Positions 1 through 64,000 of a stretch of 64,000 nt of DNA are shown piece by piece. This stretch comes from Salinilacihabitans rarus (GTDB lineage: Archaea > Halobacteriota > Halobacteria > Halobacteriales > Natrialbaceae): assembly GCF_024296665.1 (NCBI RefSeq), contig NZ_CP100762.1, positions 1,984,001-2,048,000 of the forward strand, in the 5' to 3' direction. Numbering within the stretch: position 1 is the stretch's first letter; each line of letters opens with the position of its first letter. The notes under the pieces are model-generated. The model did no database searches. It saw nothing but the letters and a program-made list of their open reading frames with translations, and was not told the origin of the DNA. A program made the position numbers and the translations under genes.

Positions 1-48
1 GCCGCCGCCGGCCGGGGCCTCGGGTTCGGGTTGGTCTTCCGTGCTCAT
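1..48 (-). CDS. rps7: 30S ribosomal protein S7 (uS7), N-terminal 16 codons only
   Basis: The reverse strand opens an ATG at 48 and reads MSTEDQPEPEAPAGGG to the window edge. The acidic, Pro/Ala-rich leader matches the N-terminal tail of haloarchaeal S7, and rps7 normally follows rps12. The start lies one base after the rps12 stop, so the two are probably translationally coupled. The rest of the gene is outside the window, so the identification rests on the tail and the gene order. Confidence 0.75.
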   Translation of the reverse strand, partial: MSTEDQPEPEAPAGGG

Positions 49-49
49 G

Positions 50-478
50 TTAGCGCACCGGTTTCTCCGCGTTGCCCCGCACCAGTTCGAGCAGCGACAC
101 GCCGTTTACCTTCTCGACCTTGTAGTTGACACCGGAGAGGTCGCCCATCGCGCGACCCTTCGCGCCGCCGATGCCGGCGATGGTCACTTCGTCGTGTTCG
201 TCGATAAACGAGATGGCGCCGTCGCCGGGACAGAAGGCGGTGACCTGCTTGCCGTTCTTGATCAACTGGACCCGGACGCACTTCCGGATCGCCGAGTTGG
301 GCTGTTTCGCCTCGATGCCGACTTTCTCCAGTACGATGCCTCGGGCCTGCGGGGCGCCCTCGAGGGGGTCCGACTTCTCGCGGAGGCCCCGGGCACGGCG
401 CGCGTAGTCAGAGTCGGACCACCGCTGATTCTGGCGGTCCTTCTTGAGCTTGCGCGCGGCGTACTTGCCGTTTGCCAT
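50..478 (-). CDS. rps12: 30S ribosomal protein S12 (uS12)
   Basis: Small-subunit protein of the decoding centre. The 142-residue product has the family length for archaea and carries the near-invariant KQPNSAIRK stretch at about residues 58-66 and the [15 protein letters not shown] block at about 84-98. The gene sits between nusA (with one inserted gene) and rps7, the conserved archaeal order. The ATG at 478 follows a 153-base gap after the inserted oxidase gene, so it may have its own promoter there. Confidence 0.98.
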
Positions 479-631
479 AGTACCCGTGGCTATCCGACGA
501 AGGCACTTAAGCGCCCCGTTTCCGACGGGCCGTTACGCCGCGAGAGCGCCCGATGGAGGGGAACGAAGCGATCTCGTGGCGTTTCGTCGCGTAAACGGTA
601 CGCTCGTTGAGCGAACCGCGGCCGACGGCGA

Positions 632-1849
632 TCAGCGCGTCTCGACCGACGGCGCCGCGGCCTCGAGCAGTGCAGACCGGTCCAACTCGGCCACCGACGC
701 CCGCCCCGACAGCCCGAGCGTCAGGTCCAGGTCCGCGAGGAAGTTCCGGCACACCTCCCGCACGCCGTCCTCGCCGTCGACCGCCAGCCCGTAGACGTAC
801 GGCCGGCCGAGCAGCACCATCTCGGCGCCGAGCGCCAGCGCCGTCACCGCGTCGGCGCCCCGCCTGATCCCGCTGTCGAACAGCACGGGGGCGTCGCCGT
901 ACCCGGCGTCAGCGAGCCGGTCGACCACCCGCGGCAGCGCCTCGATCGCCGGCAGGGCGTTGTCGACCTGTCGGCCGCCGTGGTTCGAGACGATCACGCC
1001 GTCGGCGCCCGACTCGACCGCCAGTTCGGCGTCCTCGGGGTGGACGATCCCCTTGACGAGGATCGGCAGGTCGGTCAGCCCCCGGAGCCACTCCAGATCC
1101 GCCCAGGTGAGCGAGGCGTCGCCGAAGACGTCGACGAACCGCATGACCGCGGCGTCGGGGTTATCCTCGGGCGGGTCCGCCAGCAGGTCCCGGAAGACGG
1201 GGTCCGAGAAGTAGTTCGCCACCCCCTCGCCGTCGAGAAAGGGGAGGTACGCCCGCTCGACGTCGCGCTCGCGCCAGCTGATGACCGGCGTGTCGACCGT
1301 CACCACGAGCGCCTCGTAGCCCGCCTCCTCGGCGCGCTCGACGAAACTCGCCGTCAGGTCGCGCTCGGAACTCCAGTAGAGCTGGAACCAGCCGGGTGCG
1401 TCGCCCAGTTCGGCGGCGACGTCCTCGATCGTCTCCGAGGCGGCCGAACTCCCGACGAACGGCAGCCCGAGGTCCGCGGCCGCCCGCGCCGACGCGAGCT
1501 CCCCCTCCTCGTGGAGGATCGACTGGACGCCGATCGGCGCCAGCGCGACCGGCGCGGGGTAGCGCTCGCCGAAGAGGTCGACCGAGAGATCCCGCGAGGC
1601 GACGTCCCGGAGCATCCGGGGGACGATCCGCCAGCGCTCGAACGCCGTCCGGTTGGCCCGCTCGGTTCGCTCGGCGCCCGCGCTGCCCGCGACGTAGGCG
1701 AACGCCTCGGGGTCCAGCGCCTCCTCGGCCGCCGCTTCGAGGGTCTCGTACGACGGCGGCAGCGACGGCGGCTGTCCGGCGAGCATTCCCTGCGTGTAGA
1801 CTTCGACCAGCCGTTCCCGGCCGTACGAGGGCGAGTCGTCCTCGGTCAT
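632..1849 (-). CDS. FMN-dependent alpha-hydroxy-acid oxidase/dehydrogenase, lactate 2-monooxygenase-like
   Basis: A TIM-barrel flavoenzyme that oxidises an L-2-hydroxy acid such as lactate to the keto acid or its decarboxylated product. Visible signatures: WFQLYW at 154-159, the FMN-contacting lysine in ILVKG (about K266), the catalytic SNHGGRQVD at 288-296 with His290 and Arg293, and the phosphate-binding DSGIRRG region from about 325. The N-terminal APIGVQSILHEEGE block resembles lactate 2-monooxygenase more than lactate dehydrogenase. The 405-residue length is normal. It lies on the same strand as the flanking nusA and rps12, an unusual place for a metabolic gene. The substrate is inferred from the family only. 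Confidence 0.88.
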   Translation of the reverse strand: MTEDDSPSYGRERLVEVYTQGMLAGQPPSLPPSYETLEAAAEEALDPEAFAYVAGSAGAERTERANRTAFERWRIVPRMLRDVASRDLSVDLFGERYPAPVALAPIGVQSILHEEGELASARAAADLGLPFVGSSAASETIEDVAAELGDAPGWFQLYWSSERDLTASFVERAEEAGYEALVVTVDTPVISWRERDVERAYLPFLDGEGVANYFSDPVFRDLLADPPEDNPDAAVMRFVDVFGDASLTWADLEWLRGLTDLPILVKGIVHPEDAELAVESGADGVIVSNHGGRQVDNALPAIEALPRVVDRLADAGYGDAPVLFDSGIRRGADAVTALALGAEMVLLGRPYVYGLAVDGEDGVREVCRNFLADLDLTLGLSGRASVAELDRSALLEAAAPSVETR

Positions 1850-1902
1850 GGCAGCCGCTCTGTCACGAACGACCGTATAGTTCCGGGTCGGGAGCGCGGC
1901 CC

Positions 1903-2322
1903 TCAGAGCAACTGCACGTCGTCGATGCCGAAGTGCCGGTCCGCGAGCGTCCGCACGGCCTCGATGGTCCGGCCGTCGCTGCCGATGGCGACGCCGCGGT
2001 CCTCGCTTGCGACCTCGACGTAGGCGACGGTGCCGGCGTTCTCGCTGAGCGTGACGTTGTAGACGGCGGCCGGCGCGAGCGCGTTCGCGACGAACGCCGC
2101 GGGTTCGTCGGCGCCCTCGACGAGGCGGACGGACCGGTCGACCCGCTCCTCGAACCGTCGGACGCGGCGGCCGCCGGGGCCGATGGCCGTGGCCATCTCG
2201 CCCGGTTCGACGACGACCAGCAGGCGGCCGTCCTGACGGACGCAGTCGCGGCCGGTCGCGCCCGTCACCTCCTCGAACAGCGCGAGCGTGCGGCGGGCGT
2301 CGTCGTCGAGCGTGACGCCCAT
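1903..2322 (-). CDS. nusA: NusA-like transcription factor (two KH domains)
   Basis: The 139-residue product has two KH modules. GPGGRRVRRFEE at about 69-80 and GSDGRTIEAVRTLA at about 112-125 are the two GxxG RNA-binding loops. Archaeal NusA lacks the N-terminal polymerase-binding and S1 domains of bacterial NusA, which explains the short length. It is the last gene of the rpo cluster, starting five bases after the A'' stop, so it is surely in the same operon. Probable role: RNA binding during elongation or termination. Confidence 0.95.
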   Translation of the reverse strand: MGVTLDDDARRTLALFEEVTGATGRDCVRQDGRLLVVVEPGEMATAIGPGGRRVRRFEERVDRSVRLVEGADEPAAFVANALAPAAVYNVTLSENAGTVAYVEVASEDRGVAIGSDGRTIEAVRTLADRHFGIDDVQLL

Positions 2323-2327
2323 CAGCT

Positions 2328-3536
2328 TCAGTCGGCCTTCGGGCTGGTCGAGCCCATCCGGAGGTCGACGTCGCCGGTGCCCAGCTTGATCGGCTTGCCG
2401 ACGATGACGTTCTCCGTGACGCCGTTTAAGTCGTCGACCTCGCCGTGGATCGCCGCGTTGAGCAGGTGGTTGACCGTCACCTCGAACGCCGCCCGCGCCA
2501 GAACGGAGTCCTTCGAGCCGGAGATGCCGTGGCGGCCGATCGACTCGATCTCGCCGCGGTTGGTCATGATGTCCGCGACGAGCATCAGGTGGCGGACGTT
2601 GACGTCGTCCAGCCCCTGCTCGGCGAGCGTGTTGTTCGTCTCCTCGATGATCGCCTCGCGGGCCGCCTCGACGCCGAGGTTGCGGTAGATCTCGTGGATG
2701 TTGTTCGTCGTCGTCCGCGTCGCGTCGACGCCATCGATCTCCAGGACGTCGCCGAAGGCCGACCCCTCGGTGTAGAGGACGAACTCCTCACCGTCGTCTC
2801 CGTCCGAGGCGCCCTGCGCCTCGCGCTCCTCGCGGCGGATGACGACCCGCGAGATGTCCTCGATCCCCTTGAACGTGATGTCCCGCAGCTCCTCGACCAG
2901 CTGGAGCAGGTCCCGGTACGAGGGTTCCTCGGGGCCGAACTCGACGGTCGTCTCCCGCTGGATGGCCTCGACGCCGAGGTGGTCCTCGATGATCTCGGCG
3001 ACCTCCTCGGGCGTGATCATCCGCTCTTCGAGCGTGTCGCGGTTGAGCGAGATCTGTACCCGCATGTCCGCGACGTTCGTCGAGACGTCGCCCAGCGCGA
3101 GGATCTTCGTCGCCTCGATCTTCCAGACGACCTCGTGGGCCTTCTCGCGCTCGGTAGCGAACTCGTCTTCCAGGTGGACGGTCATCATCGGCGTGTCCGG
3201 GGTCTTCCGGGCGTCGACGAGTTCGATCAGCCGCGGCAGCCCCTGGGTGACGTCGATCTCGGCGACCCCCGCGTAGTGGAACGTGTTCATCGTCAGCTGG
3301 GTGCCGGGTTCGCCGATCGACTGCGCCGAGACCGTCCCGACGGGGTCGAGCGGGTCGACCCGCGTGTCGAGGTAGCGGTTCTCGACGGCCGTCGCGATCT
3401 CGTCGGCCTGCTCGGTCGTGACGCCGTCGCGGGCCTCGATCGTCTCGTAGACGCGGTCCTTGAGCCGCCGGGGGAGGTCGGTGTCCTCGACGACCGCGAT
3501 CACGTCCTCGCCCACGTCGTACTCGAGTTCAGTCAT
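2328..3536 (-). CDS. rpoA2: DNA-directed RNA polymerase subunit A'' (Rpo1C)
   Basis: C-terminal part of the largest RNA polymerase subunit, holding the trigger-loop and jaw region. The block [19 protein letters not shown] at about 73-91 is the highly conserved part of the trigger loop, and [18 protein letters not shown] near residue 340 is typical of A''. The 402-residue length is usual. Its ATG lies inside the 3' end of rpoA' (eight-base overlap), so translation is coupled to A'. Confidence 0.98.
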
Positions 3537-6456
3537 CGGAGCTCACCTCCGCGCCCTCGGGGGTGCGACGACTGTCCGCGTGCTCCGAGAGGTTCGTCGG
3601 CCGCGGCGTGGTGCCGATGAACGCCTCGCGTTCCTCCTCGGAGTCGAACTCGGCTTCGATGACGCGGTCGGCGATCTGATCGACGTCGATGTCGTGTTCC
3701 TCGCCCGAGGAGACCTTCACCGGCGAGGTGCCGTCCTCGCCGAACTCGAACTGGACGATGGTGTCGCTGGTGTCGCGGACGGTGCCGTCGTACTGCGTTT
3801 CGAGTTCGGAGAGGGCGTTGATCAGCCGCCGCTGGAGGTAGCCGGACTTCGACGTTCGCACGGCGGTGTCGACCAGCCCCTCGCGACCGCCCATCGCGTG
3901 GAAGAAGAACTCCCGCGGGGTGAGCCCGGCCGTGTAGGAGTTCTCGACGAAGCCGTGGGCCTCCGCGGAGAGGTCGTTCTCCTGGTAGTGGCTGAGCGTG
4001 CGGTTCTCGTAGCCGCGGTTGATTCGCTCGCCGCGAACCGCCTGCTGGCCGACGCAGCCGGCCATCTGGGTCAGGTTGAGCATCGACCCGCGGGCCCCGG
4101 AGGTCGCCATGACGACCGCGGGGTTGTCCTCGTCGAAGTGCTCCTCGGCGATGTTCCCCGCGTTGTCGCGGGCCCGCGAGAGCGTCTGCATGATCTTCAT
4201 CTCGAGGGTCTCGTCGATCGTCCGACCCGGCAGGGACTCCAGTTCGCCCCGCTCGTAGGCCTCGATCAGCTCCTCGACGCGGTCGTAGGCGTCGTCGATG
4301 GTCTCGTCGATGCGCGAGCGCGCCTCCGCCGGGATCGTCTCGTCGTCGATGCCGATCGAGAACCCGAAGTGCATGATCGCACGCATCGCCAGCGTCGAGA
4401 CCTCGTTGATGAAGATCCGCGCGCGCGTGTTGCCGTAGACCTTCGTGATCGTGTCGACGATCTCGCCGCCGAACTCGCCGACCTCGTCCTCGGCGATGGT
4501 GCCGGAGACGAGCTGGCCGTCCTCGATGGTGACCTGCTCGCCCGTCGTGCCCGTAAACTCGAGGTTGAGGTCGTCGGGCAGCAGTTCCGAGAAGACGTCC
4601 CGGCCGGTCCAGAACGGCTCGCCCTCGTCGTCGATGCCGCTCGGCTCGGGCAGTTCGTCGATCCGGGTCGCCCGCAGGAGGTCGAGCGCCTGCGTCTCGT
4701 TAAAGCGCGGGTTGTCGTGGGTCAGCAGGTAGGTCCCGCTGATGTGGTCCTGGATCGCGCCGATGATGTTCTCGCCGAAGCGCGGGGAGAGGATCTGCTC
4801 CTGGACGCGCATCAGGACGCGGGCCTCGGCGCGGGCCTCCTCGTTCTGGAGGGCGTGCATGTTCATCTCGTCGCCGTCGAAGTCGGCGTTGTACGGCGGA
4901 CAGACGACGGTGTTCAGCCGGAAGGTCTTGTACGGCATGACCACGACCTCGTGGGCCATGATCGACATCCGGTGTAGCGACGGCTGGCGGTTGAAGATGA
5001 CGATGTCGCCGTCGATGAGGTGCCGGTTGACCTCCCAGCCGGGTTCGATCTTCTCCGAGAGCTCCTCGCAGTTCTTCTCGGTCACCTTCAGCCGGCGGCC
5101 GTCCGGCCGGCGCACGTAGTTCGCGCCCGGGTGGGCCTCGGGGCCGTTGCGGACGTAGCGCCGGGCGTCGGCGAGGTTGCGCTCGGTGACGTTCATCGTC
5201 TGGGTCATCTCCTTTGCCACGCGGTCGGGGACGCCGACCTCGTTCAGGCTAAGCGTCGGGTCCGGCGAGATGACCGTCCGCGCGGAGAAGTTCACGCGCT
5301 TCCCGGACAGCGAGCCGCGGAATCGGCCCTCCTTGCCCTTGAGCCGCTGGGAGAGGGTCTTCAGCGGCCGGCCGGAGCGGTGGCGGGCCGGCGGCGTCCC
5401 GCTGATCTCGTTGTCCATGAACGTCGTGACGTGGTACTGCAGCAGTTCCCACAGGTCCTCGATGATGAGTTGGGGAGCGCCGGCCTCGCGGTTCTCCATG
5501 AACCGCTGGTTGATCCGGATGATGTCGACCAGCTTGTGCGTGAGGTCGTCCTCGGAGCGCTGGCCGTTGTCGAGGGTGATCGACGGCCGTGCCGTCACGG
5601 GCGGTACCGGCAGCACCGTCAGGATCATCCACTCGGGCCGGGAGCGCTCGGGGTCGATGCCCAGCACCTCGATGTCCTCGTCCGGGATGTCCTCGAACCA
5701 GTCGCGGATGTCCGAGGGCATCAGCTTGTTCGTGTCCTCCTCGGTGAGGTCGATGCCGAGTGCCTTCTCGATGGCCTTGCGCTGGCCCTCGCGTGGGCGG
5801 AACGATCCCGAGAGGATCTCGTTGATCCGCGAGAGTTCGATCTCGGTCTCCGCGGCGAGTTCGTCCGGCGTCGTCCGCTCCTCGTCCTCGCCGCCCTGCA
5901 TCGCCGCGGCGATACGCTGGGAGTACTCGCTGGTGAGGACCTGCTGGACCTCGTAGTACGTGGTCGGCTTCTCGTGTTCGATGTCGTACTGGATCTCGCC
6001 GCAGTGGGGACAGCGGTCCTTCTTGCGGGCCTGCCTGATCGCCGCCTTCGTCACCTCGTTCAGGTCCCGACCCAGCTTTCGCGACTCGACGATCTGGTCG
6101 CGGAACTCGTCTTTCTCCTCCTCCGTCAGGAGCAGCCGCGAACACTCCCGGCAGGTCCCACGCAGCAGGCGCCGGATGAGCTTCGTGAAGCCGACGTGGA
6201 TGACGGGCGCGGCGAGTTCGATGTGGCCGAAGTGGCCGTTACACGACCCCGAGTGTTTCCCGCAGGTCTTGCACTCCAGACCGGGATCGATCACGCCGAG
6301 TCGGGGGTCCATCAGCCCCATGTCGATGGGGAAGCCGTCGTCGTCGTAGGTGTCGGCCGTGATGATCTTCGTCGCGCTCATCTCCCGGTACTCCTCGGGC
6401 TCCATGAGCCCGAAGTTGATCGATCCGATGTCCTTCGGTGTGGTGTTTCTGATCAT
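3529..6456 (-). CDS. rpoA1: DNA-directed RNA polymerase subunit A' (Rpo1N)
   Basis: Catalytic large-subunit N-terminal part, 975 residues. The clamp zinc site is visible as C62-C65 and C72-H75 ([17 protein letters not shown]), followed by CRECSR and CPHCGE cysteine pairs. The active-site Mg-binding motif NADFDGDE lies at about 522-529. The segment ending EVSSDD runs into the A'' start. The gene follows rpoB' after a single base. A split A subunit is general in archaea. Confidence 0.99.
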
Positions 6457-6457
6457 C

Positions 6458-8287
6458 TTAGACGGCGTCCTCCAGTTCGAGTCGCGGCGCGATGCCGAGT
6501 GCCTTCATCTCGTCTAACAGGAGCTTGAACGCGTAGCTCATCTCGATCTCGTGGATGTCGGTCTCCTCGTCGCAGTTCGGACAGTAGACCCGGCGTTGCT
6601 CGACGTTCTCGACCGCGCTCATCCCGCAGTTGCCACAGACGTGGATGAACTCGCGGTCGGACTCGTCGAGCAGGCGCTCCTTGAGCGTCATCGCGGCGCC
6701 GTGACCGATGAAGACGTCGCGCTCCATCTCCCCGATACGGAGCCCGCCCTCGCGGGCGCGGCCCTCGGTGGGCTGGCGGGTGAGCACCTGCACCGGCCCG
6801 CGCGAGCGGGCGTGCAGTTTGTTCGAGACCATGTGGTAGAGCTTCTGGTAGAAGATCACGCCCACGAAGATCTCGGCCTCGATCTTCTCGCCCGTCACGC
6901 CCGAGTACATGACCTCCTTGCCGGCGGAGTCAAAGCCCGACTCTTCCAGACCCTTCCGGAGGTCCTCCTCGTCCTCGCCGAGGAACGGCGTGCCGTCGAC
7001 CCGTCGCCCCTCCATCGCGCCGAGTTTGCCGCCGATCATCTCCAAGATGTGCCCGACGGTCATCCGCGAGGGCAGCGCGTGCGGGTTGACGACGAGGTCC
7101 GGCACGACCCCCTCCTCGGTGAACGGCATGTCCTCCTGTGGCGCAAGGTGGCCGACGACCCCCTTCTGGCCGTGGCGGCTGGCGAACTTGTCCCCGAGTT
7201 CGGGGATGCGCTCGTCGCGCACGGAGACCTTCGAGAGCTTCGAGCCGTCCTCGCCCTCCATCAGCGTGACCGTGTCGACGACGCCCGACTCGCCCGAGCG
7301 CATCGTCACGGAGGTCTCGCGGCGCTTCTGGGGCGAGAGCCCGCCCATGTCGTCGGGTTCCTCGAGGAACCGCGGCGGCGAGGTCTTGCCCAGCAGGACG
7401 GAGTTCTCGTCGACCTTCGTCTCGGGGTTGACGAGGCCGTCCTCGTCGAGGTGGGCGTAGGCCTCCTCGCCGCGGGCCCCGCGGACGTCCTGGGAGGGGA
7501 TCTCGAAGCGGTCCTCCTGACCGCCCGGGTAGCGGCGCTCCTCGCCCTCGTAGGTCCGGAAGAAGTGCGAGCGGGCGAGCGCGCGCTCGACGCTGGCCTT
7601 GTTCATGACCAGCGCGTCCTCGATGTTGAACCCCTCGTAGCTCATCACGGCCACGACGAAGTTCTGGGCCGCGGGGCGGTCGTCGAAGCCGATCTGCTCG
7701 GTGGTCTGGGTCTTGACCATCGAGAGCTGCGGGTAGTGCAGCAGGTGCTGGCGGGTGTCCGGCCGGATCCGGTAGTTGGCGGCCGGCAGCCCCAGCGACT
7801 GCTTGATCATCCCCGCGCCCATGGTAATGCGCGGGCTGGCGTTGTGCTCGGGGTAGGGGATCATCCCCGCGCCGATCCCGAAGATCAGCGAGGGGTCGAT
7901 CTCGAGGTGGGTGTGATCGTCGGTGAGTTCGTCCTCGTCGACGGCGACGTAGATGTCCTCTTCCTCCTCGGCGTCGATGAACTCGATGTAGCCGTGGTCG
8001 ACGAGGTCCTCGAACTCGAGGTCGCCATCGCGCAGCGCCCCGATCTCCTCCTCGGAGATGCGCGGCTCGCCGTCCTCGACGACCAGCAGCGGGCGTCGCG
8101 CGCGACCGGCGTCGGCGTTGACGATCACCTCGCGGGTGCGCTCTTTCACCGAGACGTTGACCATCTCGCTGACGTCGCCGATGCGACGCGCTTCGCGGAT
8201 CTGTTCGGCCAGCTCGTGGGGGTCCGGGTGGGTCCCGACGAGCGACCCGTTGACGTACACCTTGGCTTCTCGTTGTTGACTACTCAT
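6458..8287 (-). CDS. rpoB1: DNA-directed RNA polymerase subunit B' (Rpo2C)
   Basis: C-terminal half of the second-largest subunit. It contains [13 protein letters not shown] (hybrid-binding/active-site region), the [16 protein letters not shown] block, and the C-terminal zinc ribbon CGNCGM...CPNCDEE. I chose the ATG at 8287 ([14 protein letters not shown]), one base after the B'' stop. The reading frame is open 19 codons further up, but that stretch lies inside rpoB'' and has no family similarity. The product is about 609 residues, normal for haloarchaeal B'. Confidence 0.98.
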
Positions 8288-8288
8288 G

Positions 8289-9863
8289 TCAGTCGTCTGC
8301 GGGGGTTCGGTCGACGCCCTCGAGGCCAGGGATGCCCTGGACACCCATCGACGCCAGTTCGCGTTTGAGTTCCTGTTCGTCCTCGACGTCCTGGGAGAGC
8401 TCCATCGCCTGCGCGAAGTTCTTCACCAGGCCACAGTTCGGTCCCTCGGGAGTCTCCGAGGGGCAGATGCGACCCCACTGGGTCGCGTGCAGGTCCCGCG
8501 CCTCGAAGTGCGGCTGCGACCGTGACAGCGGCGAGCGCAGCCGGCGCAGGTGGCTCAGAACCCCCATGAAGTCGGTCCGGTCGACGAGCTGGGAGACGCC
8601 GGAGCGCCCGCCGACCCAGTTGCCCGTCGCGATGGGGTGTTCGAGCCGTTCGGTCAGCACGTCCGAGCGGACGACGGTGTTGACCGACAGCTGGCGGTTG
8701 CGCATGTTCGCCCGTTCGAGCTGGTACTTCACGTCGCGGGCCAGCTTGTTCAGCGCCGTCCGGAACAGGTCTTTCATCAGGTCGCCCGACACTTTGAGCC
8801 GCTTGTTCGCGTAGTGGTCCTTGTCGTCGGCCTCGCGGCGCCCGAGCGCGAGTTCGAAACAGGCCTCGGCCATCCGGCAGAGGTAGTGGGCCTTGTTGAT
8901 CCGGACGTCCTCCTCGTCGACGCCGTCCTCGTGGAGGTGCGGCAGGAGGTAGCGGTCGATGACGTAGTTGGCGCGTTTGAGCTGGTAGTTTTTGCCCTGG
9001 CCGGAGGCGACCCGGCGACCGAGGGCCTCGATGGCCTCCTCTTTCGTCTGGACCTCGGCCTCCTCTAAGTTCTCGAGCATGTACTTGACGATCTCCGGGT
9101 CGTTCGAGACCCGGTGGACGATCTCCTCGTCGGACTCCAGCCCGAGCGCGCGCACGAGCGTCACGAAGTTGATCGAGCCCGAGACGGAGGGGAACGAGAC
9201 CTCGAGCAGTCCGTTGCGCGTCCGCTCACAGAGGACGAGCGCGCGGTACCCCCGCCGCTGGCTGAACGTCTTCGCGACCTGGATCTCGTCGCCGTACTTG
9301 GTGTCGTACTCGGCGAGGATCTTGTTCGGCGCGAGGTCCTCGCTGGTCATCAGCACTCGCTCGGAGCCGTTGACGATGAAGTAGCCGCCGGGATCGGCGG
9401 GGTCCTCGCCGATCTCGATCAGTTCCTCGTCGGAGAAGCCCGCGATGTTGCACTTCTCGGAGCCGACCATGATCGGCATCCGGCCGATCTTGGTCTCGGT
9501 CTGGTCGACCACCCGCTGGTCGCTCTCCTCGCCCTTGACGATCGACATCTCCATGAAGACGGGCGCGGAGTAGGTGATGTTGCGAAGCCGGGCCTCCTGC
9601 GGATAGAGCAACTCTTCGGAGCCGTCGGCCTCCCGAACCCGGGGGGTCACCACGCGCACGTCGCCGAGTTCGACGTGTACCGGTTCCTCGCCCTCCTTGT
9701 CGCCGATGTCGGTGTCGATCGTCGCCTTCTCGTCGACGACCTCCTGCATGCCGCGGGTGAGGAAGGCGTTGAACGATCGGTAGTGGTGTTCGGCGAGCCG
9801 TTCCCGCGAGAAGTACTCCCTCGAAATGTCGCGTCGTGTCGTTCGGTTCAGTTCCATGTCCAT
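8289..9863 (-). CDS. rpoB2: DNA-directed RNA polymerase subunit B'' (Rpo2N)
   Basis: N-terminal half of the second-largest subunit, 524 residues. It starts with the family pattern [20 protein letters not shown] and contains [12 protein letters not shown] near residue 145 and the [18 protein letters not shown] block (rifampicin-region equivalent) near 430. The split between B'' and B' is typical of halophiles and some methanogens. The start at 9863 directly abuts the rpoH stop. A second ATG two codons later (9857) is also possible. Confidence 0.98.
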
Positions 9864-10091
9864 CTATTCTACCACGAGTCGGTAGACCACGGCTTGGTCG
9901 GTCGTTCGCGAGTCCCGGACGATCTTGATGACGTCCCCGACCTCCGCCTCGTCGGGAAGCGCCGGATCGGTGCGTTTGATTTTCGGCAGGTCTGTGCGGT
10001 CGATGTCGTACTCCTCGAGCACGCCCTCGAGGGTCTCTTCGTCGAGGACGGTGTGCTCCGGAACGAGTTCGTGTTGGCTTACGTCTACCAT
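9864..10091 (-). CDS. rpoH: DNA-directed RNA polymerase subunit H (Rpo5)
   Basis: 75-residue polymerase subunit equivalent to the C-terminal domain of eukaryotic RPB5. The start [16 protein letters not shown] at 10091 matches the family. KIKRTDPAL and [12 protein letters not shown] near the C terminus are the conserved H-subunit signatures. It is first in the rpoHB''B'A'A''nusA operon and abuts rpoB''. The frame extends 12 codons upstream, but those codons do not resemble the family. Confidence 0.97.
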
Positions 10092-10158
10092 GTGTTGGTC
10101 TGGGCTAACGAGAGAAGCGGCTGTCACGAGATACTACAGACACCTATCGGCGGCAGCC

Positions 10159-10164
10159 ATTTAA
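10159..10164 (-). promoter_or_regulatory. TATA-like box of the rpo operon
   Basis: Minus-strand TTAAAT preceded by a GAAACCG BRE-like stretch, 68 bases before the rpoH start. It would give a leader of roughly 40 bases. Seen in sequence; function inferred from haloarchaeal promoter rules. Confidence 0.5.
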
Positions 10165-10373
10165 CGGTTTCTAACTCGAATCCAAAAGCGTGGCTACCCG
10201 GACCGGCTACCCTGACCGGGAGCGACTGTCACACCTGACGGTTGCCCGGTATCGGTTATAGCCCTTCCGGGAGCTATCAACTCGCCAACCGTCTCCCGTG
10301 CCCCGTTTCGCCGTACCACACGTCTCCCGATTGGAAAGCCTTAATACTTCGACCGGGGAACGATGAGTTGCGA

Positions 10374-10446
10374 GCCCGGGTGGTGTAGTGGCCCATCATA
10401 CAACCCTGTCACGGTTGTGACGCGGGTTCAAATCCCGCCTCGGGCG
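10374..10446 (+). tRNA. tRNA-Asp (GTC)
   Basis: The 73-nt cloverleaf can be folded by eye. Acceptor GCCCGGG pairs with CTCGGGC (one G-U) plus discriminator G. The anticodon arm is CAACC-CTGTCAC-GGTTG with anticodon GTC. The T arm is GCGGG-TTCAAAT-CCCGC. CCA is not encoded. A TTAATA box at 10341-10346, about 28 bases upstream, fits a haloarchaeal tRNA promoter. The gene is divergent from the rpo operon. Confidence 0.97.
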
Positions 10447-10586
10447 CTTTCTCGGATTCTCGATTCGCGAGCGTTCGGTCTCGCGCGCTCGAACGGTCCA
10501 GTTTCTCGTCCGTAAATTCGGTCAGCGTGAGTTCAGACTACGCGACCAACCTATAGATTAAGTAATAATACGAGACCAGAACCGAC

Positions 10587-11000
10587 GTGGGTAACTCGAA
10601 AGACATCGGTGACGAAACGGAGGCGGTAATTATCTCGCACCTCGTCGCGGATGGCTACAGCGTCGCGATCCCTTTCGGCGACAACGACAGGTACGACCTC
10701 GTGGTCGACGACGAAGAAAACCTCTATCGAGTGCAGTGTAAAACCGCGTGGCGAAACAAAGAACGGACGATACGGTTCAACACGCACTCACAGACGACGA
10801 AAGACGGCCAGTATCACGAAAGGACGTATCACGAAGAAATCGATGGGTTTCTCGTTCGATACCCGGAGAACGATCGTCTCTATTGGATCGGAATCGACGA
10901 CGCGACCGAACAGAAAATGGAACTTCGGTTCGAAGCGCGCATAGATCACCCATCCATCAACTGGGCTGCTGATTACGAATTCGACGGGAAAATTCCGTAA
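10587..11000 (+). CDS. Small PD-(D/E)XK nuclease-like protein (PDDEXK_5 type)
   Basis: 137 residues. The fold signature is clear: an N-terminal helix DIGDETEAVIISHL, a strand pair with D37 in DRYDLVV, then V-Q50-C51-K52 (the (D/E)-X-K element in its QCK form) and TRP-containing strands. This arrangement matches the PD-(D/E)XK family first described for group I intron homing enzymes (PF11645), common as stand-alone archaeal genes. GTG at 10587 is taken as start; the TATAGATTAAGTAATAAT stretch just upstream suits a leaderless transcript. No intron or partner gene is visible. Base composition is somewhat more AT-rich than its neighbours, and it lies directly after a tRNA gene, which suggests acquisition. 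Function unknown. Confidence 0.75.
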   Translation: MGNSKDIGDETEAVIISHLVADGYSVAIPFGDNDRYDLVVDDEENLYRVQCKTAWRNKERTIRFNTHSQTTKDGQYHERTYHEEIDGFLVRYPENDRLYWIGIDDATEQKMELRFEARIDHPSINWAADYEFDGKIP

Positions 11001-11156
11001 GAAGGAGATCAAAGACGCCGTTCAACGGCAGATGAAAATCGAGTGCCGTGGACGGGAATCGACTCGGCGGTGCGGGCACACCTCAATCAACGTACCGGTG
11101 TCAGACCCCCAACCGGGACCCAATCTGCCGGATAGCGATACTACCGACTCGAACCC

Positions 11157-11888
11157 TCAGTCCCACTCGATCCACTCCTGTTCCCAGCCGGCACGGGACT
11201 GCGAGCGGGCGATCGCGTGCTCGACGTCCTCGCGGGCGGTCCGGTTGCGCTCGACCGCGCCCGTCTGTTCGCCGTCGACGAGCAGCGGGTCGAACGAGAC
11301 CGCCCCGAACGCCTCGGTCGAGCCGTCCGCCGAGACGGCTTCGAGGCGCTGGCGGTGGGCGCCCTTCGGGTACACCAGCCGTCCGCCGTCGGCCAGTTGG
11401 TCGAGAAGCGCCTGCGGCGGGGCGACCGCGGCCGCCTCGACGAGGATGCGGTCGAACGGGGCGTACTCCGGTAGCCCCCGGGCGCCGTCGCGACAGTCCA
11501 CGAGGACGCCGCCGTAGCCGGCCCGTTCGAGGTTGGCTCGCGCCTCGTAGACGACCGGGCGGGCGATGTCGACCGCGTGGACGTTCGCCTCGCCGACGAG
11601 TTCCGCGAGGACGGCGGCGGTGTAGCCGACGCCGGCGCCGACGACGAGCGTCGAGTGTCCCTCGCGCGCGGAGAGCGCCTCCAGCAGGCGCGCGACGGTG
11701 GACGGCGAGAGGACGCGCGTCCCGAGACACTCGTGGTCGCGGTCGGCGTAGGCGACCCGCTCGTCCTCGACGAACTCGTGACGGGGGACGGCGCCCATCG
11801 CGTCGGCGAGGGCGCCGTCGGCGAGGACGGCCTTGGACTCGTGGGTCAGCCCGTCGACCATGTCCTCGCGCAGTACCGCGAGGTCCAT
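11157..11888 (-). CDS. Protein-L-isoaspartate O-methyltransferase-like protein (paralogue 2)
   Basis: 243 residues from the ATG at 11888 (MDLAVLREDMVDGL). The SAM-binding loop VVGAGVGYTAAVLAELVG at about 84-101 and the upstream VPRHEFV at about 34-40 place it in the PIMT fold. Compared with the neighbouring pcm it has VGAGVG in place of IGTGCG and lacks the canonical substrate-region sequence, so it may act on another protein or RNA. In haloarchaea the two genes commonly occur as a pair. It is 237 bases downstream of pcm on the same strand. Confidence 0.8.
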   Translation of the reverse strand: MDLAVLREDMVDGLTHESKAVLADGALADAMGAVPRHEFVEDERVAYADRDHECLGTRVLSPSTVARLLEALSAREGHSTLVVGAGVGYTAAVLAELVGEANVHAVDIARPVVYEARANLERAGYGGVLVDCRDGARGLPEYAPFDRILVEAAAVAPPQALLDQLADGGRLVYPKGAHRQRLEAVSADGSTEAFGAVSFDPLLVDGEQTGAVERNRTAREDVEHAIARSQSRAGWEQEWIEWD

Positions 11889-12125
11889 ACGCCCGGTATC
11901 GCCCCGTCGGTAATCAATGGCCCGCTTGCGCATCCGCCGACGGCGACGCCGCTGTCGCGACCGGCCGGCGTCGGCCGGCCACTCGCGGTACCGGTCCCGT
12001 ACGCGCACCCGTCAGTCGTCGCGATCGGCGCGCAGCAACAGCAGGGGCTCGGTGTCGAGATTCGAGTCGAGAGCGGCCGTGCCCGCTGGAGAGAGGGGCG
12101 GACCAAAACGGTGGGAGAACGGCCA

Positions 12126-12785
12126 TCAGCCGCGCAGCGGGACGAACCGGACCGCGCCGTGGTCCTCGCGGTCGAGCGACCCGTCCTCGCGCTTGTACGC
12201 GAAGACGAGCGTCTGTCGGGCGCTCCCGATGGGCGCGAGGAGGCGGCCGCCGGTGCGGACCTGCTCGACGACGGGGTCGGGGAACGACGGCGCCGCGCAG
12301 GTCACGTAGGCGGCGTCGAAGGGGGCCCGCTCGGGCCAGCCCTCGCGGCCGTCGCCGGTGCGGACGGAGACGCCCCCGTAGCCGAGGTCGGCGAGGGTCT
12401 CCCGGGCGCGCTCCGCGAGGTCGGCGCCGTACTCGACGCTGTAGACGTTCCCGTCGCCGACGAGTGCGGCGGTGACCGCGGCGTGGTAGCCACAGCCGGT
12501 GCCGATCTCGAGGACCTCGTCGCCGGGTTCGAGGTCGAGCAGGTCCGCCATGATGGCGACCATGTGCGGGGCGCTGATCGTCTGGCCGTCGCCGATCGGC
12601 AGCGGCCGGTCCTCGTAGGCGGCGGTCCGACGACCCGGCGGGACGAACTCGTGGCGGGGGACGGCCGCGAGCGCGCGGCGGACGCGGTCGCTCGCGTCGG
12701 TCTGCCGGGCGACGGCGTCGGCCATCCGCTCGCGGGCCGACGCGAACTCGTCCGCGTCGTCCGGGCCCGTCGGATCGTCGGTCAC
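12126..12785 (-). CDS. pcm: Protein-L-isoaspartate O-methyltransferase
   Basis: Repairs isoaspartyl residues by SAM-dependent methylation. The 219-residue product shows the family order: VPRHEFVPP at about 42-50, PIGDGQTISAPHMVA at about 64-78, and SAM motif I EIGTGCGYHAAV at about 95-106. The start is a GTG at 12785, one base after the stop of the zinc-ribbon gene, so translation is probably coupled. An N-terminal acidic extension precedes the fold. Confidence 0.93.
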   Translation of the reverse strand: MTDDPTGPDDADEFASARERMADAVARQTDASDRVRRALAAVPRHEFVPPGRRTAAYEDRPLPIGDGQTISAPHMVAIMADLLDLEPGDEVLEIGTGCGYHAAVTAALVGDGNVYSVEYGADLAERARETLADLGYGGVSVRTGDGREGWPERAPFDAAYVTCAAPSFPDPVVEQVRTGGRLLAPIGSARQTLVFAYKREDGSLDREDHGAVRFVPLRG

Positions 12786-12786
12786 G

Positions 12787-13440
12787 TTACCACGCCGACC
12801 AGGCCGACGTCGTCTGGTCGAAGGCGTAGACGCGCTTGGCGTCTTTCGCGAGGACGGTGTCGCCCTCGTGTTCGTATCGGTCGCGGCGGTAGCCCGTCGC
12901 GTCCCCCCGGACGACGAAGGCGTCGACCTCGAACTCGTCGTCGCCGAACTCCTCGACGGCCCCGACCGCGAACTCGTAGTCGCCGGGGACGTAGACGGTG
13001 ACGCTCCGGCTGTCGTCGCGGCGGCCGTCCTTCGGGTGGATCGTCACGTCGACGGCGACGTTGTCGACCTCGCGGGTCCAGACGGTCCGGACCTCGTCGG
13101 CGGGGGCCTCCTCGACGCGGCGGTCGTCGCCGACCTCGACGCTCGTCACGCGGACGGTCGCCAGCACCTCCTCGGTTTCGAGGAGGAACTCGTCGCCGAC
13201 GGCGACGGTCTCGTCTTCGGGGGTCGTGACGTTCGCCGTGAACGATTCGCCCTCCTGGGAGACGACCACGTCGAGGGTCACTTCGCGCTCGCGTTCGGGC
13301 TGGATCTTGTGGACGTGCCCGCACTCGCCACAGCGGACGGTGAGGGCCCCGCCGCCCGGCGAGAGCACCTCGTGGACCGTCTCGAGCTCCGGCGAGCACG
13401 AGGGGCAGGTCGTCGGGATCCGGTCCTGAGTGTCGCTCAT
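12787..13440 (-). CDS. HVO_0476-type zinc-ribbon protein
   Basis: 217 residues from the ATG at 13440. The N terminus has a zinc ribbon (C12xxC15...C37xxC40) and is followed by an acidic all-beta region with repeated VTVD/VTIHPKDGR strands. The family is conserved in haloarchaea and known by its Haloferax locus name; its role is unknown. It is the first gene of a likely two-gene unit with pcm (one-base gap). A much longer upstream reading frame exists but is antisense-like arginine-rich sequence. Confidence 0.82.
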   Translation of the reverse strand: MSDTQDRIPTTCPSCSPELETVHEVLSPGGGALTVRCGECGHVHKIQPEREREVTLDVVVSQEGESFTANVTTPEDETVAVGDEFLLETEEVLATVRVTSVEVGDDRRVEEAPADEVRTVWTREVDNVAVDVTIHPKDGRRDDSRSVTVYVPGDYEFAVGAVEEFGDDEFEVDAFVVRGDATGYRRDRYEHEGDTVLAKDAKRVYAFDQTTSAWSAW

Positions 13441-13520
13441 GGAACGGCGTACACGCCGCGGCCGTAAAAGGCGATTGGACGGCGTCTCGGGGGGACGGGC
13501 GCGGAGAGCGACGTCGTTCG

Positions 13521-14468
13521 CTAGTTTCGCGGAAGTTCGACTTCCTCCCCGTCCGCGTACACCGTCGGCTCCCGCACGATCCCGTCGAGGTGGATCGGCG
13601 CCTCGGTGTCGCCGCCGATGCCCGCGTCGTCGCCGATGGCGACGTGGATCGTCCCGCCGGCCTTCTCGTCGAGCAGGACCGAGCCCACGAGTTCGGTGAC
13701 CGCGACGTTCGTCCCGACGCCGAGTTCCGCGAGGTTGTACGCGGCGTCGCCGACCTCCTCGGCGGCGGCCGCGACCTGCTCGCGGACCTCGTCGTCCGCG
13801 ATGTCGGTGACGAGGCCGTCCTCGACGGTGAACTCGACCGTCTGCCCGTCGTCGAGGAGGCCGTAGGGCATCATCGTCCCGTCGACGACGACCGTGCCGT
13901 CGGCGGACGCGGGGCTGACGAACACCTCGCCGGCGGGGAGGTTCGAGAACGTACCGGGGTCGGTCACGTCGCCGGTGTCGTCGAGCCACTCGCGGTCGCC
14001 GGGGCGGAAGGTGACGTCCGTCCCGCGGTCGGTCTCGACGCGGACCTCCGCGGCGCCGGCGACCTGCTCGATGGTACGCTCGCACGCCTCGCGGATGCGG
14101 TCGTAGTCGGCGTCCAGCCCCGTGGTGAACACCTCCTCGGTGATCCCCGGGAGGGTGGCGCCGCGGGCGCCCGCCTCGGTCGCCCGCGAGCGCGCCCGGG
14201 TGTGGCTCAGGCTCTTGGTCGTCGGCGCGAGGAACGCGTCGGCCTCGCGGAGGGCGGCCGCGACCGGCGCCGGTGGCTCGGCCCCGTGCTGTTCGCCCGG
14301 CGGGTAGCGAACGATCGTCGCGTCGTCGGTGATCCCGCTGGCTACCTCGTAGAGCGCCTCGCCGATCGCTTCGCGCTCGTCGTCGGTGACGATCGCACAG
14401 GACTCGTCGGGCTGGAGGTCGAGACACTGTCGGAGGGCCGTCTCGGCCGGCGGACGAAGGTCGGACAT
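13521..14468 (-). CDS. M29-like aminopeptidase
   Basis: 315 residues. The C-terminal part AELGVGTN-x-xVT...KAGGTIHVAIGDDAGIGGDTEAPIHLDGIV carries conserved Glu/His residues of the thermophilic M29 aminopeptidase fold, though it is shorter than the roughly 400-residue classical enzymes. The N-terminal half (CAIVTDDEREAIGEALYEVA) fits the same fold. It is annotated in many haloarchaea as leucyl aminopeptidase. Metal ligands cannot all be assigned by eye, so a related non-peptidase function is possible. It stands alone 80 bases before the zinc-ribbon gene. Confidence 0.7.
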   Translation of the reverse strand: MSDLRPPAETALRQCLDLQPDESCAIVTDDEREAIGEALYEVASGITDDATIVRYPPGEQHGAEPPAPVAAALREADAFLAPTTKSLSHTRARSRATEAGARGATLPGITEEVFTTGLDADYDRIREACERTIEQVAGAAEVRVETDRGTDVTFRPGDREWLDDTGDVTDPGTFSNLPAGEVFVSPASADGTVVVDGTMMPYGLLDDGQTVEFTVEDGLVTDIADDEVREQVAAAAEEVGDAAYNLAELGVGTNVAVTELVGSVLLDEKAGGTIHVAIGDDAGIGGDTEAPIHLDGIVREPTVYADGEEVELPRN

Positions 14469-14525
14469 ATCTGGGCGTGCGCGGGGCGGGCGGTTATGCC
14501 TTCTGGGATGCGGTGCGACTCGCGG

Positions 14526-15260
14526 TCACTCCTCGTCGCCGCCCCGCAGCATCCGCCGGAGGGAGTCGTGGCCGCGGCTTCGGGACCCGCCCTTCGAGAG
14601 GCGGATGCCCTCGAACGTCTCCGCGTCGGCCGGCGGCCGGCCGGTCGCGTCGATGTGGTCCATGTGGTAGGCGAGGCGGTTCGCCGGCGCGAGCGCGAGC
14701 GTCAGGCCGAGAAACGACGCCGCGACGGCCGCCGTCGAGAGGCCGAGGGCGCCGGCGGCGACGCCGGCGACGAAGTAGACGAAGGCGTCGATCACGAGCA
14801 GGACGGTGACCGTGACGAGCGCGTCGTTGACGGCGGTGACCTCGGCGTTGTGCTCGATCCACTCGCCGTAGCTTCGCAGGAGCGTCTCCGCGAACGCCTC
14901 GTCCGCGAGCGCCGCCTCCAGCGCGGTCCGGTCGACGCCGCCCCGGAGGTTCGAGGCGGTGTAGGTGACGCCGGCGATGGCCGTCGACACCAGCAACAGG
15001 AGCGCGCCGACGCCGGTGTGGACGTTGACGAACGCCGCGACGTCCAGCCCCGCCTGCCCGACGATCGAGAGGGCGGTGACGAACACCCCGATGATAAGCA
15101 GGTTCGCCTTCAGGAGTTCGATCGCCTTGCTGTCGATCTCGCGGAGGCGCTGGACCTGGTACTCGAAGGTGGCCTTCGCCTCCGCCAGCGCGAGGGTCGT
15201 GGCCGCGTCGAGGTCGGCGTCGGCCGCGGGTTCGGGATCGACGTCCGGGTCGAGCGACAC
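14526..15260 (-). CDS. Four-helix membrane protein of unknown function
   Basis: 244 residues. A charged N-terminal helix (ALAEAKATFEYQVQRLREIDSKAIELLKAN, residues about 24-53) leads into two closely spaced membrane helices (LLIIGVFVTALSIVG; VGALLLLVSTAIAGVTYTA). A cytoplasmic acidic segment follows, then a second helix pair (ALVTVTVLLVIDAFVYFVAG; GLSTAAVAASFLGLTLAL) and a basic tail. The layout of amphipathic helix plus two TM hairpins recalls SLATT/Pycsar-type effector membrane proteins, but no cyclic-nucleotide cyclase or nuclease gene lies nearby. Similar unassigned proteins occur widely in haloarchaea. Confidence 0.7.
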   Translation of the reverse strand: MSLDPDVDPEPAADADLDAATTLALAEAKATFEYQVQRLREIDSKAIELLKANLLIIGVFVTALSIVGQAGLDVAAFVNVHTGVGALLLLVSTAIAGVTYTASNLRGGVDRTALEAALADEAFAETLLRSYGEWIEHNAEVTAVNDALVTVTVLLVIDAFVYFVAGVAAGALGLSTAAVAASFLGLTLALAPANRLAYHMDHIDATGRPPADAETFEGIRLSKGGSRSRGHDSLRRMLRGGDEE

Positions 15261-15310
15261 GGGCGGTCGGTGCGGAGACCAGCCCTATCAACGTGGCGGT
15301 CCCGGCGACC

Positions 15311-16516
15311 TCAGGCCTCTCGTTCGAGGACCTCGACGCCGACGAGCGGTTCGCCCGTCAGCGCGCGGACGTAGGCCCCGCCGGCGATCGAGACGTGCGA
15401 GAAGTCCTCGGCGTCGAGGTCGTAGAGGTCGACCGCCCGCGAGGTGTCGCCGCCGCCGACGACCGAGAAGCAGTCCGTCTCGGCGATGGCCCGCAGGACC
15501 TCGACGGTGCCGTGGGCGAAGCGCTCGTCCTCGAAGACGCCGAGCGCACCCTTGACGAAGGCCGCCTCGGAGTCGCGGACGAGGTCGGCGTAGGCGTCGG
15601 CGGTCTCGGAGCCGACGTCGAGGTAGGAGGTGTCCTTCGCGAGACCCTCGACGGGGGCCTCGGCGCGCTCGCCGTCGTCGCCCTCGTAGGCGAGGTCGGT
15701 CGCGAGGTGGAGGCGGTCGCCGTACTCGTCGAGGATGCGCTCGATGGTGTCGGCGTGGTCGTCCCACTGGTGGTCGAAGAACTCGGTGCCGTCGACGTCG
15801 TAGCCGACGTCGTGGCCCGCGGCCCGCAGGAACAGTTCGCCGACGATGCCGCCGAGACAGAACCGGTCGACGGTGTCGTCGACGCGCTCGATGACCGGGA
15901 TGAGGTCCTCGGCTTTGGTCCCGCCGAGCACCATCGTGACGGGGCCGTCGAACTCGCGGGTCTGGATCGCGGAGTTGGCGGTGTACTCGGCCTCCATCAC
16001 CCGGCCCGCGTAGGCGTCCATGACGACCGGGAAGCCGACCAGCGAGGCGTGCGAGCGGTGGGCCGCCGAGTAGGCGTCGTTGACGTAGGCGTCGAACTCG
16101 GGGGCGAGCGTTCGGACGAACTCCGTCTCGGCCTTCACTTCGGGGTCCTCCTCGGGGAGTTCCTCGTCGCACATCCGTGCGTTCTCGAGGACGAGCACGT
16201 CGCCGCCCTCGAGGTCGCGGATCGCCGCGAGCGCCTCCTCGCCGAAGGTGTCGGCGACGAAGCCGACCTCGCGGTCGAGGTGGTCCGCGAGGACGTCGGC
16301 GTGCTGTTCGAGCGAGACGAACGAGTCGCGGCCGGGCCGGCCCTGGTGGGCGAGGACGGCGACGGCGTGGTCGTCGGCGAGCAGTTCGCGCAGGGTCTCG
16401 GCGTGGCGGCTGAACCGGCGGTTGTCCTGTACGGTGCCGTCCTCGACGGGGGAGTTCAGGTCACAGCGAACCAGCAGCCGCTGTCCGGGCTCGAGGTCGT
16501 CGATCGTCTGGAACAT
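15311..16516 (-). CDS. pgk: Phosphoglycerate kinase
   Basis: Converts 1,3-bisphosphoglycerate and ADP to 3-phosphoglycerate and ATP. 401 residues, family length. The substrate-binding RCDLNSPVEDG is at about 18-28, AVLAHQGRPGRDSF follows, and the C-terminal FSVVGGGDTSRAVD nucleotide-binding loop and HVSIAGGAYVRALTG are clear. It starts 49 bases after the gapI stop, so gapI-pgk is a glycolytic operon. Confidence 0.97.
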   Translation of the reverse strand: MFQTIDDLEPGQRLLVRCDLNSPVEDGTVQDNRRFSRHAETLRELLADDHAVAVLAHQGRPGRDSFVSLEQHADVLADHLDREVGFVADTFGEEALAAIRDLEGGDVLVLENARMCDEELPEEDPEVKAETEFVRTLAPEFDAYVNDAYSAAHRSHASLVGFPVVMDAYAGRVMEAEYTANSAIQTREFDGPVTMVLGGTKAEDLIPVIERVDDTVDRFCLGGIVGELFLRAAGHDVGYDVDGTEFFDHQWDDHADTIERILDEYGDRLHLATDLAYEGDDGERAEAPVEGLAKDTSYLDVGSETADAYADLVRDSEAAFVKGALGVFEDERFAHGTVEVLRAIAETDCFSVVGGGDTSRAVDLYDLDAEDFSHVSIAGGAYVRALTGEPLVGVEVLEREA

Positions 16517-16565
16517 AGGTGTACGGGGGCGGCGAGAGCGCTTAAAAGGGGTGGATCGGTCCGAT

Positions 16566-17630
16566 CTACCGGGCCGCGGCCTCGGCGTCCTCGGTCTGGG
16601 CGACGACGTGCGTCGCGAGGTCGAGCATCCGGTTCGAGAAGCCGTACTCGTTGTCGTACCACGTCAGCACCTTCACGAGGCCGCCTTCGAGGACCATCGT
16701 CGACTCGAGGTCGACGTACGAGGAGAACGGCATGCCGACGACGTCCCGGGAGACGATCTCCTCGTCGGTGTAGCCGAGCACGCCGGCGAGTTCGCCGTCG
16801 GCGGCCTCGCGGACGGCGTCGGCGACGTCGTCCTCGGTGACGTCGGCTTCGAGGTCGACGGTGAGGTCGGTGATCGAGCCGTTCGGGACGGGGACGCGCA
16901 TCGCCATCCCGTCGAGTTTACCCTCGAGCTGGGGCAGGACCTCGGTGGTGGCGATGGCGGCGCCGGTCGTCGTCGGGATGATGTTCTCGGCGGCGGCGCG
17001 CCCGCGGCGGCGCTTGCTCAGCGGGCCGTCGATCAGGTTCTGCGTGCCGGTGTAGGCGTGGACCGTCGTGAGCAGGCCCGACTCGATGCCGAACTCCTCT
17101 TCGAGGACCTTCACGACCGGCGCGACGGAGTTCGTCGTACAGGAGGCGTTCGAGACGACGTCCTCGCCGTCGTACTCGTCGTGGTTGACGCCGTAGACGA
17201 TCGTCAGGACCTCCTTCTCGCCTTTCGGCGGCGCCGAGATGAGGACCTTGTCCGCGCCCGCGTCGAGGTGCTGGGCCGCGTCGTCGTACGTGCGGAACAG
17301 CCCGGTCGCCTCGAAGGCGACGTCGACGTCGAGGTCGTCCCACGGGAGCTGCGAGGGGTCGCGTTCGTTGATGAGTTGGATCTCCTGCTCGCCGACCCGG
17401 AGGGTGTCGCCGTCGCGCTCGACGTTTTCGAGGCGCCCGTGGACCGAGTCGTACCGGAGCAGGTACTCCATGTCGTCGTCGTCCATCACGTCGTTGATGC
17501 CGACGATTTCGACCCCGTCGTAGTCGAGCGACGCGCGCAGGACGTTGCGGCCGATCCGCCCGAAGCCGTTGAGGCCGATGCGTACGGTATCCCCCGCCGG
17601 ACTGCCACCTTCGTATGAATGTTCACTCAT
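16566..17630 (-). CDS. gapI: Type I (bacterial-type) glyceraldehyde-3-phosphate dehydrogenase
   Basis: NAD(P)-dependent phosphorylating enzyme of the bacterial class. Rossmann [11 protein letters not shown] lies at about 19-29, the catalytic SNASCTTN at about 155-162, and the [13 protein letters not shown] and [12 protein letters not shown] signatures follow. 354 residues with a short haloarchaeal N-terminal extension. In Haloferax the type I enzyme serves glycolysis, while type II serves gluconeogenesis; here the type II gene is the next gene, divergent. A TATA box 25-30 bases upstream implies a leaderless mRNA whose start overlaps a TrmB-like site. Confidence 0.97.
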
Positions 17631-17639
17631 ATTCGAGTA
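17624..17639 (-). promoter_or_regulatory. TrmB-like operator over the gapI start codon
   Basis: On the minus strand the sequence reads TACT-CGAATAT-GAGTG, one base from the published Halobacterium TrmB consensus TACT-N(7-8)-GAGTA. It covers the gapI start codon, which is also the predicted transcription start, so a bound regulator would be expected to block initiation (inference). Confidence 0.55.
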
Positions 17640-17654
17640 ATTGGTCGCCCAGCG

Positions 17655-17660
17655 TTAAAT
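17655..17660 (-). promoter_or_regulatory. TATA box of gapI-pgk
   Basis: Minus-strand ATTTAA preceded by a purine-rich GGAAAAACGC stretch, 25-30 bases before the gapI ATG, giving a leaderless transcript. Confidence 0.55.
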
Positions 17661-17835
17661 GCGTTTTTCCACGCGGCCAGACATACCAGTGTCGTCGCTC
17701 GTCGCGGCGACTCGCCGCGCGGCGGCCGCGAGAAACCCGTCGTGCGGAGTCGCACTCGTATCCAGTTTCGTATGTGTCTAATTCCGCACGTGTGTACACT
17801 ATACCACACCTACGTGGGGCGGTTTGGTCGCCGAT

Positions 17836-17851
17836 TACTCAATTTCGAGTT
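17836..17851 (+). promoter_or_regulatory. TrmB-like operator and TATA box of gapII
   Basis: TACT-CAATTTC-GAGTT at 17836-17851 matches the TrmB consensus except for the last base. It touches the BRE side of a TTAAAAT TATA box at 17850-17856. The predicted start of transcription is about 17880, giving a leader with a GGAGGTG ribosome-binding site at 17895-17901, seven bases before the gapII ATG. Just upstream is an eight-base palindrome GTGTACAC at 17792-17799. Placement next to the BRE is where TrmB acts as activator of gluconeogenic genes in Halobacterium. Confidence 0.55.
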
Positions 17852-17908
17852 AAAATCTATCAGCTGGGACGAAACAATTATGGGCGCGGCCGGTGGAGGT
17901 GGATCCGT

Positions 17909-18976
17909 ATGCTCCGGGTCGGAATCAACGGGTACGGAACCATCGGCAAACGCGTCGCGGACGCGGTTCGAGCGCAACCTGACATGGAGGTCCGCGGCGT
18001 CGCCAAGGTGAGCCCGGACTACGTCGCCGTCGGAGCGGCGGAGGCCGGCTACCCGCTGTACGCCGTCGACGGCGAGCGGATCGATGGGTTCCGGGAGATC
18101 GGCGTCGCCGTCGCCGGCACCGTCGACGAACTGGTCGCCGACAGCGACGTCGTGATCGACGCAACGCCTTCCGGGGTCGGCGCCGAGAACCGCCCGCTGT
18201 ACGAGCGCCACGACACTCCCGCGCTGTTCCAGGGCGGCGAGGACGCCACCGTCGCCGAGGTGAGCTTCAACTCCCGGGCGAACTTCGAGGAGGCCGCCGA
18301 CGCCGAGTACGTCCGCGTCGTCTCCTGTAACACGACGGGGCTCTCGCGGCTGGTCGCCCCCCTCTACGAGACCTACGGCATCGAGAAGGTCCGTGCGACG
18401 CTCGTCCGCCGCGGCGGCGACCCGACCCAGACCGGCCGCGGCCCGATCAACGACGCCGTCCCGGACCCCGTCTCCGTCCCCTCCCACCACGGCCCGGACG
18501 TCCGGACGATCTTCCCCGACCTCTCGATCGACACCGTCGGCCTGAAGGTCCCCACGACGATGATGCACGTCCACTCGATCAACGTCACGCTCGCGGAGGA
18601 ACCCGACGACGAGGCGGCGGTCCGGGACCTCCTCGCCGACGAGGACCGCATCGTCACCGTGCCGGGCTACGCCGGCATCGACGGCGCCGGCACGCTCAAG
18701 GACTTCGCCGCCGACGCCGGCCGCCCGCGCGGGGACATCTGGGAGAACTGCATCTGGGAGGAGTCGGTCACCCTCCAGGGACGGGACCTCTACTGTATGC
18801 AGGCCATCCACCAGGAGTCAGACGTCGTCCCCGAGAACGTCGACGCCCTGCGGGCGCTGACGGGCAGCCTCGACGGTCCCGAGAGTCGAGCGCTCACGAA
18901 CGAGAGCCTCGGCATCGGCTTCGGCCGTCTCGAGGACCGCCCCCGCCGGACCGTCGACCGCACCGCCGCCGACTGA
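17909..18976 (+). CDS. gapII: Type II (archaeal) glyceraldehyde-3-phosphate dehydrogenase
   Basis: Archaeal-class phosphorylating GAPDH, 355 residues. It has the Rossmann loop [17 protein letters not shown] at residues 4-20, the catalytic cysteine in [12 protein letters not shown] near residue 140, and [14 protein letters not shown] near 215. It is unrelated in sequence to the neighbouring gapI. I chose the ATG at 17909 because the family starts [13 protein letters not shown] and a strong GGAGGTG lies seven bases upstream; longer open frame upstream is promoter. Likely gluconeogenic, by analogy with Haloferax volcanii. Confidence 0.97.
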
Positions 18977-18986
18977 GAAATCTCAG
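18973..18986. repeat. Perfect inverted repeat CTGAGA-AA-TCTCAG
   Basis: Six-base perfect arms with a two-base spacer. It overlaps the gapII stop codon and lies 44-57 bases before the small heat-shock gene start. It could be a weak terminator element or an operator for hsp20; the position just upstream of a GGGAAAGGGTTTTT stretch favours the operator reading. Confidence 0.4.
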
Positions 18987-19029
18987 GACGGGGAAAGGGT
19001 TTTTGCCGTTGCCTTCCCTACCGTTGCCC

Positions 19030-19425
19030 ATGCGCCGAGACGACCGCGACGAACCCTTCGACGACTTCTTTCGCGAGATCGAGCGGATGATGAACGAGAT
19101 GATGGGCGGCGCGAACGTCGACTTCGAGTCGAACGCGGGCGTCGAGACCGGGTTCGGCGCGGACACGCACGTCGACATCCACGAGACGGACGACGAACTC
19201 CGCGTCGTCGCGGACCTGCCGGGCGTCGAGAAGGAGAACATCGACCTCGAGTGCGACGGCGAACACCTCACCATCTCCGCCCGGAGCGACCACCGGGAGT
19301 ACGACGAGCGCATCTCCCTGCCCCGCCGCGTCGACGAACACACCGCCACCGCGACCTACAACAACGGCGTCCTCGAAGTCGTCTTCGACCCGGCCGACGG
19401 CTCCTCGGACATCGACCTCGAGTAA
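19030..19425 (+). CDS. hsp20: Hsp20/alpha-crystallin small heat-shock protein
   Basis: ATP-independent chaperone, 131 residues from the ATG at 19030 (MRRDDRDEPFDDFFREIERMMNEMM). The alpha-crystallin domain runs from about residue 45 (VDIHETDDELRVVADLPGVEKENIDLE) to the YNNGVLEVVF signature near 113-122. The tail is acidic. A further in-frame start nine codons upstream lies in the promoter region and is not used here. Confidence 0.93.
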   Translation: MRRDDRDEPFDDFFREIERMMNEMMGGANVDFESNAGVETGFGADTHVDIHETDDELRVVADLPGVEKENIDLECDGEHLTISARSDHREYDERISLPRRVDEHTATATYNNGVLEVVFDPADGSSDIDLE

Positions 19426-19523
19426 CCGTCCGCCGGCGCCCGCTCTCCGACCGCTCGGGAACCCTCGACAGTCGCCGTTACTGCGCCTCCCAGAACGATA
19501 CCCGCAGCGACGAGCACGAACAT
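19356..19523 (-). CDS. Possible small single-helix membrane protein
   Basis: A minus-strand frame beginning MFVLVAAGIVLGGAVTATVE at 19523 encodes 55 residues with one hydrophobic helix at the N terminus. The first two thirds lie in intergenic space, where such a hydrophobic run is unexpected. The last third overlaps hsp20 antisense, which argues against it. No family recognised. The rest of the 19426-19696 gap shows only the SDR promoter region. Confidence 0.2.
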   Translation of the reverse strand: MFVLVAAGIVLGGAVTATVEGSRAVGERAPADGYSRSMSEEPSAGSKTTSRTPLL

Positions 19524-19696
19524 CGACACCACGGCGTCGGCGTCGTCGGCCGGTTGCTCGAGGTCGACGGTCGGTCGGACGTCGCCCCGGGTTCCGCCGC
19601 GCCCTCGTCGGCGCGGGCCGCCCACTCGGTGACCGACCACGCTCGTCCCCGTCGCTGGATTGATACGTCGACACTTCGACAAACTACTCGCTTCCC

Positions 19697-20476
19697 ATGA
19701 ACGCGTTACTCGACGGAAAGGCGGCTGTCGTAACGGGCGCTGCGAGCGGGATCGGACGGGCGGTCGCGACGCGGTTCGCCGAGGAGGGAGCGAACGTCGT
19801 CGTCGCCGACGTACGGGAGGAGCCCCGGCAGGGCGGCACCCCGACCCACGAGCGGATCCGGACGGAGACCGACGCGGACGCGGCGTACGTCGACTGCGAC
19901 GTGACCGAGGCCGACGACCTGCGGGCCGCGGTCGACGCCGCCGAGGCGTTCGGCGGCCTCGACGTCATGGTCAACAACGCGGGCATCTTCGGCCCGATGG
20001 GGTCGATCACCGAGATTCCCTTCGAGGACTACCGCGACCTGATGGCGATCAACCTCGACAGCGTCTTCCTCGGCTCGAAGATCGCCGCGACGCGGCTCGT
20101 CGAACGGGGCGAGGGCGGCGCGATCGTGAACGTCTCGAGTCTCGCCGGCCTGCAGGGGTACGGCGAGATCGCCCCCTACTGCGCGGCGAAAGCCGGCGTC
20201 CGGAACCTGACGTACGCGCTCGCCGACGACCTCGGCCCCCACGGCATCCGGGTCAACGCCGTCCACCCCGGCGAGGTGGAGACGGCGCTGACGACCGAGG
20301 ACTTCCCCGTGGTCGGCACGGAGCAGGGCGAGGCCCTGAAGGCGACGATCCCGCTGCGAAAGCTGGGCCAGCCCGAGGACGTCGCCAACGCGGTGACGTT
20401 CCTCGCGAGCGACATGGCGGGGCACGTGACCGCCGAGTCGCTGCTGGTCGACGGCGGCGCCCGGAACACGAGCTAA
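19697..20476 (+). CDS. Short-chain dehydrogenase/reductase (SDR)
   Basis: 259 residues, classical SDR. The cofactor loop TGAASGIGRAVA is at about 12-23, DVTEADD at about 68-74, NNAG at about 93-96, the catalytic Ser in VNVSSLAG, and YCAAKAG (Tyr/Lys) at about 158-164. ADVREEP after beta-2 suggests NAD preference, since an acidic residue ends the strand. Substrate unknown. Its stop codon overlaps that of the convergent ATP-grasp gene. Confidence 0.9.
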   Translation: MNALLDGKAAVVTGAASGIGRAVATRFAEEGANVVVADVREEPRQGGTPTHERIRTETDADAAYVDCDVTEADDLRAAVDAAEAFGGLDVMVNNAGIFGPMGSITEIPFEDYRDLMAINLDSVFLGSKIAATRLVERGEGGAIVNVSSLAGLQGYGEIAPYCAAKAGVRNLTYALADDLGPHGIRVNAVHPGEVETALTTEDFPVVGTEQGEALKATIPLRKLGQPEDVANAVTFLASDMAGHVTAESLLVDGGARNTS

Positions 20477-21345
20477 CCTTCCGTGCGCGTGCGGATCGCC
20501 GAGGCCAGCCGGTCGTAGAAGTCCGGCTCGTACTTCGTCGCCGCGTCGATCGTCGGCCGGGCGTTCGTCTCGGCGACGACGGTGCGATCGTCCGCGACGA
20601 GCAGGTCGACCCCGAGAAACGGGACGTCGAGTTCGCGGGCGACCGACTCCGCGAGGTCGCACAACGGGTCGGGCAGTTCGACCCCCGTCGCCTCGGCGCC
20701 GCGGTGGACGTTGTGTTTCCAGCGGCCGCGCTCGCGGGCGCCCGCCGGCAGCCGCCGCTCGACCGCGCCGACGTACTCGCCCTCCAGAACCATCACGCGG
20801 TAGTCGACGGCGTCGGGGACGTACTCCTGGACGAGAAACGACTTGTCGCCGGTCGCGCGGTAATCGTGGACCAGTCCGAGGTAGTCACAGATCCCGAGAA
20901 AGGAGTCGAGGTCCGCGGCCTTCGCGACGCCGACGCCGCGGGTCGTCGAGTTCGGCTTGACGACGACCGGGGGCTCGAACCGCTCGAAGACCGCCCGGAG
21001 CGCCGACTCATCGACCGGACTCGACACGTAGACCGACTCCGGCACCGGGACGCCCGCGCGGCCGAGGCGCGCGAGCACGCCGGCCTTGTTGCGCGAGGTC
21101 GAGACCGCCTCCCGGCCGTTGAGCCACGGCACCCCGAGCAGCGCGTCCGCGACGCCGCCTTCCATCAGTCGCCCGGGGTAGACGAAGCCGACGTCGAACT
21201 CGTCGGGCGACCACGGCGCGTCCGCCCCCAGCGGGACGGTTCGTTCCCGTACGCGCACGTGTCGCGCCCGGACGCCGCGCTCCGCGAGCGGTTCGCGCAT
21301 TCGCTCGAAGGTCTCCTGTCGGTTGGCGACCGCGAGTTCGATCAT
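20473..21345 (-). CDS. RimK-type ATP-grasp ligase
   Basis: 290 residues with the ATP-grasp order. The STSRNKAGVLARLGRAGVPVPES entry helix is followed by VVVKPNSTTRGVGVAKA (glycine-rich loop), FLVQEYVPDAVDYRVMVLEGE, and the metal-binding VVAETNARPTID near the C terminus. RimK-like enzymes form amide bonds between an amino acid and a carboxylate; here the substrate is unknown. The gene is alone, convergent with the SDR gene. Confidence 0.85.
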   Translation of the reverse strand: MIELAVANRQETFERMREPLAERGVRARHVRVRERTVPLGADAPWSPDEFDVGFVYPGRLMEGGVADALLGVPWLNGREAVSTSRNKAGVLARLGRAGVPVPESVYVSSPVDESALRAVFERFEPPVVVKPNSTTRGVGVAKAADLDSFLGICDYLGLVHDYRATGDKSFLVQEYVPDAVDYRVMVLEGEYVGAVERRLPAGARERGRWKHNVHRGAEATGVELPDPLCDLAESVARELDVPFLGVDLLVADDRTVVAETNARPTIDAATKYEPDFYDRLASAIRTRTEG

Positions 21346-21378
21346 TCGGTCTCTCAGAGAGAGCGCGGGGGCAAAAAG

Positions 21379-21642
21379 CTACCAGCCGCGAGTCGTCCGC
21401 ACCGTCACATCGACGCCGCGGACCGCGCCGAGAGAGGCCCCCTCGAAGGTGACCGACTCGGTGGCGTCCGCTTCGAGGGTGATCGTCCGCGGTCCGGACG
21501 GCAGGTCGCCCTCGGCGCCGACGGCGACCTCGACCTCGCCTCGACCGCCGCCGTTGCGAATCTCCGCCTCGACGGTCGCCGCGTGCGCCCGGACGGGGCC
21601 GGGGCTGTCGGCCGGGAGAAGTCGAAAACGAGCGTGCCGGGC
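21379..21642 (-). pseudogene. Start-less remnant of a beta-domain (CARDB-like) protein
   Basis: Directly after the L10e stop, in the same frame, 87 sense codons continue to a TAG at 21379. They read as a plausible extracellular beta domain (RFRLLPADSPGPVRAHAATV ... FEGASLGAVRGVDVTVRTTRGW). No ATG or TTG occurs, and the first GTG codons lie in the last ten codons, so the whole cannot be translated alone. Codon choice and amino-acid composition look coding. It seems to be the 3' end of a lost gene left behind by a deletion. Read-through of the L10e TGA is unlikely. Confidence 0.5.
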
Positions 21643-22173
21643 TCAGGCGATCAGCTTCTCTTCGCCCCGCTCGACGACGATCCGACACGGCGGCGAGATC
21701 TTGTTGTAAGCGCGCCGGAAGGCGTCCTTGGCGAAGTCGGCGTCGTCGACGTCACACCAGACGGTAAAGAGGCGGTCGCCCTTCTGGATGCGCGCGGCGG
21801 TGCCGACGATCTTGCCGAACGCCTGCCGCATGCCGTCGGAGACGCGGTCCGCGCCCGCGCCCGTCGCCTGCTTGTTCTCCCGGATGACGTGGTGGGGGAA
21901 CTTCCGGAGGATCATCTTGTAGTTGCCCTCCCCGGCGTTCTTGAGCATGTGTCGGTTCGCCGAGAGGCGCGCGGCTTCGAGGCTGCCGTGGCGGATCTGG
22001 CACTCCTCCTCGACGACGAGGCTGATCTGGACCGGGTAGTCGTCCGGATCGGCACCGATGTCGCCCATCTTGTGCTGTGCGATCTTCGAGCCCGGGATGC
22101 CAGTAATGTACTCGCGGCGCGTGTAGGCCGGTTTACTGATCTCCCGGTACATGGAGGCGGGTTTGTCGGCCAT
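21643..22173 (-). CDS. rpl10e: 50S ribosomal protein L10e (uL16)
   Basis: 176 residues, archaeal/eukaryal form of L16. The N terminus [31 protein letters not shown] is typical, as are [32 protein letters not shown] and the C-terminal [13 protein letters not shown] region. A minus-strand CTTTATCC box at about 22206-22213 behind TTCGAAGG gives a plausible promoter. The gene stands alone. Confidence 0.97.
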
Positions 22174-22323
22174 GGTTACTTACCCGAAGCGAAGCCTACC
22201 GAGCGGATAAAGCCTTCGAACCGTCCTTCCGACGGTACAGTTCGCCCCGGTCGCCGCCCGGAAACTCGGCGCGAAAATCGGCGGCGAACTCGCCACGTCA
22301 CGTCGTCGCGTCCGACGGCGCTC

Positions 22324-22551
22324 TCAGCGACGGGGCAGGTACTCGTCGCCGTCCCGTTCGACGAGGCCGGCGGTCGAGAGCGAGCGCACCACGCTCAGGA
22401 CGGAGAGTTTCTTCAGTCCGAGGACGTCGTTCAGTTCGTCGGCCGTGGCGCCGCCGGTGGCTTCGAGGTAGAGCAACACCAGTTTCGCGTGTGCCGACTC
22501 CACGTCGTCCGGCAGCGGGTCGATGCGGGGCGTGGCGAGTTGCTGTGGCAT
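22324..22551 (-). CDS. Small winged-helix DNA-binding protein
   Basis: 75 residues (MPQQLATPRIDPLPDDVES...). The segment HAKLVLLYLEATGGATADELNDVLGLKKLSVLSVVRSLSTAGLVERDGDEYLPRR is a full winged-helix unit of TrmB/MarR-like type with nothing else attached. Small stand-alone HTH proteins like this are widespread in haloarchaea. A GTTATATA box on the minus strand at 22578-22585 implies a near-leaderless transcript; an ATG two codons earlier (22557) is an equally possible start. Confidence 0.8.
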   Translation of the reverse strand: MPQQLATPRIDPLPDDVESAHAKLVLLYLEATGGATADELNDVLGLKKLSVLSVVRSLSTAGLVERDGDEYLPRR

Positions 22552-22727
22552 GGTCATCGAACCGCACCACGAACCCGTATATAACGGTATCCCCCACCGG
22601 ATAATAGCCGTGATAAGCTGTACCTACGTGATTATATCGATATCGAGGCGTGGTATCACGCGACGCGGTCGGGCCGCCACGCGACGATCCGAGGCGACGC
22701 CGTCGTACGGTCGCCGTCGTCGTCGTG

Positions 22728-22733
22728 TTTAAG
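22728..22733 (+). promoter_or_regulatory. TATA-like box of the M50 protease gene
   Basis: TTTAAG 25-30 bases before the ATG at 22758, consistent with a leaderless mRNA. Confidence 0.4.
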
Positions 22734-22757
22734 ACGGTTCCGCCGGTAGGGTTGTGC

Positions 22758-23921
22758 ATGAGGAGTTTCCGGATCGGGTCGCTGTTTGGCATCCCGATCA
22801 AGCTGGATCTGACGTTCTTGCTGGTCCTGCCCCTGTTCGCCTACCTCATCGGGGCACAGATCGTGCCGATCGTCGAGATTCTCAACGGCGAACTGGGCGC
22901 CGAGATTTCGGTCGACGCCGTCACCGACGGGCGGAGTCCGTGGGTGCTCGGACTCACGGCCGCGATCGGACTGTTCGTCGGGGTCGTCCTGCACGAACTC
23001 GGCCACTCGCTGACGGCCCAGCGGTACGGCTTTCCGATCGACTCCATCACGCTCTGGCTGTTCGGCGGCATCGCGGCGCTCTCGGATATGCCCGAGGACT
23101 GGCGCCAGGAACTCAACATCGCCATCGCGGGGCCGATCGTCAGCGTCCTCGTCGGCGTCGTCTCCTACGCCGCGTTTCTCGCGACGCCGGCGAGTTTCGA
23201 CGGCGTCCAGTTCGTCCTCGGCTACCTCGCCATGTTGAACGTCGCGCTGGCGGTGTTCAACATGATCCCCGCGTTCCCGATGGACGGGGGCCGAGTGCTG
23301 CGGGCCTTCCTCGCCCGGACCCGGCCGTACGCGAAGGCCACCCAGCAGGCCGCCGGCGTCGGCAAGTTCTTCGCGGTGGTGATGGGGCTCATCGGCCTGC
23401 TCGGCCCGAACATCCTCCTCATCGGCGTCGCCTTCTTCGTCTACATCGCCGCGTCGAGCGAGGCCCAGCAGGTGACGATGAAAGCCGCCTTCCAGGACGT
23501 CAGCGTCGCAGACATCATGACGCCGGCACGCGACCTGCACACGGTCTCGCCGGAGACCACCGTCGCCGAACTCGTCCGGCGGATGTTCACCGAGCGCCAC
23601 ACCGGCTACCCCGTCATCGAGAACGGCGACCTCGTCGGTCTCGTGACGCTGTCGGACGCTCAGGAGGTCAGGCCGGTCGAGCGCGACGCCTACGCCGTCG
23701 AGGAAGTGATGACCACCGACCTGAAGACGATCCCGCCGGAGGCCGACGCGATGACCGCCATCGAGCAGATGCAACGGGACGGCATCGGCCGCCTGCTCGT
23801 CGTCGACGCGCACGGCGGCCTCGTCGGCCTGATCTCGCGAAGCGACCTGATGACCGCGCTCAACATCATCCAGGAGAGCGGCACGTTCAGCCCCTCCGGG
23901 CAGAGTCGACCCGCGGACTGA
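22758..23921 (+). CDS. Site-2-type M50 metalloprotease with two CBS domains
   Basis: 387 residues from ATG 22758 (MRSFRIGSLFGIPIKLDLTF). Intramembrane protease: the zinc motif H79-E-L-G-H83 lies in a TM helix, and the second active-site motif NMIPAFPMDGGRVLRA follows near residue 165-180. Several further hydrophobic segments are present. From about residue 250 two CBS modules follow (VADIMTPARDLHTVSP...; VEEVMTTDLKTIPPEA...), which usually bind adenosine nucleotides and would regulate cleavage. Substrate unknown. Confidence 0.93.
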   Translation: MRSFRIGSLFGIPIKLDLTFLLVLPLFAYLIGAQIVPIVEILNGELGAEISVDAVTDGRSPWVLGLTAAIGLFVGVVLHELGHSLTAQRYGFPIDSITLWLFGGIAALSDMPEDWRQELNIAIAGPIVSVLVGVVSYAAFLATPASFDGVQFVLGYLAMLNVALAVFNMIPAFPMDGGRVLRAFLARTRPYAKATQQAAGVGKFFAVVMGLIGLLGPNILLIGVAFFVYIAASSEAQQVTMKAAFQDVSVADIMTPARDLHTVSPETTVAELVRRMFTERHTGYPVIENGDLVGLVTLSDAQEVRPVERDAYAVEEVMTTDLKTIPPEADAMTAIEQMQRDGIGRLLVVDAHGGLVGLISRSDLMTALNIIQESGTFSPSGQSRPAD

Positions 23922-24024
23922 CGCTCGCGGGCGCGGTTCTCGGCGCCCGACCGGTGTCCGTGTGAACGCCTGCGGTATCCCCCACGAAGATTCCCGCGGC
24001 TCACGGATTCGTTCGCCGCAGGAA

Positions 24025-24097
24025 GTCCGGGTGCGAGAATCGAACCCGCGTCTCAGCCTCCACAAGGCTGAAGGATAACCACTACCCCAACCCGGAC
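24025..24097 (-). tRNA. tRNA-His (GTG)
   Basis: The minus strand folds into a 73-nt tRNA with anticodon arm CAGCC-TTGTGGA-GGCTG. The acceptor stem has eight pairs, including an encoded G-1 opposite C73, the identity element for histidyl-tRNA synthetase. The T arm contains GGTTCGATTC. CCA is not encoded. A TATTTGAA stretch about 31-38 bases upstream may be the promoter. Confidence 0.96.
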
Positions 24098-24223
24098 GCG
24101 CTTGCACCCCTACGTAGTCCGGTCCAATTCAAATACGTTACGACTCCCGAGACGATGTGCGAACGCGTGGCGAGCGGTCTTTCGAGCGGTTTTTGCCTCC
24201 GGCGCGAGTAGCGTCGCCAACGC

Positions 24224-24679
24224 GTGGCCATCACCGACAAAATCTACGTCAAGAACCACCGCCAGCTCAGCTCCCAGCTCGAGACGAACGTCCCGAAGGG
24301 GGCGTTCAAGGGGGCGACGCTGGACCTCCTCTTTCAGGGCGAGGGCCTCGAGAAGCTAGACGACGCCACCCGCGAGCGGGTGCTCGACTTCGCCAGCGAC
24401 TTCCTCGACTGCGACTGCGACGACAACCCCTACTGTGGCTGTCCGGAGCGGAAGTTCATCCGGTACCTGCTCGAACTGCGCGCACAGGGGCTCGGCCCGG
24501 ACGCGATCGTCGACGTGATGAGCGACGACTACATGGTGTACGCCTACCCCGGCGACGTGCTCTCGTTTCTCGACGACGGGGTGCGCACGCTCGAAGCCGC
24601 GGAGGCGCTGGCGCGCGTCGACGGCGCCGACGAGAAGCGAGACGAGATCCGCCGGGCCAAGCGGGACCTCGCGAAGTGA
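24224..24679 (+). CDS. DUF5814-type haloarchaeal protein
   Basis: 151 residues from a GTG at 24224 (MAITDKIYVKNHRQLSSQLETNVPKGAF). The middle holds a compact cysteine cluster, CDCDDNPYCGCPERKF at about 65-80, likely to bind a metal, followed by a helical acidic region ending in a charged tail. I recognise it as the DUF5814 family, which is found in haloarchaea both alone and with helicase-like proteins; its role is unknown. No operon partner. Confidence 0.75.
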   Translation: MAITDKIYVKNHRQLSSQLETNVPKGAFKGATLDLLFQGEGLEKLDDATRERVLDFASDFLDCDCDDNPYCGCPERKFIRYLLELRAQGLGPDAIVDVMSDDYMVYAYPGDVLSFLDDGVRTLEAAEALARVDGADEKRDEIRRAKRDLAK

Positions 24680-24692
24680 CGGCCTCCGTGGG

Positions 24693-25097
24693 TTAGCGTA
24701 ACTGGTAGGGCTCGTCCGCGTCGTCGAGGTCGTCCAGCAGCAGGACCTCCTCTTCCTCGTCCTCCAGCCGGTCCCGGAGGTCCGCGACGTACCCCCGGTA
24801 CTCCTCGAGTTGCTCGCGGAGGTGCTCGGCTTCGAGTTCGAGGCGCTCGTGTTCGCGGACGAAGCTCTTTGGCACCTCGACCGTCGGCGGGAACGACGGG
24901 TCGTCGCCGTCGTCCGCGCCCCCCTCGAGTTCCCCCTCCGGGACGACGGCGACCCGGCCGTCGTGGTCGACGAGTTTGTCGACGTAGTCCCGGAAGACCG
25001 CGGACAACGAGATGTCCCGCTCCTCGGCGATCTCCTGGAGCGCCTCGAAGGCGTCCTCGTTCACCCGGAAGGAGACCGTCTTGTTCTTGTTGCCCAT
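24693..25097 (-). CDS. Ribbon-helix-helix protein with coiled coil
   Basis: 134 residues. The first 45 form a CopG-like ribbon-helix-helix: strand KTVSFRVNED, helix AFEALQEIAEERD, turn IS, helix LSAVFRDYVDKL. An acidic linker leads to a heptad-rich coiled coil (REHERLELEAEHLREQLEEYRGYVADLRDRLEDEEEE). Probably a DNA-binding dimer; no toxin gene neighbours it, so it is not an obvious antitoxin. Confidence 0.8.
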   Translation of the reverse strand: MGNKNKTVSFRVNEDAFEALQEIAEERDISLSAVFRDYVDKLVDHDGRVAVVPEGELEGGADDGDDPSFPPTVEVPKSFVREHERLELEAEHLREQLEEYRGYVADLRDRLEDEEEEVLLLDDLDDADEPYQLR

Positions 25098-25216
25098 GTC
25101 ACCCGCATCGGCGCGCGCCCCCTTAATGGTTCGTCAGACGACCGATCTGCGAGAGAGCGCCGCCCGCCTCCGCTTTCGAAGTGATTAACTCCGCGGGCGC
25201 CCCGGGAGAAGGTGGT

Positions 25217-26056
25217 ATGACGACACCGACTGCGACGCTCCCGAGCGGCGACGAACTGCCGCTCGTCGGGTTCGGCACGTGGGACATCGGCGGCGAGACC
25301 CTCCGCGAGGCTCTCCGCGCGGCGCTCGACGCGGGCTACACCCACGTCGACACCGCCGAGGGGTACATGAACGAGGACGAGATCGGCGAGGTGATCGCCG
25401 ACTACGACCGCGAGGAACTGTTTCTCACCTCGAAGGTGCTCCCGAAGAACCTCGCCTACGAGTCCGTCATCCAGTCCTGCGAGGCGTCACTGGAGCGACT
25501 CGGGACGGACTACCTCGACCTCTACCTGATCCACTGGCCCAACCCGGCGATCTCGCTGCGCGAGACCCTGCGGGCGATGGCCCACCTCCGCGAGGAGGGG
25601 CTGGTCCGCAACGTCGGCGTCTCGAACTTCAGCGCCTACCAGCTCAGCTGCGCCCACCACGTCTCGGACGTCCCGATCGCGGTCAACCAGATCGAGTTCC
25701 ACCCGTGGCTCCAGCGGCCCGACCTCGTCGAGTACTGCCACGAGACCGACACGGTCGTCGAGGCCGCCGCGCCGCTGGCGCGGACGGAGATTTTCGACGA
25801 CGAGGTCGTCCGGGAACTCGCCGACGAGTACGGGAAGACCCCGGCACAGATCGTCCTCCGCTGGGCGGTCGAGCGGGACGTCGTCGTCCTCCCGAAGTCC
25901 TCCTCGCCCGAGCACGTCCGGGAGAACCTCTCCCTCTTCGACTGGGAACTGGACGCAGCCGACCGCCGGCGACTCGACGAGCGCGACCGCGACGCCCCGG
26001 TGTACGATACGCGAGCGAGGGACTGGACCGGCGACGTCTACGGCATCTCGGAGTGA
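25217..26056 (+). CDS. Aldo/keto reductase
   Basis: 279 residues from the ATG at 25217. TIM-barrel NAD(P)H-dependent carbonyl reductase. It has VGFGTWDIG near the N terminus, the catalytic D-T-A-E-G-Y-M at about 46-52 (Asp and Tyr), LTSKVLP with the catalytic Lys, LDLYLIHWPNP with the catalytic His, GVSNFSAYQL, and the C-terminal VVLPKSSSPEHVRENL coenzyme-binding loop. Substrate not predictable. Stands alone. Confidence 0.93.
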   Translation: MTTPTATLPSGDELPLVGFGTWDIGGETLREALRAALDAGYTHVDTAEGYMNEDEIGEVIADYDREELFLTSKVLPKNLAYESVIQSCEASLERLGTDYLDLYLIHWPNPAISLRETLRAMAHLREEGLVRNVGVSNFSAYQLSCAHHVSDVPIAVNQIEFHPWLQRPDLVEYCHETDTVVEAAAPLARTEIFDDEVVRELADEYGKTPAQIVLRWAVERDVVVLPKSSSPEHVRENLSLFDWELDAADRRRLDERDRDAPVYDTRARDWTGDVYGISE

Positions 26057-26147
26057 CGGTCGGGCCCCGAAAACCGAATCGCGGACCGGCGCGGCCGCTG
26101 GCGGCGTTCCGTCGCGAAAACGGGGAGGTGGTGTGTCGAGTCGTCCG

Positions 26148-26774
26148 TCAGGCGGTCGCTTCGACGTCCTCGAGGCTTTCGAGCGCCTGAATGACGTCGC
26201 GACGGTAGTTCTCGACGGGCGAGTCGTACCGCTCGCGGGCCATCTGGGCGTACTCGTTGGTGGGGGCCGTGGACCCGCTTTCCGGCGCCTCCTGCTCGGC
26301 CTCCCACTCCCGGAACGCCTCGATGCGGTCGAGGGTGCGCTCGGCGGTCTCGACGACCCAGCGGTCGCGGACGTTCTCGTCGACGACCGAGATGGACTCG
26401 GGGCGCAGCGAGACGTTGATCGTGCCGTCGTCGGTCTCGTAGGTCCGGGGTTTGCCCACGATGGCGACGTACGTCGGCGGCTCGGCGTCGCGCAGGACGG
26501 CGGCGGCCTCGGGCTGGTACTGGCCGGCGTAGACGAAGAACGTCCCCGTCGGGTCGACGACCCGGCCGCGCCAGTACTCGCTCTCCTCGCCGACGTCCTC
26601 GGTCTCGGTGAGCGTGCCGACGACGAACACGCGGTTGGCACGCTCGCCGGTCGGGAGCAGCGCGTAGTTGGGCGCGCGCTCGTCGTCGCTCTCCTTGAAG
26701 GAGTACGTCGCGTCGTTGAACTCCGAGGCGAAGGCGCGCCGGGCGACTTCGCGGGTGAGTTGTGTCTGGCTCAT
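26148..26774 (-). CDS. rpap3: RPA-associated protein (Rpap3-like)
   Basis: 208 residues of the COG3390 family, encoded next to replication protein A in haloarchaea. An OB-fold-like central part (NRVFVVGTLTETEDVG...YWRGRVVDPTGTFFVYAGQY) is flanked by an N-terminal REVARRAFASEFNDATYSF segment and a helical tail. Starts one base after the rpa stop, so the pair is co-translated. In Haloferax volcanii Rpa3 and Rpap3 act together in DNA repair. Confidence 0.9.
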   Translation of the reverse strand: MSQTQLTREVARRAFASEFNDATYSFKESDDERAPNYALLPTGERANRVFVVGTLTETEDVGEESEYWRGRVVDPTGTFFVYAGQYQPEAAAVLRDAEPPTYVAIVGKPRTYETDDGTINVSLRPESISVVDENVRDRWVVETAERTLDRIEAFREWEAEQEAPESGSTAPTNEYAQMARERYDSPVENYRRDVIQALESLEDVEATA

Positions 26775-26775
26775 G

Positions 26776-27705
26776 TCACATCGACCTCGCTTTGATCAGC
26801 AGGTCCTCTGCGTCCGCCGGTCCGTCGAGTTCCTCGACGTCGTCGGCGAGGACGTACCGGCCGAAGGTCGGCCCCTCGACGCGGTAGTACGTGCCGACGA
26901 CCGCCGCGCGGATCTCGTCGGCGACGACGGTCGTATCCAGCGCGTCCATCGCCATCTCCTTGGCCTCCTCGAGACCGATGCCCGTCAGCGCCTCGGTGGC
27001 CTCGGCGTCGAAGATGACCTCGTGGGCGTCGATCCCGTCGTCGACGACGCCCTTGATCCGGAGGTCGAACTCGCCTTCGACCTCGCCGTGTTCGGAGCAG
27101 CGGCCGTTCTGGAGGACCCGGGTACAGTCCTCCGTCGGGCAGCGCTTGATGAGCCCCGACCCGCTCTGCATGGCGACGAGAGCGCCCTCGATCTCGCTCG
27201 TGTCGTCGCCGACCTCGATGTCCTCGTCGAGCTCCTCGATCACCGTCGTCGAGTTGAGTTTGACCGAGTACCGGCCCTGGTACTCGTCGGTGACGACGTT
27301 CCGGAGTTCGTAGACGCCGCCCTCATCGAGGCTCGGGAGGTCGGACTTGGCCCACTTGGTGAACTTGATCGTGCCCGTCGGGTCACCGATCAGCCCGACC
27401 TGCGCGATGGAGTCGCTACGGGGCTCCCAGAGTTCGATGACCTTCGCGGTGAGGTCCACCCACTGCTCCGGTTCGTCGATCTCCTCGATGTCGACGTCCT
27501 CGCTGCCGCCGCGGGCGATGTCCTCGCGGTCGAGGCCGGCCTCGTCGAGGTAGTGGTTGGTGACGCTGCGGCGGGCCTCGTCGATCGGCACCTTGTACTC
27601 GTCGACGAGCGTGTGCAATCGCTTCTCTACGTCCTCGACGTCGAGGTCGAGGTGCTCCGAGAACTGGTCGTGTACGTCTTCCGCGTGCTGTCGTAGCTCG
27701 CTCAT
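26776..27705 (-). CDS. rpa3: Replication protein A, single OB-fold plus zinc finger (Rpa3-like)
   Basis: Single-stranded-DNA-binding protein, 309 residues from the ATG at 27705. An N-terminal helical region precedes an OB fold (about 72-175, with KWAKSDLPSLDEGGVYELRNVVTDEYQGRYSVKL). Then comes a zinc finger C-x4-C-x8-C-x2-H (CPTEDCTRVLQNGRCSEH) at about 197-214. Length and one-OB layout match Haloferax Rpa3 and not the longer Rpa1. It is followed by its partner rpap3. Confidence 0.9.
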   Translation of the reverse strand: MSELRQHAEDVHDQFSEHLDLDVEDVEKRLHTLVDEYKVPIDEARRSVTNHYLDEAGLDREDIARGGSEDVDIEEIDEPEQWVDLTAKVIELWEPRSDSIAQVGLIGDPTGTIKFTKWAKSDLPSLDEGGVYELRNVVTDEYQGRYSVKLNSTTVIEELDEDIEVGDDTSEIEGALVAMQSGSGLIKRCPTEDCTRVLQNGRCSEHGEVEGEFDLRIKGVVDDGIDAHEVIFDAEATEALTGIGLEEAKEMAMDALDTTVVADEIRAAVVGTYYRVEGPTFGRYVLADDVEELDGPADAEDLLIKARSM

Positions 27706-27934
27706 GGCTTCCTCGCCTCCTCCTGTGTCTCGTCGGGAGGCATACCGCCTTTCGCGCCCGATACTATTTAAAGTGCCGCCACCGGAGCGAAAGTGAACGC
27801 GCCGGTTTCCGGCCGAAACCACGCGCCGGAACGGCGGTCCGGCGAGAGGGGGCGGGTGGGACTGAAACGGCGGCGAGAGGGGTCGCGGCCGGCGACGGGC
27901 CTATGTGACCGGCGCCCGAACCCACGGCGGAGAG

Positions 27935-28246
27935 ATGACGGACCGACGCGGGAACGGGATCGAGCGCGTCCTCCGTTCGACGTTCCGGGACGCGGGCCGG
28001 CGGTACGAGGAGTTTCGCCGCTCCGGCCAGTTCGAGGAGGCCCGCGAGGCCTACCGGAGCGCGAAGAACGCGAGCGGGCTGCCGACCGACGACGAGGGAC
28101 GGGCGAAGATCGTCTGTCGCCGCTACGCCGAGCGCCGGGCCGCGCTGCTGGACGAGGAGTATCGGCCGGCGTGTTACGAGGCGGGCCACCCCGACTGCGA
28201 GGGCTGTGCGGAGGACGTCCGCGAGGGTCGGATCGAGACCTGGTGA
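27935..28246 (+). CDS. Small conserved haloarchaeal protein (probably DUF7091)
   Basis: 103 residues from the ATG at 27935; a GTG ten codons earlier is possible. An amphipathic N-terminal helix (IERVLRSTFRDAGRRYEEFRRSG) precedes DDEGRAKIVCRRYAERRAALLDEEYRPACYEAGHPDCEGCAEDVREGRIETW. The conserved cysteines (C-x(n)-C...CEGC) suggest metal binding. Function unknown. Ends two bases before the convergent membrane-protein gene. Confidence 0.75.
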   Translation: MTDRRGNGIERVLRSTFRDAGRRYEEFRRSGQFEEAREAYRSAKNASGLPTDDEGRAKIVCRRYAERRAALLDEEYRPACYEAGHPDCEGCAEDVREGRIETW

Positions 28247-28248
28247 GC

Positions 28249-28761
28249 CTAGTCGGCGAGCCGCCGGTAGAGCGCGTCCGCGGCCGCCGGAAACGCCAGC
28301 GTCGCGACGAGGGCGACGACGAACGACAGGGCGAGCGCGGCGACCGGCGTCCCGAGCGCGCCCGCGACGGCCACGCCGCCGAACGCCGCGACGCCCAGCG
28401 CGAGGTTGAAGTAGCCGATCCGGAGGACGACGAGCGCGGGCGAGAGCGACACCCAGCCGAGCGCGTCGGTCCCCGGCGGGCACAGCAGGCCGCCGCGGAT
28501 CGCGGCCGCGACGACCACCGTCGTCGCCCACGCGACGAGCATCGCCGCCCTGACGCCGTAGAAGCGCGCGGCGGGCCGTTCGATGACGAGAAAGAGCAAG
28601 GGGAGAATCGAGACGGAGACGTCCGTGAAGACGTACGTCAGGTCGTGGAGGAACCGCCCGAACGCGGACTTCTCCGCGCGAATCAGCTGGCCGTATCCGC
28701 TCCACGTCCGCCGGCGGTTCGAGGTGGCCGTTCGCGTGTCGCGGGCCGAGTCGCGACCCAT
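28249..28761 (-). CDS. Four-helix integral membrane protein, unknown
   Basis: 170 residues from the ATG at 28761. A basic N terminus (RRRTWSGYGQLIRAEKSAFGRFLHDLTYVF) is followed by four hydrophobic segments at roughly 48-65, 73-90, 103-130 and 132-155. No catalytic motif seen. Similar short membrane proteins are common in haloarchaea without known role. Confidence 0.65.
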   Translation of the reverse strand: MGRDSARDTRTATSNRRRTWSGYGQLIRAEKSAFGRFLHDLTYVFTDVSVSILPLLFLVIERPAARFYGVRAAMLVAWATTVVVAAAIRGGLLCPPGTDALGWVSLSPALVVLRIGYFNLALGVAAFGGVAVAGALGTPVAALALSFVVALVATLAFPAAADALYRRLAD

Positions 28762-28819
28762 AGGCGGCGTTCGAAGTCCGGGGCCAAAATACCGTGGGCC
28801 GCGCGTGTGGCCGTTCGGT

Positions 28820-29605
28820 TCAACTCCGCAGCGACCCGCCGTCGATCGGCACCTCGGCGCCGGTGACGTAGCTCGCACGCGGACTCGAGAGGAACGCCAC
28901 GACCTCGCCGAGTTCGCGCGGGTCGCCGATCCGCTCCATCGGGATGTCGGCGGCCATCTCGGCCAGCCCCTCGTCGTAGTCGGCGTAGCTGCCGCGGGCG
29001 ACGCGCGCCTCGATCAGTTCCTCGATCCGCGGCGTCTCGATCGTCCCCGGGAGGACGGCGTTCGCGCGGATCTCCGGGGCGAACTCCCGGGAGAGCGTTT
29101 TGACGAGGCCGATCACGGCCCGCCGGACGGCGTTCGACAGCAGGAGGCCGTCGGCGACCTCCCGGACCGTCCGCGAGGTGATGCAGACGATGCTCCCGTC
29201 GTCGCTCTCGAGCAGGTGCGGGTGGGCCGACTCGACCGTCCAGACGACGCTCATCACGAGCAGGTCGTAGGCCTCGTACCACTGGCGCCCGCTGGTCTCG
29301 AGGAACGTCGTGCTCGGCGGGCCGCCCGCGCTCGTGACGAGGTGGTCGAGGCCGCCGAACGCCTCGACGGTCGCGTCGACGAGCGCGGCGACGTCGTCGG
29401 GATCGGTGAGGTCCGCCGGCACCGCCAGCACCTCGCCCGCCGCCTCGGCTTCGAGGCGGTCGCGTGCGTCGTCGAGTCGGTCCTCGTCGCGGCCGCAGAT
29501 GGTCACGTCAGCCCCCTCGCGCGCGAGGGCCGCGGCGCTCGCGAAGCCGAGGCCGCTCGAAGACGCCGTCACCAGCGCCGCGTTTCCGTCGAGTTCGAGG
29601 TCCAT
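28820..29605 (-). CDS. Short-chain dehydrogenase/reductase (SDR)
   Basis: 261 residues from the ATG at 29605. TASSSGLGFASA at about 12-23 is the cofactor loop and CGRDEDRLDDARDRL the following helix. SAGGPP stands where NNAG is usual, then CITSRTV carries the catalytic Ser region. The catalytic Tyr-x3-Lys is not obvious: LLLSNAVRRAVIGLVK occupies its place, so this may be an atypical SDR (beta-ketoacyl reductase-like or inactive). Not closely similar to the SDR at 19.7 kb. Confidence 0.85.
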   Translation of the reverse strand: MDLELDGNAALVTASSSGLGFASAAALAREGADVTICGRDEDRLDDARDRLEAEAAGEVLAVPADLTDPDDVAALVDATVEAFGGLDHLVTSAGGPPSTTFLETSGRQWYEAYDLLVMSVVWTVESAHPHLLESDDGSIVCITSRTVREVADGLLLSNAVRRAVIGLVKTLSREFAPEIRANAVLPGTIETPRIEELIEARVARGSYADYDEGLAEMAADIPMERIGDPRELGEVVAFLSSPRASYVTGAEVPIDGGSLRS

Positions 29606-29647
29606 GCGCGGGGCATCGGCGGCGGCCGACAAAGGTTCACCGACGGT

Positions 29648-30106
29648 TCACTCGGGTCGGCGCACCCGGACCGACCCCTCGGCGGTGACGCCGACGACCA
29701 GCGGTTCGGAGATCCGCCGGCCGCTGACGGCGTCGCCCGCGGCGTCGGTGACGATCTTCATGAGGTCGGGAGCCGTATGGTCGACTTTCACATCCTCCGC
29801 GTCGCAGGCGTCGTACACCTGCTGGGGGACGTCGTAGAGGTCGGTCCCCGCGGGGACGTGGACGCGCACTGGCGCGCGGAGCGCCTCGGCGAACGCGACG
29901 GTCTCGCGGGCTTTCGCGACGTTGTCCCTCGCGCTCCCCTCGATCGAGGAGACGTTCGCCCGCGAGGTGCCCAGCGCGTCGGCGATCGCCGCCTGCGACC
30001 GGTCGCGCTCGCGAAGCGCCAGTACCTGCGCCTGCCTGCGCGTGAGGACGCTCTCGTCGGGATCGAAGCCGATCTCTTCGAGCAGGGCGTCCACCTCGTC
30101 GATCAC
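29648..30106 (-). CDS. Tfx family DNA-binding protein
   Basis: 152 residues from a GTG at 30106. The HTH lies at about 20-50 (TRRQAQVLALRERDRSQAAIADALGTSRANVSSIE), as in Tfx of Methanothermobacter, which binds an operator near the fmdECB genes. The C-terminal half is a small alpha/beta domain (KVDHTAPDLMKIVTDAAG). A 13-codon reading frame starting at an upstream ATG ends on a TGA that overlaps the GTG start, which could serve translation coupling. Target genes unknown. Confidence 0.85.
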   Translation of the reverse strand: MIDEVDALLEEIGFDPDESVLTRRQAQVLALRERDRSQAAIADALGTSRANVSSIEGSARDNVAKARETVAFAEALRAPVRVHVPAGTDLYDVPQQVYDACDAEDVKVDHTAPDLMKIVTDAAGDAVSGRRISEPLVVGVTAEGSVRVRRPE

Positions 30107-30235
30107 GGCTCCACCCCGCCGCGGTCGGCGCTCGCGCTCATGGCCGAACGTAGGTGTCGGGGAGATCAAAGCTCCCACGGTCGGGCCACGCCCACGGGGA
30201 CGTCGGCGCGGCGGGCTGTCCACTCGCGGCGGGGA

Positions 30236-30715
30236 TCAGGTTCCCCAGAAGTTCTCGCGGCTGCCGAGGCGCTCGCGGCGGGATTTGCGGCCGTCGCCGC
30301 CCTCGTCGGCGTCGGCGTCGTCGACGGCGTCCGCGTCGGCCTCGTCGTCCGCGTCCGCGTCCTCGTCCTCGTCGTCGGGTTCCAGCGGCAGACGCTCGAT
30401 CTCCTCGGCGCGGGCGTGGTTGCTGTGTACCCGGGTGATCTCGACGCGGGCGCGGGCGTCGGGGAGGATGCCGTCGACCATGACGATGAAGCCGTCCTCG
30501 GTGCGGCCGACGCCGGCGCCGCTCTCGTGCATGTCCACGACGTCGACGACGACCTCCTCGCCCGGTTTTACGGGCTGGGTCTTCAGGTCCTCGATGGGCT
30601 GGTTGTAGTGGTTACACCACTCCTTGCCGCCGCGGTCGCCGTAGTGTTGACACCCCATTCCCGCGATCCGCTCGGAGAAACTGGGGCACTCGTCCGCGAG
30701 TGGACAGTCTGCCAT
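30236..30715 (-). CDS. TRAM-domain protein with four N-terminal cysteines
   Basis: 159 residues. C4, C10, C22 and C34 in the first 40 residues (CPLADEC...GCQHYGDRGGKEWC) could hold zinc or an iron-sulfur cluster. A TRAM RNA-binding domain follows at about 48-105 (VKPGEEVVVDVVDMHESGAGVGRTEDGFIVMVDG). The tail is a long Asp/Glu run ending in a basic segment. Single-TRAM proteins act as RNA chaperones in archaea; the cysteine module makes this a distinct subtype. Confidence 0.82.
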   Translation of the reverse strand: MADCPLADECPSFSERIAGMGCQHYGDRGGKEWCNHYNQPIEDLKTQPVKPGEEVVVDVVDMHESGAGVGRTEDGFIVMVDGILPDARARVEITRVHSNHARAEEIERLPLEPDDEDEDADADDEADADAVDDADADEGGDGRKSRRERLGSRENFWGT

Positions 30716-30838
30716 GGCGTGTGGTACTCGCGGAAGCGTTAAACAGCTTGCGTCTCGGGTGCGGGCCCGGAGACGGCCGGTCCGGTCGGAGCCGGGGTCG
30801 AATCAACCGTCCGTGCGTGAACCGCCGTTCCGAAAACG

Positions 30839-30844
30839 TTTACG
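30839..30844 (+). promoter_or_regulatory. TATA-like box of etfBA
   Basis: TTTACG after a CCGAAAACG BRE-like stretch, about 25 bases before the etfB ATG; predicts a leaderless transcript. Confidence 0.45.
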
Positions 30845-30865
30845 GGTCAGGCACCGCAATCGACA

Positions 30866-31657
30866 ATGATGAAAGTTCTCGTTACGGTCAAGGAGGTCGC
30901 GACCGTCGAAGACGAGTTCGAGATCGACGGCACCGCGATCGACGAGCGGTACCTCGGCGCCGACCTCAACGAGTGGGACGACTACGCCATCGAGGAGGCC
31001 GTCCAGCTCTCGGAGGACGGCGTCGTCGACGAGGTCGTGACGGTCACGATCGGCCCGGAAGACTGCGAGCAGACGATCCGGCAGGCGCTGGCGAAAGGCG
31101 CCGACCGCGCGATCCGCGTCTGGGACGACACGCTCGAAGGCGTCGACCTGCTCGACGTGGACGCGAAGACCGCCATCCTCGAGGCGGTCGTCGAGGAGGA
31201 AGCGCCCGACCTCGTGCTCTCGGGCGTCCAGTCCGGCGACGATAGCTGGGGCGCGACCGGCGTCTCGCTGGCCGAGTCGATCGACTTCCAGTGGGCCGCG
31301 GTCGTCAACGACCTCGACCACGACCTCGGGGACGTCGCCTCGGTCCGGCGCGAACTCGAGGGCGGCGTCGAGGAGCTGACCGACGTCGAACTGCCGGCCG
31401 TGTTGACGATCCAGACGGGGATCAACGAGCCCCGCTACGCCAGCCTGCGCGGCATCCGCATGGCCCAGCGCAAGGAACTCGCGACGAAGACGCTCGCCGA
31501 CCTCGGCGTCGACGAGAGCGCCGTCGAGGGCGCGGTCAGGCTCACCGATATGTACGAGCCCGAGTCCGAGACCGACGTGACCGTCTGGGAGGGCGGCGCC
31601 GAGGAGACCGCCGGGGAACTCGCTGAACTCCTCCGCGACAAGGGGGTGGTCGCATGA
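30866..31657 (+). CDS. etfB: Electron transfer flavoprotein, beta subunit
   Basis: 263 residues. Starts MMKVLVTVKEVATVEDEFEID (the second ATG at 30869 is equally possible) and contains the AMP/FAD-region VLSGVQSGDDSWGATGVSLAE and the family signature ELTDVELPAVLTIQTGINEPRYASLRGIRMAQRK. It forms a heterodimer with EtfA that shuttles electrons from acyl-CoA or other dehydrogenases. Overlaps etfA by four bases (ATGA). No fixCX genes are adjacent. Confidence 0.95.
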   Translation: MMKVLVTVKEVATVEDEFEIDGTAIDERYLGADLNEWDDYAIEEAVQLSEDGVVDEVVTVTIGPEDCEQTIRQALAKGADRAIRVWDDTLEGVDLLDVDAKTAILEAVVEEEAPDLVLSGVQSGDDSWGATGVSLAESIDFQWAAVVNDLDHDLGDVASVRRELEGGVEELTDVELPAVLTIQTGINEPRYASLRGIRMAQRKELATKTLADLGVDESAVEGAVRLTDMYEPESETDVTVWEGGAEETAGELAELLRDKGVVA

Positions 31658-32610
31658 GCGACATCTTGGCGATCGTCGACCACCGCCGCGGCGAACTGCG
31701 CGAGGTCAGCTACGAACTCGTCACCGCCGGCCGCGAACTCGCCGACGAGACCGGCGGCGACCTGCACCTCGCGGTGATCAGCGGCACCGTCGAGGCGTTC
31801 GCGGAGAAACTCGACCGCGAGGGCGTCGACGCCGTCCACACCGTCGACCACGGCGAGGAGTTCAACCACGACGTCTACGCCCAGACCGTCACCCAGCTGT
31901 ACGACGAACTCGCGCCGGAGTACGTGCTCGCGGCCAACAGCGTCAACGGGCTCGACTACGCCCCCGCGGTCGCGGCCGAACTCGACCTGCCGATCGTCAC
32001 CGACGTCGTCGACCTCGCGGTCGACGGCGAGAGCCTCGTCGCGACCCGCGAGATGTACGGCGGGAAAGTCGAGACGACGACCGAACTCGACGCCAACTCG
32101 GCGATCGTCACCATCCGCGAGGGCGAGTGGCCCGCCGCCGAAGGAACCGGCGACGCCGCGATCGAGGCGTTCGACGCCGAGATCGACGAGGACGCCATCG
32201 GCTCGACCGTCACCGGCTTCGAGGAGGTCGCCGCCGGCGACGTCGACATCACCGAGGCCGACGTGCTCGTCTCCATCGGCCGCGGCATCGAGGAGGAGGA
32301 GAACCTCGACATCGTCCGCGACCTCGCGGACGCGCTGGGCGCGACCCTCTCCTCGTCCCGGCCGATCGTCGACGCCGGCTGGCTGCCCGCGAGCCGGCAG
32401 GTCGGCCAGTCCGGGAAGGTCGTCACGCCCGACGTCTACATCGCGATCGGCATCTCCGGTGCCGTCCAGCACGTCGCCGGGATGAAGGGGTCGGACACGA
32501 TCGTCGCGATCAACACCGACCCGAACGCGCCGATCATGGACATCGCCGACTACGCCATCGTCGACGACCTCTTCGACGTCGTCCCGGCGCTCGCCGAGGA
32601 GTTCCAGTAG
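31654..32610 (+). CDS. etfA: Electron transfer flavoprotein, alpha subunit
   Basis: 318 residues. The N-terminal domain resembles EtfB. The C-terminal FAD domain is plain: SRPIVDAGWLPASRQVGQSGKVVTPDVYIAIGISGAVQHVAGM, then INTDPNAPIMDIADYAIVDDLFDVVPAL. Start ATGA overlaps the etfB stop. Electron donor and acceptor are not encoded nearby. Confidence 0.96.
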   Translation: MSDILAIVDHRRGELREVSYELVTAGRELADETGGDLHLAVISGTVEAFAEKLDREGVDAVHTVDHGEEFNHDVYAQTVTQLYDELAPEYVLAANSVNGLDYAPAVAAELDLPIVTDVVDLAVDGESLVATREMYGGKVETTTELDANSAIVTIREGEWPAAEGTGDAAIEAFDAEIDEDAIGSTVTGFEEVAAGDVDITEADVLVSIGRGIEEEENLDIVRDLADALGATLSSSRPIVDAGWLPASRQVGQSGKVVTPDVYIAIGISGAVQHVAGMKGSDTIVAINTDPNAPIMDIADYAIVDDLFDVVPALAEEFQ

Positions 32611-32625
32611 CGCCGCCCGCGGTAA

Positions 32626-32631
32626 TTTTTT
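32626..32631 (+). terminator. Probable T-tract terminator after etfA
   Basis: A run of six T in otherwise GC-rich sequence, 16 bases after the etfA stop. Archaeal termination often needs only such a T-tract. Confidence 0.35.
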
Positions 32632-32774
32632 CGCGTACGACCCACCCGGTAGCCGTCGGGTTCGCGCCGTCCACCCGAGCGAGGATTGCGATGACGAATC
32701 GGTGGTTGAATGGCACAATGTAACAACAATCACGGACAAATCATTATGAAATCTGAATGAAATTGCATTAAAAC

Positions 32775-32781
32775 TATATAT
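32775..32781 (+). promoter_or_regulatory. TATA box of the binding-protein/transducer operon
   Basis: TATATAT about 25 bases before the ATG at 32802, inside a markedly AT-rich 80-base stretch. The transcript should be leaderless. Confidence 0.55.
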
Positions 32782-32801
32782 GGGTGGGCGAACATGAAAA
32801 T

Positions 32802-34070
32802 ATGGACATTCAGCCGAATCGGAGACGAATGCTCTCGGGGCTCTGTGGCGTCGGGGTCGCCGGACTCGCCGGCTGTACCGACTCCGTGCCGGGGGGTGGA
32901 ACGATGGCGACCGACGACGGGGAGGAGATCGGCGGCACCGATCGAACGATCAAGATCGGAACGATGCTGCCGCTGAGCGGCCCCCGGAGCACGGTCGGGG
33001 AGTCGATCCGCGACGCCGCCGTGTTGCCGATCGAGCAGGTGAGAGACGAGGTCGCTCTCGAGATCGAACACGCGGGGGCGGACACGGAGAGCGACCCGGC
33101 GGCGGCGGTGCAGGCCGCCGCGTCGCTCGTCGACGAGGGGTATCCGATGGTGACCGGGCCGCTCGACTCCGACATCGTGTTGCAGGTGACCCAGCAGGTG
33201 TTGATCCCGTACCAGACCGTCTGTTGCTCGCCGGGAGCGACCACGCCGACGATCACGACGCTCAACGACGGCGGCCTCGTCTTTCGAACGGCCGTCTCGG
33301 ACTCGGTACAGGGGACCGTCCTCGCCGAGATCGCGGCGACCGACCTCGGAGGCGACAGCGCCGCCACGCTCTACGTGAACAACGACTACGGGTGGCAGCT
33401 GAGTCAGGCGTTCAGCCGCTCGTTCCGGGACGACCACGGGGGGACGATCACGGAACAGATCCCGATCGACGAGTCGGCGACGTCGTACGCGGCCGAACTC
33501 GACCGGGCGGCGGACGGCGACCCCGACGTGCTCGTCCTCGCCACCTACCCCGAGATGGGCGAGACGCTCTTCTCGGACCTCGGCGCGGAGTACGACGCCG
33601 ACGTCCTCGTCACCGACGGACTCCGCGAGGGCGACCTCCACGACCTCGTCGATCACTCGCTCGACGGGATCCGCGGAACCGCGCCGCTGATCGACGGGCC
33701 GGGAAGCGACGCGTTCGCCGACCTGTACGCGGACGCGTACGGCGCCGACCCCGGGCTGTTCGAGTCGAACGCGTACGACGCGAGCGCCGTGCTCCTGCTC
33801 GCGAACGCCTACGCCGGCCAGAACGACGGGCGGGCGATCCAGAGCGCCATCCGGGCGGTGACCAGCGGCGGCGGCGAGGAGGTCACCCCGGAGACGCTCG
33901 CCGAGGGCCTCGAACTCGCGGCGTCGGGGACGGCCGTCGAGTACCGGGGCGCGTCGAACGAGACGCGGTTCGACGAGAACGGCGACACCATGGACACCAC
34001 CTTCGAGTACTGGGAGTTCGACGAGAGCGCAGACGGCGGCATCGCCGAAATAGACCGGATCACCGCGTAA
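32802..34070 (+). CDS. Tat-type lipoprotein, branched-chain amino-acid-type binding protein (BasB/CosB-like)
   Basis: 422 residues from the ATG at 32802. The N terminus has twin arginines (QPNRRRMLSG), a short hydrophobic stretch and the lipobox LAGC at about 24-27, so it is exported by Tat and lipid-anchored. The rest is a type I periplasmic-binding-protein fold (IKIGTMLPLSGPRSTVGESIRDAAVLPIEQV...). No ABC permease follows. The next gene, one base on, is a chemotaxis transducer, the arrangement of BasB-BasT and CosB-CosT in Halobacterium. It probably captures a small ligand (amino acid-like) for taxis and not for uptake. Confidence 0.88.
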   Translation: MDIQPNRRRMLSGLCGVGVAGLAGCTDSVPGGGTMATDDGEEIGGTDRTIKIGTMLPLSGPRSTVGESIRDAAVLPIEQVRDEVALEIEHAGADTESDPAAAVQAAASLVDEGYPMVTGPLDSDIVLQVTQQVLIPYQTVCCSPGATTPTITTLNDGGLVFRTAVSDSVQGTVLAEIAATDLGGDSAATLYVNNDYGWQLSQAFSRSFRDDHGGTITEQIPIDESATSYAAELDRAADGDPDVLVLATYPEMGETLFSDLGAEYDADVLVTDGLREGDLHDLVDHSLDGIRGTAPLIDGPGSDAFADLYADAYGADPGLFESNAYDASAVLLLANAYAGQNDGRAIQSAIRAVTSGGGEEVTPETLAEGLELAASGTAVEYRGASNETRFDENGDTMDTTFEYWEFDESADGGIAEIDRITA

Positions 34071-34071
34071 C

Positions 34072-36534
34072 ATGATGTCGATTCTCACCAAACTGGCACC
34101 GTCGTTCGTCAGGCGACGATACCTCGCCAAGTTCGTGATCTCGATCCTGACCGTCGTGCTCGTGATCGGAGCCGTCGGGGCGGTCAGCTACGCCGAGATC
34201 GACGAGACGGTACGAAGCGACGCGAACGCGCAACTGGAGTCGACCGCCGAGATGCAGGCCGGCGAGATCAGCAGCTGGATGGAGTCGCTGTCCGTCCAGA
34301 CCCGCACGGCGTCGGCGTCGCCGATACTCGCCGAAGGCGACCCACAGGCGGTTCAGGGTCACCTCGTCGAGGAGCAGGCGCGGATGGGCGTCAACGTCCG
34401 GGCGATACACTACGTCGACACCGACTCGGGCGAGATCGTCACGAGTACGAACGCGGCCTACCGGGAGACGTCGTTCGACGACCTCGAGGAGCCGTGGGCC
34501 GACCGCGACTTCGACGAGGAGTTCGACCTCGACGAGGAGGTCTGGTACTCCGAGTCGGCCTACGAGTCGCCCACGCTCGGCGATCAGGTGATGGCGTTCG
34601 CCAGCCCGGTCACCGACCGCGACGACCGCGCCGTCGTCGTCATCGGCACGCTCGAGTACCAGATCGAACAGCTCCAGCAGGAGAACACGTCGGCGTCGAC
34701 CGTCATCCTCGACGCGGACGGCACCGACGTCTTCCAGACCGGCGAGACGACGGTCGACGACGTCGACGAGGGCGCACTCGAAGCGGCGCTCGGCGGCCGG
34801 CTCACCCGGGTGAGAGGCGACGACGCCGTGCAGGCGTACGTCCCCGTCAGCAACACGCAGTGGGTCGCCGTGACGAGCGTCCCGACCGAACAGGCCTACG
34901 GCGTCGCGGCGAGCGTCGGGACGAACGTCCTCGTGATGGTGCTCGTGAGCCTCACCGCGCTCAGTCTCGTCGGCGTCGTCCTCGGCCGCCAGACGGTCAG
35001 TCCGCTGACGACGCTGCGCGACCGAGCGGCGGAGATAGAAGACGGGAACCTCGACGTCGACCTCGAGACGAACCGCATCGACGAGATCGGGCGGCTGTTC
35101 GAGGCCTTCGACAGCATGCGCAACTCCCTGCGCGCACGGATCAAGGAGGCCAACGAGGCCCGACGCGAGGCCGAGACCGAGCGCGAGCAGTCCGAGCGGA
35201 TGACCCGCCACCTCGAGCAGAAAGCCGAGGAGTACCGCGGCGTCATGGAGGAGTGTGCCGACGGCGACCTCACCCGCCGGCTCGACCCCGAGAGCGAGAG
35301 CGAGGCGATGACCGACATCGCGCTGGCGTTCAACGAGATGGTCGACCAGCTAGAGGAGACCACCGACGAGGTCAAAGGCTTCGCGAACGAGGTCGCGACC
35401 GCCTCCGAGCAGGTGACCGCCAGCGCCGAGGAGGTCCGCGGCGCCTCACAGCAGGTCACCGAGTCGGTCCAGGAGATCTCAGACGGCGCCGAGCGCCAGA
35501 ACGAGAACCTCCAGGCGGTCAACTCCGAGATGGGCGGGCTGTCGACGACGACCGAGCAGATCGCCGCCTCCTCGAACGACGTGGCCGACCTCGCCGAGCG
35601 GACCGCCGAGACCGGCCGACAGGGTCGCGAGGCCGCCCGCGAGGCCATCGAGGGCATGCGCGAGATCGAAGACGAGTCCGCCGAGGCCGTCGAGGCGATC
35701 GAGGCCCTCGAGGCCGAGATGGACCAGATCGACGAACTCGTCGAGTTCATCTCCGAGGTCGCCCGCGAGACGAACATGCTGGCGCTGAACGCCAACATCG
35801 AGGCCTCGCGCAGCGGCGGTGGCGGCGACGACGACAACGGCGACGGCTTCTCGGTCGTCGCAAGCGAGGTCAAGGAACTGGCAGAGGACACGAAGGAGAC
35901 CGCCGAGGACATCGAGGAACGGCTCGAACGGATCGACGAGCGGACCGAGCGCACCGCGACCGAGGTCCAGCGGTCGGCCGAGCGCATCTCGACGCACGCC
36001 GACTCGGTGACGAGCGCGATGGAGGCGTTCGACGAGATCGCCGAGTACGCCGCCCAGACCAACGACGGCGTCCAGGAGATCTCGGCCGCCACCGAGGAGC
36101 AGGCCGCCGCGACCCAGGAGGTCGTCTCGATGGTCTCGACGGCGACGGACATCTCCGACCGGACCGCCGCCGAGGCCCAGAACGTCGCGGCCGCCGCCGA
36201 GGAGCAGACCTCCGCGCTCACCGAGGTCTCCCGGAGCGCGAGTTCGCTCGCCGACCGGGCGGTCTACCTCAGCGAGACCCTCGATCGGTTCGAGACCGAC
36301 CGCGACGGCGCCGCGCCGGTCGACCCCGAGTTCGAGGACGACGTCTCGTTCGGGGACGAGGACGGTTCCTTCGAACGCGAAGGTGACGACATCTCCTTCG
36401 AGAGCGAGAGCGAGGGCGTCTCCGTCGAAGGGGACGACGAGGGAGACGAGGCCGACGAAGACGGCGACGCCGCCGCCGACGACGCCTCGACGACCGACGA
36501 GCCGTTCAGCTTCGGCGGCGTCGACGACGAGTAG
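34072..36534 (+). CDS. Methyl-accepting chemotaxis transducer
   Basis: 820 residues. TM1 at about 20-38, an extracellular double-Cache-like sensor to about 283, TM2 at about 284-306 (NVLVMVLVSLTALSLVGVVLG), a HAMP after TM2 and a second HAMP-like helix pair, then the long signalling coiled coil. The hairpin tip ARETNMLALNANIEASR is at about 564-580. Directly after it SGGGGDDDNGDG replaces the usual short glycine turn. An acidic, low-complexity tail of about 70 residues ends the protein. Methylation sites are likely in the Glu/Gln-rich coils. Paired with the lipoprotein upstream. Confidence 0.95.
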   Translation: MMSILTKLAPSFVRRRYLAKFVISILTVVLVIGAVGAVSYAEIDETVRSDANAQLESTAEMQAGEISSWMESLSVQTRTASASPILAEGDPQAVQGHLVEEQARMGVNVRAIHYVDTDSGEIVTSTNAAYRETSFDDLEEPWADRDFDEEFDLDEEVWYSESAYESPTLGDQVMAFASPVTDRDDRAVVVIGTLEYQIEQLQQENTSASTVILDADGTDVFQTGETTVDDVDEGALEAALGGRLTRVRGDDAVQAYVPVSNTQWVAVTSVPTEQAYGVAASVGTNVLVMVLVSLTALSLVGVVLGRQTVSPLTTLRDRAAEIEDGNLDVDLETNRIDEIGRLFEAFDSMRNSLRARIKEANEARREAETEREQSERMTRHLEQKAEEYRGVMEECADGDLTRRLDPESESEAMTDIALAFNEMVDQLEETTDEVKGFANEVATASEQVTASAEEVRGASQQVTESVQEISDGAERQNENLQAVNSEMGGLSTTTEQIAASSNDVADLAERTAETGRQGREAAREAIEGMREIEDESAEAVEAIEALEAEMDQIDELVEFISEVARETNMLALNANIEASRSGGGGDDDNGDGFSVVASEVKELAEDTKETAEDIEERLERIDERTERTATEVQRSAERISTHADSVTSAMEAFDEIAEYAAQTNDGVQEISAATEEQAAATQEVVSMVSTATDISDRTAAEAQNVAAAAEEQTSALTEVSRSASSLADRAVYLSETLDRFETDRDGAAPVDPEFEDDVSFGDEDGSFEREGDDISFESESEGVSVEGDDEGDEADEDGDAAADDASTTDEPFSFGGVDDE

Positions 36535-36584
36535 CGAGTAGTCAACCGTCACCTACTTTTTCACCCTCTCCCTAGCCGTCGACA

Positions 36585-37427
36585 ATGGAGCTTCTCGAGC
36601 GCCGACGGGCGCTGATCGAGGAGCGTCTCGTCGAGGTCGTCGACGACGTCGAACCCGGGACGCTCAGCGCGGAAGTTCGCCACGTCACCCTCTCGGGGGG
36701 CAAGCGAGTGCGGCCGACGGTGACGCTGCTGGCCTGCGAGACGGTCGGCGGCACCGCCGAGGACGCCGTCGACTTCGGCGTCGGGATCGAACTCGTCCAC
36801 ACCGCGTCGCTGGTGGTCGACGACATCATCGACCGCTCGGCCCTGCGGCGGGGGACGACGAGCGCCTGGGCCGAGTACGGCTACGGGCCGGCGATCGTCA
36901 CCAGCGACGGCCTGCTGGGCGAGGCGTTCGCGCTCTTCTCGGCCGATCCGAACGCGACGCAGGTGGTCGCCGAGGCGATGGTCGAACTCGGCGTCGGCGA
37001 GGCGACCGAACTCGCCGCGAAACCCGAAACCGAAGACGAGTACATGACCCTCGCGCGCCGGAAGACGGGCGCGCTCTTTCGCGCCGCGGCCGAACTCGGC
37101 GCCATCGCCGCGGGGTCGGACGGCTTCACCGTCGAGGCCCTCGGCGAGTACGCCGAGCGCGTCGGCGTCGCCTTCCAGATCCGCGACGACGTGCTGGACG
37201 CCGTCGCCGACCCCGAGGCGCTGGGCAAGCCGACCGGCCACGACGCGGCCATGGAGCGGCCGTCGGTCGTCCAGGTGACGGACCTCACGCCCGCGGAGGC
37301 CAACGACCGCGCCCGCGCCGAGGCCGACCGCGCGATCGACGCGCTGGAGACGGTCGACGTCGTCGACGGCGAGGCCCGCGACTACCTCCTCGACCTCGCG
37401 GAGTTCGTCGTCGAGCGGGAACGTTAG
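36585..37427 (+). CDS. Short polyprenyl (isoprenyl diphosphate) synthase
   Basis: 280 residues. Class I trans-prenyltransferase with SGGKRVRPTVTLLAC at about 37-51, the first aspartate motif DDIID at about 79-83 with the RRG after it, and the second motif DDVLD near residue 200. It is shorter than classical GGPP synthases (about 320-350) and its second motif is DDVLD and not DDxxD followed by the usual FQxxDDxLD context intact. It would make C20 or C25 chains for archaeal lipids or quinones, or be a divergent paralogue. Stop overlaps the convergent DUF373 gene. Confidence 0.85.
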   Translation: MELLERRRALIEERLVEVVDDVEPGTLSAEVRHVTLSGGKRVRPTVTLLACETVGGTAEDAVDFGVGIELVHTASLVVDDIIDRSALRRGTTSAWAEYGYGPAIVTSDGLLGEAFALFSADPNATQVVAEAMVELGVGEATELAAKPETEDEYMTLARRKTGALFRAAAELGAIAAGSDGFTVEALGEYAERVGVAFQIRDDVLDAVADPEALGKPTGHDAAMERPSVVQVTDLTPAEANDRARAEADRAIDALETVDVVDGEARDYLLDLAEFVVERER

Positions 37428-38530
37428 GCGCGCTCGGCCCGCCGGGTGCCCTCGGAGTCCGAGAGGCGCGACTCGGCGATGGCGAACGCGAGCGTGCTCG
37501 CGATCCCGAGCAGCGTCCCCCCCGTCAGCGCGGTCGCGAGGTAGGGGACGCCGACCTCGTCGAGGAAGAAGGCGCTGACCGCGTGGAGGACGACCGCGAT
37601 CGCGATCACGTAAAACGGCGCGTTGAGGTAGCGCCACTCGAGTCGGCCCGCGATGTACTCGTCGGTGATCTGGCCGAGGCTGGTGGTGATCCCCGCCGCG
37701 GCGAACCACCGGACGGAGCCGGACACCAGCGCCGAGAGCACCATCGGGATGCCGGGGTCGCCGGCGGTCGACTCCTGGAGCATCTCTAGCCTGTCGACGC
37801 CGCTCACCCCGCCGAGGATCAACAGCGCGGTCGCGACGACGTACGCGAGCAGGGTCATCCGACCGGCGTACAGCGAGTTGCGCGCGCGGTCGACGGCCCG
37901 GTCGAGGTGGTCGCCGAGACCGAGCCCCCGGGAGATGAGGTAGAGGCCGAGCAGCGCGGAGGTGGTCCCGAGCACCAGCCCCGGCAACTCGAGCAACGAA
38001 CCGACCAGCGCGAGCGGGTAGATGAGCAGGACGATCCCGAGCGGGATGAGGATCGTCCCCCGGGTCTCGGGGTCGGCCAGCACCTGCTTGATCGTGTAGT
38101 ACATCGACTCCAGGTTCTGGGCCTGCCGGACGACGACGCGGCGGACGCCGTCGATCGGCACCCGCGAGCGGATGATCGGGATCACCGACTCGTCCTGCGC
38201 GCCGTCGGTGACCACGAGCGCGGTGACGTCCTCGCCGGTCGAGAGGTTCGCGAGGACGGTGTCGACCTCGTCGCCGACCTCGCGGTTGGCGCCGACGTCG
38301 GCGCCCTCGTTGCCGGTGACGACCGCGACCTCGACGCTCTCGTCCCGGCTCTCGAGGTCGTCGTAGACGTGCAACCCCTGGAAGATGACGTTGACGTCGG
38401 AGTCCTCGGGATCGGCGGTCGCGAGCGCGACGGCCGCCTCCTCGACGGCCTCGCGGCCGATCACCGGCGTCGAGAAGCCGGTCTTGCGCCCGAGATCGTC
38501 GTCGAGGTCGACACACAGGACCAGCAGCAT
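37424..38530 (-). CDS. DUF373 family membrane protein
   Basis: 368 residues from the ATG at 38530 (MLLVLCVDLDDDLGRKTGF). The soluble N-terminal domain to about 150 has the repeated acidic strands of the family (LVVTDGAQDESVIPIIRSRVPIDGVRRVVVRQAQNLE). The remainder has about six TM helices. DUF373 occurs widely in archaea with no known role. Convergent with the prenyl synthase, stops overlapping by four bases. Confidence 0.88.
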   Translation of the reverse strand: MLLVLCVDLDDDLGRKTGFSTPVIGREAVEEAAVALATADPEDSDVNVIFQGLHVYDDLESRDESVEVAVVTGNEGADVGANREVGDEVDTVLANLSTGEDVTALVVTDGAQDESVIPIIRSRVPIDGVRRVVVRQAQNLESMYYTIKQVLADPETRGTILIPLGIVLLIYPLALVGSLLELPGLVLGTTSALLGLYLISRGLGLGDHLDRAVDRARNSLYAGRMTLLAYVVATALLILGGVSGVDRLEMLQESTAGDPGIPMVLSALVSGSVRWFAAAGITTSLGQITDEYIAGRLEWRYLNAPFYVIAIAVVLHAVSAFFLDEVGVPYLATALTGGTLLGIASTLAFAIAESRLSDSEGTRRAERA

Positions 38531-38772
38531 CGACCGGACGTTCGTTATCGCGGTATTTCCCTCTTCTGGGGAGGACGAAACGGGACGACCGGGGCCGGGA
38601 CCGCCTTCGCGGGCCGTCGGGTCAGCGGCCGTGCTCGACCCCGCCGAGCAGCGTCGCGATCCGGTCCTCGCCGCCGGGTGGACGCGCCGGGTGGACGCCG
38701 GCGCAGACGACGTAATCCGCCCCACCCGATTCGTGCAGTTTTTGGCGTCCGGCCCACAATCGGTGGTACCGA

Positions 38773-39768
38773 ATGATCTCGAAGGGCTGCGAGCAGTGTG
38801 CCAACGGCGGCAAGATGGTGCTGTTCGTCTACGGCTACTGCGACCAGCGCGACTGCTTTTACTGCCCGCTCGGCGAGACCCGCAAGAACGTCACCGACGT
38901 CTACGCCAACGAACGGCTCGTCGAGGGAGACGAGGACGTCCTCACCGAGGCTCGCCGGATGGACGCGCTCGGCACCTCGATCACCGGCGGCGAACCACAG
39001 GAGGCCCTCGACCGGACCTGTCACTACCTCTCCCTGCTGAAAGACGAGTTCGGCGAGGACCACCACACCCACCTCTACACCGGCATCACGGGCGGCCGCG
39101 AGAACATGCGCCGACTCGCCGAGGCCGGCCTCGACGAGATTCGCTTCCACCCGCCGCTGGAACAGTGGGGCGACCTCCACGGCACCGAGTGGGAGGAGAT
39201 CCTCCACATCGCCCGCGAGGAGGGCCTGACGCCGGCGTTCGAGATTCCCGGCATCCGCGCCGAACCCGAGTTCCTCGACTTTCTCGACGAGGGCGCCGCC
39301 GACTTCTGTAACGTCAACGAGTTCGAGATGTCACAGGGCAACTACCGCCGGATGCAAGAGCAGGGCTTCGAACTCAAGGAGGGCCACATGAGCGCCGTCG
39401 AGGGCTCCCGCGAGGAGATTCTCGAGGTGATGGGCGACCACCCGAAGGTCTACTTCTGTACCTCCGTCTTCAAGGACGCCGCCCAGCACCGCCGTCGACT
39501 CAAGCGGATGGCCCGCAACGTCCGCCGGGAGTTCGACGACGTCACCGACGACGGCACCCTCGTCTACGGGAAGACCTACGCCGACCCCGGCCGATTCGAG
39601 GAACTCGGCGTCCCCGAGGAGTTCTACGCGGTCAAGACGAACCACGTCGAGGTGGCGTGGTGGCTCCTCGAGGAGATGATCGAGGAGGGCGACCTCGACG
39701 ACGGCGAAATCGTCGAGCAGTACCCGACCTACGACGGGCAGGTCGTCGAGCGGACGCCGCTGGCGTAG
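38773..39768 (+). CDS. Radical SAM protein with CX4CX2C cluster motif
   Basis: 331 residues. C23-DQRD-C28-FY-C31 would bind the 4Fe-4S cluster; the spacing is one residue longer than the canonical CX3CX2C. Two further cysteines precede it (C6, C9). TSITGGEPQ (GGE-like SAM site) at about 73-81, then a TIM-barrel-like series (HLYTGITGG, DEIRFHPP, TPAFEIPG, ADFCNVNEFEMSQ). The archaeal family is uncharacterised. The last nine sense codons (QVVERTPLA) are inside a 136-bp tandem repeat that continues downstream. Confidence 0.88.
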   Translation: MISKGCEQCANGGKMVLFVYGYCDQRDCFYCPLGETRKNVTDVYANERLVEGDEDVLTEARRMDALGTSITGGEPQEALDRTCHYLSLLKDEFGEDHHTHLYTGITGGRENMRRLAEAGLDEIRFHPPLEQWGDLHGTEWEEILHIAREEGLTPAFEIPGIRAEPEFLDFLDEGAADFCNVNEFEMSQGNYRRMQEQGFELKEGHMSAVEGSREEILEVMGDHPKVYFCTSVFKDAAQHRRRLKRMARNVRREFDDVTDDGTLVYGKTYADPGRFEELGVPEEFYAVKTNHVEVAWWLLEEMIEEGDLDDGEIVEQYPTYDGQVVERTPLA

Positions 39769-40038
39769 CACCCGCGAACGAGCGACGCGAGTGAGCGGCC
39801 GTTTTGGTGGAGATTTTGCGAGAAGCGGTGAGCGAGCACCGCGAGCGAACCCGACGAGAAAAAGGTCCACGCGGCAGGTCGTCGAGCGGACGCCGCTGGC
39901 GTAGCACCCGCGAACGAGCGACGCGAGTGAGCGGCCGTTTTGGTGGAGATTTTGCGAGAAGCGGTGAGCGAGCACCGCGAGCGAACCCGACGAGAAAAAG
40001 GTCCACGCGGCAGGTCGTCGAGCGGACGCCGCTGGCGT
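39737..40038. repeat. 136-bp direct tandem repeat, two full copies and a partial third
   Basis: The unit starting GGTCGTCGAGCGGACGCCGC occurs at 39741, 39877 and 40013, spacing exactly 136. Copies one and two are identical; the third stops matching after about 26 bases. The unit begins within the radical SAM coding end, so its last codons and stop are duplicated. Each full copy holds a hairpin GCGGTG-AGCGAG-CACCGC (39825-39842, 39961-39978) and short iterations of GCGAG. From 40039 to 40165 only a likely promoter (AT-rich CGAAAAATTATTCA at about 40085-40098) is seen. Confidence 0.95.
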
Positions 40039-40165
40039 GAACGAACGCGGCGGGCGAACCGCCACTCCGTTCGAGTCGAAATAACGAAAAATTATTCACG
40101 ACCGTCCGAGTAGCCGGCCCCGATGCGTCGTATCGAACGTCGGACACGAACACTGGAGGGCGAGC

Positions 40166-40645
40166 GTGAGTCGCGCTGAGGTCGAGACGGTCGGGGAGGC
40201 GGCGTCCGTCTCGTTCGTCTGCGACGACTGCGGGCGGGTCCACAACCGGAACAACCCGCCGTGCAACGACTGCGGGTCGATGAACCTGTCCGCGGCCGAA
40301 AACGTCACCGACGAGGCCCGGGAGATCGACGAGCGGGAGTCCTGGCGGATCGTCCGCGACGCCAATCGCGGGATCACCGGACTGGGCGTGTTCGTCTCCC
40401 TCGTCGGTGCGGCGACGTTGCTCGCGGGCGCGGCGTTGCTGGTCGTCGGCGGGGTCGTCTACGATCGCCTGCTCGTCGGCGGCTGGGTCGTCGGCGCCAC
40501 GCTGACCGTCGCCGGGACGCTGACGATTCCGGCCACCCGCCGGCGGATCGAGAACCGACTCGACGTCTACCTCTCCTCGCGGACGGTGCTGGTGCTCTAT
40601 CTGGCGCTCGTCGGCGGCGGCATCGCGCTCGCGGTGTACCTGTAA
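40166..40645 (+). CDS. Zinc-ribbon membrane protein, unknown
   Basis: 159 residues from a GTG at 40166; GGAGG at 40155-40159 supports this start. An N-terminal rubredoxin-like knuckle pair (C19xxC22...C33xxC36) is followed by a soluble helix and three TM segments at about 72-95, 102-122 and 139-158. Upstream, an ATG at 40123 opens an 18-codon reading frame that ends just past the GTG, possibly a coupling uORF. Unknown function. Confidence 0.72.
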   Translation: MSRAEVETVGEAASVSFVCDDCGRVHNRNNPPCNDCGSMNLSAAENVTDEAREIDERESWRIVRDANRGITGLGVFVSLVGAATLLAGAALLVVGGVVYDRLLVGGWVVGATLTVAGTLTIPATRRRIENRLDVYLSSRTVLVLYLALVGGGIALAVYL

Positions 40646-40677
40646 CGACCGGCGACGGACGAAACGGGAGTCGGCCG

Positions 40678-41922
40678 CTAGTCGATCTCCGTCAGGTCCA
40701 CTTCCGGCAGCGTGATCAGGTTCTCGCGGCCGATCCGCAGTTTCTCGATCTGGCCGTCCTCGTCCATCTTCGAGAGCAACTGGGAGACCTTGGCGTTCGA
40801 CCAGCCGGTCTCCTTGACGATCGCGGCCTGTTTCATGCGGCCGCCGTTCCGTCTGAGAAGCCGGTGGACGCGCTCCTCGTCGCTCAGCAGTTCGACATCG
40901 ACCTCGTCCGGGGCGACCGACTCCGACTCGGCTTCGCGGTCCGAGTCGTCGGGCGCCGCGTCCGATTCGGCGTACGTCACCGTCGACGTCTCGTCGCCGT
41001 CGCCGCCGACTACGGGAACGTCGAACGGCCACTCGGAGGGGGAGCCGTACCTCGCGAAGAGGAATCCGACGCCCGCGACGGCGAGAATCGCGAACAGTCC
41101 CACCGCCGGCCCGCCCGGGACGAACCCGAGAGCGGCCGACAGCGCTGCCCACAGGGTAGCGGCGGGGTTCGCCCCTCGCAGGTAGACGATCTCGAGTTCG
41201 TTCTCGCCGAACTCGTGGGGGCCGTCCCAGACGAGCGCGCCGTCCTGTTGGTCGACCGGCGGGGCCGATTCGAACCCGTAGTTCGGCGGCGCCTCCACGA
41301 TCAGGCGCTGGCCGTCGGCCAGCGCGGGGAACCAGGTCCCGCTCCCGTCCCCGGTCGCGAACGCGTCGCCGAAGTAGATGCGATTGTTGCTGACGGTAGC
41401 GAAGTCCGTCCAGCGGAAGGAGTACGAGACGACGCCGACCGCGGGCTCCGCTTCGACGTCGTCGACCTCGACCTCGTCTTCTTCGGGGTCGGCACCCGTG
41501 TCGCGGACGACGCGGGAGTCGTCCCACCCCGCGTCCTCGATCCGCATCTCTCTGCCGGTCGCTCGTTCCGCTTCGCTCACGAACCGTTCGAACGTCTCGG
41601 CGTCGTACCCGACTGACCGGTCGCCGGCGACGACGGCGTCGGCGTACTCGGTGAACGAATCGACGTCCGCGTCGGTCTCGAGCCGAAAGCGGGTCTCGAC
41701 CGTCCAGTAGGCGTCGCCGTCGTCGGTGACGTTGATGCGGATCACCTGCCGAGGGTCGTCGGGTTCCAGCGCCGGCGGGTGGGTGTCGAGGGAGGGGTCG
41801 CGCGGCGGGGACTCGCCGGTCGCCGTCGAGGGGAGTGCGGACGACGGAACGGCCATCGCCCCCAGCGTAGCGGTGATGAGGAGGACCGTGAGGGCGAACG
41901 TGATGGCGGTGGGCAACCGCAT
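40678..41922 (-). CDS. Membrane-anchored winged-helix sensor/regulator
   Basis: 414 residues from the ATG at 41922. A signal peptide (about 1-30) precedes a large extracellular beta-rich domain. A single TM helix follows at about 285-305 (AVGLFAILAVAGVGFLFARYG), then a cytoplasmic acidic linker and a C-terminal winged helix (RVHRLLRRNGGRMKQAAIVKETGWSNAKVSQLLSKMDEDGQIEKLRIGRENLITL). This outside-sensor, inside-HTH design is common in haloarchaea (DUF7345/DUF7343-type). It is divergent from the secreted protein gene at 42109, which may be its target. Confidence 0.82.
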   Translation of the reverse strand: MRLPTAITFALTVLLITATLGAMAVPSSALPSTATGESPPRDPSLDTHPPALEPDDPRQVIRINVTDDGDAYWTVETRFRLETDADVDSFTEYADAVVAGDRSVGYDAETFERFVSEAERATGREMRIEDAGWDDSRVVRDTGADPEEDEVEVDDVEAEPAVGVVSYSFRWTDFATVSNNRIYFGDAFATGDGSGTWFPALADGQRLIVEAPPNYGFESAPPVDQQDGALVWDGPHEFGENELEIVYLRGANPAATLWAALSAALGFVPGGPAVGLFAILAVAGVGFLFARYGSPSEWPFDVPVVGGDGDETSTVTYAESDAAPDDSDREAESESVAPDEVDVELLSDEERVHRLLRRNGGRMKQAAIVKETGWSNAKVSQLLSKMDEDGQIEKLRIGRENLITLPEVDLTEID

Positions 41923-42108
41923 GCGTATCAACGACTGGTTTCCCGGGGGAAAAAACCCTTTCCATCCGAAAATAAAACGTTACCGTCCGTTTTGAACGGT
42001 CTAAAGGGCTGTTAGACCCGGTTACGGGGTGTCAGACGACTGAAACCGACCGTCAGGCGTGCCGACCAGTTTTTGTACCTGGGATTCGAACACGCGTATC
42101 GAACATCG

Positions 42109-43311
42109 ATGTCGACGAAGAACGCGGCCCCTGCCCTCCTCGCGTTACTTCTGTTCTGTTCGCTCCCGGCCACGACCGCCCTCGCGGCCGCCCCGGCGAA
42201 CGGGCAAGTGACGAACGAAGGCGGCGTAACGGAGTCCGACGGGACGACCAATCGGCTCGTACTCGACGGGGATGTACGAAGCGAGTACGCCGAACCCGGT
42301 CTCGACCTCGGATCGTCGCTGTCCGCGGCGGACGACGAACTTCGGGTCGACCACGAACGGTTCGTCGTCGACCACGAGTTCGGCGCCCTCTCGACGGCCG
42401 AGCGGGAGGAACGGCTCGAGTCGGGGCTCGAACGGGTCGACGAGCGGATAACGGAACTCGAGGAGCGCGAACGGCGTGCCGTCGAGCGGCACGTGAACGG
42501 CGAAATTTCCGACGCCGTCCTGCTGCAGATCCTCGTCAGGAACCACAACGAGGCACGAGAGCTCTCGGCCGTCGTCGAGGAGCTAGCCGACCGGGCCAAC
42601 GCGGTGAGCGGCTACTCGAATCGGGAGGAGGTCCGGGAGAAGAACCACAGACTCGCCCAGTATCGGACTCCGATACGCGCCCGGATCGATAGCGCAACGC
42701 GCGGGGATGCGAGCACCGACGCGGTCGTGCTGGTCGAGACGGAAGCGAACGGATACCGACTGGCGACGGTTGTCGGCTCCACCTACCTCTCGGAGACACA
42801 CCGGTTCGACAACCGGAACGAGTCGAAGCCGGATCAGTTCAGCGGCCTCATGGAGGCGTCCGATTACACGGAAGACGTCTACCCGTGGGCCTACGAGACC
42901 GGGAGCGGGTCGAGTTTCGCGGCCCTGTTCTCGTACGAGATGTACAGGGTGCAGATCTCCCACGGGCAAGGGACTCTCGACGCACACATCGACGGCGGGA
43001 CCCGTTCGGTGACGGACGAGGTACAGGAGCTCACGGTGAGCCAGATACCGTCGACGCCGGTCGACCGCACGTGGTCCGACGGCGGGCTCGAACTCGCGCT
43101 CAACGAGACGCCCGCGAACGGCCCCGTCGAGGTCACCGTCACGGACTCGGTGACGGGGTCGCCGGTCGACGCCACGGTCGCCGTCAACGGCACCGTCGTC
43201 GGCGAGACGGGCGACGACGGGACCCGCTGGATCGTGCCGCCGACCGGCGAGTACGAACTGACCGCCGAGACGAACGACGGGAGCGTGAACGCGACGGTGG
43301 CGGGCGGCTGA
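42109..43311 (+). CDS. Secreted coiled-coil/beta-domain protein (DUF7096-like)
   Basis: 400 residues from ATG 42109. A Sec-type signal (APALLALLLFCSLPATTALAAAP) is followed by an extended helical region (about 95-200, with long Glu/Arg heptads), then a globular domain and a C-terminal PEGA/Big-like beta domain (VEVTVTDSVTGSPVDATVAVNGTVVGETGDDGTRWIVPPTGEYELTAET). Likely a cell-surface protein without membrane anchor. The ATG is preceded by a TTTTTGTAC box about 40 bases upstream. Confidence 0.75.
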   Translation: MSTKNAAPALLALLLFCSLPATTALAAAPANGQVTNEGGVTESDGTTNRLVLDGDVRSEYAEPGLDLGSSLSAADDELRVDHERFVVDHEFGALSTAEREERLESGLERVDERITELEERERRAVERHVNGEISDAVLLQILVRNHNEARELSAVVEELADRANAVSGYSNREEVREKNHRLAQYRTPIRARIDSATRGDASTDAVVLVETEANGYRLATVVGSTYLSETHRFDNRNESKPDQFSGLMEASDYTEDVYPWAYETGSGSSFAALFSYEMYRVQISHGQGTLDAHIDGGTRSVTDEVQELTVSQIPSTPVDRTWSDGGLELALNETPANGPVEVTVTDSVTGSPVDATVAVNGTVVGETGDDGTRWIVPPTGEYELTAETNDGSVNATVAGG

Positions 43312-43344
43312 CGGCCGCGTCGCCCGTCGGAGGTTTTAACTGCG

Positions 43345-43857
43345 ATGCCGCGGCGAGAGCGTCGCGTGTCGCTCGGAGTCGAGTACCGGAGTGAGGGGCA
43401 TCCGCGAGCGGTCGCCCCGCTGGTCGGCGTCGTCGCGCTGATCGCGGTCGTCGTCCTGCTGGCGGCCGTCGTCGCCGTCGGGGTGGGGTCGTTGCCGGTC
43501 GCCTCGGCCCCGGCGACCGCCGCGTTCGATCTGTCGGTCGACGCGGAGCGGTCGGTCGTCCTCGATCACGTCGCCGGCGACCCGGTCGACGTCGAGACGC
43601 TGTCGGTGACCGTGACGGTGGACGGCGACCCGCTCGCGCACCAGCCGCCGGTGCCGTTCGTCGGCGCGGAGGGGTTCGACGGCGCGCCGGGTGGGCCGTT
43701 CAACGCGGCGGCGAACTCGACGTGGACCGCGGGGGAGCGTGCGAGCCTGCGGCTGGCGGCGACGAACGAACCCGATATCGCGGCGGGCGATACGGTCGCC
43801 GTCACGCTCGCGACCGAGGAGGGGCCGCTGGCGCGACTCGAGGCGACGGCGAGGTGA
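43345..43857 (+). CDS. Type IV pilin-like protein
   Basis: 170 residues. Near the N terminus HPRAVAPLVGVVALIAVVVLLAAVVAVGVG (residues about 19-48) is the archaeal pilin signature: a basic stretch, cleavage site, then hydrophobic helix. The globular part has the expected beta domain. It would be processed by PibD and assembled into adhesion pili, or act as a minor subunit. No pil genes are adjacent. It starts 33 bases after the preceding secreted-protein gene, so may be co-transcribed. Confidence 0.85.
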   Translation: MPRRERRVSLGVEYRSEGHPRAVAPLVGVVALIAVVVLLAAVVAVGVGSLPVASAPATAAFDLSVDAERSVVLDHVAGDPVDVETLSVTVTVDGDPLAHQPPVPFVGAEGFDGAPGGPFNAAANSTWTAGERASLRLAATNEPDIAAGDTVAVTLATEEGPLARLEATAR

Positions 43858-43863
43858 ACGGAG

Positions 43864-44502
43864 TCAGTCGGCGTTCGCGTCGCCGCCGGGGGCGCGGGCG
43901 ACCGTCGTGATCGCGACGTCGGGTTCGTACGACGGGCCCATGAACTTGTGTCTGACCTCCTCGAAGCCGGCGGTCTTGAACATCCGGTCGGCCTCGTACT
44001 CGTCGTAGAAGAGCATGATCGCGTCGGCGAGTCGCTGCGTGATCGGGTTGTCGGGGTAGTTCGGCCCGACGACGAGCACCTGACCGCCGGGTTCGAGCAC
44101 CCGGCGGAACTCCCGGAGCGCGAGGATCGGGTTCGGCCAGTACTCGATCGAGCCCGACGACCAGACGACGTCGAAGGTGTTCGAGGCGAACGGGAGCCGC
44201 TCGGCGTCCCCGCGGTGGAAGTGGACGGGGCCGCGCTTGCCGAACTTGGCGTAGGCCTGTTCGAGCTGGTGTTCGCTCTGGTCGATGGCGTAGACGGTGT
44301 CGACGTGTTCGAGCAGCCCCTCGGTGGCGAAGCCGGTGCCGCAGCCGACGTCGAGGACCATCTCGGCGTCGTCGAACTCGAGCATCGAGAGGGCGTCGGC
44401 GCGCATCTCCTCGTTCCAGACGAAGGGGTTGATCCGGTCGTAGACCTTCGAGAGGTACTTGTAGAACAGCCGGGCCCGGGCCTTGTTCTCGAGGATTCCC
44501 AT
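43864..44502 (-). CDS. SAM-dependent methyltransferase, quinone-methylase-like
   Basis: 212 residues from the ATG at 44502. Class I fold: SAM loop LDVGCGTGFATEGLL at about 49-63, DAERLPFASNTFDVVWSSGSIEYWPN (motifs II-III), REFRRVLEPGGQVLVVGPNYPDN. The N-terminal LFYKYLSKVYDRINPFVWNEEMR resembles UbiE/MPBQ-type quinone methyltransferases. The hydrophobic tail region of larger homologues is reduced. Divergent from the ATPase operon, so a role in respiratory quinone synthesis is plausible. Confidence 0.82.
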   Translation of the reverse strand: MGILENKARARLFYKYLSKVYDRINPFVWNEEMRADALSMLEFDDAEMVLDVGCGTGFATEGLLEHVDTVYAIDQSEHQLEQAYAKFGKRGPVHFHRGDAERLPFASNTFDVVWSSGSIEYWPNPILALREFRRVLEPGGQVLVVGPNYPDNPITQRLADAIMLFYDEYEADRMFKTAGFEEVRHKFMGPSYEPDVAITTVARAPGGDANAD

Positions 44503-44612
44503 CGTTCGAGAGGTTCGGCCGAGCGACAATATGTCTGGTGTTTGGCGCCGCGGCGCGACGTCCGGACGGGCGCGATTTCGGCCGCGTACCCGCATTCGGT
44601 TTCGCAACTACC

Positions 44613-44618
44613 ATATAC
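44613..44618 (+). promoter_or_regulatory. TATA box of the A-ATPase operon
   Basis: ATATAC 31-36 bases before the atpH ATG. The short leader lacks a strong Shine-Dalgarno sequence. Confidence 0.5.
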
Positions 44619-44648
44619 GCGCTTGAGCAAGGATCGGTTGCTTAGAGT

Positions 44649-44981
44649 ATGCCGAGGCCAGAGGTTCTCGAACGACTCCAGTCGGCGGAGGAGGAGGCCG
44701 ACACGATCGTCGCAACGGCAGAAGACGACCGCGACGAGCGGATCGCCGAGGCCAGAGAGCGGGCCGAGGAGATCCGCTCGGAGGCGGAACGGGAAGCGCG
44801 GGATCTCAAGGAGCGCCGCCTCGAGGAGGCGCGCGAGGAGATCGACGCCGAGTGTGAGCGCGTCCTCCGCGAGGGCGAACAGGAGCGCGAGGCGCTCGCC
44901 GAGCGCGCCCGGGACCGGGTCGAAGAGGCGGTCGACCACGTGGTGTCCCTGTTCGAGGAGGACGTGCATGCTCAGACCTGA
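44649..44981 (+). CDS. atpH: A-type ATP synthase subunit H
   Basis: 110 residues, almost entirely one Glu/Arg coiled coil (EEEADTIVATAEDDRDERIAEARERAEEI...), as expected for the peripheral stalk partner of subunit E. First gene of the atpHIKECFAB operon. The last 14 bases overlap the start of atpI. Confidence 0.92.
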   Translation: MPRPEVLERLQSAEEEADTIVATAEDDRDERIAEARERAEEIRSEAEREARDLKERRLEEAREEIDAECERVLREGEQEREALAERARDRVEEAVDHVVSLFEEDVHAQT

Positions 44982-47244
44982 GCGGATGAGCAAGGTCTCG
45001 GTGACGGGATCGAAGGCCGTCATGGCCGACGTCATCGGGGCCGTCCACGAACTCAACCGCCTCCACCTCTCGGACTACGACGGCACCTGGCAGGGCTTCG
45101 ACAACGGCGACCCGATCTCGGGCGCCGAGGAGGCCTCCGAGAAGCTGGTGACCGTCCGGGCGCTGGAGAGTACGCTCGACGTTGACGACGACGATGTCGA
45201 GCCCGACTCCGGTCGCCTCGAAGACGGCTGGGAGGAGCGCCTCGAGGAGGTCAGGACCCGCGTCAACGACCTCGACGACGAGCGAAGCGAGGTCCGCGAG
45301 CGGCTCCGACGCGTCGAAGAGCGGATCGACCGCGTCGCGCCGTTCGCCGAACTCGGGATCGACCTCGACCTCCTGTCGGGGTACGAGAGCGTCGACGTCG
45401 TCGTCGGCGAGGGCGACCTCGCGGAGATCGAAGCGGCCCTCGAAGCCGCAGACGAGATCCGTGCCTACGAGACGTTCACCGGCGACTCCGAGAGCGACGT
45501 CGTCGCCATCGTCGCGGCGCCGGCCGACGACGCGGACGTCGACGCCGGAGAGAGCGTCGTCGACGACGCCCTCGTCGGTATCGAGTTCGCCAGCCACGAC
45601 ATCCCCGAGACCGACCGGAGCCCGGACGCGTACGTCCGGGAACTCACGGAGGAGCGCCGCGACCTCGAGGCGACTCTCGAGGAGGTGGACACCGAGATCG
45701 AACGCATCAGGAACGACGAGGCCGGCTTCCTGCTGCGCGCCGAGGAGGCGTTGACCATCGAGGTCCAGCGCGCGGAGGCGCCGCTGCAGTTCGCGACCAC
45801 CCCGCGGGCGTTCGTCGCCGAAGGGTGGATCCCGACGGCGGAGTACGACCGGCTCGTCGCGACGCTCAGCGACGCCGTCGGCGACAGCGTCGAGGTAGAG
45901 GAACTCGAACGGGCCGACTACGACCGCCACGGCGCGCCCACCCACACCGAGGACGTCCAGCAGGGCGGCCCGGCGGCGGCCGAGGACGAGGAGGCCGACC
46001 GCGAGCCCCAGAAGGCCGCCACCGACGGCGGTGAGGCGAGCGGCGCGGACCGATCCTCGTCGGAGGCACGCGCCGACGGCGGCGTCGTCACGATGGACGA
46101 CACGCCGCCGACGGTCCAGAGCAACCCCTCGCCGGCCAAGCCGTTCGAGGTGCTCGTCAAGGCCGTCTCGGCGCCGAAGTACGGCGAACTCGACCCGACG
46201 ATCTTCCTGTTCCTGACGTTCCCGGCGTTCTTCGGGTTCATGATCGGCGACGTCGGCTACGGGATCCTCTACGTGGCCATCGGCTACTACATGTACTCGC
46301 GGTTCGAGAGCACCGGGGTCACCGCCCTCGGCGGCATCGGGATGTGGGCCGGCGGGTTCACGATCCTCTTTGGCCTGCTGTACGGCGAGATCTTCGGGCT
46401 GCACGAACTCGGCGAGATCGTCTGGGGCGGCCACCCGCCGATGGAGAAGGGGCTCTCGCCCGCGACGGTCGACTACGCCTACGCCTGGCTGATCGCCAGC
46501 GTGGTCGTCGGCATAGTCCACCTCAACGTCGGCTACGTGCTCGACTTCGTCGAGAACGTGAGCCACGGGCTCACGGACGCGATCTTCCACAGCGGCTCGT
46601 GGATCCTGATGATCAACGGGCTGTGGATCTGGATCTTCTCGGCCCACGGCGAGAGCCAGAAGCCCGAGTTCCTGTTCACCGCGTTCGACGGCCAGCCGTA
46701 CGACCTCGGCTTCGCCGGCTTCCCGGAGATGGCGCTGGTTACCATCCCCGGCGTCGGCACGCTGACGCTCCCGCTGCTCGTCTTCCTCGTCGGGCTCGTA
46801 ATGTTGGGCATCAGCGACGCGCCCGAACTGGCCGAGGCGCTGTCGGTGCTCGTCAACGCCCTCTCGTACACCCGGATGGCGGCGGTGTTGCTGGCGAAGG
46901 CCGGAATGGCCCTCGTCGTCAACCTGCTGTTCTTCGGGATGTACGAGGACCCCGACGGCGAGTGGCACTTCCTGACCGACCACGACCCGAGCTACGTCGC
47001 CGAACACTACGGCGACGCGGCGGACCTCGTCTTCCCGGGGCTCATGCACGAAGGGGTCGCCGGCCTGCTCGGCGGCATCGTGATCCTGGTGCTGGGGCAC
47101 CTCTTGGTGCTCGCGCTCGGCGTCACGAGCGCCGGTCTACAGGCCGTGCGTCTGGAGTACGTCGAGTTCTTTGGGAAGTTTTATGATGGCGGTGGCAGGA
47201 ACTACGAACCGTTCGGATACGATCGAAACCACAGTGAGGACTGA
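44968..47244 (+). CDS. atpI: A-type ATP synthase subunit I (a)
   Basis: 758 residues; membrane stator that forms the proton or sodium half-channels. Start MLRPERMSKVSVTGSKAVM at 44968 (an ATG six codons later also fits). The N-terminal cytoplasmic half has coiled coils and a low-complexity acidic insert at about 325-375. The C-terminal half from about 405 has seven or eight TM helices, including LSVLVNALSYTRMAAVLLAKAGMA, which carries the essential channel Arg. The frame is open for hundreds of codons upstream, but that is antisense to the methyltransferase gene. Confidence 0.97.
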   Translation: MLRPERMSKVSVTGSKAVMADVIGAVHELNRLHLSDYDGTWQGFDNGDPISGAEEASEKLVTVRALESTLDVDDDDVEPDSGRLEDGWEERLEEVRTRVNDLDDERSEVRERLRRVEERIDRVAPFAELGIDLDLLSGYESVDVVVGEGDLAEIEAALEAADEIRAYETFTGDSESDVVAIVAAPADDADVDAGESVVDDALVGIEFASHDIPETDRSPDAYVRELTEERRDLEATLEEVDTEIERIRNDEAGFLLRAEEALTIEVQRAEAPLQFATTPRAFVAEGWIPTAEYDRLVATLSDAVGDSVEVEELERADYDRHGAPTHTEDVQQGGPAAAEDEEADREPQKAATDGGEASGADRSSSEARADGGVVTMDDTPPTVQSNPSPAKPFEVLVKAVSAPKYGELDPTIFLFLTFPAFFGFMIGDVGYGILYVAIGYYMYSRFESTGVTALGGIGMWAGGFTILFGLLYGEIFGLHELGEIVWGGHPPMEKGLSPATVDYAYAWLIASVVVGIVHLNVGYVLDFVENVSHGLTDAIFHSGSWILMINGLWIWIFSAHGESQKPEFLFTAFDGQPYDLGFAGFPEMALVTIPGVGTLTLPLLVFLVGLVMLGISDAPELAEALSVLVNALSYTRMAAVLLAKAGMALVVNLLFFGMYEDPDGEWHFLTDHDPSYVAEHYGDAADLVFPGLMHEGVAGLLGGIVILVLGHLLVLALGVTSAGLQAVRLEYVEFFGKFYDGGGRNYEPFGYDRNHSED

Positions 47245-47249
47245 ATAAA

Positions 47250-47507
47250 ATGTTCGAATTCACACCTGAACTCGCGGATGTTGTACTGCAAGCTGAAGGC
47301 GGCCCGATGCTGACCGAAAACGGTGCGGCGGCGATCGCCGTCGGTCTCGCCGCCCTCGCGGCGGGGTACGCCGAGCGAGGTATCGGCGCGGCGGCCGTCG
47401 GCGCGATCGCCGAGGACGACGACATGTTCGTTCCGGGGCTGATCCTGACGGTCCTTCCGGAGACCCTCGTGATCCTGGCCCTGGTCGTCGTCTTCCTGGT
47501 CGGATAA
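47250..47507 (+). CDS. atpK: A-type ATP synthase proteolipid subunit K (c)
   Basis: 85 residues, a single helical hairpin: AAAIAVGLAALAAGYAERGIGAAAVGAIAED and FVPGLILTVLPETLVILALVVVFLVG. The Glu in LPETLVIL is the ion-carrying carboxylate of the second helix. Lies six bases after atpI. Confidence 0.97.
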   Translation: MFEFTPELADVVLQAEGGPMLTENGAAAIAVGLAALAAGYAERGIGAAAVGAIAEDDDMFVPGLILTVLPETLVILALVVVFLVG

Positions 47508-47526
47508 CCTCCCCCTTCTCTCACCA

Positions 47527-48108
47527 ATGAGTCTGGACACAGTCGTTGAAGACATTCGGGAAGAGGCCCGCGCGCGTGCGGAGGAAATCCGCGACGAGGG
47601 CGAAGCCCGCGCCGAGGAGATCACCTCGGCAGCGGAGGCCGACGCCGAGGAGATCCGCGAACAGGCCGAACGCGAGGCCGAACGCGAGATCGAGCAGCTG
47701 CGTGAACAGCGTCTCTCCAGCGCGAAGCTGGAGGCGAAACAGAAGCGCCTGGAGGCCCGCCGCGACGTCCTCGGGGAGGTCCGCGAGCGCGTCGAGGAGG
47801 AACTCGCCTCGCTCCCGGACGACACCCGCGAGGAGCTGACCCGCGAACTGCTCGACGCCGCGAGCGTCGAGTTCGAGGAGGGCAACGACGTGAAGGTGTA
47901 CGGTCGGGCTGACGACCGGGAGCTGATCGAGTCGATCCTCGAAGACTACGACGGCTACGAGTACGCCGGCGAGTACGACTGCCTCGGCGGCGTCGTCGTC
48001 GAGGGCGAGGGCTCGCGGCTGCGGGTCAACAACACGTTCGACTCGATGCTCGAGGACGTCTGGGAGGACAACCTCCGGGAGATCAGCGACCGACTCTTCG
48101 AGCAATGA
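47527..48108 (+). CDS. atpE: A-type ATP synthase subunit E
   Basis: 193 residues. N-terminal two thirds form the peripheral-stalk coiled coil (ARAEEIRDEGEARAEEITSAAEADAEEI...). The C-terminal part (YDCLGGVVVEGEGSRLRVNNTFDSMLEDVWEDNLREISDRLF) is the globular head that binds A3B3. ATGA overlap with atpC. Confidence 0.97.
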   Translation: MSLDTVVEDIREEARARAEEIRDEGEARAEEITSAAEADAEEIREQAEREAEREIEQLREQRLSSAKLEAKQKRLEARRDVLGEVRERVEEELASLPDDTREELTRELLDAASVEFEEGNDVKVYGRADDRELIESILEDYDGYEYAGEYDCLGGVVVEGEGSRLRVNNTFDSMLEDVWEDNLREISDRLFEQ

Positions 48109-49157
48109 GCACTGGTTCCTCGAATCCGGAGTACGTGAACGCCCGCGTCAGGGCGCGTCGAGCCGTGTTGTTCGACGACGAGGACTATCGGAAGCTGATC
48201 CGGATGGGGCCGAGCGAGATCGCGCGGTTCATGGAGGAGACCGAGTACGAGCGCGAGATCAACGCACTCGGTACGCGCTTTTCCGGCGTCGACCTGATCG
48301 AGTACGCGCTGAACCGCAACCTCGCGAAGCACTTCCACGACCTGCTCGACTGGTCCGAGGGGCGCACGTACGACCTCGTCGCCCGGTACCTCCGGAAGTT
48401 CGACGTCTGGAACGTCAAAACCGCCATCCGCGGCATCTACACCGACACGCCGGCCGACGAGATCCGCCCGGACCTCATCCGCGCGGGCGAACTCGAAGAC
48501 GCGACGCTCGAACGCATCGTCGAGGCCGACTCGATCGAGGACGTCGTCGAACTGCTGCGGGGAACGATCTTCTACGAGCCGCTCTCGGAGGCGTACGAGC
48601 GCTACGAGGAGACCGACGTGCTCGTGCCCCTCGAGAACGCGCTCGACCGCACGTTCTACGAGCACCTGCTCGACGACCTCGGCCGCCCCCAGGAGGGCCC
48701 CGGGGCGATGTACGTCGAGTTCCTCGAAGCCGAGATCGACTTCCGCAACGCGCGAAACGCCCTGCGGCTCGCGCGAAGCGGCGCGGACCTCGACCCCGCG
48801 GAGTACTACATCGAGGGCGGCGTGCTGTTCAGCCGGTCGGAGCTGCGCCGGCTCGTCAGCGATTACGACGCGCTGGTCTCGCACATCGCCGACAGTCGCC
48901 GGTACGGCGACCGGCTGTCCGAGGCCCTCTCGTGGCTGCGCGAAGCTGACAGCCTTATCCAGTTCGAGCACGCACTAGACGCTGCGTTGCTCGAGTACTC
49001 CGACCGACTCTCGAGCATCTACCCGGTCTCGATCTCGGCCGTGCTCTCGTACATCCTCGCGAAGGAACGCGAGGTCGAGAACATCCGTGCGATCGCCCGC
49101 GGTCGCGAGGTCGGGCTCGCCGAGAACGAGATCGAAGAGGAGCTGGTGATCCTATGA
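48105..49157 (+). CDS. atpC: A-type ATP synthase subunit C
   Basis: 350 residues, the funnel-shaped connector between the central stalk and proteolipid ring. NPEYVNARVRARRAVLFDDEDYRKLIRM near the start and YPVSISAVLSYILAKEREVENIRAIARG near the end are family signatures. Overlaps atpE and atpF by four bases each. Confidence 0.97.
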   Translation: MSTGSSNPEYVNARVRARRAVLFDDEDYRKLIRMGPSEIARFMEETEYEREINALGTRFSGVDLIEYALNRNLAKHFHDLLDWSEGRTYDLVARYLRKFDVWNVKTAIRGIYTDTPADEIRPDLIRAGELEDATLERIVEADSIEDVVELLRGTIFYEPLSEAYERYEETDVLVPLENALDRTFYEHLLDDLGRPQEGPGAMYVEFLEAEIDFRNARNALRLARSGADLDPAEYYIEGGVLFSRSELRRLVSDYDALVSHIADSRRYGDRLSEALSWLREADSLIQFEHALDAALLEYSDRLSSIYPVSISAVLSYILAKEREVENIRAIARGREVGLAENEIEEELVIL

Positions 49158-49483
49158 GCCAGGAGATAGCCGTCGTCGGCAGCCCGGAGTTCACGACCGG
49201 CTTCCGACTCGCAGGCGTCAGGCGATTCGAGGACGTTCCGGACGCGGAGAAAGACGAGTCGCTCGACGACGCCGTCGCGACCGTCATGGAGGACGAGGAC
49301 GTCGGGATCGTCGTCATGCACGACGACGACCTCGAGTACCTCTCGCGGAACGTCCGGAACGAAGTGGAGACGAGCGTCGAACCGGTCGTCGTCACCATCG
49401 GGAGCGGTACGGGTGGTGGCGGGCTTCGTGAACAGATCAAGCGCGCCATCGGCATCGACCTGATGGACGACAACAACGAGTGA
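49154..49483 (+). CDS. atpF: A-type ATP synthase subunit F
   Basis: 109 residues. Rossmann-like [22 protein letters not shown] start and [17 protein letters not shown] centre are typical of the central-stalk F subunit. Four bases separate it from atpA. Confidence 0.96.
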
Positions 49484-49487
49484 AACC

Positions 49488-51251
49488 ATGAGTCAGGCAG
49501 AAGAGACCGAAACCGTCCAGGAAGACGGTGTAATCGAAAGCGTGAGCGGTCCGGTCGTGACCGCCACGGACCTCGACGCCCGGATGAACGACGTCGTCTA
49601 CGTCGGAACGGAAGGGCTGATGGGCGAGGTCATCGAGATCGAAGGGAACCTGACCACGATTCAGGTGTACGAGGAGACCTCCGGGGTCGGCCCCGGCGAA
49701 CCCGTCGAGAACACGGGCGAACCCCTGAGCGTCGACCTCGGGCCGGGGATGCTGGACTCCATCTACGACGGCGTCCAGCGCCCGCTCGACGAACTCGAGG
49801 AGAAGATGGCCTCGGCGTTCCTCGACCGCGGGGTCGACGCGCCGGGCATCGACCTCGAGAAGCAGTGGGAGTTTACCCCCACGGTCGAGGAGGGCGACGA
49901 GGTCGCCCCCGGCGACGTCGTCGGCGAAGTCCCCGAGACCGAGAGCATCACCCACCGCGTGATGGTCCCGCCGGGCTACGAGGGCGGCGAGGTGACGTCG
50001 ATCGAGGCCGGCGAGTTCACGGTCGAGGAGGCCGTCGCCGAACTCGACTCCGGCGAGGAGATCACGATGCACCAGGAGTGGCCGGTCCGCGAACCGCGCC
50101 CGGCCGCCGAGAAGGAGACGCCGACGATCCCGCTCGTCTCGGGCCAGCGCATCCTCGACGGCCTGTTCCCGATCGCGAAAGGCGGGACCGCGGCGATCCC
50201 CGGCCCGTTCGGCTCGGGCAAGACGGTCACCCAGCACCAGCTCGCCAAGTGGGCCGACGCGGACATCGTCGTCTACGTCGGCTGTGGCGAGCGGGGCAAC
50301 GAGATGACCGAGGTCATCGAGGACTTCCCGGAACTGGAAGACCCGAAGACGGGCAAGCCGCTGATGTCCCGGACGTGTCTCATCGCTAACACGTCGAACA
50401 TGCCCGTCGCGGCCCGCGAGTCCTGCATCTACACCGGGATCACCATCGCGGAGTACTTCCGCGACATGGGCTACGACGTCGCGCTGATGGCCGACTCCAC
50501 CTCGCGGTGGGCCGAGGCGATGCGCGAAATCTCCTCGCGGCTGGAGGAGATGCCCGGCGAGGAGGGCTACCCCGCGTACCTCGCCGCGTCCCTGTCGGAG
50601 TTCTACGAGCGCGCCGGCCTGTTCCAGAACATCAACGGCACCGAGGGATCGGTGTCGGTCATCGGCGCGGTCTCGCCGCCGGGCGGTGACTTCTCGGAGC
50701 CGGTCACCCAGAACACGCTGCGTATCGTCAAGACGTTCTGGGCGCTGGACGCCGACCTCGCGGAACGCCGGCACTTCCCGGCGATCAACTGGAACGAGTC
50801 CTACTCGCTGTACCGCCAGCAACTCGACCCCTGGTACCGCGAGAACGTCGCCGACGACTACCCCGAGATTCGCCAGTGGGCGATCGACACGCTCGACGAG
50901 GAGGACGAACTCCAGGAGATCGTCCAGCTCGTCGGCAAGGACGCCCTGCCGGAGGACCAGCAGCTGACCCTCGAGGTCGCCCGCTACCTCCGCGAGGCGT
51001 GGCTCCAGCAGAACGCGTTCCACGACGTCGACACCTACTGCGAACCGGAGAAGACCTACCGAATGTTGCAGGCGATCGAGACGTTCAGCGACGAGGCGTT
51101 CGACGCCCTCGACGCGGGCGTCCCGGTCGACGAGATCACCGACGTCGACGCCATCCCGCGGCTCAACCGGATGGGGACCGCCGAGGAGTACGACGAGTTC
51201 ATCGCGGACCTCGAATCGGACCTCAAAGAACAGATCAGGGAGCTGTACTAA
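49488..51251 (+). CDS. atpA: A-type ATP synthase catalytic subunit A
   Basis: 587 residues. Catalytic P-loop [13 protein letters not shown] is at about 242-254, [10 protein letters not shown] follows, and [31 protein letters not shown] is the ATP-synthase signature region. The non-homologous insert typical of A subunits (about 115-195) is present. No intein. Two bases separate it from atpB. Confidence 0.99.
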
Positions 51252-51253
51252 CC

Positions 51254-52660
51254 ATGAAGGAGTACCAAACGATTACGGAGATCAGCGGTCCGCTGGTGTT
51301 CGCCGAGGTCGACGAACCCGTCGGCTACGACGAGATCGTCGAGATCGAGACGCCGGACGGCAAGACCCTGCGCGGGCAGGTGCTGGAGACCAGCGAGGGA
51401 CTCGTCTCGATCCAGGTGTTCGAGGGGACCGGCGGCATCGACCGCAACGCCTCGGTGCGCTTCCTGGGCGAGACGATGAAGATGCCCGTCACCGAGGACC
51501 TCCTCGGGCGGGTGCTCGACGGCTCGGGGAACCCGATCGACGGGGGCCCGGAGATCGTTCCCGAGGAACGGGTCGACATCGTCGGCGAGGCGATCAACCC
51601 CTACTCCCGGGAGTACCCCGAGGAGTTCATCCAGACCGGCGTCTCGGCCATCGACGGCATGAACACGCTGGTTCGCGGCCAGAAGCTGCCGATCTTCTCC
51701 GGGTCGGGGCTGCCACACAACGAACTCGCCTTGCAGATCGCCCGGCAGGCGACCGTCCCCGAGGAGGCCGACGAGGAGGGCGAAGGCTCCGAGTTCGCGG
51801 TCATCTTCGGCGCGATGGGCATCACCCAGGAGGAGGCAAACGAGTTCATGGAGGACTTCGAGCGCACCGGCGCGCTGGAGCGTTCGGTCGTCTTCATGAA
51901 CCTCGCGGACGACCCCGCAGTCGAGCGGACGGTCACGCCGCGACTCGCGCTGACCACGGCGGAGTACCTCGCCTTCGAGAAGGGCTACCACGTGCTGGTC
52001 ATCCTCACGGACATCACCAACTACTGTGAGGCGCTGCGCGAGATCGGCGCCGCCCGCGAGGAGGTGCCGGGCCGGCGTGGCTACCCCGGCTACATGTACA
52101 CCGACCTGGCGACGCTGTACGAGCGCGCCGGCCGGATCGAGGGCCGCGAGGGGTCCGTGACGCAGATTCCGATCCTGACGATGCCCTCCGACGACATCAC
52201 CCACCCGATCCCGGACCTGACGGGGTACATCACGGAGGGGCAGATCATCGTCGACCGGTCGCTGAACTCCCAGGGCGTCGAGCCGCCGATCGACGTGCTG
52301 CCGTCGCTGTCCCGACTGATGGACGACGGGATCGGCGAGGGGCTGACCCGCGCCGACCACGGCGACGTCTCCGACCAGCTGTACGCGGCGTACGCGGAGG
52401 GCGAGGACCTGCGCGACCTCGTGAACATCGTCGGCCGCGAGGCGCTCTCCGAGCGGGACAACAAGTTCCTCGACTTCGCCGACCGCTTCGAGGAGGAGTT
52501 CGTCCAGCAGGGGTACGACACCAACCGCTCGATCGAGGACACCCTCGAGATCGGCTGGGACCTCCTGTCGACGCTCCCGCGGGAGGAACTCAACCGCGTC
52601 GACGAGGAGTTCATCGAGGAGCACTACCGCGAGGGCGACGTGGTCGAGGTCGAGGCCTGA
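51254..52660 (+). CDS. atpB: A-type ATP synthase regulatory subunit B
   Basis: 468 residues. Non-catalytic nucleotide-binding subunit: the P-loop is replaced by [19 protein letters not shown], as expected. [40 protein letters not shown] is the family signature. Start ATG at 51254. Unlike many archaeal operons, atpD does not follow directly; 1.9 kb separate them. Confidence 0.99.
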
Positions 52661-52766
52661 CAGCGGCAGCGTTTCGTATCGCCGACGGCTTGCAGTTCTC
52701 GTCGCGACGCGAACGGGTTCGGTTCTACGGCCACCGTCGGCAAATGTTCGATCGCACCGAAACAGG

Positions 52767-52895
52767 TTTTATCACGATATGTCGTTACTCATTCGCATAG
52801 AGAAGCCGTTGCTCGTTACCGACTTTCTCGACCGTGCATGGGAGTACTACGCCGACGACGAGGCCGTGGTCGCCACCACCGGAGAGCGATACACC
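52767..52895 (+). pseudogene. Stump of an acyl-CoA synthetase (AMP-forming) gene with promoter
   Basis: From 52797 the frame reads IEKPLLVTDFLDRAWEYY, then ADDEAVVATTGERYT up to 52895, closely like the N terminus of haloarchaeal fatty-acid-CoA ligases (M-x-KPLLVTDFLDRA...). After that the similarity and the high G+C end abruptly. A BRE/TATA pair (CACCGAAACAGGTTTTATCA, TATA at 52767-52772) is placed for a leaderless start at 52797, where the codon is ATA and not ATG. The true gene is missing its remaining roughly 500 codons. An ATG at 52779 opens a 77-codon frame across the junction, unlikely to be functional. Confidence 0.7.
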
Positions 52896-53107
52896 TCAAG
52901 TTCTGAGATGGTATTTGAAAAGTCTAATTCGATCCAGTCTCTACGAGCACCGAGGCAGGATATTTTCTATTTTCAGGATTTAAAATTATACTGTCTCATC
53001 TCTCGCTCTTAACTACATACCTCCGCCACGAGATCGCCTTTTAATATGAGCTATTACTAATATCCATACAAGACAGAGGATGGGAAAAGCTAGTCGCTTA
53101 GTTAACT

Positions 53108-53938
53108 CTAGAAGGGCTTCTCATTCTCATCGATATACGAATAAGTTTTGAAGTCGCTCTTATCTAAGGCAGTTCCGCCTTCCAGATAGTCGAGAACCGC
53201 ATGCGACGTACATCGAGTAAATGCAGGCTGAAGGTTAATAGTGTTATAAGTAGTCCACGAGTTTCCGAAACATCCTTCGTCAGGTGGGTTATTATCGAAC
53301 CAGTCATTAGCCGCATTCGTATAGCCGGTGGCCATGATCGTAGCCTTCCCGCCTTCACCGTGCATATCAGGGTGTCCGTGACTGTGAACGGCCCCCATAC
53401 AGTGTGCGACCTCGTGAATAGCAGTGTTATACCCATACTGATATCCGGTAAGACGGTTCAGTTCAGCGTGGTTATTATTCGCGTAACAGACGCTTCCTTC
53501 CGACGAATAAATTTTTTCGTCGATAGTGGAACGACCGAGATTATAGTCAGAACCTCCATGAATAATGACAAAGTTCATTTGGCCCGGATTCTGGTAAGTT
53601 GACGGCACAGCGTCACGAACCGGATCTTCCCAGTCCGAACCGTTTCCGCTGAGGGAAACGTCGTAAGCGCGCCCCAGATCTGAAACATAAACATTATGTA
53701 CATATCCAACCCATGTTTCTAGCCACGAAGCGAAGTCGTTTAACCCATCACGGACACCGTTAAAGAACGGTTGATCAGGATCACCGACCGAATCACCGGT
53801 GTGGATCTTAAATGATAATTCTGTGATGTCTTTCGCAGTATCGCTGTAAGCGGCACCGACACCGGCTATACCTGCGGTGGCAGCTGTAGCACCAGCAGCT
53901 CTCATTACGTCACGTCGGGAAAGTTGTCGGTCAGACAT
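53108..53938 (-). CDS. Tat-exported metzincin-type zinc metalloprotease
   Basis: 276 residues. Twin-arginine signal LSRRDVMRAAGATAATAGIAG (RR at 8-9; hydrophobic core to about 30). The extended zinc motif H175-E-V-A-H179-C-M-G-A-V-H185 is exactly HExxHxxGxxH, and the Met-turn IMATGY (M202) follows 17 residues later, the spacing expected of metzincins. Cysteines at 151, 180, 223 and 243 could form disulfides outside the cell. A minus-strand AATTTATTAC box at 53964-53973 gives a promoter close to the ATG. Much more AT-rich than the surrounding genes, so recently acquired. Substrate unknown. Confidence 0.85.
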   Translation of the reverse strand: MSDRQLSRRDVMRAAGATAATAGIAGVGAAYSDTAKDITELSFKIHTGDSVGDPDQPFFNGVRDGLNDFASWLETWVGYVHNVYVSDLGRAYDVSLSGNGSDWEDPVRDAVPSTYQNPGQMNFVIIHGGSDYNLGRSTIDEKIYSSEGSVCYANNNHAELNRLTGYQYGYNTAIHEVAHCMGAVHSHGHPDMHGEGGKATIMATGYTNAANDWFDNNPPDEGCFGNSWTTYNTINLQPAFTRCTSHAVLDYLEGGTALDKSDFKTYSYIDENEKPF

Positions 53939-53963
53939 CTCAGAACTACATAAAATACGGAAG

Positions 53964-53973
53964 GTAATAAATT
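53964..53973 (-). promoter_or_regulatory. TATA box of the metzincin gene
   Basis: Minus-strand AATTTATTAC preceded by TTGGAAAG, about 26-35 bases before the start codon at 53938. Confidence 0.45.
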
Positions 53974-54337
53974 CTTTCCAAGACTAGTCCTATTAGTATC
54001 TTATAAAATTACTAAAATTGAAAAGCAGGCTCCTGTTTTGGGCGGGTTTTAGGCCTTAAAACCGATATTGAGGCGGTTGAAGGCGTTATCTAGTGTTCAT
54101 TCACCTATCGGATCACGTGAGCGGCTTCATTAGTAATCTGCTAAGAGAGAATATAACTTCGAGTCATGGAAAAGCAATCCGATCGCGAGTGTTTCTATCA
54201 TATTTTGTTATCCTACAAATATTATTTTTAGTATATCGACATTTTCGCTATTCGACAATGAACGGCAAACTTCGCTTCCCAGCTTCCGGTTCATACTGAA
54301 CAGGGGCCCGTAAACCGGGAAATCGAGAACATATTAG

Positions 54338-54460
54338 TTATTTTATATATTGCCACAGTATTCCGAAAATAGGAGTTTCAAAATCCCCGGGCATATCGTC
54401 CACGGTTGAATAGACGTTAGACAGTGCCAACCTTGCGAAGCTAGAGGCATCACAATAGCC
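54338..54460 (-). pseudogene. Possible IS5-type transposase remnant
   Basis: A 40-residue minus-strand segment ending in a TAA at 54338 includes DASSFARLALSNVYS. The D-A-S-x-F-x-R-x3-S-x2-Y pattern recalls the DASGF(D)R...S..Y stretch around a catalytic Asp in haloarchaeal IS5-family transposases. The downstream sequence (TVDDMPGDFETPIFGILWQYIK) does not continue the match. Weak evidence, reported because of its place at the island edge. Confidence 0.22.
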
Positions 54461-54497
54461 GTTCCGGCCGCTGGACCTGCGCCTTTGAGCGGAACGG

Positions 54498-54511
54498 AAC
54501 TGTAAACAGTT
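54498..54511. repeat. Inverted repeat AACTGT-AA-ACAGTT before atpD
   Basis: Perfect six-base arms around AA, 31-44 bases before the atpD ATG, in the position of the BRE/TATA region of an atpD promoter. It could be an operator, or the boundary of the island. Confidence 0.4.
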
Positions 54512-54541
54512 ATCCGACTGGGGGCACAAGCGACCACCAAG

Positions 54542-55261
54542 ATGGCCAAGGACGTCAAACCCACTCGGAAGGAGTTGATGCAGATCGAGGAGCGCATCGA
54601 CCTCTCCGAGCGGGGCCACGGCACCCTCGAAAAGAAGCGGGACGGCCTGATCATGGAGTTCATGGACATCCTCGACCGCGCACAGGACGTCCGCGGGGAC
54701 CTCGCGGAGGACTACGAGCGGGCCCAGAAGAAAATCGACATGGCCCGGGCGATGGAGGGCGACGTCGCGGTCCGCGGGGCCGCCGCCGCGCTGCACGACC
54801 ACCCCGAGATCACCACCGAGGCCAAGAACATCATGGGCGTCGTCGTCCCGCAGATCGAGTCCTCGCGCGTCTCGAAGGGGCTCGACCAGCGCGGCTACGG
54901 TATCATCGGCACCTCCGCGCGCATCGACGAGGCCGCCGAGGCCTACGAGGACCTGCTGGAGAGCATCATCCTCGCCGCCGAGGTCGAGACGGCGATGAAG
55001 AAGATGCTGCGGGAGATCGAGACCACGAAACGGCGCGTCAACGCCCTCGAGTTCAAACTCCTGCCCGAACTCCACTCGAACAAGGAGTACATCGAGCAGA
55101 AACTCGAAGAGCAAGAGCGCGAGGAGATCTTCCGCCTGAAGAAGATCAAGGAGAAAAAAGAGCAGGAAGAGCGCGAGGCCCGCGAAGCCGAAGCGGAGGC
55201 CGCCAGCGACGACGACCTGGAACAGGAGGCGACCGTCGGCGGCCTGCCCGGCGGCGACTGA
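54542..55261 (+). CDS. atpD: A-type ATP synthase subunit D
   Basis: 239 residues. Central-stalk rotor subunit with the two long helices of the family: [37 protein letters not shown] at the start and [44 protein letters not shown] near 165-210. Acidic C-terminal tail. It is separated from atpB by an unrelated island and must have its own promoter. Confidence 0.97.
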
Positions 55262-55271
55262 ACGCCGCCCG

Positions 55272-55664
55272 ATGGCCTGCCCGGCGTGTGACGCGGCGAC
55301 CGTCCCGTTTTCCGTCCCCGAGGAGTACCGCGAGCACGCCCCCGAGAACGCGGCCGCCGCGGCGATCTGTACCCGGTGTCTCACCGTCGTCGCGGCCGAC
55401 GACGCCGATACCGACCCCGACTTCTCCCGCGTGAGCGACGCCTTCCCCGCCCGCCCCGACCGGGCGGTGCCGCTGGCGCTCGCGCTCGGGCTGTGTTCGT
55501 CGCTTGCGACCAACCGGCGGGGGATCGAGGCGCTGCTCGACGCCGTCGAGCGCGCCGGCGCGGACCCCCTGCTGGCGATCGATCGGCTGCTGGCGGATCC
55601 GTCGGTCGACCCGGCGATCGACCTCGACCGGCGGCGTCACCAGCTCGAACAGCTGCTGTACTAG
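55272..55664 (+). CDS. Small zinc-ribbon-like protein (DUF6276-like)
   Basis: 130 residues. CPACDAATVPF at the N terminus and CTRCLTVV at about 37-44 form a plausible zinc ribbon. The rest is helical (RGIEALLDAVERAGADPLLAIDRLLADPSVDP). Starts 10 bases after atpD, so probably in the same transcript; this coupling with atpD occurs in other haloarchaea. I recognise it as DUF6276; role unknown. Stop overlaps the convergent regulator gene. Confidence 0.75.
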   Translation: MACPACDAATVPFSVPEEYREHAPENAAAAAICTRCLTVVAADDADTDPDFSRVSDAFPARPDRAVPLALALGLCSSLATNRRGIEALLDAVERAGADPLLAIDRLLADPSVDPAIDLDRRRHQLEQLLY

Positions 55665-56455
55665 TCGACCAGCGTCGAGGAGATGTCCGTCGCCCGCGAG
55701 CGGTAGCGCTCGTAGAGGGTCTCGGCCCACGCGACGGCCTCGGGGTCGTCGGCGGTAATCGTCCCGAGGAGGTCGTTGTCGTCGTCGTAGACGAAGACGA
55801 CGGCGCGGGTCCCGTCGTCGAGGTCGAGCAACGCGAGGCCGTAGGGGATCGAGTCGACCTCGAACAGGCGATACCGGCCGGTCTCGACGTTCTCTCGTTC
55901 GCGACTGCGCTCGTGGGGGTCGGACCGCACGTGTGCAGCGAGGTCGGCGCCGACGACGAGTTCACCCGTCATCCCGTCGCGGACCCGCTCGTTGATGAGC
56001 CGCGGGGTCGTCGACTGGGAGATGGTCCGCGAGAGCCCGCGCATGCGGTCGGCCTCGGCGAGGAGGCGCTCGAACCGGCTGACCGGCCGGTGGGTCGCCG
56101 GTGGGTCGGCCGTCTCGACCGTCGCCCCGGCGAGGAACTCGCGGGCCATCGGCGCGTCGGCCGGCAGCGCCTCCAGTAGCGGGCCGGCGGCGCCGACCTC
56201 GCGAGCGTCCGCGAGGAACGCCTCGTAGCAGTCGGCGAGCAACTCGCCGTAGAGGGTGAGGACGTACTCGCCGTCGTCGCGCACGAGGAGACCGGCCGAT
56301 CGGAGTTCCCTGACGGCACGGTCGACGGTCGAGCGGGAGACGTTCAGTCGATCCGAGAGGTCCGGCTTGCGACGCGGCTCCTCACGCACCGTCCGGACGA
56401 CGTCAAGGCGGGACCGCAGGGCGTCGAGGGCGGCGATCGTCCGATTGTCTGACAC
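55661..56455 (-). CDS. Winged-helix regulator with FilR1-like sensor domain (paralogue A)
   Basis: 264 residues from a GTG at 56455 (MSDNRTIAALDALRSRLDV). HTH at about 30-70 (RKPDLSDRLNVSRSTVDRAVRELRSAGLLVRDDGEYVLTLYGE). The C-terminal part matches the middle domain of the methanogenesis regulator FilR1 as used in many haloarchaeal regulators (LVVGADLAAHVRSD...FEVDSIPYGLALLDLDDGTRAVVFVYDDDNDLLGTI). Likely ligand-binding. Next to a related copy, see 56509-57291. Confidence 0.82.
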   Translation of the reverse strand: MSDNRTIAALDALRSRLDVVRTVREEPRRKPDLSDRLNVSRSTVDRAVRELRSAGLLVRDDGEYVLTLYGELLADCYEAFLADAREVGAAGPLLEALPADAPMAREFLAGATVETADPPATHRPVSRFERLLAEADRMRGLSRTISQSTTPRLINERVRDGMTGELVVGADLAAHVRSDPHERSRERENVETGRYRLFEVDSIPYGLALLDLDDGTRAVVFVYDDDNDLLGTITADDPEAVAWAETLYERYRSRATDISSTLVD

Positions 56456-56508
56456 GTGTCGACGTACAGTCACGAGCCGACAAATAGGTAGCGGCCCCGC
56501 GGCGGGAC

Positions 56509-57291
56509 TCACCCCGGCGGCGGGAGCCGCGTCGCCTCGGCCCGGTAGCGCCGGTAGACGTCCATCCCCCACTCGAACGCCGCGGGAGACTCGTTGCGGA
56601 CGACCGCCCGCACCTCGCGACCGTCGGCCGCGACCACGAAGGTGTACCGCCCGTCGGGGCCCTCGAGGAGAGCGAGGCTGTACGGGACCGACGCCCTCGC
56701 GTAGACGTCGAACCCGCCGCGGACGATCACCTCGTGGAGCGCCTCCGGGATCGACTCCAGCAAGTAGGCGACGAGGTCGTCGGTGAACACCGCCTCGGCG
56801 TCCAGATCGCCGCCGACGGTCCGCTCGTAGATCCGTTCGCGAAAGAGGGGCGTGCGCTCGGCGCCGGAGAAACAGCGAAACAGGGCGGCATCGTCGAGCA
56901 ACTCGGCGATCTCCTCGACGATTTCGTTCGGCGCGTGCGGTTCGGGTTCGTGAACCGTCGCCCCCTCGAACAGGCGCCGGTCGAGCGGGGCGTCCGCCGG
57001 GAGACATTCGAGGTGCGGGCCCGCCTCGCAGACCGTCTCGAGGACGTCGGCGCTGCGCCGACACTCCGCGAGCGCGAGTCGGCCCGGGACGGTGAGGCAG
57101 ACGCCGTCCGCGTCGCGTTCGAGGAGTTCGAGCGACTCGAGTTCGCGCACCGCCCGGTCGACGGTCGAGCGCGAGCGGTCGAGGGCGTCCGCGAGGGCCG
57201 CCTTCGACGCCGGTCCGTCCGCGAGCGCCGCGAGGAGACGTCGCCGCCGGGAGACCGCGCGCAGGGCGTCGAAGTGGTCGTCGCGGGTCAT
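56509..57291 (-). CDS. Winged-helix regulator with FilR1-like sensor domain (paralogue B)
   Basis: 260 residues from the ATG at 57291 (MTRDDHFDALRAVSRRRRLLAAL). Same layout as paralogue A: HTH SKAALADALDRSRSTVDRAVRELESLELLERDADGVCLTVPGR, then a sensor domain ending VPYSLALLEGPDGRYTFVVAADGREVRAVVRNESPAAFEWGMDVYRRYRAEA. The DNA-reading helix SRSTVDRAVREL is identical in both copies, but the sensor parts have diverged. Tandem duplication with change of ligand is the simple reading. Confidence 0.82.
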   Translation of the reverse strand: MTRDDHFDALRAVSRRRRLLAALADGPASKAALADALDRSRSTVDRAVRELESLELLERDADGVCLTVPGRLALAECRRSADVLETVCEAGPHLECLPADAPLDRRLFEGATVHEPEPHAPNEIVEEIAELLDDAALFRCFSGAERTPLFRERIYERTVGGDLDAEAVFTDDLVAYLLESIPEALHEVIVRGGFDVYARASVPYSLALLEGPDGRYTFVVAADGREVRAVVRNESPAAFEWGMDVYRRYRAEATRLPPPG

Positions 57292-57651
57292 CGTCGCCGT
57301 CGACCGGTCGCGCGCGACCGGCAAAAAGGTGGGACATTTCGGTCGGCTCACTGAAACGGGACGACCCGGCGGCGCGGCCGTCACTCCCACAGCGGCCGGA
57401 CGGTCGTGTGGCGGGTCCGTCCGGACCCGCGCGTCGTGCGGTGACCGGCGTGGCTCTCGGGTGTCGGCGTCTCGCCGGCGTACAGCGACCGGAACGGTTC
57501 GAGGGGTTCCCGACCGGTGCCGCTCGCCTGCCGCTCGCCTGCCGCTCGCCCGCCGTTCGTGGATTCACGCGGGCTCTATGAACTCATAACTCCGTGCATT
57601 CTGAATTCGTAGCTCGATAGATCCATATCCGAGCGCCGGGTACGACGAACG
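57292..57651. other. Gene-free stretch with 11-bp triplicate
   Basis: No supportable gene in these 360 bases. It holds the divergent promoter zones of paralogue B and the 57652 gene, a palindromic GACCGGTCGCGCGCGACCGG-like stretch just before paralogue B, and three head-to-tail copies of TGCCGCTCGCC at 57518-57550. The right end turns AT-rich before the 57652 ATG. Confidence 0.6.
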
Positions 57652-58101
57652 ATGACGACGCGCGAATCGCTCGCAGAACGGTTCCGGGCCCGGCACGCGA
57701 ACCCGTGGAGCGGCTACACACGGTCGCCCCTCGGGCCGGCGCCGTTGTTCGCGCTGTACCGGCGCGGCCGGCGGCTGGTCGGGTCGATACTCCCGTACGT
57801 CGCGATCGACCCCGTGCTCGTTCCCGAACCGGAGACGACGGACGCGTGGATCAGCCGAAGCGTGCTCGGCGAGAAACGGCGGCTCGCGGGCGGGCACGGG
57901 GTCTTCGAGGCCACCGGCCCGGGAACGCTGACCCGCCCGAACGCGGTCGCGTACTGCTACGGTCCCTCCGGGGCCGACGAGCGGAGTCCGCGAGCGACGG
58001 GGATCGGCGCCACCCTCGCGCCGACGGGCAAACCGCCGTACCCCCGGCGGATGGTCAACTATTACGACGAACGGTCGAAAGGCCTAGGAGAGCCCGCATG
58101 A
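57652..58101 (+). CDS. Small haloarchaeal protein, DUF6653-like
   Basis: 149 residues. RHANPWSGYTRSP near the start and VPEPETTDAWISRSVLGEKRRLAGG in the middle resemble the NPWSxWTR and PPxxTDxWxSRxVLGER motifs of DUF6653 membrane proteins, though the hydrophobic stretches between are shorter and less regular than usual. It overlaps the downstream TetR gene by ATGA and may be its target or ligand-related partner. Confidence 0.62.
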   Translation: MTTRESLAERFRARHANPWSGYTRSPLGPAPLFALYRRGRRLVGSILPYVAIDPVLVPEPETTDAWISRSVLGEKRRLAGGHGVFEATGPGTLTRPNAVAYCYGPSGADERSPRATGIGATLAPTGKPPYPRRMVNYYDERSKGLGEPA

Positions 58102-58706
58102 GAGGATTCAGCGACGAGGAGCGCGAGCGGATTCGAGAGCAGTTGATCGAACACGGCCGGACGCTGTTCGCTCGGTACGGGCTGGAGAAGACGACGATAA
58201 GCGACCTGACGGAGCCGGTCGGAATCGCCACGAGCACGTTCTACCGCTTTTTCGACTCCAAAGAGGAGCTCTACGTCCGGATCCTCCAGCGAGAGGGCGA
58301 GGAGATCGAGCGCCGACTGCGGGCGGAACTCGACGCCGCCCCCGACACGGCGGCGTCGATCCGAACCCTGCTCGAGGTCGTCACCGAGGAGATCGAGACG
58401 AACCCGCTCATCCGCTCGGTCGTGCGAAACGACGACCTGGAACGGCTCGCCGCCGGGTACGAGGGCGGGTACGAGGAGGGGCGCGAACAGTCGTTCTCGT
58501 ACCTGCTCCCGATCGTCCGGTCGTGGATCGAGGCGGGGGAGGTACGGGAGGACGTCGACCCCGAGGTGATCGCGAGCACGCTCCGGGCGACGACGATGGT
58601 GACGCTCCATCAGGACGAGATCGGGGAGGACCTCTACCCGGAGACGCGCGACCTGCTCATCGACCTCGTCGCCGAGGGGCTCGTCGAGGACGACGACCGC
58701 GGGTGA
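58098..58706 (+). CDS. TetR/AcrR family regulator
   Basis: 202 residues. The HTH at about 25-50 (LEKTTISDLTEPVGIATSTFYRFFDSKEELYV) is typical TetR. The C-terminal helical domain would bind a ligand and dimerise. It is translationally coupled to the DUF6653-like gene and probably autoregulates the pair. Confidence 0.9.
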   Translation: MRGFSDEERERIREQLIEHGRTLFARYGLEKTTISDLTEPVGIATSTFYRFFDSKEELYVRILQREGEEIERRLRAELDAAPDTAASIRTLLEVVTEEIETNPLIRSVVRNDDLERLAAGYEGGYEEGREQSFSYLLPIVRSWIEAGEVREDVDPEVIASTLRATTMVTLHQDEIGEDLYPETRDLLIDLVAEGLVEDDDRG

Positions 58707-58782
58707 CCGGGGTCGCCGGCGTTCGAGCGGGCGCTCGCGGAGGGCGAGGGACTGGAACTGCTGGAGGGGTGAAATCGTCCGT

Positions 58783-60039
58783 TTAGACGCCGGTACTGTA
58801 CCGCAGTATCCCGGCGACGCCGCCGAAGGCGTTGTAGAGCTGTTCGCCCTTCTCGAAGTCCGTGGAGATGAACTTCGTCTCGGTGCCGCGCTGTTCGGCG
58901 ATCGTCATGAGGTGCTCGATGGCGTCCTCGCGGTCCTCCTCGGAGGCCTCGACGTCGGCCCCGCAGTCGGTGCAGGTGTGGGCGGGCGTCGACGTGCGCC
59001 GGTCGATCATCTCGTAGTCGGTGTTGCCACACTCCGGGCAGTCGTAGGTGACGACGTCCTTGCGGAGGTCCTCGCTGAGCAGCAGTTGGTCGACCGACCC
59101 CATCATGAGGTTGGTTCGGGTCTGCTCGAAGCCGTAGGTCGCGAGGTCGCCGGCGTGGAGTTCCTTGAAGAACCGCTCCATCACCCGCTTGTCCTGCATC
59201 ACCTCGGCGTCGGCGAGTGCCTCCTCGGCGTTGTCGACGAGTTCGCGCAGGCCGGACTCGTCGGTGTAGGCGACGTCGAACTTGCCGATCACCTTGTCCT
59301 GGATCTCGTGGTGGAGGTAGTCGCCGTCTAGGAACTCGTCTTTGGTGGGCGAGGGGCCGCCGACGAGGATGCCGTCGAGGTCGTGGCGCTTGGGGACGAA
59401 CAGGTCGTTGCCCATCTCGGCGACCTCCTGGTAGAAGTTGTCGATGGCTTCGAGGCGCAGGCGGGCGAATCGCTGGGCGGACTGGCCACCTTTGCGCTGC
59501 TTGCCGGGGACGAGCGAGGAGGCGGATTTGACCGGTTCGATCCGTTTGCCTTTGAGCCAGCCGACGTTGGCCTCGCGGCGGTCGAGGACGATCAGGCCGT
59601 AGAGCCCGCTGTCGGTGAGCATCTGCTCCAGCGGTTCGGTGAGAAAGTCGGAGTCACAGTGGTAGCGGAACGACTGGACCGGCTGGGGCGGACTCTCCAG
59701 AACCTTGGTGACCATCTCGGTCTGGCCGCCGCCGGAGTCGACGGCCCCGGAGAACAGCACCATCCCGTTCTCCGGCGGATCCTTGTAGTAGCGGAGGCGG
59801 TCTTTGATGCTCGTCAGCGCGTCCTGAACGTTCGTCCGGGTCTGCTTGGACTTGATGTTGGAGGCTTCGCTGTGCTCCTGGGTGACGTGGGCGACCACGT
59901 CGCTGATCTGGCGGTCCTCGGGAACGTAGATGGTGACCAGTTGCGTCCCCGACCCCTCGTAGTTCTTGAGATCCTCTATCACCTTCCGGAACTCGTACTT
60001 CTTCCGGTCGGAGGTCTCCTGCTCGCCCTCCTGGCTCAT
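58783..60039 (-). CDS. prf1: Peptide chain release factor aRF1
   Basis: 418 residues from the ATG at 60039 (MSQEGEQETSDRKKYEFRK). All three functional sites are present: NIKS (EASNIKSKQTR) for stop-codon reading near residue 60-66, GGQ in RKGGQSAQRF for peptidyl-tRNA hydrolysis near residue 187, and a C-terminal zinc ribbon CPECG...CTDCG. It stands alone and diverges from the MinD-like gene. Confidence 0.97.
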   Translation of the reverse strand: MSQEGEQETSDRKKYEFRKVIEDLKNYEGSGTQLVTIYVPEDRQISDVVAHVTQEHSEASNIKSKQTRTNVQDALTSIKDRLRYYKDPPENGMVLFSGAVDSGGGQTEMVTKVLESPPQPVQSFRYHCDSDFLTEPLEQMLTDSGLYGLIVLDRREANVGWLKGKRIEPVKSASSLVPGKQRKGGQSAQRFARLRLEAIDNFYQEVAEMGNDLFVPKRHDLDGILVGGPSPTKDEFLDGDYLHHEIQDKVIGKFDVAYTDESGLRELVDNAEEALADAEVMQDKRVMERFFKELHAGDLATYGFEQTRTNLMMGSVDQLLLSEDLRKDVVTYDCPECGNTDYEMIDRRTSTPAHTCTDCGADVEASEEDREDAIEHLMTIAEQRGTETKFISTDFEKGEQLYNAFGGVAGILRYSTGV

Positions 60040-60184
60040 CGTCCCTAGAAAACGGTGCGGCGTGTAAGTATCCTTTGACACGGCCGTCGGCCCGTGACGA
60101 CGGCGAGACGACCGGCCGCAGCCGGCGCCCGCGGAACTCACGATTTAAGGTACTGCCGTCACACTGTCCGCGTATCGACCGAGC

Positions 60185-60961
60185 ATGAGCGACAACACGG
60201 TATACGCCATCGCGAGCGGCAAAGGCGGCGTCGGGAAGACGACGACGACGGTGAACGTAGGGGCGGCGCTCGCGACGGCGGGCGAACGCGTCGTGGTCGT
60301 CGACGCCGACCTCGGCATGGCGAACCTCGCGGGGTTCGTGAGCCTCGGGACCGACTCGGTCACCCTCCACGACGTGCTCTCCGGCGAGGCCACCGTCGAG
60401 GACGCGACCTATCGGCTCGCGGAGAACATCTTCGCCGTCCCGAGCGGGACCGATCTCGACGACTACGCCGGAACCTCACCGGAGGGCCTCGGCGAGGCCG
60501 TCGCCGCCCTCCGCGAGAACTTCGACTACGTCCTCCTCGACGTCGGGGCGGGGGTCAACCACGAGACCGTCCTCCCGCTCGGGCTGGCCGACGCCGTCGT
60601 CCTCGTCTCGACGCCGGAACCCGCCTCCGTCCACGACGCGCGCAAGACGGTCGAACTCACCGACCGCGCCGGCGGGACGGTCGAGGGGGTCGTGTTCACG
60701 CGCGCGCGGCCGAAGACGGACGCCTCCTACGAGGAGATCGCCGCGCGACTCGACGTCCGGTTGCTGGGGGCGATCCCCGAGAACCCGGCCGTCCGCGAGA
60801 GCGTCTACGCCGGGACGCCGATCGTCGTCCACGAGCCCCCAAACCCGGTCTCGCTCGCCTACCGCAAACTCGCCGCGCGGCTGGCCGGCGTCGAGGTGCC
60901 GATGCCCGCCGACGAGTCCGACGCGGTGTCCAGCGCGGTCACGGAAGCCGAGGACTCCTGA
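60185..60961 (+). CDS. MinD/ParA-type P-loop ATPase
   Basis: 258 residues. Deviant Walker A KGGVGKTT at about 13-20 with the signature Lys, DADLGMANL, and YVLLDVGAG in place of the usual D-x-P/G-AG Walker B. No C-terminal amphipathic membrane-targeting helix is evident; the tail is acidic. Haloarchaea have several MinD paralogues that position motility and pilus structures. The next gene, 69 bases on, may be a partner. Confidence 0.88.
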   Translation: MSDNTVYAIASGKGGVGKTTTTVNVGAALATAGERVVVVDADLGMANLAGFVSLGTDSVTLHDVLSGEATVEDATYRLAENIFAVPSGTDLDDYAGTSPEGLGEAVAALRENFDYVLLDVGAGVNHETVLPLGLADAVVLVSTPEPASVHDARKTVELTDRAGGTVEGVVFTRARPKTDASYEEIAARLDVRLLGAIPENPAVRESVYAGTPIVVHEPPNPVSLAYRKLAARLAGVEVPMPADESDAVSSAVTEAEDS

Positions 60962-61030
60962 CGGGCGGGCGAACCCGCGCACGATTCTGCAGGCAGCACG
61001 CGCTTGCCCGCCAGCGGCGCTAGCCCGCCC

Positions 61031-62131
61031 ATGGGGCCGGAGTTCACACCCGACGACGTCGGAAAGGCGGTCGAGAGCGCCGCGGGCGAGGAGATCGGAA
61101 CGATCGCCGCGGTCGAGGGGGACGTCGCCCACGTCGAAGCCCGCTCCGGCGTGGTCGACTCGATCAGGGCGACGATCGGCTGGCGGGCCGCGAGCGATGA
61201 CGCCGTCTCGATCCGCCGGGACGAGGTCGCCGAGATCGGCGGCGACGCGATCCGCCTCGCGGCCGACGCGGAACCGGGCGAGAGCGACGGGACGGGCGGC
61301 GCGGTCGAGGAGGGGGACGACGCGGCCGAAATCGGTGCGCCGGAACCGGACCTCGACGAGACGGGAGCGGACGGGACGTCACGGACGGCCGAACCGGCCC
61401 CGGTCGGGGAGCCGGGCGCGGTCCCGGAGCCCGACGCGTCCGGAACGCCGGACGCGGTCGGGGAGCCGACCGCGTCTGACGACCTCGACCGGCGAAGCGA
61501 CGTCGAACGCGAGGCCGACGCCGGCGGGGAGTCCGCCGCCGAGGTCGGTGCGGGCGACGTCCGCGACGTGGACCCGGGCGCCCTCCGGCCGGCCGACGAG
61601 GCGGGCGGGACGGCCCCCGTCGGCGAGGCCGCGATGGAGCGCCGCGCCGGACGGCACCCGGCGGGCGAGAGCCGGGCGACAGCCGACGACGCGAGGGGCG
61701 GTAGAGCGGAGCGAGACGACCGCGAGAGCGTCCTCGCGGATCCGTTCGCCCCCCAGCGGACGGCGATCGAGGGGAGTCGACTGCTGTTCGAGGGCGGCGT
61801 AGCGATCCAGCGAAGCGCCGGCGAACTGGCGCTGCGTGCGCTCGGGAGTCAGGTGGCGGCCCAGCGCCGCGGGTTCGAACTCGCCGGGGCGGCGGCCCGC
61901 GCCCCGCTCGAAGCGAACCGGGACGCGGCCGACGAGGTCGACCGCGGCGGCCGGCCCGGACGGCGACTCGAACTCGTCGACGGCGTCGACGCGATGTACC
62001 GCGAGCGCCTGCAGGAGGCGGGCATCGCCACCCTCGACGACCTCGCCGCGGCCGATCCGGCGACCGTCGCCGCCGCCGCGGCCGTCACGGAGAAACGCGC
62101 CGAGAGCTGGATCGAGCAGGCCAGCGCGTAG
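61031..62131 (+). CDS. PRC-barrel-like and helix-hairpin-helix protein with long disordered linker
   Basis: 366 residues from the ATG at 61031. The N-terminal about 75 residues (FTPDDVGKAVESAAGEEIGTIAAVEGDVAHVEARSG) resemble a PRC-barrel. A long Glu/Ala/Pro-rich linker of roughly 150 residues follows, then an amphipathic stretch (QRTAIEGSRLLFEGGVAIQRSAGELALRALGSQVAAQRRGFELAG). A Rad51-type helix-hairpin-helix ends the protein (YRERLQEAGIATLDDLAAADPATVAAAAAVTEKRAESWIEQA). Likely a scaffold or DNA-linked partner of the upstream MinD-like ATPase; function unproven. Confidence 0.75.
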   Translation: MGPEFTPDDVGKAVESAAGEEIGTIAAVEGDVAHVEARSGVVDSIRATIGWRAASDDAVSIRRDEVAEIGGDAIRLAADAEPGESDGTGGAVEEGDDAAEIGAPEPDLDETGADGTSRTAEPAPVGEPGAVPEPDASGTPDAVGEPTASDDLDRRSDVEREADAGGESAAEVGAGDVRDVDPGALRPADEAGGTAPVGEAAMERRAGRHPAGESRATADDARGGRAERDDRESVLADPFAPQRTAIEGSRLLFEGGVAIQRSAGELALRALGSQVAAQRRGFELAGAAARAPLEANRDAADEVDRGGRPGRRLELVDGVDAMYRERLQEAGIATLDDLAAADPATVAAAAAVTEKRAESWIEQASA

Positions 62132-62190
62132 GAGTCTACGAGACGACGTCGGGTCGGCGGGGAGAAATCGGGTAGAGCGGACTCGCGCCG

Positions 62191-63969
62191 TTACATCGAG
62201 CGCGGCGCGGCGATGCCCAGCGCCGACAGCGCGTTGGCGACCGTGTGCCGGGAGGCCGCGACCAGCGCGAGGCGCGCCTCGCGCAGGTCGGGGTCGACGT
62301 CGTCGGCGAGGACGGGGCACTCGCGGTAGAAGGCGTTGAACCGCTCGGCGAACGTGCGCGTGTAGGTCGCGACCTGGTGGGGTTCGAGGTCCTCGGCGGC
62401 GGCCTCGATCACCGCGGGGAAGCGGGCGATCGTCTCCAGCAGGGCGCGCTCCTCGGGGGTTTCGAGCAGGCTCGCGTCGACGTCGTCGAGCCCCGCGGGG
62501 CCCTCGTCGAGGTCGACGCCGGCCCCCTCAAGGATGCCACAGCAGCGCGCGTGGACGTACTGGACGTACGGGGCGGACTGGGCCTCGAAGTCGAGCGCGC
62601 GGTCCCACTCGAAGGTGATCGCCTTCGTCGGCTGCTTGGCGACGATGTCGTAGCGGACGGCGCCGACGCCGACCTGGTAGGCGATGCGGGCGACGTCCGC
62701 CTCGTCTAAGTCGTCGTCGCGGATGCGGTCGTCCATGCGCGACTCGACCTCCTCGCGGGCGCGGTCGATCGCCTCGTCGAGCAGGTCGTCGAGCATGATG
62801 CCGGTGCCGCGGCGAGTGGACATTCCTTCGCCGCCCGGGAGGTTGACCCACGAGTAGTGGATCGAGTCGAGGACGTCGGTGTCGTTGCCGAGGATCTGCA
62901 GCGCCGCGTCGAGCTGTCTGGCCTGTAGCTTGTGGTCCTCGCCGAGGACCGTCACCGCGCGGTCGAAGTTGTCGAACTTCCACTCGTGGTGGGCCAGATC
63001 GCGGGTAGTGTACAGCGACGTGCCGTCGGAGCGCAGGAAGACGAGGTCCTTGTCGATGCCGAACTCGTCGAGTTCGACCTTCCACGCCTCGTCCTCGTAG
63101 GTGGCGGACTCGGTCTCCTTGAGGCGCTCGGCGAGGTCCTCCGTCGAGCCGTCGCGCATGAACCGCGTCTCCTTGACGAACTCGTCGAACTCGGCGGGGA
63201 GGCGTTCGAGACACTCCCGCATGCCGCCGAGGACCTGATCGACGACCTCGCTGACCCGCTCGTAGACCTCGTCGTCGCCCGCCTCGAGGCCGCGCATGAT
63301 CGCCTCGATCTCGGCTTCCGCCGCCTCGACCTCCTCCTCGGAGGCGTCTTCGAGGAAGGCGTTGCCCTTGCGGTAGTAGCGCACGAGGTCGTACTCGATG
63401 CGGTCGCGCGAGGGCTCCTCGTCGAGGTCGTCCTCGTCGAACGTCTCGTAGGCCCACGTGAAGACGGCCATCTGGCGGCCGGCGTCGTTGACGTAGTAGT
63501 GACGCTCGACGTCGTAGCCGGCGAACGCGAGGACGTTCGCGAGCGCGTCGCCGATGATCGGGTTGCGCGCGCGGCCGACGTGGACCGGCCCCGTCGGGTT
63601 CGCGCTGGTGTGTTCGACGACGACCGACTCGCCGCGGTCGGCGAGGTGGCCGTACTCCTCGTCGACGCCGGCGTCGAGCGTCTCGGCGAAGTAGGTCTCG
63701 TTCGGCAGGAAGTTCAGGTACGCCCCCTCGGTGTCGACCCGGGAGACGTACGTCAACTCGTCGACGTCGATCGCGTCGGCGACGTCGGCGGCGACTTCCG
63801 GCGGCGGGGAGCCGACCTCGCCGGCCAGCCGGAAGGCCGCGCTGGAGGCGACGACGGCGGGGACGTCCTCCGGCGGCTCTTCGATACCGAGGTCGTCCGT
63901 CGGCAGATCGAGCGACGAGAGTGCAGCCTCGAGAGCTTCGGCGACTTCCGAACGCAGGGAGAGGATCAT
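62191..63969 (-). CDS. argS: Arginyl-tRNA synthetase
   Basis: 592 residues. Class I synthetase with the N-terminal Add1-type domain, the HIGH-equivalent in [13 protein letters not shown] at about 122-134, and [13 protein letters not shown] at the KMSK position. The DALR anticodon-binding domain ends the protein ([11 protein letters not shown]...[19 protein letters not shown]). The ATG at 63969 opens within 31 bases of the window edge, so the promoter is outside. Confidence 0.97.
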
Positions 63970-64000
63970 ACGAGTGGGTTTCGGGGCCAGAACTAAAGGA

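Follow-up and report, generated by a model that had tools for sequence, protein, structure and literature searches.

Probable replacement of an acyl-CoA ligase gene by an AT-rich metzincin-like gene segment at the variable atpB-atpD gap of Salinilacihabitans rarus

In the 64,000-nucleotide stretch of Salinilacihabitans rarus DNA that we analysed (the window, part of a 3.62-Mb contig), two intact genes of the A-type ATP synthase lie on the plus strand with a gap of 1.88 kb between them. These are atpB, encoding subunit B (51254-52660; 82-91 % identity in relatives), and atpD, encoding subunit D (54542-55261; 83-90 % identity in the family). Three features follow one another in the gap. The first is the remnant of an acyl-CoA ligase (AMP-binding) gene, consisting of the start codon and the first 39 codons (52779-52895, plus strand) and recognized by its homology to the ligases that occupy the same slot in relatives. 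The second is an AT-rich island that stands where the remainder of the ligase would be (52897-54490, no strand assigned, right edge uncertain within 54457-54497). The third is a promoter-like block of 44 bp with AACTGTAAACAGTTATCCGACTG (54498-54541, plus strand), which lies directly between the island and the atpD start and is conserved across the family. The family comparison set comprised 125 genomes from 29 genera, and the gap itself was compared in a sample of 24 related genomes, each from a different genus than the host.

The G+C minimum of the window over 1.5 kb is the stretch at 52.9-54.5 kb (0.44; runner-up 0.57). The drop in G+C reported in the preliminary description therefore holds as the most AT-rich 1.5 kb, but the 38 % given there fits the non-coding flanks only, since the island (52897-54489) has a mean G+C of 0.45 against 0.68 for the whole window. 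Within it, the single gene has 0.49 and the non-coding flanks have 0.39 and 0.42. GC3 is 0.47 in this gene versus 0.92-0.96 in atpA, atpB and atpD. In the other atpB-atpD gaps of the family the lowest G+C over 300 bp is 0.49, and none is as AT-rich as that of the window. The left edge of the island is at 52896/52897, the point where acyl-CoA ligase homology breaks off; position 52896 had been noted before as the start of the island, which is right as to place, but it had been missed that a truncated ligase gene ends there. The right edge falls between approximately 54457, the composition change-point, and 54497, before the conserved atpD block, and homology picks up again at 54489-54503 in most family genomes. 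No second copy of the island was found in its own genome and an Rfam search of it gave no match, while a search of 124 family genomes with its right non-coding 551 bp gave nothing convincing, the best match covering 28 bp at E 0.006.

The only credible gene of the island in the list of open reading frames is on the minus strand (53108-53938) and encodes a protein of 276 amino acids, which the reading frame, alignments, AlphaFold2 and Foldseek together predict to be a metzincin-like zinc protease with a Tat signal. Residues 8-9 are RR, the zinc motif HEVAHCMGAVH spans residues 175-185 (53384-53416, minus strand) and the Met-turn IMATGY residues 201-206 (53321-53338, minus strand). Across ten aligned proteins, distant relatives included, R8, R9, W76, H175, E176, H179, H185, M202 and Y206 are invariant, in agreement with the earlier report of one convincing gene bearing these three marks. 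The inner glycine of HExxHxxGxxH varies, and because the segment from HExxH to the third histidine is longer in several homologues, the site as a whole is variable and the seemingly perfect motif represents one of its forms. The AlphaFold2 model, built from the ten-sequence alignment, has a mean pLDDT of 62 and a pTM of 0.70; its quality is good in the N-terminal subdomain up to and including the active-site helix but poor past residue 186, with the C-terminal third at low confidence. The top 50 Foldseek matches in the PDB are all metzincin-fold or ADAM-type domains (best E 7e-5), with modest TM-scores of 0.25-0.60. In Pfam, the protein scores just under the curated cut-offs of PF13582 (Reprolysin_3; 22.0 bits versus 22.4) and PF13688 (Reprolysin_5; 17.6 versus 27), an NCBIfam search returned signal-sequence and chance matches only, and searching PDB sequences gave nothing informative. 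Zinc motif, Met-turn and modelled fold are those of the metzincin clan. Since its Pfam scores fall slightly short of the curated thresholds, we do not assign the protein to the M12B adamalysins/reprolysins, and call it metzincin-like, from a subgroup that has no curated family.

The twin-arginine pair is invariant in the ten homologues, as in a Tat signal peptide. Of the Tat profiles, TIGR01409 matches six of six proteins and PF10518 four of six, the window protein lying just below both cut-offs. Judging from these sequence features, the protein is probably exported by the Tat route and is a putative zinc-dependent peptidase. Most likely it would fold in the cytoplasm, cross via Tat and cut extracellular or envelope proteins, among which those of the envelope or of competitors are plausible targets. 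In catalysis, H175, H179 and H185 would hold a zinc-activated water, with E176 as the base.

Among known systems, the adamalysin/reprolysin-like metzincins (PF13582, PF13688; MEROPS M12B) share with the window protein the succession of strands and helices as far as the active-site helix, the HExxHxxGxxH motif and the Met-turn, and Foldseek matches include snake-venom and ADAM catalytic domains. Unlike the M12B adamalysins, it has a Tat signal and no recognisable prodomain in addition to its Pfam score under the cut-off, and in several of its homologues the third histidine lies far past the usual spacing. Bacterial metzincins of the fragilysin type form the second large group of fold matches (probability about 1.00), but the identity is only 11-17 %, and the window protein again carries a Tat signal where no prodomain is visible. 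The archaeal metzincin archaemetzincin (AmzA) is matched at E 2.4e-3; the likeness is by fold alone, and the window protein differs in carrying a signal peptide.

A single-sequence search of the family found matches in 6 of the 125 genomes, plus two further copies in the host genome itself. The occurrence of these window-type genes is sporadic, and compared with their hosts they are AT-rich, with members at 0.50-0.56 G+C in G+C-rich genomes. A wider profile recovered Tat-signal metzincin-like proteins in 93 of the 125 family genomes, although some of the weakest matches span part of the model; those inspected have HExxH motifs and methionine turns. Thus, the view that metzincins are sparse in haloarchaea is too strong. 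Proteins of the wider group in the same family (for example L008 and L150) share the Tat signal, HExxHxxGxxH and the methionine turn with the window protein, which BLASTP aligns to the L008 protein at 29 % over 85 amino acids. Their genes are G+C-rich and the wider group is present in most genomes, whereas genes of the window type are rich in AT and occur sporadically. A first class-wide profile search was discounted, as its matches were mostly to the Tat signal only. No metzincin relatives were found among plasmid and phage proteins, none were confirmed in scans of genome contigs and viral contigs, and the collection of papers searched contained none joining metzincins and haloarchaea. The haloarchaeal Tat-signal metzincins are an uncurated group that is open to biochemical testing.

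The ligase remnant probably indicates what the slot held before. In 8 of the 24 other family genomes, an intact ligase gene of the same orientation, encoding AMP-binding and C-terminal domains (Pfam), precedes atpD in this gap. The best amino-acid match of the remnant, 88 % identity over 33 residues, is to the intact 536-residue ligase that L041 has at this position, and DNA homology to the remnant stops at 52894-52896 in every ligase-bearing relative. The remnant's reading frame continues past the left edge of the island as far as a stop at 53012. Outside the gap, the closest ligase that the host genome encodes is a paralogue with 79 % identity to the reference ligase; at the DNA level the remnant is 82 % identical to the slot ligases versus 73 % to this paralogue. 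A ligase remnant beside an AT-rich metzincin island is seen only in this genome. Because 39 codons remain here and an intact ligase occupies the slot in one third of the relatives, the metzincin cassette most likely replaced the ligase.

In this family, the atpB-atpD gap has long been variable. Over the 34 loci that were read, the distance ranges from 96 bp to more than 12 kb; in each of the 24 family genomes the two genes are separated, by 0.4 to more than 11 kb, and six of these genomes have no atpB within about 11 kb. The cargo in relatives is unrelated and variable, including the ligase, Pst-like transporter genes (identified by eye) and bacteriorhodopsin. The bacteriorhodopsin gene is at L063:8667-9428 with a relative in L064, one genome being of this family and one of another, which puts the gene of a light-driven proton pump beside one of the ATP synthase; the gap of L062 has a bat-like regulator gene (8177-10162). 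A metzincin between atpB and atpD is absent from all other loci searched, the 24 family genomes included. Similarly, Nab. magadii (Natrialba magadii) has an atpHIKECFAB cluster with an unlinked atpD, and similar clusters occur in several other haloarchaea (PMC3403918). In Haloquadratum, atpD is a monocistronic unit with the highest expression within the cluster (PMC5496347).

The block before atpD is nearly invariant. Its palindromic part (54498-54520) is at the matching place in L040-L060, and 19 of the 24 other family genomes have ACTGTAAACAGTTATCCGACTG exactly, the remaining five having a partial or diverged form. The host genome contains the exact site a single time and no other exact copy of the longer pattern, and the 14-bp palindrome within the block is absent elsewhere in the window. 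Hence, the data do not support an operator that atpD would have in common with the main atp operon. The position is that expected for a haloarchaeal promoter, and we infer that the block is the promoter of atpD; its palindromic portion, AACTGTAAACAGTTATCCGACTG, may be a candidate site for a regulator. A sigma-70 scan was set aside as unsuited to archaea. We propose that the variable gap is tolerated because a conserved promoter of its own, within about 44 bp of the start, drives atpD. Such a near-invariant block can explain the expression of subunit D whatever occupies the gap. The preliminary description had asked how atpD stays matched to the other subunits. Since the gap is variable across the family, in line with the published unlinked and monocistronic atpD genes, this question concerns the family as a whole rather than the island, and a private promoter would answer part of it.

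Taken together, we favor replacement of the slot ligase by an acquired metzincin cassette at a variable gap where atpD has its own promoter, to which we give a probability of roughly 0.8. An ancestor would have carried the ligase between atpB and atpD, as the eight relatives do today. Horizontal transfer would then have brought in an AT-rich cassette whose single gene, of the sporadic, AT-rich haloarchaeal subgroup, encodes a predicted Tat-exported metzincin, and this cassette would have taken the place of the ligase from its codon 40 to the promoter of atpD. This would be tolerated because atpB and atpD are independent of that DNA and the genome still has a ligase paralogue at another place. 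That the metzincin segment is foreign, and probably recently acquired as stated at the outset, is well supported by its absence from the other gaps, its unadjusted composition and the agreement of the fold search; the direction of the replacement and the route of entry are more conjectural, as is the promoter function. What looked like a puzzle, an essential operon split by a protease gene, thus becomes a gene replacement at a tolerant site with its left break placed to about 3 bp, which is neat but ordinary.

The low G+C could partly be an AT preference of the metzincin subgroup rather than the mark of a donor genome. Taken further, the gene could be old in the genus and vertically inherited here, its composition being a property of the subgroup and not of recent transfer. 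The other members, AT-rich in G+C-rich hosts as well, are consistent with this, yet we consider it unlikely, as none of the 24 family genomes has the gene at the gap, which speaks against an ancestral gene there, the non-coding flanks are also low (39-42 % G+C) and the right flank lacks convincing similarity in 124 genomes.

As to how the replacing cassette entered, the island has a perfect 12-bp inverted repeat, AGTTCTGAGATG, with its left arm at 52899-52910 (plus strand), 3 bp inside the left edge, and its right arm at 53936-53947 (minus strand), containing the metzincin start codon. It could be a recombination site through which the gene segment flips or entered. The two copies are the only ones in the whole 3.62-Mb genome, of the simulated islands 0.5 % have an arm 15 bp or less from the left edge, and a computed inversion fuses the ligase remnant in frame to the whole metzincin reading frame (319 amino acids). 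However, about 6 % of simulated islands have at least two perfect 12-bp inverted repeats, as this island has, and the repeat may be a chance product. A random join has a one-in-three chance of being in frame anyway, the Tat signal would be buried in the fused protein, no recombinase is nearby and the right third of the island lies outside the repeat. Recombination at this site is thus very improbable, and since the edge-arm test was chosen after the fact, we treat the repeat as a lead rather than a finding. As noted in the preliminary description, no integrase or att site is found at the island; there is also no target-site duplication and no repeat pair at both of its edges. With one credible gene, no edge repeats and no relatives on plasmids, phages or viral contigs, the island was not classed as an integrative mobile element.

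The view first put forward, that insertion of the island interrupted a previously intact atp operon and so parted atpD from atpB, has in its favor the foreign DNA in the 1.9 kb between them but is hardly credible, because the two genes are split throughout the 24 family genomes, the gap here is smaller than in 17 of them, the remnant of another gene precedes the island, atpD has its own promoter-like block, and unlinked or monocistronic atpD genes are published (PMC3403918, PMC5496347).

Other window-type metzincin copies, with neighbours read by eye, lie beside serS and elongation factor 2 (L075) and beside guaB and hemC (L077). In L078, a CRISPR array with a period of about 72 bp and cas1/cas2-like genes (approximately 5700-9100) adjoin a window-type paralogue. 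We speculate, with rather low confidence, that the AT-rich metzincins of haloarchaea make up a family of cassettes, each with one gene and no integrase, that shift from one intergenic gap by housekeeping genes to another, vary in the length of the zinc-site loop from copy to copy and perhaps act as exported weapons or surface-remodelling proteases. In the host genome, a 60,742-bp segment holding a CRISPR array, cas genes and a metzincin paralogue is present twice as a perfect tandem (C1:521518-643020, L131-L137). It has the 19-bp repeat ACGGCGAACGCGGTGTTCG at each end and a G+C of 0.62 versus 0.69-0.70 around it, and the tandem could be an integrated element dimer, a recent duplication or an assembly artefact. 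Within the window, the second-lowest G+C belongs to a 137-residue reading frame (10587-11000) upstream of the RNA polymerase B-subunit gene, which on reading its sequence resembles a small PD-(D/E)XK nuclease-type protein.
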